Positions 1-14,561 of a stretch of DNA of 14,561 nt are shown one piece after another. Both the position numbers and the translations under genes were made by a program. Origin of the DNA: an uncultured Nocardioides sp. (GTDB lineage Bacteria > Actinomycetota > Actinomycetes > Propionibacteriales > Nocardioidaceae); assembly GCF_946885725.1 (NCBI RefSeq), contig NZ_CAMPGZ010000101.1:1-14561 (forward strand), read 5' to 3'. The notes under the pieces are model-generated. The model made no database searches. It saw only the letters and a list, made by a program, of their open reading frames with translations, and had not been told where the DNA came from. Position 1 is the stretch's first letter. Each line of letters begins with the position of its first letter.

Positions 1-1308
1 ACCCCCGGCCCCACCAGCAGCCCAAGCAACGGCCACAGGACCCGCACCCGCCGAGGCCTCGCGGTCGGCGCCGTCACCCTCCTCCTCGGGGTCACCGCCG
101 CCTGCGGCGGAGGCTCCGACGCCGACGCGACCGACGAGGGCGGCAAGATCACGCTCACCGTCGCGACCTTCAACGAGTTCGGCTACGAGGACCTGCTGAA
201 GGAGTACATGGACCTCCACCCGGACATCAAGGTGGTGCAGAAGAAGACCGGCACGTGGGAGGAGCACCGCGACAACCTCTACACCAAGCTCGCGGCCGGC
301 TCCGGCCTCTCCGACATCGAGGCGATCGAGGGCGACGGCATGCCCGCGATCCTCGAGGAGGCCGACGCGTTCGTCGACCTCTCCGACCCCGGGCTCGACG
401 GACGCTGGCTGGACTGGAAGGAAGCCGCCGGCACCACCACCGACGGCACGCTGATCGGCTACGGCACCGACATCGGCCCCGAGGGCATCTGCTACCGCGC
501 CGACCTCTTCGAGAAGGCCGGCCTGCCGACCGACCGTGACGAGGTCGCCCCGCTCTTCGAGACCTGGGACTCCTACTTCGAGACCGGCAAGCAGTTCGTG
601 AAGAAGATGCCGGACACCGCCTGGTACGACTCCTCCAAGGGCGTCAGCCAGGCGATGGTCAACCAGATCGAGCACCCCTTCGAGGAGGAGGACGGCACGA
701 TCGTCGCGACCAGCAACCCCGAGGTCCGCGACGTGTTCGACACCGTCACGTCGATGCAGGCCGCCGGGCTGGCGACCAACCTCGACCAGTGGTCCGACGA
801 CTGGGTGGCCGCCTTCCAGAAGGACGGCTTCGCGACGATGGCCTGCCCGGGCTGGATGCTCGGCGTCATCGAGGGCAACGCCGAGGGCGTCGAGGGCTGG
901 GACATCGCCAACGCCTTCCCCGGCGGTGGCGGCAACTGGGGCGGCTCGTTCCTGACCGTGCCCGCGCAGTCGGAGCACCCCGAGGAGGCCAAGGAGCTCG
1001 CCGCCTGGCTGACCGCCCCCGAGCAGCAGCTCAAGGCGTTCGAGGCCAAGGGCACCTTCCCGAGCCAGGTCGAGGCGCTCGACGACCCGGTCCTCACCGA
1101 CCAGGTCAACGCGTTCTTCAACGACGCGCCGACCGGGGAGATCCTCTCCGAGCGCGCGCAGGCGGTGACGGTGCAGCCCTACAAGGGCCCCAAGTACGCC
1201 GACATCATCGCCGCGTTCCAGAACGCCATCCTGCGTGTCGACCAGGGCCAGGCGACGCCCGAGGAGTCGTGGGACACCTTCGTCTCCGACGTCGAGCGGC
1301 TGTCCTGA
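1..1308 (+). CDS. ABC sugar transporter, substrate-binding lipoprotein (5' end missing)
   Basis: This is an extracellular solute-binding protein of the CebE/MalE type (family 1), tethered to the outer face of the membrane, where it delivers a sugar to the two permeases encoded next. The frame is open from the first base and has no start codon before the ATG at 208. The codons before that ATG encode an RTRR stretch, a hydrophobic segment and a lipobox (V-T-A-A-C, Cys codon at 103-105) followed by GGGSDAD, so the real start lies upstream and 208 is not it. 435 residues are visible, close to full length for the family. The mature part opens with ITLTVATFNEFGYEDLLKEY, typical of these proteins. 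The C-terminal half has the WLTAPEQQ segment and the AQAVTVQPYKGPKYADI stretch usual in family 1 binding proteins. The substrate is inferred from the downstream beta-glucosidase. Confidence 0.93.
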   Translation, partial: TPGPTSSPSNGHRTRTRRGLAVGAVTLLLGVTAACGGGSDADATDEGGKITLTVATFNEFGYEDLLKEYMDLHPDIKVVQKKTGTWEEHRDNLYTKLAAGSGLSDIEAIEGDGMPAILEEADAFVDLSDPGLDGRWLDWKEAAGTTTDGTLIGYGTDIGPEGICYRADLFEKAGLPTDRDEVAPLFETWDSYFETGKQFVKKMPDTAWYDSSKGVSQAMVNQIEHPFEEEDGTIVATSNPEVRDVFDTVTSMQAAGLATNLDQWSDDWVAAFQKDGFATMACPGWMLGVIEGNAEGVEGWDIANAFPGGGGNWGGSFLTVPAQSEHPEEAKELAAWLTAPEQQLKAFEAKGTFPSQVEALDDPVLTDQVNAFFNDAPTGEILSERAQAVTVQPYKGPKYADIIAAFQNAILRVDQGQATPEESWDTFVSDVERLS

Positions 1309-1362
1309 GCCTGACTCCCCGACCCTTCCATGAGCACGCACCGTCCCCTCGCGCCCGCCGGT

Positions 1363-1426
1363 AGCTCGGTCCCCTCCACCGAGCTCCCGGGGGAGCAGCC
1401 GGCCCTTGACCCCGGAGTGGCCGGGG
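1363..1426 (+). promoter_or_regulatory. Cluster of stem-loops between binding protein and permease genes
   Basis: Three inverted repeats lie in a row. AGCTCGGT (1363-1370) pairs perfectly with ACCGAGCT (1378-1385) across 7 bases. GCTCCC (1383-1388) pairs with GGGAGC (1391-1396) across 2 bases. CCCCGG (1410-1415) pairs with CCGGGG (1421-1426) across 5 bases. Structures between malE-like and malF-like genes are known to stabilise the upstream message or attenuate the downstream genes, giving an excess of binding protein; that role here is inferred. The stretch also argues that the permease starts later than its longest open frame. Confidence 0.5.
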
Positions 1427-1473
1427 TGGCTGCGCAGTCTCTCCCCCGCCTGGATGATCGGCCTGTGCCTGCA

Positions 1474-2427
1474 GTGACCCAGGAGACCCGGCTGACCTGG
1501 CGACAGCGGCTGTCGCGGTGGGACGTGCGGTTCTCGCCGTACCTCTACGTCGCGCCGTTCTTCGTGCTCTTCCTGCTCGTGGGCATGTTCCCGCTGCTCT
1601 ACACGGGCTGGGTCTCCGTCCACGACTGGAGCCTGCTCGGCGGCAAGGGCGACTTCGTCGGCGTCGACAACTACACGAAGGTCTTCGGCGACCAGTACTT
1701 CTGGATCGCGCTCCGCAACACCGTCAGCATCTTCCTGCTCTCCTCGGTGCCGCAGGTGATCATCGCGCTCGCCGTCGCCGGCCTGCTCGACAACGAGCTG
1801 CGCGGCAAGGTGCTGTGGCGGATGAGCGTGTTGGTCCCGTTCGTGGTCGCCCCGGCCGCGGTGGCGCTGATCTTCGGCAACCTGTTCGGCGACAAGTACG
1901 GCCTCGTCAACTCCGTCCTCGGCGTCGTCGGGATCGACCCGATCCGCTGGCACGTCGACACCCTCGCCAGCCACGTCGCGATCGCGAGCATGGTCAACTG
2001 GCGCTGGACCGGCTACAACGCACTGATCCTGCTCGCCGCGATGCAGGCGGTCCCCCGCGACCTCTACGAGTCGGCTGCGCTCGACGGGGCCAGCCGGTTC
2101 CGGCAGTTCGTCTCCGTCACGATCCCGATGATCCGGCCGACGCTGGTCTTCGTCGTGATCACCTCGACCATCGGCGGGCTGCAGATCTTCACCGAGCCTC
2201 GCCTGTTCGACAACGTCGGCCTCGGCGGCTCCGACCGGCAGTGGCAGACGGTCACGCTCTACCTCTGGGAGCTGGGCTGGCGCATCCGCGATCTCGGTAC
2301 GGCGTCGGCGGTGGCGTGGCTGCTGTTCCTGTTCATCACCGCCTTCGCGCTGGTCAACCTCGTGCTCGGCCGGCGGCTGAGCCACCACCACGGGCACGCG
2401 CCCGCCATCCGAAGGAGGCGTCGATGA
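1474..2427 (+). CDS. ABC sugar transporter permease, MalF/CebF type
   Basis: Inner-membrane permease subunit forming half of the translocation pore. From a GTG at 1474 it is 317 residues, with a basic amphipathic N-terminus, a first membrane helix at about 22-45 (YLYVAPFFVLFLLVGMFPLL) and further helices near 83-104, 118-137, 168-192, 222-240 and 278-299. The EAA loop that contacts the ATPase is at about 198-221 (LYESAALDGASRF then IPMIRP). The frame stays open back to an ATG at 1330 (365 residues). However, between 1405 and 1473 about 9 of 23 codons end in A or T, against about 1 in 29 just after 1474. The extra N-terminus is Pro-rich and non-membrane, and stem-loops occupy that stretch. A GTG at 1426 with GGAG 8 bases upstream is a third option. 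No strong ribosome binding site marks 1474 or 1330. The tail is HHHGHAPAIRRRRR. The end overlaps the next gene by ATGA. Confidence 0.9.
   Translation: MTQETRLTWRQRLSRWDVRFSPYLYVAPFFVLFLLVGMFPLLYTGWVSVHDWSLLGGKGDFVGVDNYTKVFGDQYFWIALRNTVSIFLLSSVPQVIIALAVAGLLDNELRGKVLWRMSVLVPFVVAPAAVALIFGNLFGDKYGLVNSVLGVVGIDPIRWHVDTLASHVAIASMVNWRWTGYNALILLAAMQAVPRDLYESAALDGASRFRQFVSVTIPMIRPTLVFVVITSTIGGLQIFTEPRLFDNVGLGGSDRQWQTVTLYLWELGWRIRDLGTASAVAWLLFLFITAFALVNLVLGRRLSHHHGHAPAIRRRRR
2411..2418 (+). promoter_or_regulatory. Strong ribosome binding site for the second permease
   Basis: GAAGGAGG lies inside the last codons of the first permease, 5 bases before ATG 2424. It is near-perfectly complementary to the 16S rRNA tail and fixes the start. 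The Arg-rich end of the upstream protein is partly a by-product of this site. Confidence 0.85.
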
Positions 2428-3242
2428 CCCGCCGGCCCGGCTTCCTCGTCTACGGCCTGCTCACCGCGTTCGTGCTCGGCTCGGCGATGCCGCTGTGGTG
2501 GTCGTTCATCATCGGCTCGCACACCAAGGAGATCGTCAACCGCGACACTCCTCCCCTGCTGCCCGGCGGGCACTTCCTCGCCAACGCCGCACGCGTCTTC
2601 GACACCGTCGACTTCTGGAAGGCGCTCACCAACAGCATGATCGTCTCGACGGTCTGCGCGGCCTCGGTGGTCTTCTTCTGCACGCTGGCAGGCTTCGCGT
2701 TCGCCAAGCTGCGCTTCCGCGGCAGCACGCCGCTGATGGTGTTCGTCGTGGCCACGCTCGCCGTACCGACCCAGCTCGGCGTGATCCCGCTGTTCATCCT
2801 GATGGCCGACCTCGGCTGGACCGGCACGCTGTGGGCGGTGATCGTGCCGACGCTGGTCACGGCGTTCGGCGTGTTCTTCATGCGGCAGTACCTCGTCGAC
2901 GCGATCCCCGACGAGCTCATCGAGGCTGCCCGCGTCGACGGCTGCTCGATGATCAGGATCTTCTGGAACGTCGCCGTACCCGCGGCTCGGCCGGCCGCCG
3001 CGATCCTCGGCCTGTTCACGTTCATGACCGTGTGGACCGACTTCTTCTGGCCGATGATCGCCCTGCCCGCCAGCAACCCCACGGTGCAGATCGCCCTGCA
3101 GCAGCTGCAGAGCGGCTACTACGTCGACTACGCCCTCGTGCTCTGCGGCGCGGTGCTCTCCACGATCCCGCTGCTCGTCCTGTTCGTCCTGACCGGCCGC
3201 CAGCTGGTAGCCGGCATCATGCAAGGAGCCGTCAAGGGATGA
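2424..3242 (+). CDS. ABC sugar transporter permease, MalG/CebG type
   Basis: Second inner-membrane permease, 272 residues, normal for the MalG/CebG branch. Membrane helices are visible at about 8-30, 70-94, 105-127, 133-152, 190-214 and 236-258. The EAA loop is at about 161-189 (IPDELIEAARVDGCSMIRIF, then VAVPAARP), the site where the cytoplasmic ATPase docks. The start is fixed by GAAGGAGG 5 bases upstream, and ATGA joins it to the preceding stop. Its stop overlaps the beta-glucosidase start in the same way (3239-3242). No nucleotide-binding subunit is encoded in the visible cluster, so a general ATPase of the MsiK/MsmX type encoded elsewhere must energise it (family knowledge plus inference). 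Confidence 0.94.
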   Translation: MTRRPGFLVYGLLTAFVLGSAMPLWWSFIIGSHTKEIVNRDTPPLLPGGHFLANAARVFDTVDFWKALTNSMIVSTVCAASVVFFCTLAGFAFAKLRFRGSTPLMVFVVATLAVPTQLGVIPLFILMADLGWTGTLWAVIVPTLVTAFGVFFMRQYLVDAIPDELIEAARVDGCSMIRIFWNVAVPAARPAAAILGLFTFMTVWTDFFWPMIALPASNPTVQIALQQLQSGYYVDYALVLCGAVLSTIPLLVLFVLTGRQLVAGIMQGAVKG

Positions 3243-4705
3243 CCGACACCGCCGCCCGCACCCACGTCCTGGAGTCCTCGCGCGATGCAGTCCGCTTCCC
3301 GACCGACTTCCTCTGGGGCGCCGCCACTGCGGCGTACCAGATCGAGGGCGCCGCCACCGAGGACGGCCGCCTGCCGTCGATCTGGGACACCTTCTGCCGC
3401 GTGCCCGACGCCGTCGCCGACGGCGACAACGGGGACGTGGCGTGCGACCACTACCACCGCGTCGACGACGACGTCGCGCTGATGGCCGAGCTCAACCTCG
3501 CCTCCTACCGCTTCTCGACCGCCTGGCCGCGGGTCCGGCCCGACGGCCGCTCCGTGAACCAGGCGGGAGTGGACTTCTACTCACGGCTCGTGGACACCCT
3601 GCTCGAGCGCGGCATCCGACCCTGGATCACGCTCTACCACTGGGATCTCCCGCAGGCGCTCGAGGACGAGGGCGGCTGGACCAACCGCGACACGGCGTAC
3701 CGCTTCGCCGACTACGCGCTCACGCTCTACGACGCCATCGGCGACCGGTCGCCGGTGTGGACGACGCTCAACGAGCCGTTCTGCTCGGCGTTCCTCGGCT
3801 ACGCCGGCGGGCAGCACGCTCCCGGCCGGCGCGACCCGTCCGCGGGGCTCGTCGCCGCGCACCACCTGCTGCTCGGGCACGGGCTCGTCGTCGACGAGCT
3901 GCGCCGCCGCGGCACGACCGCCGACCTCGGCGTCACGTTCAACTTCACCGTCGCCGACCCGTACGACCCGAGCGACCCGGCCGACGTCGACGCCGCGCGG
4001 CGGATCGACGCCCTGCACAACCGGCTGTTCCTCGACACGACGCTGCGCGGCCACTACCCCACCGACCTGCTCGAGGACACCGCGCACCTGCGCTTCGCGG
4101 GCCGGCCGTGGCAGGACGTCGTCCGGGACGGCGACCTGGCGCAGATCTCCCAGCCGCTCGACGTGCTCGGCGTGAACTACTACCACGGCGACGCGGTGTC
4201 CGGCCGGCCGCAGCCCGGCGCCCCCGGCTTCGGCAGCGGCCGTCTCGGCTGGACCACGGGCTCGCCGTTCGCGGGTTCCGAGCACGTCACGTTCCCGCGC
4301 CGCGGGCTGCCGACGACTGCGATGGACTGGGAGGTGCAGCCCGAGGGGCTCACGCGCCTGCTGGTCCGGCTTCAGGAGGAGTACGCCGCTCCGCCGATGT
4401 ACGTCACCGAGAACGGCGCCGCCTACGACGACCGGGTCGACACCGACGGTTCCGTGCACGACCCGGAGCGCACCGCGTTCGTCGCGGCGCACCTGCGCGC
4501 CGTGCACGACGCCATCGAGGCCGGCGCCGACGTGCGCGGCTTCTTCCAGTGGTCGCTGCTCGACAACTTCGAGTGGGCCTACGGCTACGCCAAGCGGTTC
4601 GGCATCGTGCACGTCGACTACGCCACCCAACGCCGTACCCCCAAGACCAGTGCGCGTTTCTACGCCCAGGTCGCCGCCGACGGAAGGCTCGGGTCGCTAC
4701 CGTGA
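3239..4705 (+). CDS. Beta-glucosidase, glycoside hydrolase family 1
   Basis: Retaining beta-glucosidase that hydrolyses cellobiose or other beta-glucosides. It has no signal peptide, so it acts in the cytoplasm on sugar imported by the preceding transporter. At 488 residues it has the usual GH1 length. Visible family marks are FPTDFLWGAATAAYQIEGA near 19-38 (Gln34 binds the glycone), YHWDLP at 133-138, the acid/base motif TLNEP with Glu179, NYY at 313-315, the nucleophile motif YVTENG with Glu391, and SLLDNFEW at 439-446. All catalytic residues are present. The start ATG overlaps the permease stop (ATGA) and has AAGGAG 10 bases upstream. The stop overlaps the regulator start (GTGA, 4702-4705). 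A broader beta-glycosidase specificity cannot be excluded from sequence alone. Confidence 0.97.
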   Translation: MTDTAARTHVLESSRDAVRFPTDFLWGAATAAYQIEGAATEDGRLPSIWDTFCRVPDAVADGDNGDVACDHYHRVDDDVALMAELNLASYRFSTAWPRVRPDGRSVNQAGVDFYSRLVDTLLERGIRPWITLYHWDLPQALEDEGGWTNRDTAYRFADYALTLYDAIGDRSPVWTTLNEPFCSAFLGYAGGQHAPGRRDPSAGLVAAHHLLLGHGLVVDELRRRGTTADLGVTFNFTVADPYDPSDPADVDAARRIDALHNRLFLDTTLRGHYPTDLLEDTAHLRFAGRPWQDVVRDGDLAQISQPLDVLGVNYYHGDAVSGRPQPGAPGFGSGRLGWTTGSPFAGSEHVTFPRRGLPTTAMDWEVQPEGLTRLLVRLQEEYAAPPMYVTENGAAYDDRVDTDGSVHDPERTAFVAAHLRAVHDAIEAGADVRGFFQWSLLDNFEWAYGYAKRFGIVHVDYATQRRTPKTSARFYAQVAADGRLGSLP

Positions 4706-5721
4706 CGTCCGTGGACGGCTCCCCGACGCTGGACGAGGTGGCACGCCTGGCGGGGGTCTCGCGGGCGACCGCCTCGCGCGCGATCAACGGCGGGCACAAG
4801 GTGAGCCCCGCCGCGCTCGCGGCCGTGCAGAACGCAGTGGCGACGCTGGGCTACTCCCCCAATCCCGCCGCGCGCAGCTTGGTCACGCGCCGCACCGGGT
4901 CGGTGGCGGTCGTGGTGCCGGAGCCGGACGAGCGTGTCTTCTCCGACCCGTTCTTCGCGCACACCCTGCGTGCGGTCAACCGGGTGCTCGCCGAGAAGGA
5001 CCTCCAGCTCGTGCTGCTCCTCGCCCGCCCCGGCGACGAGGAGGCGCGCATGCTGCGCTACCTGCGCGCCCGCCACGTCGACGGCGCGATCGTCGTGTCC
5101 CACCACCGCAGCGACAGCCTCGCCGACCACCTGGCCGGCATCGGGCTGCCCTGCGTGTTCGTCGGCCGGCCGCTGAGCAGCGGGGACAAGGTGGCGTACG
5201 TCGACACCGACAACGTCGGCGGCGGACGGGAGGCCGCGGCCGTGCTCGTCGAGCGCGGCTGCAAGCGCATCGGCACGGTCGCCGGACCGGCGGACATGTC
5301 GGCCGGCGAGGACCGCCTCAACGGTTGGCACGAGGCGCTGGCCGCGGCCGGCCTGGCCACCGACGCGGTCGAGCACGGCGACTTCACCGAGCAGGGCGGC
5401 GCGGCCGCGACCGAGCGGCTGCTCGACCGGCACCCGGACATCGACGGCCTCGCGGTCGCCTCCGACCTGATGGCGATCGGCGCGCTGCGAGTGCTCGCCA
5501 CGCGGGGCCGGAAGGTGCCCGACGACGTGGCGGTCGTGGGCTACGACGACATCGGCCTGGCCGAGACCACCGACCCGCCGCTCACCACGATCCGCAACCC
5601 GATCGGTGCCATGGCCGAGCGCGCGACACGGCTGCTGCTCGAGCAGCTCGACGGCACCTCCGACGGGACGCCGGTGCGGATGCTGTTCCCACCGGCGCTG
5701 GTGCGCCGCGCCTCGGCCTAG
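4702..5721 (+). CDS. LacI-family transcriptional regulator of the sugar operon
   Basis: DNA-binding repressor of 339 residues from GTG 4702. The N-terminus holds the LacI helix-turn-helix (about 9-29, TLDEVARLAGVSRATASRAI) and the hinge helix (about 53-60, PNPAARSL). Then comes a periplasmic-binding-protein-like sensor domain with the expected ligand residues VDTDN (167-171), Arg205, SD at 254-255 and GYDDI (280-284). By family knowledge it binds a palindromic operator and releases it when the transported sugar or a product binds. It is the last gene of the operon, translationally coupled to the beta-glucosidase by GTGA, so it is probably autoregulated. The likely operator, ahead of the binding-protein gene, lies outside the window; no CebR-like box (GGGAGCGCTCCC) was seen inside. 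A GTG at 4711 is an alternative start; GGAAGG lies 14 bases before 4702. The stop shares CTAG with the convergent gene. Confidence 0.94.
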   Translation: MTSVDGSPTLDEVARLAGVSRATASRAINGGHKVSPAALAAVQNAVATLGYSPNPAARSLVTRRTGSVAVVVPEPDERVFSDPFFAHTLRAVNRVLAEKDLQLVLLLARPGDEEARMLRYLRARHVDGAIVVSHHRSDSLADHLAGIGLPCVFVGRPLSSGDKVAYVDTDNVGGGREAAAVLVERGCKRIGTVAGPADMSAGEDRLNGWHEALAAAGLATDAVEHGDFTEQGGAAATERLLDRHPDIDGLAVASDLMAIGALRVLATRGRKVPDDVAVVGYDDIGLAETTDPPLTTIRNPIGAMAERATRLLLEQLDGTSDGTPVRMLFPPALVRRASA

Positions 5722-6716
5722 CCGATCTCCTCCGCCACCTTCTGGCTGAGCCGCAGTGCCTCGCGTGCCCAGCCCGCCGACGCGCCGGCCAGCCCGCAGG
5801 TGGGCGTGACCACGAGGCCGGAAGTCGTCTCCGGGTCGAGCCCGAGCATCTCGAGGAAGCGCAGCACCTTCTCGACGAGCGCCTTCTCCCCCGGCTGCGT
5901 TTCCGGGTCGGTCGACGGGACGACGCCGAGCAGGACCGGAGCGCCCTTCTCCAGCAGGGTCGCCACGTCGTCGTACGCCGAGACGGCGAGCACGCCGAGG
6001 TCGACGGAGACGCCCTGCGCGCCGGCGCCGGTGAGCAGCGAGACGGGTACGTCGGCCGCGCAGCAGTGCGCGATCGGGGTCGCACCAGCACCGGTGATCG
6101 CCGCGAACACGTCCTCGAGCAGCGCCGACGCGACCGGGAGGTCGACGGACCGGTGCCGGTGGAACCCGGACGCGGTGGGGACCTGACCGGCCAGCACGGC
6201 GGGCAGCGCCGGCTCGTCGACCTGGACGACCAGCTCGGTCGCGCCCGGCACGCGCCGCCGGACGTCCTTCACGTGGTCGGCGACGCCTTCGGCGAGCGCC
6301 TGCGCCAGGTCGCGGCGGGCACCGTGGTCGGAGAGGATCCGGTCGCCGCGGGGCTTCTCGACGGTGGCGGCGAGCGTCCACGGCCCGGTGACCTGGACCT
6401 TGAACCGGCCTTCGTACTCCTGCGCCCGCTCCTCCAGCGTGTCGAGGTCCTGCGCGAGGAGCGACCGGGCCCGGCGGTGGTCCATGCCCGGGGAGCCGCT
6501 GCTGCCGGTGAGGCGCCAGCCGGCCGGCTGCAGGTCGGCGTCGAGCCCGGCGAGGACCGCGACCGCGCGGCCGGTCATGGACGCGCCGGCGCCGCGGCCG
6601 GGCAGCTCCGGCAGGTGCGGCAGGTCGGGCAGCTCGTCGAGGACGATGCGGACGGCCTCGGCGTACGACGTCGCGTCCGTGCCGGGCCACGACCCGATCG
6701 CGGTGGCTGTCGTCAT
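5718..6716 (-). CDS. MetE-like catalytic-domain protein (cobalamin-independent methionine synthase, C-terminal type)
   Basis: A 332-residue cytoplasmic protein matching only the C-terminal catalytic barrel of MetE, less than half of full-length MetE; the N-terminal barrel is absent. Visible marks are IGSWPGTD near the N-terminus, VQVDEPALP (164-172, the homocysteine-binding region of MetE) and IAHCCA (215-220, His217 and Cys219 as zinc ligands). PTCGLA (305-310) gives Cys307 as a third ligand. The fourth MetE ligand, a Glu in ITIE, appears as Asp239 in VSVD. Such core-MetE proteins transfer methyl groups to homocysteine-type thiols from non-folate or unknown donors; the donor here cannot be read. 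It is the last gene of the operon, 7 bases after mnmA, with a weak ribosome binding site. From memory, a similar protein (Rv3015c) lies near iscS-mnmA in mycobacteria. Confidence 0.85.
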   Translation of the reverse strand: MTTATAIGSWPGTDATSYAEAVRIVLDELPDLPHLPELPGRGAGASMTGRAVAVLAGLDADLQPAGWRLTGSSGSPGMDHRRARSLLAQDLDTLEERAQEYEGRFKVQVTGPWTLAATVEKPRGDRILSDHGARRDLAQALAEGVADHVKDVRRRVPGATELVVQVDEPALPAVLAGQVPTASGFHRHRSVDLPVASALLEDVFAAITGAGATPIAHCCAADVPVSLLTGAGAQGVSVDLGVLAVSAYDDVATLLEKGAPVLLGVVPSTDPETQPGEKALVEKVLRFLEMLGLDPETTSGLVVTPTCGLAGASAGWAREALRLSQKVAEEIG

Positions 6717-6723
6717 CCGGCGC

Positions 6724-7821
6724 TCATCCGGTGGGGGCCGGGACTCGGCGGGTGGCGCTGATCGTGCACGAGCCGACGACCCGGGTGCCGTCGTACACCA
6801 CGGCGGCCTGGCCGGGTGCGATCCCCTGGGCGGGCTCGAGCAGGTCGATCACGACGCCGTCCTTCTCGACGCGCACGACCGCGCGGTGCTCGTCACCGTG
6901 GGCGCGCAGCTGGACGGTGCCGTGCAGCTCTCCGGTCAGCGGGGTGCCGCACCAGCGCGGCCGGATGCCCTCGATCCGGTCGACAGTGAGCGCCTCGCGG
7001 GGACCGACGGTGACGGTGCCGGAGACCGGCTCGATGTCGAGGACGTAGCGCGGCTTGCCGTCCGGCGCGGGCCGGCCGATGCGCAGGCCCTTGCGCTGGC
7101 CGATGGTGAAGCCGAACGCGCCCCCGTGGTGGCCGAGCACCTCGCCGGTCGCGGCGTCGACGATGTCGCCGGTGCCCTGGCCGAGCTTCTCGGTGAGCCA
7201 GCCGCCGGTGTCGCCGTCGGAGATGAAGCAGATGTCGTGGCTGTCGGGCTTGCGCGCGACCTGGATGCCGCGGCGCTCGGCCTCCGCGCGCACCTCGCTC
7301 TTGGGGGTGTCGCCGAGCGGGAACAGCGCGTGTGCGATCTGGTCCTGGGTGAGCACGCCGAGCACGTAGGACTGGTCCTTGCGGTCGTCGTCCGCGCGGT
7401 GCAGCTCGACCAGCCCGTCGGCGCCGGTCTCGAGCCGGGCGTAGTGGCCGGTGGCCACGGCGTCGAACCCCAGCGCGAGCGCGCGCTCGAGGACCGCGGC
7501 GAACTTGATCTTCTCGTTGCAGCGCAGGCAGGGGTTGGGCGTGCGGCCGGCGGTGTACTCCGCCATGAAGTCCTCGACCACGTCCTCGTGGAACCGGTCG
7601 CTGAAGTCCCAGACGTAGAACGGGATGCCGATGACGTCGGCGGCCCGGCGGGCGTCGTTGGAGTCCTCGATCGTGCAGCAGCCGCGGGCGCCGGTGCGGT
7701 AGGACTTCGGGTTGCGCGAGAGGGCGAGGTGGATGCCGGTCACGTCGTGCCCGGCCTCCGCGGCGCGCGCCGCGGCCACGGCCGAGTCGACGCCACCGGA
7801 CATGGCGGCGAGTAGCTTCAC
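6724..7821 (-). CDS. mnmA: tRNA-specific 2-thiouridylase MnmA
   Basis: Cytoplasmic enzyme that adenylates and then thiolates U34 of tRNA-Lys, -Glu and -Gln, using sulfur ultimately from cysteine desulfurase. At 365 residues it has the usual length. It starts at GTG 7821 with AGGGGGG 6 bases upstream, giving the standard N-terminus [16 protein letters not shown]. The PP-loop SGGVDS is at 8-13. The catalytic cysteine pair is Cys98 in TPNPCLRCN and Cys198 in HDICFI. TGHYARL (124-130) and DQSYVLGVL (149-157) are conserved substrate-binding segments. The C-terminal beta-barrel contains [10 protein letters not shown] and RPRWCG. It sits two positions after iscS in the same operon, its natural sulfur donor, and its start overlaps a possible small ORF (GTGA). 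Nothing is missing or truncated. Confidence 0.97.
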
Positions 7822-7976
7822 GGCATGCCCCCCTGCCGCTGGCCGTCGCGAGCGGCCGCGGGCGGAGTGCCCGGCAAGGCGGAGGAGGGCGTGCGATGCG
7901 GAGCATCGTGCCCCGACGACAACGCCGCCGGGTGCCCGTCCGTGGTCGCGCAGCAGGCCAAGTGGTAGGGGGTCAT
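7818..7976 (-). CDS. Possible small protein between iscS and mnmA (52 residues)
   Basis: This short frame exactly fills the gap between two operon genes. ATG 7976 lies 6 bases after the iscS stop, and the TGA (7820-7818) overlaps the mnmA GTG as GTGA, the same junction used elsewhere in this operon. An AAGGTGG about 11 bases upstream could be its ribosome binding site. The product begins [15 protein letters not shown] and continues as a Pro/Ala/Ser/His-rich tail; it has no membrane segment and matches no family I recognise. About 46 of 51 sense codons after the start end in G or C. Against it: stop-free stretches of this length are common at such GC content, and another frame is open here too. 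The Cys-Cys and nearby His residues could bind metal, which is speculation. Confidence 0.38.
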
Positions 7977-7982
7977 GCCGGG

Positions 7983-9218
7983 TCACACCACCTTGCGGGC
8001 GCCGCCGATGCCGGACGCGGCGCCGGCCGCCCGGGCGCGCTCGACAACCGGCCCGATGGCCTCGACGAGCGCGTCGACGTCGGCCTGGGTGGACGTGTGG
8101 CCGAGCGAGAACCGCAGCGAGGAACGCGCCTTCTCGACGTCGTGGCCCATGGCGAGCAGCACGTGGGAGGGCTGGGGCACGCCGGCGGAGCAGGCGGACC
8201 CGGTCGAGCAGGCGATGCCGCGGGCGTCGAGCAGCATCAGCAGCGAGTCTCCCTCGCAGCCCGGGAACGTCAGGTGCGCGTTGCCCGGCAGCCGGTGGTC
8301 GGGCGCGCAGTCGGGGTCGCCGTTGACGCCGGCGTCGGGGACCACCTCGGTCACGCGCCGCACGAGGTCGTTGCGCAGCGCGCAGAGCCGCTCGGCATGC
8401 TCCGGCTGCTGCTTCACGGCCAGCTCGACGGCGACGGCGAAGCCGGCGATGGCCGGGGTGTCGATCGTCCCGGACCGTACGTCGCGCTCCTGGCCGCCTC
8501 CGTGCAGCTGCGGGGTGAGCTCGAGCTCCCGCCGTACGACGAGCGCGCCGACGCCGTACGGGCCGCCGACCTTGTGCGCGGTGAGGGTGAGCAGGTCGAC
8601 GCCGCTCGCCGCGAAGTCGACCGGCACCTGGCCGACTGCCTGGACCGCGTCGGTGTGCACCGGGATGTCGTGGGCGTGCGCGATCTCGACGACGGCGGAG
8701 ATCGGCTGCACGGTGCCGACCTCGTTGTTGGCCCACATCACCGAGACCAACGCGACGGACTCGGGGTCGCGGTCGACCGCCTCTCGCAGAGCGTCGACGT
8801 CGAGGCGGCCGAGCTCGTCGACCGGCAGCAGCTCGACGTCGGCCTTCTCGTGCTCGGCCAGCCAGTGCAGCGGGTCGAGCACGGCGTGGTGCTCGACGGC
8901 CGTGGACAGGATGCGGGTGCGGCGCGGGTCGGCCGCACGACGCGCCCAGAACAGGCCCTTGAGCGCGAGGTTGTCGGACTCGGTGCCGCCGGAGGTGAAC
9001 ACGATCTCGCCCGGCCGCGCACCGATCGCCGCCGCGATCGCCTCACGGGACTCCTCGACGACCCGGCGGGCAGCGCGGCCGGCGGCGTGCAGAGACGAGG
9101 GGTTGCCGATGTGGGTGAGCTGCTCCGTCATCGCGGCAGCGGCCTCGGGACGGATGGGCGTCGAGGCGGCGTGATCGAGGTAGACCAGCTGCGTGGGCGC
9201 CGGGCGGGGCTGGGTCAT
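7983..9218 (-). CDS. iscS: Cysteine desulfurase IscS/NifS family
   Basis: PLP enzyme that converts cysteine to alanine and holds the sulfur as a persulfide for Fe-S clusters and tRNA thiolation. It has 411 residues. The N-terminus YLDHAASTP (13-21) is diagnostic. TSGGTESDN (75-83) holds the PLP phosphate, and VEHHAV (108-113) has the stacking His. NNEVGT (164-169) and Asp190 contact the cofactor. Lys216 in [10 protein letters not shown] forms the Schiff base, and Cys343 in STGSACSAG is the mobile catalytic cysteine. The loop is the long, group I kind expected to hand sulfur to MnmA or scaffold proteins. ATG 9218 overlaps the GNAT stop (ATGA) and has GGAAGG 4 bases upstream. An iscS-mnmA pair is also known from mycobacteria, which supports its role as sulfur donor. 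Confidence 0.95.
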
Positions 9219-9778
9219 AGCGCCTTCCAGGGTACGACGCTCTCCCGGTCGACCACGTAGCAGACCGAGGGCAGAGCCGGCCGGCCCGGGATCGGGTGGT
9301 CGTAGTAGGTCAGCAGCCGCATGCCGAGCCGCTCCATGACCGCGCGCGAGCGGGTGTTGCCGACCACCGTGAACGACACGATCTCCTGCCGTCCGAGCTC
9401 CTCGAACGCGAACCGCAGGCACTCGCGCGCCGCCTCCGTCGCCCAGCCGTGGCCCCACGCGCTGCGTCGCAGCCGCCAGCCGACCTCGGTGACCGGCTGC
9501 TCGCGCTCGTCCATCCAGACCGCGTGCCAGGACGGCACCTGCAGCCCGGTGAACCCCTGGAACTCCCCCTCGGCCTCGACGGCCCACAGGCCGTAGCCGC
9601 GCTCCGCGAAGTGCCGCTCGATCTTGTCGACGAAGGCGTCGGACTGCTCGCGCGTCATCGTCGACGGGAAGTGCTCCATCACCTCGGGGTCGGCGTTCAT
9701 CTCGGCGAACGGCGCGCGGTCCTCCTCGCGCCAGCCGCGCAGCACGAGGCGTTCGGTGGAGAGCGTCGGCGGCCTCAC
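9215..9778 (-). CDS. GNAT-family N-acetyltransferase (RimJ/RimL-like)
   Basis: A 187-residue acetyltransferase of the RimJ/RimL branch, which acetylates N-terminal or side-chain amines with acetyl-CoA. The N-terminus PTLSTERLVLRGW is the standard opening of this group. VGWRLRRSAWGHGWATEA (99-116) is the acetyl-CoA pyrophosphate loop (R-x-x-x-G-x-G/A type), and NTRSRAVMERLGM (141-153) is the conserved C-terminal motif. The frame is open further upstream, but the upstream part overlaps the YchJ-like gene in another frame. GTG 9778 forms GTGA with that gene's stop and has GGGGA about 7 bases upstream, so it is the likely start. The substrate cannot be predicted from sequence. Position in the operon suggests co-expression with iscS and mnmA, not a proven shared pathway. 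Confidence 0.9.
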   Translation of the reverse strand: MRPPTLSTERLVLRGWREEDRAPFAEMNADPEVMEHFPSTMTREQSDAFVDKIERHFAERGYGLWAVEAEGEFQGFTGLQVPSWHAVWMDEREQPVTEVGWRLRRSAWGHGWATEAARECLRFAFEELGRQEIVSFTVVGNTRSRAVMERLGMRLLTYYDHPIPGRPALPSVCYVVDRESVVPWKAL

Positions 9779-10149
9779 GACACGTCCCCGTCGACGTACA
9801 CCCACCGTCCGCCGCGCCGCTCGAACCGGCTGACCTCGTGCAGCTCCTGGGCACCGCGCGGGCCTTGGTAGCGGGCGACGAACTCCACGACGCCGGTGTC
9901 GTCGTCCGGTTCGCCGTCCTCGGTGCGCACGATCTCGAGACCGAGCCACGTCGTGCCGTCCGACGAGACGTCGTCGGGACGGGTGCGCGGGTGCCAGGTG
10001 CGGAAGACGTGGTCGGTGTGGCCCAGGACGTAGGCGGAGTAGCGCGACCGCATCAGCGCCTCGGCGGTCGCCGCGGGTTCGCCGTCGTGCAGCGGACCGC
10101 AGCAGGCGACGTACGCCCGGCCCGAGCCGCACGGACACGGCTCACCCAC
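9775..10149 (-). CDS. YchJ-like (UPF0225) SEC-C motif protein
   Basis: A 124-residue cytoplasmic protein of the YchJ family. The N-terminus carries a zinc-binding SEC-C motif, CPCGSGRAYVACCG at 5-18, with Cys5, Cys7, Cys16 and Cys17 as ligands. Next comes the family signature ALMRSRYSAYVLG (31-43) and an NTF2-like alpha/beta domain with TWLGLEI, GVVEFVARY and FERRGGRWVYVDG. SEC-C motifs bind zinc and often mediate contacts with ribosomes, SecB or other partners, but the role of YchJ proteins is not established to my knowledge. GTG 10149 has AGGAG 9 bases upstream and overlaps the nucleotidyltransferase stop by 8 bases. Its own stop overlaps the GNAT start. Confidence 0.88.
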   Translation of the reverse strand: MGEPCPCGSGRAYVACCGPLHDGEPAATAEALMRSRYSAYVLGHTDHVFRTWHPRTRPDDVSSDGTTWLGLEIVRTEDGEPDDDTGVVEFVARYQGPRGAQELHEVSRFERRGGRWVYVDGDVS

Positions 10150-10807
10150 GGTCGAGCCGCTCCTGCCAGGGGTGGTCGGGGTGGTAGCGGCGGACGTGGT
10201 CGCGCAGCCATGCGCGCTGCTCCGTCGACATCAGCGGCCAGGCGTTGCCGAGGTCGACCCGGTCCTTCTCCCGGTTCTGCTTGGCCTTGAACAGCAGGGA
10301 GACCTCGGGGTTCATGTAGCGCACGCCGTCCGCCGCGACCCAGGTGACCTCGTCGAGGTCGGCGACGAGGTCGGCGTGCCGGCGCGACTGCCAGCGGCCG
10401 TCCCGCTTCGGGTTGAGGATGCAGTCGACGCGCCACGGCGCGCGGGCGTTCTCGCGCATCCAGATCTGAGCCAGCGGCGCGATCGGCTCGGGCCGGTCGT
10501 CGTCGATGACGCGGAGGGTGCCGCCGTCGTTGCCCCAGAGGTGGTACGTCGACCCGAGCTGGGCGCGCAACGCCGGGACCGCGTCGGCGAACACCACGAG
10601 GTCGATGTCCTCGTGGAAGCGCCGTACGCCCGTGAACGTCTCGATCGAGTGGCCGCCGACCAGCCACCACGGCTCGGGGAAACCGTCCATCAGCTCGGCG
10701 AGCTGCGGCGGCGTGAGCGGGTCCCAATCGCCGTACACGTCGTAGAAGGCGATGTCCTCCTGGTCGGGCGCCCAGGCCAGCTCAGGACCGTCAGATTGGT
10801 GCGTCAC
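10142..10807 (-). CDS. Nucleotidyltransferase-fold protein (AbiEii/ANT-like)
   Basis: A 221-residue protein with the minimal nucleotidyltransferase fold. WWLVGGHSIETF (47-58) gives the GG-x-S motif, and RFHEDIDLVVF (63-73) gives the paired metal-binding acids Asp67 and Asp69 (Asp-x-Asp). RVDCIL (126-131) gives the third acid, Asp128. LLFKAKQNREKDRVDL (171-186) matches the conserved Lys-rich helix of AbiEii/ANT(2'')-like proteins. All three catalytic acids are present, so it is probably an active NMP-transferase. Its target may be a small molecule such as an aminoglycoside, or RNA; neither is indicated here. GTG 10807 forms GTGA with the upstream stop; no clear ribosome binding site is seen, so translation probably depends on coupling. 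The longer open frame upstream is within the preceding gene and is discounted. Confidence 0.8.
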   Translation of the reverse strand: MTHQSDGPELAWAPDQEDIAFYDVYGDWDPLTPPQLAELMDGFPEPWWLVGGHSIETFTGVRRFHEDIDLVVFADAVPALRAQLGSTYHLWGNDGGTLRVIDDDRPEPIAPLAQIWMRENARAPWRVDCILNPKRDGRWQSRRHADLVADLDEVTWVAADGVRYMNPEVSLLFKAKQNREKDRVDLGNAWPLMSTEQRAWLRDHVRRYHPDHPWQERLDRG

Positions 10808-11778
10808 CGGGACAGTATGGCCACCAGCGCGCGGTGGTCGGTGCCCTCGATAGCGACGGTCTCGGTGTCGACCGCGTGCAGGTGCTCGTTGACGAGCACG
10901 TGGTCGATGGCGACGAGCGGCGGCAGCCGGACGCCGGCGACCTCCATCTCGCCGTCGGCCGGCCAGGTCGGCTGCCAACCCGAGCCCGCCTGGGTCGCCG
11001 CGTCGGTCCAGCCGCGGCCCGCGAGCTCGCGCAGGACGCGGTGGTCGGTGGTGGCGTTGAGGTCGCCGACGATGACCGCGGGGCCGGGACGGTCGTACGC
11101 CGCACGCCGGACCACCCGGTGGTCGTCGGACCAGCCGGACGCGTCACCGACCGGCGGACGCGGGTGAACGGCCATCAGGGTCAGGTCACCGATCGACATG
11201 CTCCATCCGCCGAACGCGGTGTCGAGCGGCTTCACGTCGGTGATCGGCCGCCGGGACACGACCACGGTGCCGGTCGGTCCGTCCTCGGCCGCACCGGCGC
11301 GGTGCGGGAACGCGTCAGCCAGACCGGCTTCGTCCAGGCGGTCCAGCGCGGCGGCGTCGACCTCCTGCATCACCAGAACGCCGATGTCGTGCGCCTGCGC
11401 CGTCTCGAGGACGTCGTCCGCGGAGGCCTGGCCGAGCATCAGGTTGACGGTCATCAGCCGGATGGGATCGCCGCGATCAGCCGCGACCGTGCCGCCGAGG
11501 AACGTGCCGGCGACCAGGACCCCGTGCAGCACGGCTCCGCCGATGGACACGACCGCCAGCGTCACCGCGACCCGCTGCCAGGCCCCCTCCCCCACGGCCC
11601 ACGCGATCACGAGCAGCAGCAGGGCGACGACGTACAGCGGCAGCGCGTACGGCGTGAACGACACCAGCCGCACCCACGTGCCGCCGGGGATCTGGACGAG
11701 CCGCGCGGCGGTGAGCGCGAGCGCAGGAACGAGGAGAACGGTCACGAGCAGCCCGAGCAGCACCCACCGCAACCTCAT
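10804..11778 (-). CDS. Membrane-anchored endonuclease/exonuclease/phosphatase-fold protein
   Basis: A 324-residue protein with three N-terminal membrane helices (about 5-27, 43-63, 69-92) followed by an endonuclease/exonuclease/phosphatase (DNase I-like) domain from about 105 to the end. The catalytic set is complete: Asn112 (MTVNLM), Glu139 (MQEV), His205 (AVHPRP), Asp239 and Asn241 (VGDLNAT), Asp292-His293 (IDHVL) and Asp314-His315 (TDHRALV). With three helices and an inside N-terminus, the domain should face outside. Members act as phosphodiesterases on nucleic acids or phospholipids; the substrate here is unknown. ATG 11778 is the first gene of the - strand operon and has no ribosome binding site, matching a leaderless message. 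Confidence 0.9.
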   Translation of the reverse strand: MRLRWVLLGLLVTVLLVPALALTAARLVQIPGGTWVRLVSFTPYALPLYVVALLLLVIAWAVGEGAWQRVAVTLAVVSIGGAVLHGVLVAGTFLGGTVAADRGDPIRLMTVNLMLGQASADDVLETAQAHDIGVLVMQEVDAAALDRLDEAGLADAFPHRAGAAEDGPTGTVVVSRRPITDVKPLDTAFGGWSMSIGDLTLMAVHPRPPVGDASGWSDDHRVVRRAAYDRPGPAVIVGDLNATTDHRVLRELAGRGWTDAATQAGSGWQPTWPADGEMEVAGVRLPPLVAIDHVLVNEHLHAVDTETVAIEGTDHRALVAILSR

Positions 11779-11785
11779 ATCGAAA

Positions 11786-11791
11786 ACGCTA
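11786..11791 (-). promoter_or_regulatory. -10 element of a likely leaderless promoter for the iscS-mnmA operon
   Basis: On the - strand TAGCGT (TANNNT consensus) is followed by seven bases, TTTCGAT, and then the ATG of the membrane phosphodiesterase gene. That spacing would place the transcription start at or next to the A of the ATG. There is no ribosome binding site, so translation would be leaderless, which is common in actinobacteria. No convincing -35 hexamer was found. Confidence 0.5.
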
Positions 11792-11795
11792 GTGG

Positions 11796-11812
11796 GGCCT
11801 CACGCCGAGACC
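11796..11812 (-). terminator. Possible weak terminator after the LPXTG protein gene
   Basis: In - strand RNA, GGUCUC pairs with GAGGCC across a 5-base loop (GGCGU), using one G-U pair, about 30 bases after the stop at 11841. Only a short T run (TTTT, 11786-11783) follows, some 10 bases later. The hairpin overlaps the upstream part of the next promoter. Termination is therefore uncertain, and read-through into the operon is possible. Confidence 0.28.
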
Positions 11813-11840
11813 GGGGAACGGCGGGGCGAGTGTCGCGCGC

Positions 11841-12557
11841 TCAGGCCGAGGCGGGGTCGCGTCGCCGGCGGGAGACGACGAGGTAGCCGCCGGCGCCGAC
11901 GAGGAACGCACCGACGAGCGGGACCCAGGGCCGCACGTCGTTGCCGGTGAACGGCAGCAACCCTTCGACGCCGGCCACGCCCGCGTCCCCGTCGCCCTCT
12001 CCGTCGGCGGTCGCCTCGACGCCGAGCACCTCGGTGTCCGAGTCCAGGTCGGCGCTGGCGTCGACGCGCAGTGCGAAGTCCACGCGGTCGGTCATGGTGT
12101 CGTTGCCGGCCTCGATTGGTAGCTCGACCCGCACGGTCAGCGGCAGTTCGCTTCCGGCTGGCATGGAGTCGGCGACCAGTGCGCCGTCGTCCGCGAGGTC
12201 CCGCATCTGGCCCTGCCAGAGCAGCGACCCGTCGTGCTCGACCGAGACGCGCAGCCAGGCCGAGAGCTCACCGCCGGCGTCGTCGCAGGTGACGTCGCCG
12301 TCACGGGTCTCCTGGGGCAGGCAGCCGTTCTCGTCGTCGGCGAGATCCTGGACCCGGAGCGTGACGTCGGCGTCGTGGCTCGAGCCGTTGCTGACGAGGA
12401 CCTCCGCCGACCCGCCGTACCCGGGGGCGAGCCGCTCGAGCCGCAGCCCGCCGCCCGGGATGTCGACGTCGATGCCGGCGGTGGCCTGCGCGGCGGGCGC
12501 GGCGAGCAGGATCGCCGCGGGCGCGAGCAGAACGGCAAGTCGACGACGGAGGTGCAC
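11841..12557 (-). CDS. LPXTG cell-wall-anchored protein, TasA/camelysin-like
   Basis: A 238-residue exported surface protein. It has a signal peptide (basic HLRRR, hydrophobic core to about 20, cleavage near AQA at 23-25 or ATA at 25-27). Next is one domain of about 145 residues. The C-terminal sorting signal is LPFTG at 201-205, a membrane helix at about 210-228 and the basic tail SRRRRD; sortase would link it to peptidoglycan. The domain shows features I recognise from actinobacterial TasA/CalY-like proteins: LVSNGSSHDADVTLRV, ENGC...VTC (Cys79 and Cys91, a probable disulfide), GGELS, and LP-x-x-AGN before DRVDFALRV. TasA and camelysin form fibres or are surface metalloproteases in Bacillus; a role here is inference. 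An acidic Gly-rich linker precedes LPFTG. GTG 12557 is chosen because it directly precedes the signal peptide; its ribosome binding site is weak. Confidence 0.85.
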   Translation of the reverse strand: MHLRRRLAVLLAPAAILLAAPAAQATAGIDVDIPGGGLRLERLAPGYGGSAEVLVSNGSSHDADVTLRVQDLADDENGCLPQETRDGDVTCDDAGGELSAWLRVSVEHDGSLLWQGQMRDLADDGALVADSMPAGSELPLTVRVELPIEAGNDTMTDRVDFALRVDASADLDSDTEVLGVEATADGEGDGDAGVAGVEGLLPFTGNDVRPWVPLVGAFLVGAGGYLVVSRRRRDPASA

Positions 12558-12602
12558 GCAGTCAGTCTTCGGGCGGTGCAGCGGGCGGGCATCACCAGAA
12601 TC

Positions 12603-12642
12603 GATGAAAACAGTTGTGCGGGGCGCTTCCCTCGCGCACACT
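12603..12642 (+). promoter_or_regulatory. WhiB7-style promoter for the ABC-F gene
   Basis: TTGTGC (12614-12619) and CACACT (12637-12642, keeping the A2 and T6 of TANNNT) are separated by exactly 17 bases. An A/T-rich patch, GATGAAAA (12603-12610), ends 3 bases before the -35. WhiB7-dependent promoters in actinobacteria are known for an A/T-rich motif just upstream of the -35, and ABC-F resistance genes belong to that regulon. The predicted transcription start is about 12648-12650. The match is by eye. Confidence 0.5.
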
Positions 12643-12698
12643 GGTCCGGCCATGAAGAGCTGACCCCGTCCTCCCTCGCGTCCGCGGCCCCAGTGTGC
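12636..12698. repeat. 9-bp inverted repeat spanning the ABC-F -10 and leader
   Basis: GCACACTGG (12636-12644), which contains the -10 hexamer, is perfectly complementary to CCAGTGTGC (12690-12698). GGCC at 12648-12651 and 12686-12689 can extend it past a 3-base bulge. The three-codon ORF lies in the loop. If transcription starts at about 12649 the left arm is not in the RNA, so this would matter only at DNA level or for a longer transcript. Confidence 0.5.
12652..12663 (+). CDS. Three-codon upstream ORF (leader peptide MKS)
   Basis: ATG AAG AGC TGA encodes Met-Lys-Ser and starts 2-4 bases after the predicted transcription start, so it would be read as a near-leaderless ORF. It lies 95 bases before the ABC-F start and just upstream of two competing hairpins. 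Short leader ORFs control several resistance ABC-F genes by letting drug-stalled ribosomes change leader folding. Any 3-codon ORF can occur by chance; its placement is the argument for function. Confidence 0.42.
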   Translation: MKS

Positions 12699-12731
12699 CC
12701 AATGTGCCCGGCGAGGGATCGCATCTCTCGC
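12672..12731 (+). promoter_or_regulatory. Candidate attenuator with two mutually exclusive hairpins
   Basis: The segment GCGAGGGA (12711-12718) can pair perfectly with TCCCTCGC upstream (12672-12679, 31-base loop). It can also pair with TCTCTCGC downstream (12724-12731, 5-base loop, one G-U). The two 8-bp helices cannot coexist. The downstream hairpin ends 3 bases before the GGTGG ribosome binding site (12735-12739), and the upstream arm starts 8 bases after the leader ORF stop, within reach of a ribosome at that stop. There is no T run, so control of translation, or a factor-assisted terminator, is more likely than a classic terminator. Function is inferred. Confidence 0.45.
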
Positions 12732-12746
12732 ACCGGTGGTTCGCTC

Positions 12747-14387
<1,641 letters not shown>

Positions 14388-14430
14388 CGATGAGCTGATC
14401 GCGTCGAGCGGCGAACGTTCAGTGCGTCGT

Positions 14431-14436
14431 TAGATT
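14431..14436 (+). promoter_or_regulatory. -10 element for the secreted-protein gene at the window end
   Basis: TAGATT fits TANNNT and is followed by about 57 bases of untranslated leader. No clear -35 is seen at 17 bases, so an alternative sigma factor or an activator is possible. The 112-base gap after the ABC-F stop holds this element and the hairpin below, but no convincing terminator for the ABC-F gene. Confidence 0.4.
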
Positions 14437-14469
14437 CCGGGGGGCAACCGGGCTGACGAATCCGACACT

Positions 14470-14482
14470 GCGGCTTCGCCGC
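14470..14482 (+). other. Small GC hairpin in the leader before the last gene
   Basis: GCGGC and GCCGC pair across a 3-base loop (TTC), 5 bases before the AAAGGGGA ribosome binding site. It could stabilise the 5' end of the message or modulate initiation. Such short GC hairpins are frequent in DNA of this composition. Confidence 0.3.
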
Positions 14483-14499
14483 TCGACAAAGGGGATTTC

Positions 14500-14561
14500 A
14501 TGAACAGCAAGCTCATCAAGGGCAGCCTGGCCGGCGTCGCCGCCCTCGCCCTCGCCGCCGG
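14500..14561 (+). CDS. Start of a secreted protein (3' end outside window)
   Basis: Only 20 codons are visible: ATG, then NSKLIKG followed by an Ala/Leu/Val-rich stretch, the start of a Sec signal peptide. AAAGGGGA (14488-14495) ends 4 bases upstream, an excellent ribosome binding site that fixes the start. Too little is present to name a family. It runs in the same direction as the ABC-F gene but has its own promoter candidate, so it is probably a separate unit. Confidence 0.8.
   Translation, partial: MNSKLIKGSLAGVAALALAA

What the first reader, a model, noticed from the sequence alone, without database searches (positions are those of the whole stretch)
12652..12746. Candidate drug-sensing attenuator: tripeptide leader ORF plus mutually exclusive hairpins before an ABC-F gene
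The leader of this resistance-type ABC-F gene has a 3-codon ORF (MKS) almost at the predicted transcript start. An 8-base element (12711-12718) can pair either upstream (12672-12679) or downstream (12724-12731), right before the ribosome binding site. A ribosome terminating on the tiny ORF would reach the upstream arm, whereas one held at its start codon would not. Drug-arrested initiation could therefore favour the upstream helix and free the ribosome binding site. So short a leader would mean sensing ribosome occupancy rather than a nascent-chain sequence. Pairings are read directly; the mechanism is inference, and leader-ORF control of ABC-F genes is established for other members.
Basis: partly seen in the sequence, partly recalled or inferred. 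Interest (0 to 1): 0.72.

Follow-up and report, generated by a model that had tools for sequence, protein, structure and literature searches.

The report
Leaderless micro-ORF switch before ABC-F gene
A three-codon mini-gene at the very start of the messenger RNA of a ribosome-protecting resistance gene looks like a drug sensor: its own letters pair with and hide the resistance gene's start site until a stalled ribosome sits on it.

Summary
In detail: ATG-AAG-AGC-TGA lies at 12652-12663, and 12711-12718 can pair both ways. Relatives change the interpretation. I assigned a 3- or 5-codon ORF, 7-10 nt after a -10-like hexamer, in 52 of 60 distinct ABC-F loci from several actinobacterial families. 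The upstream hairpin (P2) covaries, and a covariance model built without the window finds it there (57.4 bits). Model hits lie before ABC-F genes: 39 of 39 at E up to 3.1e-9 in one order-level scan, 16 of 16 new ones at E up to 0.001 in two others. Cognate pairs beat swapped pairs (z about -9; -6 after de-duplication); none of seven control segments shows a gain. P2 starts at +21 to +24 from the AUG for both ORF lengths, just beyond a published +16 toeprint. Best reading: translational attenuation, a drug-arrested ribosome on a nearly 5'-terminal AUG covering the anti-RBS strand. Tripeptide ABC-F leaders are known; this looks like a new variant. Transcript start and drug response are untested.

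The parts
12607..12642 (+). Promoter-like region: A-run 12607-12610 just upstream of a -35-like TTGTGC (12614-12619) and a -10-like CACACT (12637-12642); WhiB7-type arrangement
   Evidence: for the bases; logo anchored on the uORF ATG; A/T run of 3 or more at -50..-41 in 46 of 52 leaders versus 1-7 of 52 in four other 10-nt stretches, but TTG at -41..-35 in only 24 of 52; WhiB7 AT-hook preference for AT-rich DNA upstream of -35 from passages of PMC10245118
12649..12651 (+). Predicted transcript start and 5' UTR of about 3 nt (leaderless or nearly so); inferred from promoter spacing, not mapped
   Evidence: 9 nt between -10-like hexamer and ATG here, 7-10 nt in the leaders with a clear TANNNT hexamer; C at -4, A at -3, C at -1 in 83-87% of 52 leaders, though the window itself has G at -3
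12652..12663 (+). Mini-ORF (uORF) ATG-AAG-AGC-TGA, Met-Lys-Ser
   Evidence: same MKS* in L084 and L085; 3-codon or 5-codon uORF in 52 of 60 distinct loci (curated)
12657..12668 (+). 5' strand of long-range helix P1 (end of codon 2, codon 3, stop and following bases), anti-RBS
   Evidence: 11 pairs with 12734-12746; cognate-versus-swapped test
12734..12746 (+). 3' strand of P1: Shine-Dalgarno-like region up to the ABC-F start codon
   Evidence: 12734-12736, 12738-12741 and 12743-12746 pair with 12657-12668; RBS bases paired to the 5' segment with mean probability 0.74 in the free leader
12672..12679 (+). P2 5' arm, TCCCTCGC, at +21 from the uORF AUG
12680..12710 (+). P2 interior: 3-nt bulge, inner stem CG-c-GGC / GCCCG (12683-12688 with 12706-12710), variable apical part
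   Evidence: inner pairs 95.4% paired, almost invariant in sequence; for the window pairs
12711..12718 (+). P2 3' arm, GCGAGGGA
   Evidence: double-sided changes at three pairs of the outer helix
12724..12731 (+).
12747..14387 (+). ABC-F gene, 546 aa, nearest curated model TlrC/CarA/OleB/SrmB (NF000171, 418.5 bits, below its cut-off of 800)

Best explanation
A translational attenuator whose sensor is a 3-codon uORF at the 5' end of the transcript. Without drug, the leader folds into one long imperfect hairpin: P1 (uORF and the bases after its stop, paired with the ABC-F Shine-Dalgarno region and the bases just before its start codon) closes on P2, so the ABC-F start is hidden. The uORF has about 3 nt before its AUG, too few for a Shine-Dalgarno site, so ribosomes would load as on a leaderless mRNA. 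A drug that arrests ribosomes at the start codon or in the first steps (lincosamide, streptogramin A or pleuromutilin type) keeps a ribosome parked over about +1 to +16. That covers most of the P1 5' strand, so P1 opens and the ABC-F RBS is free. P2, fixed at +21 to +24 from the AUG, begins just beyond the parked ribosome and acts as spacer, nucleus for P1 and possibly roadblock. An AT-rich box upstream of the -35 region suggests that WhiB7 also switches the promoter on under ribosome stress. SHOWN by sequence comparison: uORF, P1, P2, their spacing, promoter geometry, association with ABC-F genes. INFERRED: transcript start, uORF translation, drug arrest, induction, WhiB7 control.
For: uORF: in 52 of 60 distinct loci with ABC-F homology of 300 bits or more (three duplicate rows set aside) I assigned a 3-codon (20) or 5-codon (32) uORF; peptides vary (MKS, MKN, MKL, MRN, MDN, MEL, MWN, MWI, MWIQD and others), which points to occupancy. 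P1: cognate uORF:RBS duplexes average -15.2 against -11.8 kcal/mol when swapped, 0 of 20000 permutations as low; 21 and 15 clusters give z -6.2, and none of seven control segments (promoter, coding, both P2 arms) shows a gain (z -1.2 to +4.7). W-type uORFs (25) pair -10.7 with their own RBS and -8.0 with L-type RBS, L-type (5, one clade) -13.2 and -7.8. 16 new CM-found loci plus 2 weaker ones: z -2.5, p 0.006. P2: 96% of cells paired, 21 cells with double-sided changes against 3.9 in shuffles, 0 of 500. Spacing: P2 at +21..+24 in 47 of 47 leaders where it was located, both uORF lengths, although uORF length changed at least twice on the tree; +21..+25 in 16 of 18 later leaders. Specificity: 39 of 39 hits at E up to 3.1e-9 in 293 genomes lie directly before the ABC-F gene; 16 of 16 new hits at E up to 0.001 in two further scans likewise. 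Folding: blocking 5' end..+16 opens the RBS in 40 of 52 leaders, mean 0.31 to 0.44; control block no change. 69 of 70 leaders have at least half of the P1 pairs within +1..+16 and 65 of 70 cover the SD zone. Precedent: VmlR uORF(MIN) toeprint at +16 and need of uORF translation (PMC9226507 passages); [quoted passage not shown]
Against: No expression, toeprint or TSS data for any of these leaders. In the folding model a ribosome at the uORF stop opens the RBS almost as much (mean 0.41) as one at the AUG (0.44), so folding alone does not single out start arrest. 4 of 52 leaders go the wrong way (L002, L003, L009, L118), 8 barely move, and the window's own gain is small (0.30 to 0.40). Individually P1 is only moderately better than a shuffled uORF segment (mean z -1.26; 13 of 52 below -2; window -1.76). 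Clustering to 4 or 2 clusters leaves little or no power (median p 0.04 and 0.5). P2 is lost in the blocked equilibrium fold of the window, L084, L098 and L090, of eight leaders printed, so P2 as a constant element rests on co-transcriptional folding. P2 is not universal: the model finds nothing in 7 of 10 genomes searched, among them those of L009, L010 and L014, which have a uORF. Further pair types of P2 do not exceed shuffles (272 of 500). A -35-like TTG is in place in only 24 of 52 leaders. Ordinary uORF translation would also open P1 briefly, so the off state must be leaky. uORF and start codons were chosen by me, not by annotation.
Confidence: 0.72

Rival explanations
1. One reading: 12711-12718 alternates between an upstream and a downstream hairpin, and an initiating ribosome favours the upstream one, freeing the RBS.
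For: Both pairings exist in the window; the upstream one is conserved.
Against: Downstream helix has no conservation signal (47 leaders, z +0.58) and is only weakly matched in the nearest relative; equilibrium folding of the window moves opposite to the prediction when the 5' end is blocked; the downstream hairpin (12711-12731) does not contain the RBS.
Confidence: 0.06
2. Transcription attenuation: P2 (or P1+P2) is a terminator or pause hairpin, or the leader is a Rho target, and the uORF ribosome controls read-through, as in lmrC, vmlR and are5sc.
For: Most characterised ABC-F attenuators act at transcription, at least in part (PMC12421871, PMC10201436, PMC8546547 passages); P2 is a GC-rich stem.
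Against: No U-tract: 1 of 50 leaders scanned has 5 or more T in 8 nt just after the located stem, and no terminator-like site was called in the window. P1 covers the SD zone in 65 of 70 leaders, which termination would not need. tiaA appears to be a translational case.
Confidence: 0.14
3. Translational coupling without drug sensing: any ribosome on the leaderless uORF opens P1, so expression simply follows leaderless initiation; the drug link comes only from the WhiB7-type promoter.
For: AT-rich box upstream of the -35 region in 46 of 52 leaders; a ribosome at the stop codon opens the RBS nearly as well; leaderless transcripts with small ORFs are common in mycobacteria (PMC4633059 passages).
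Against: P2 keeps register with the AUG and not with the stop, and the uORF stays at 3-5 codons; neither is needed for plain coupling. Tripeptide uORFs of other ABC-F genes do sense drugs.
Confidence: 0.12
4. Nascent-peptide sensing: the MKS/MKN/MRN peptide itself arrests with a macrolide-type drug.
For: Many 3-codon peptides carry K or R at position 2; the protein's nearest NCBIfam model is TlrC/CarA/OleB/SrmB, macrolide self-resistance proteins by recall.
Against: D, E, W, L, V at position 2 and a derived 5-codon class with the same spacing.
Confidence: 0.05

Closest known systems
VmlR uORF(MIN) and CplR uORF(MR[I/M]) attenuators of Bacillus and Clostridioides
   Same: Three-codon uORF before an ARE ABC-F gene, start-stage arrest by lincosamide/pleuromutilin/streptogramin A shown or proposed, SD of the ABC-F gene sequestered; MDN is a natural vmlR variant and occurs here (L006, L175) (passages)
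   Different: Longer leaders (vmlR 219 nt, cplR 212 nt) with an intrinsic terminator, and for vmlR a proven SD of the uORF; here leaders are 52-123 nt in the 52-leader set, no U-tract terminator was found, the uORF is predicted nearly at the 5' end, and the uORF region itself is the anti-RBS strand
are5sc (MLV) and tiaA leaders of Streptomyces coelicolor
   Same: Actinobacterial ABC-F, tripeptide uORF in are5sc, toeprinted start-codon arrest by LSAP drugs; tiaA appears translational
   Different: 5' UTRs of 232 and 194 nt with uORF ribosome binding sites, are5scL1 with a native TTG start (PMC12421871 section 7 and passages); called ARE5 there
Leaderless small ORFs of mycobacteria (for example the cysteine-rich uORF before cysA2)
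   Same: Leaderless uORF upstream of the regulated gene in Actinomycetota
   Different: Proposed to respond to cysteine by codon content (PMC4633059 passages); no link to drug or to uORF:RBS pairing in the passages I saw
One-hairpin translation attenuators of chloramphenicol resistance genes (cat-86, cmlA; recalled, not looked up)
   Same: Arrested ribosome masks the left arm of the stem that hides the RBS
   Different: Longer leader peptide with its own SD and arrest at a specific internal codon (recalled)

Membership tests
Ribosome-mediated attenuators of ARE ABC-F genes with tripeptide uORF | Conserved very short uORF upstream of an ABC-F gene | tested here: met
   52 of 60 distinct loci; 18 further leaders, of which L165 and L185 have GTG starts and L185 is less sure
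Ribosome-mediated attenuators of ARE ABC-F genes with tripeptide uORF | Leader can fold so that the RBS is paired and a ribosome on the uORF would disrupt it | tested here: met
   By computation only: P1 tests; folding (RBS opens in 40 of 52 leaders, closes in 4)
Ribosome-mediated attenuators of ARE ABC-F genes with tripeptide uORF | Drug-induced ribosome arrest on the uORF and induction of the gene | not testable with these tools
   Needs toeprinting or reporters
Transcription attenuators (lmrC, vmlR, are5sc) | Intrinsic terminator between uORF and gene | tested here: not met
   none in 12300-14561; 1 of 50 leaders with 5 or more T in 8 nt after the located stem; Rho-dependent termination not tested
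Leaderless uORFs | Transcript starts at or within a few nt of the uORF start codon | tested here: inconclusive
   Promoter spacing fits (7-10 nt from -10 to ATG); no mapped 5' end
WhiB7 (WblC) regulon promoters | AT-rich stretch just upstream of the -35 element | tested here: met
   A/T run in 46 of 52 leaders, with the caveat that a -35-like TTG is in place in 24 of 52; criterion from passages of PMC10245118
WhiB7 (WblC) regulon promoters | Activation by WhiB7 | not testable with these tools
   Needs a whiB7 mutant or binding data
TlrC/CarA/OleB/SrmB ABC-F proteins (NCBIfam NF000171) | Score above the curated cut-off of 800 bits | tested here: not met
   418.5 bits: a homologue, not a member by that rule
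Known Rfam RNA families | Match to a covariance model | tested here: not met
   0 matches at gathering in the window; 0 at E up to 1 in 12600-12800

The most novel reading that the evidence does not exclude
The smallest drug sensor of its kind: a leaderless 3-codon uORF whose own letters are the anti-RBS strand, so that a single 70S ribosome parked on a 5'-terminal AUG is the whole sensor, with P2 held at a fixed ruler distance from the AUG. The nearly invariant P2 core (GUCCGcGGC..GCCCG), conserved beyond what pairing needs, would be a further recognition element, for instance a roadblock at the mRNA entrance or a binding site for the ABC-F protein or another factor. The same uORF:RBS complementarity in Streptomyces-type leaders with aromatic-rich uORFs (13 of 15 such loci used, z -3.1 after correcting two start codons) would make it an actinobacterial principle.
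Probability: 0.45. Interest if true: 0.74.

Novelty: new variant of a known kind. Interest (0 to 1): 0.62.

Why it matters
It defines a conserved RNA element, without a match in the Rfam copy searched, placed before a ribosome-protection-type gene in several actinobacterial families. It ties three themes together: leaderless initiation, drug arrest at the start codon, and a WhiB7-type promoter. Because the uORF has so little to it (3 codons, no room for an SD site, variable peptide), it offers a clean test of whether ribosome occupancy alone can be the signal, and of how leaderless initiation responds to peptidyl-transferase drugs. The covariance model and the AUG-to-P2 ruler give direct, testable predictions.

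Tried and rejected
P2 3' arm or 5' arm pairing with the RBS as the conserved switch: no cognate signal. Two coding segments pair less with their own RBS than with others' (z +4.7 and +2.2). Intrinsic terminator: no U-tract. Known Rfam element: none. P2 as an element shared by many genes: in 396 phylum-wide genomes 6 hits at E up to 0.01, of which G001 and G541 (L129) are before ABC-F genes and the other four have no ABC-F match in the DNA fetched; of the 5 weak hits in the order-level scan only G201 (L165) lies before an ABC-F gene. One of those without, G141, scores E 4.3e-4, so at E up to 0.001 that scan gives 40 of 41 before ABC-F genes. A second hit in G694 (E 0.003, partial) was not examined.

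First MAFFT alignment A1 (41 of the 48 leaders listed; L102, L105, L109, L111, L116, L118 left out as near-copies, L119 for its divergent P2) misplaced the window's 3' arm, so A2 (35) was built without the window, L003, L093, L094, L097 and L106; the window then served as an outside test.

Rows dropped: of 63 rows, L081-L083 are duplicates; of the remaining 60, L008, L012, L120, L123 and L125 have no short ATG uORF, L013 went to the Streptomyces set, L025 and L127 were not assigned. For P2 offsets L003, L010 and L014 were set aside (automatic stem not P2) and L009, L126 had no stem. In one search the stem finder gave other stems for L174 and L180; L185's uORF (GTG start) is one of two possible readings. 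In the Streptomyces set (L015 and L025 not used) two main starts were first mis-assigned (z -1.6, p 0.055) and corrected (z -3.1, p 0.001), after seeing the first result.

Literature: nine searches ran. None of the listings I saw showed a leaderless tripeptide uORF before an ABC-F gene or uORF:RBS complementarity of this kind; most subscription papers and preprints are not covered and supplements were not read. Papers were seen as passages or one section, none whole.

Full report
WHAT IS THERE. The window carries at 12747-14387 an ABC-F gene of 546 aa, nearest to the TlrC/CarA/OleB/SrmB model of NCBIfam (418.5 bits, below the cut-off of 800). The finding's coordinates and pairings are correct. 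No whole genome is held for the window, so relatives were reached through one scan of genome contigs (the best 80 loci kept) and through genomes of those loci.

THE MINI-ORF IS CONSERVED. Upstream regions show, a few bases after a -10-like hexamer, an ATG followed within 3 or 5 codons by TGA. Of 63 rows with ABC-F homology of 300 bits or more, 60 are distinct; 52 were assigned a uORF and curated by hand together with the main start: 20 with three codons (MKS 3, MKN 4, MRN 3, MWI 2, MEL 2, and one each of MKL, MDN, MWN, MKI, MLL, MVF) and 32 with five (MWIQD 17 and others). The closest relative, L084 (86% identical protein), has MKS as well. The peptide is variable, the position is not.

PROMOTER. 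Anchored on the uORF ATG, the 52 upstream regions show an A-rich box at about -48 to -44, a G/T-rich -35-like stretch, and a TAGGCT-like -10, with 7-10 nt to the ATG where the hexamer is clear. A/T runs of three or more occur at -50..-41 in 46 of 52 leaders and in 1-7 of 52 in four other stretches; TTG at -41..-35 in 24 of 52. WhiB7 prefers AT-rich DNA upstream of the -35 (passages of PMC10245118). The spacing predicts a transcript start about 3 nt before the ATG: leaderless or nearly so, with no room for a Shine-Dalgarno site. This is inference; no 5' end is mapped.

On 35 leaders without the window, 12 pairs: 96% of cells paired, 21 cells with double-sided changes against 3.9 in shuffles, covariation score 0.165 against 0.060, 0 of 500 shuffles as high; further pair types show no excess. 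A covariance model from these finds the window at 12648-12719 with 57.4 bits, E 3.5e-12. In 293 genomes of the order of Nocardioides sp. YR527, 45 have the ABC-F at E up to 1e-110; the model gives 44 genomes with a match at E up to 0.01, of which 39 (E up to 3.1e-9) lie on the same strand directly before that gene (compared). Of the five weak ones, one (L165) lies before another ABC-F gene with a GTG-start three-codon uORF; the other four have no ABC-F match nearby. The six ABC-F genomes without a match: L120, L123 and L125 have no uORF, L127 a different one, and L126 and L119 keep a uORF and P1. Two more order-level scans, which overlap each other (249 and 200 genomes), give 18 distinct genomes at E up to 0.001, two of them in the seed; the 16 new ones are all before ABC-F genes by tblastn and were assigned three-codon uORFs, one with GTG start. 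A phylum-wide sample of 396 gives 6 hits, two of them before ABC-F genes. In ten genomes of loci the model hits three (those of L002, L005, L011) and misses seven.

THE RULER. P2 starts at +21 to +24 from the uORF AUG in 47 of 47 leaders where it was located, 15 with three codons and 32 with five; the distance from the stop is 8-11 nt in the first class and 2-5 nt in the second. On a protein tree uORF length changed at least twice, including a return to three codons in L092, and the AUG distance was kept. Two changes are few, but the direction is clear: the structure is in register with the start codon. Of 18 later leaders 16 give +21..+25 and two gave another stem. The published toeprint of an initiating subunit on the vmlR uORF is 16 nt from the A of AUG (PMC9226507 passages), so P2 begins just beyond a parked ribosome.

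HELIX P1 (new). The segment +1..+22 of each leader is complementary to its own ABC-F RBS/start region. Examples: L098 ATGTGGATCC with GGATCCGCAT; L090 ATGCTGATCC with GGATCAGCCAT; L119 TGACGACGC with GCGTCGTCA; L007 GACACCACCGA with TCGGTGGTGTC. In the window 12657-12660 and 12662-12668 pair with 12743-12746 and with 12738-12741 and 12734-12736. Test: cognate duplex energies average -15.2 kcal/mol, swapped -11.8 (sd of the permuted mean 0.36), 0 of 20000 permutations as low. After clustering, 21 and 15 clusters give z of about -6.2; coarser clustering to 4 or 2 clusters gives median p 0.04 and 0.5 and has little or no power. None of seven control segments (three promoter, two coding, both P2 arms) shows a gain for cognates; the two coding segments are weaker with their own RBS. 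W-type and L-type uORFs each pair better with their own class of RBS. The 18 leaders found later give z -2.5, p 0.006; 14 after de-duplication z -2.3, p 0.012. Of 70 leaders, 69 have at least half of the P1 pairs within +1..+16, 65 cover the SD zone and 41 touch the start codon. Against a shuffled uORF segment single leaders are only moderately special (mean z -1.26).

FOLDING. With 5' end..+16 blocked these become 0.00, 0.01 and 0.84. Over 52 leaders the mean unpaired probability of the RBS (-14..+2) rises from 0.31 to 0.44, up in 40 and down in 4; a control block leaves it at 0.31; a ribosome at the stop codon gives 0.41. Folding thus supports opening by a uORF ribosome but does not decide between arrest at start and at stop, and equilibrium folds lose P2 in four of the eight blocked leaders printed.

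MECHANISM. Shown by comparison: uORF, P1, P2, ruler, promoter geometry, association with ABC-F genes. Inferred: transcript start, leaderless initiation, drug arrest, opening of P1, higher ABC-F synthesis. The likely inducers are drugs that arrest at the start codon, because such arrest is shown or proposed on other ABC-F tripeptide uORFs (PMC12421871 section 7; PMC9226507; PMC10201436 passages), because P1 lies under a ribosome at the AUG and because the peptide varies. Translational rather than transcriptional control is favoured by the missing U-tract and by P1 covering the RBS.

NOVELTY. Tripeptide uORFs of ABC-F genes are established (MIN, MR[I/M], MK[L/Q], MLV). Leaderless small ORFs are common in mycobacteria (PMC4633059 passages). 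What I did not find in nine paper searches is the combination: apparently leaderless micro-uORF, uORF body as anti-RBS strand, and an AUG-anchored hairpin. I rate it a new variant of a known kind.

Noticed in passing
L013, L016, L019-L024, L026-L030 (Streptomyces and relatives): More distant ABC-F genes have leaderless-looking uORFs rich in aromatic and hydrophobic residues (MAFLFFV, MAFFYFL, MGSYYFFR) whose first codons are complementary to the gene's RBS (13 leaders, z -3.1).
   Followed up: partly
L165 (G201): A GTG-start three-codon uORF with P2 and an 8-bp P1 precedes a different, only 42% identical ABC-F gene.
   Followed up: partly
L174 (G923): The position of the ABC-F start codon reads ATT where relatives have ATG, after a strong P1.
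   Followed up: no
window 12683-12710 and relatives: The inner part of P2 (CG-c-GGC / GCCCG) is almost invariant in sequence, more than pairing requires.
   Followed up: no
window 12636-12644 and 12690-12698: A 9-base inverted repeat GCACACTGG / CCAGTGTGC joins the -10-like region and the P2 apical part; the first arm should not be transcribed if the predicted start is right.
   Followed up: no
L120, L123, L125 (G102, G037, G023): ABC-F homologues in genomes of 8 million bases or more lack the uORF and sit behind what reads by eye as the end of another ABC-F gene.
   Followed up: no
L084, L086, L104, L122: The search marked one in-frame stop codon inside the matched frame in four relatives; place and reality not examined.
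   Followed up: no
L093, L094: The apical part of P2 contains tandem copies of an 11-base unit, three in L093 and two in L094.
   Followed up: no
first coding bases of the 52 ABC-F genes: Coding segments +9..+30 and +31..+52 pair less with their own RBS than with those of other leaders (z +4.7 and +2.2), as if cognate pairing from that side were avoided.
   Followed up: no
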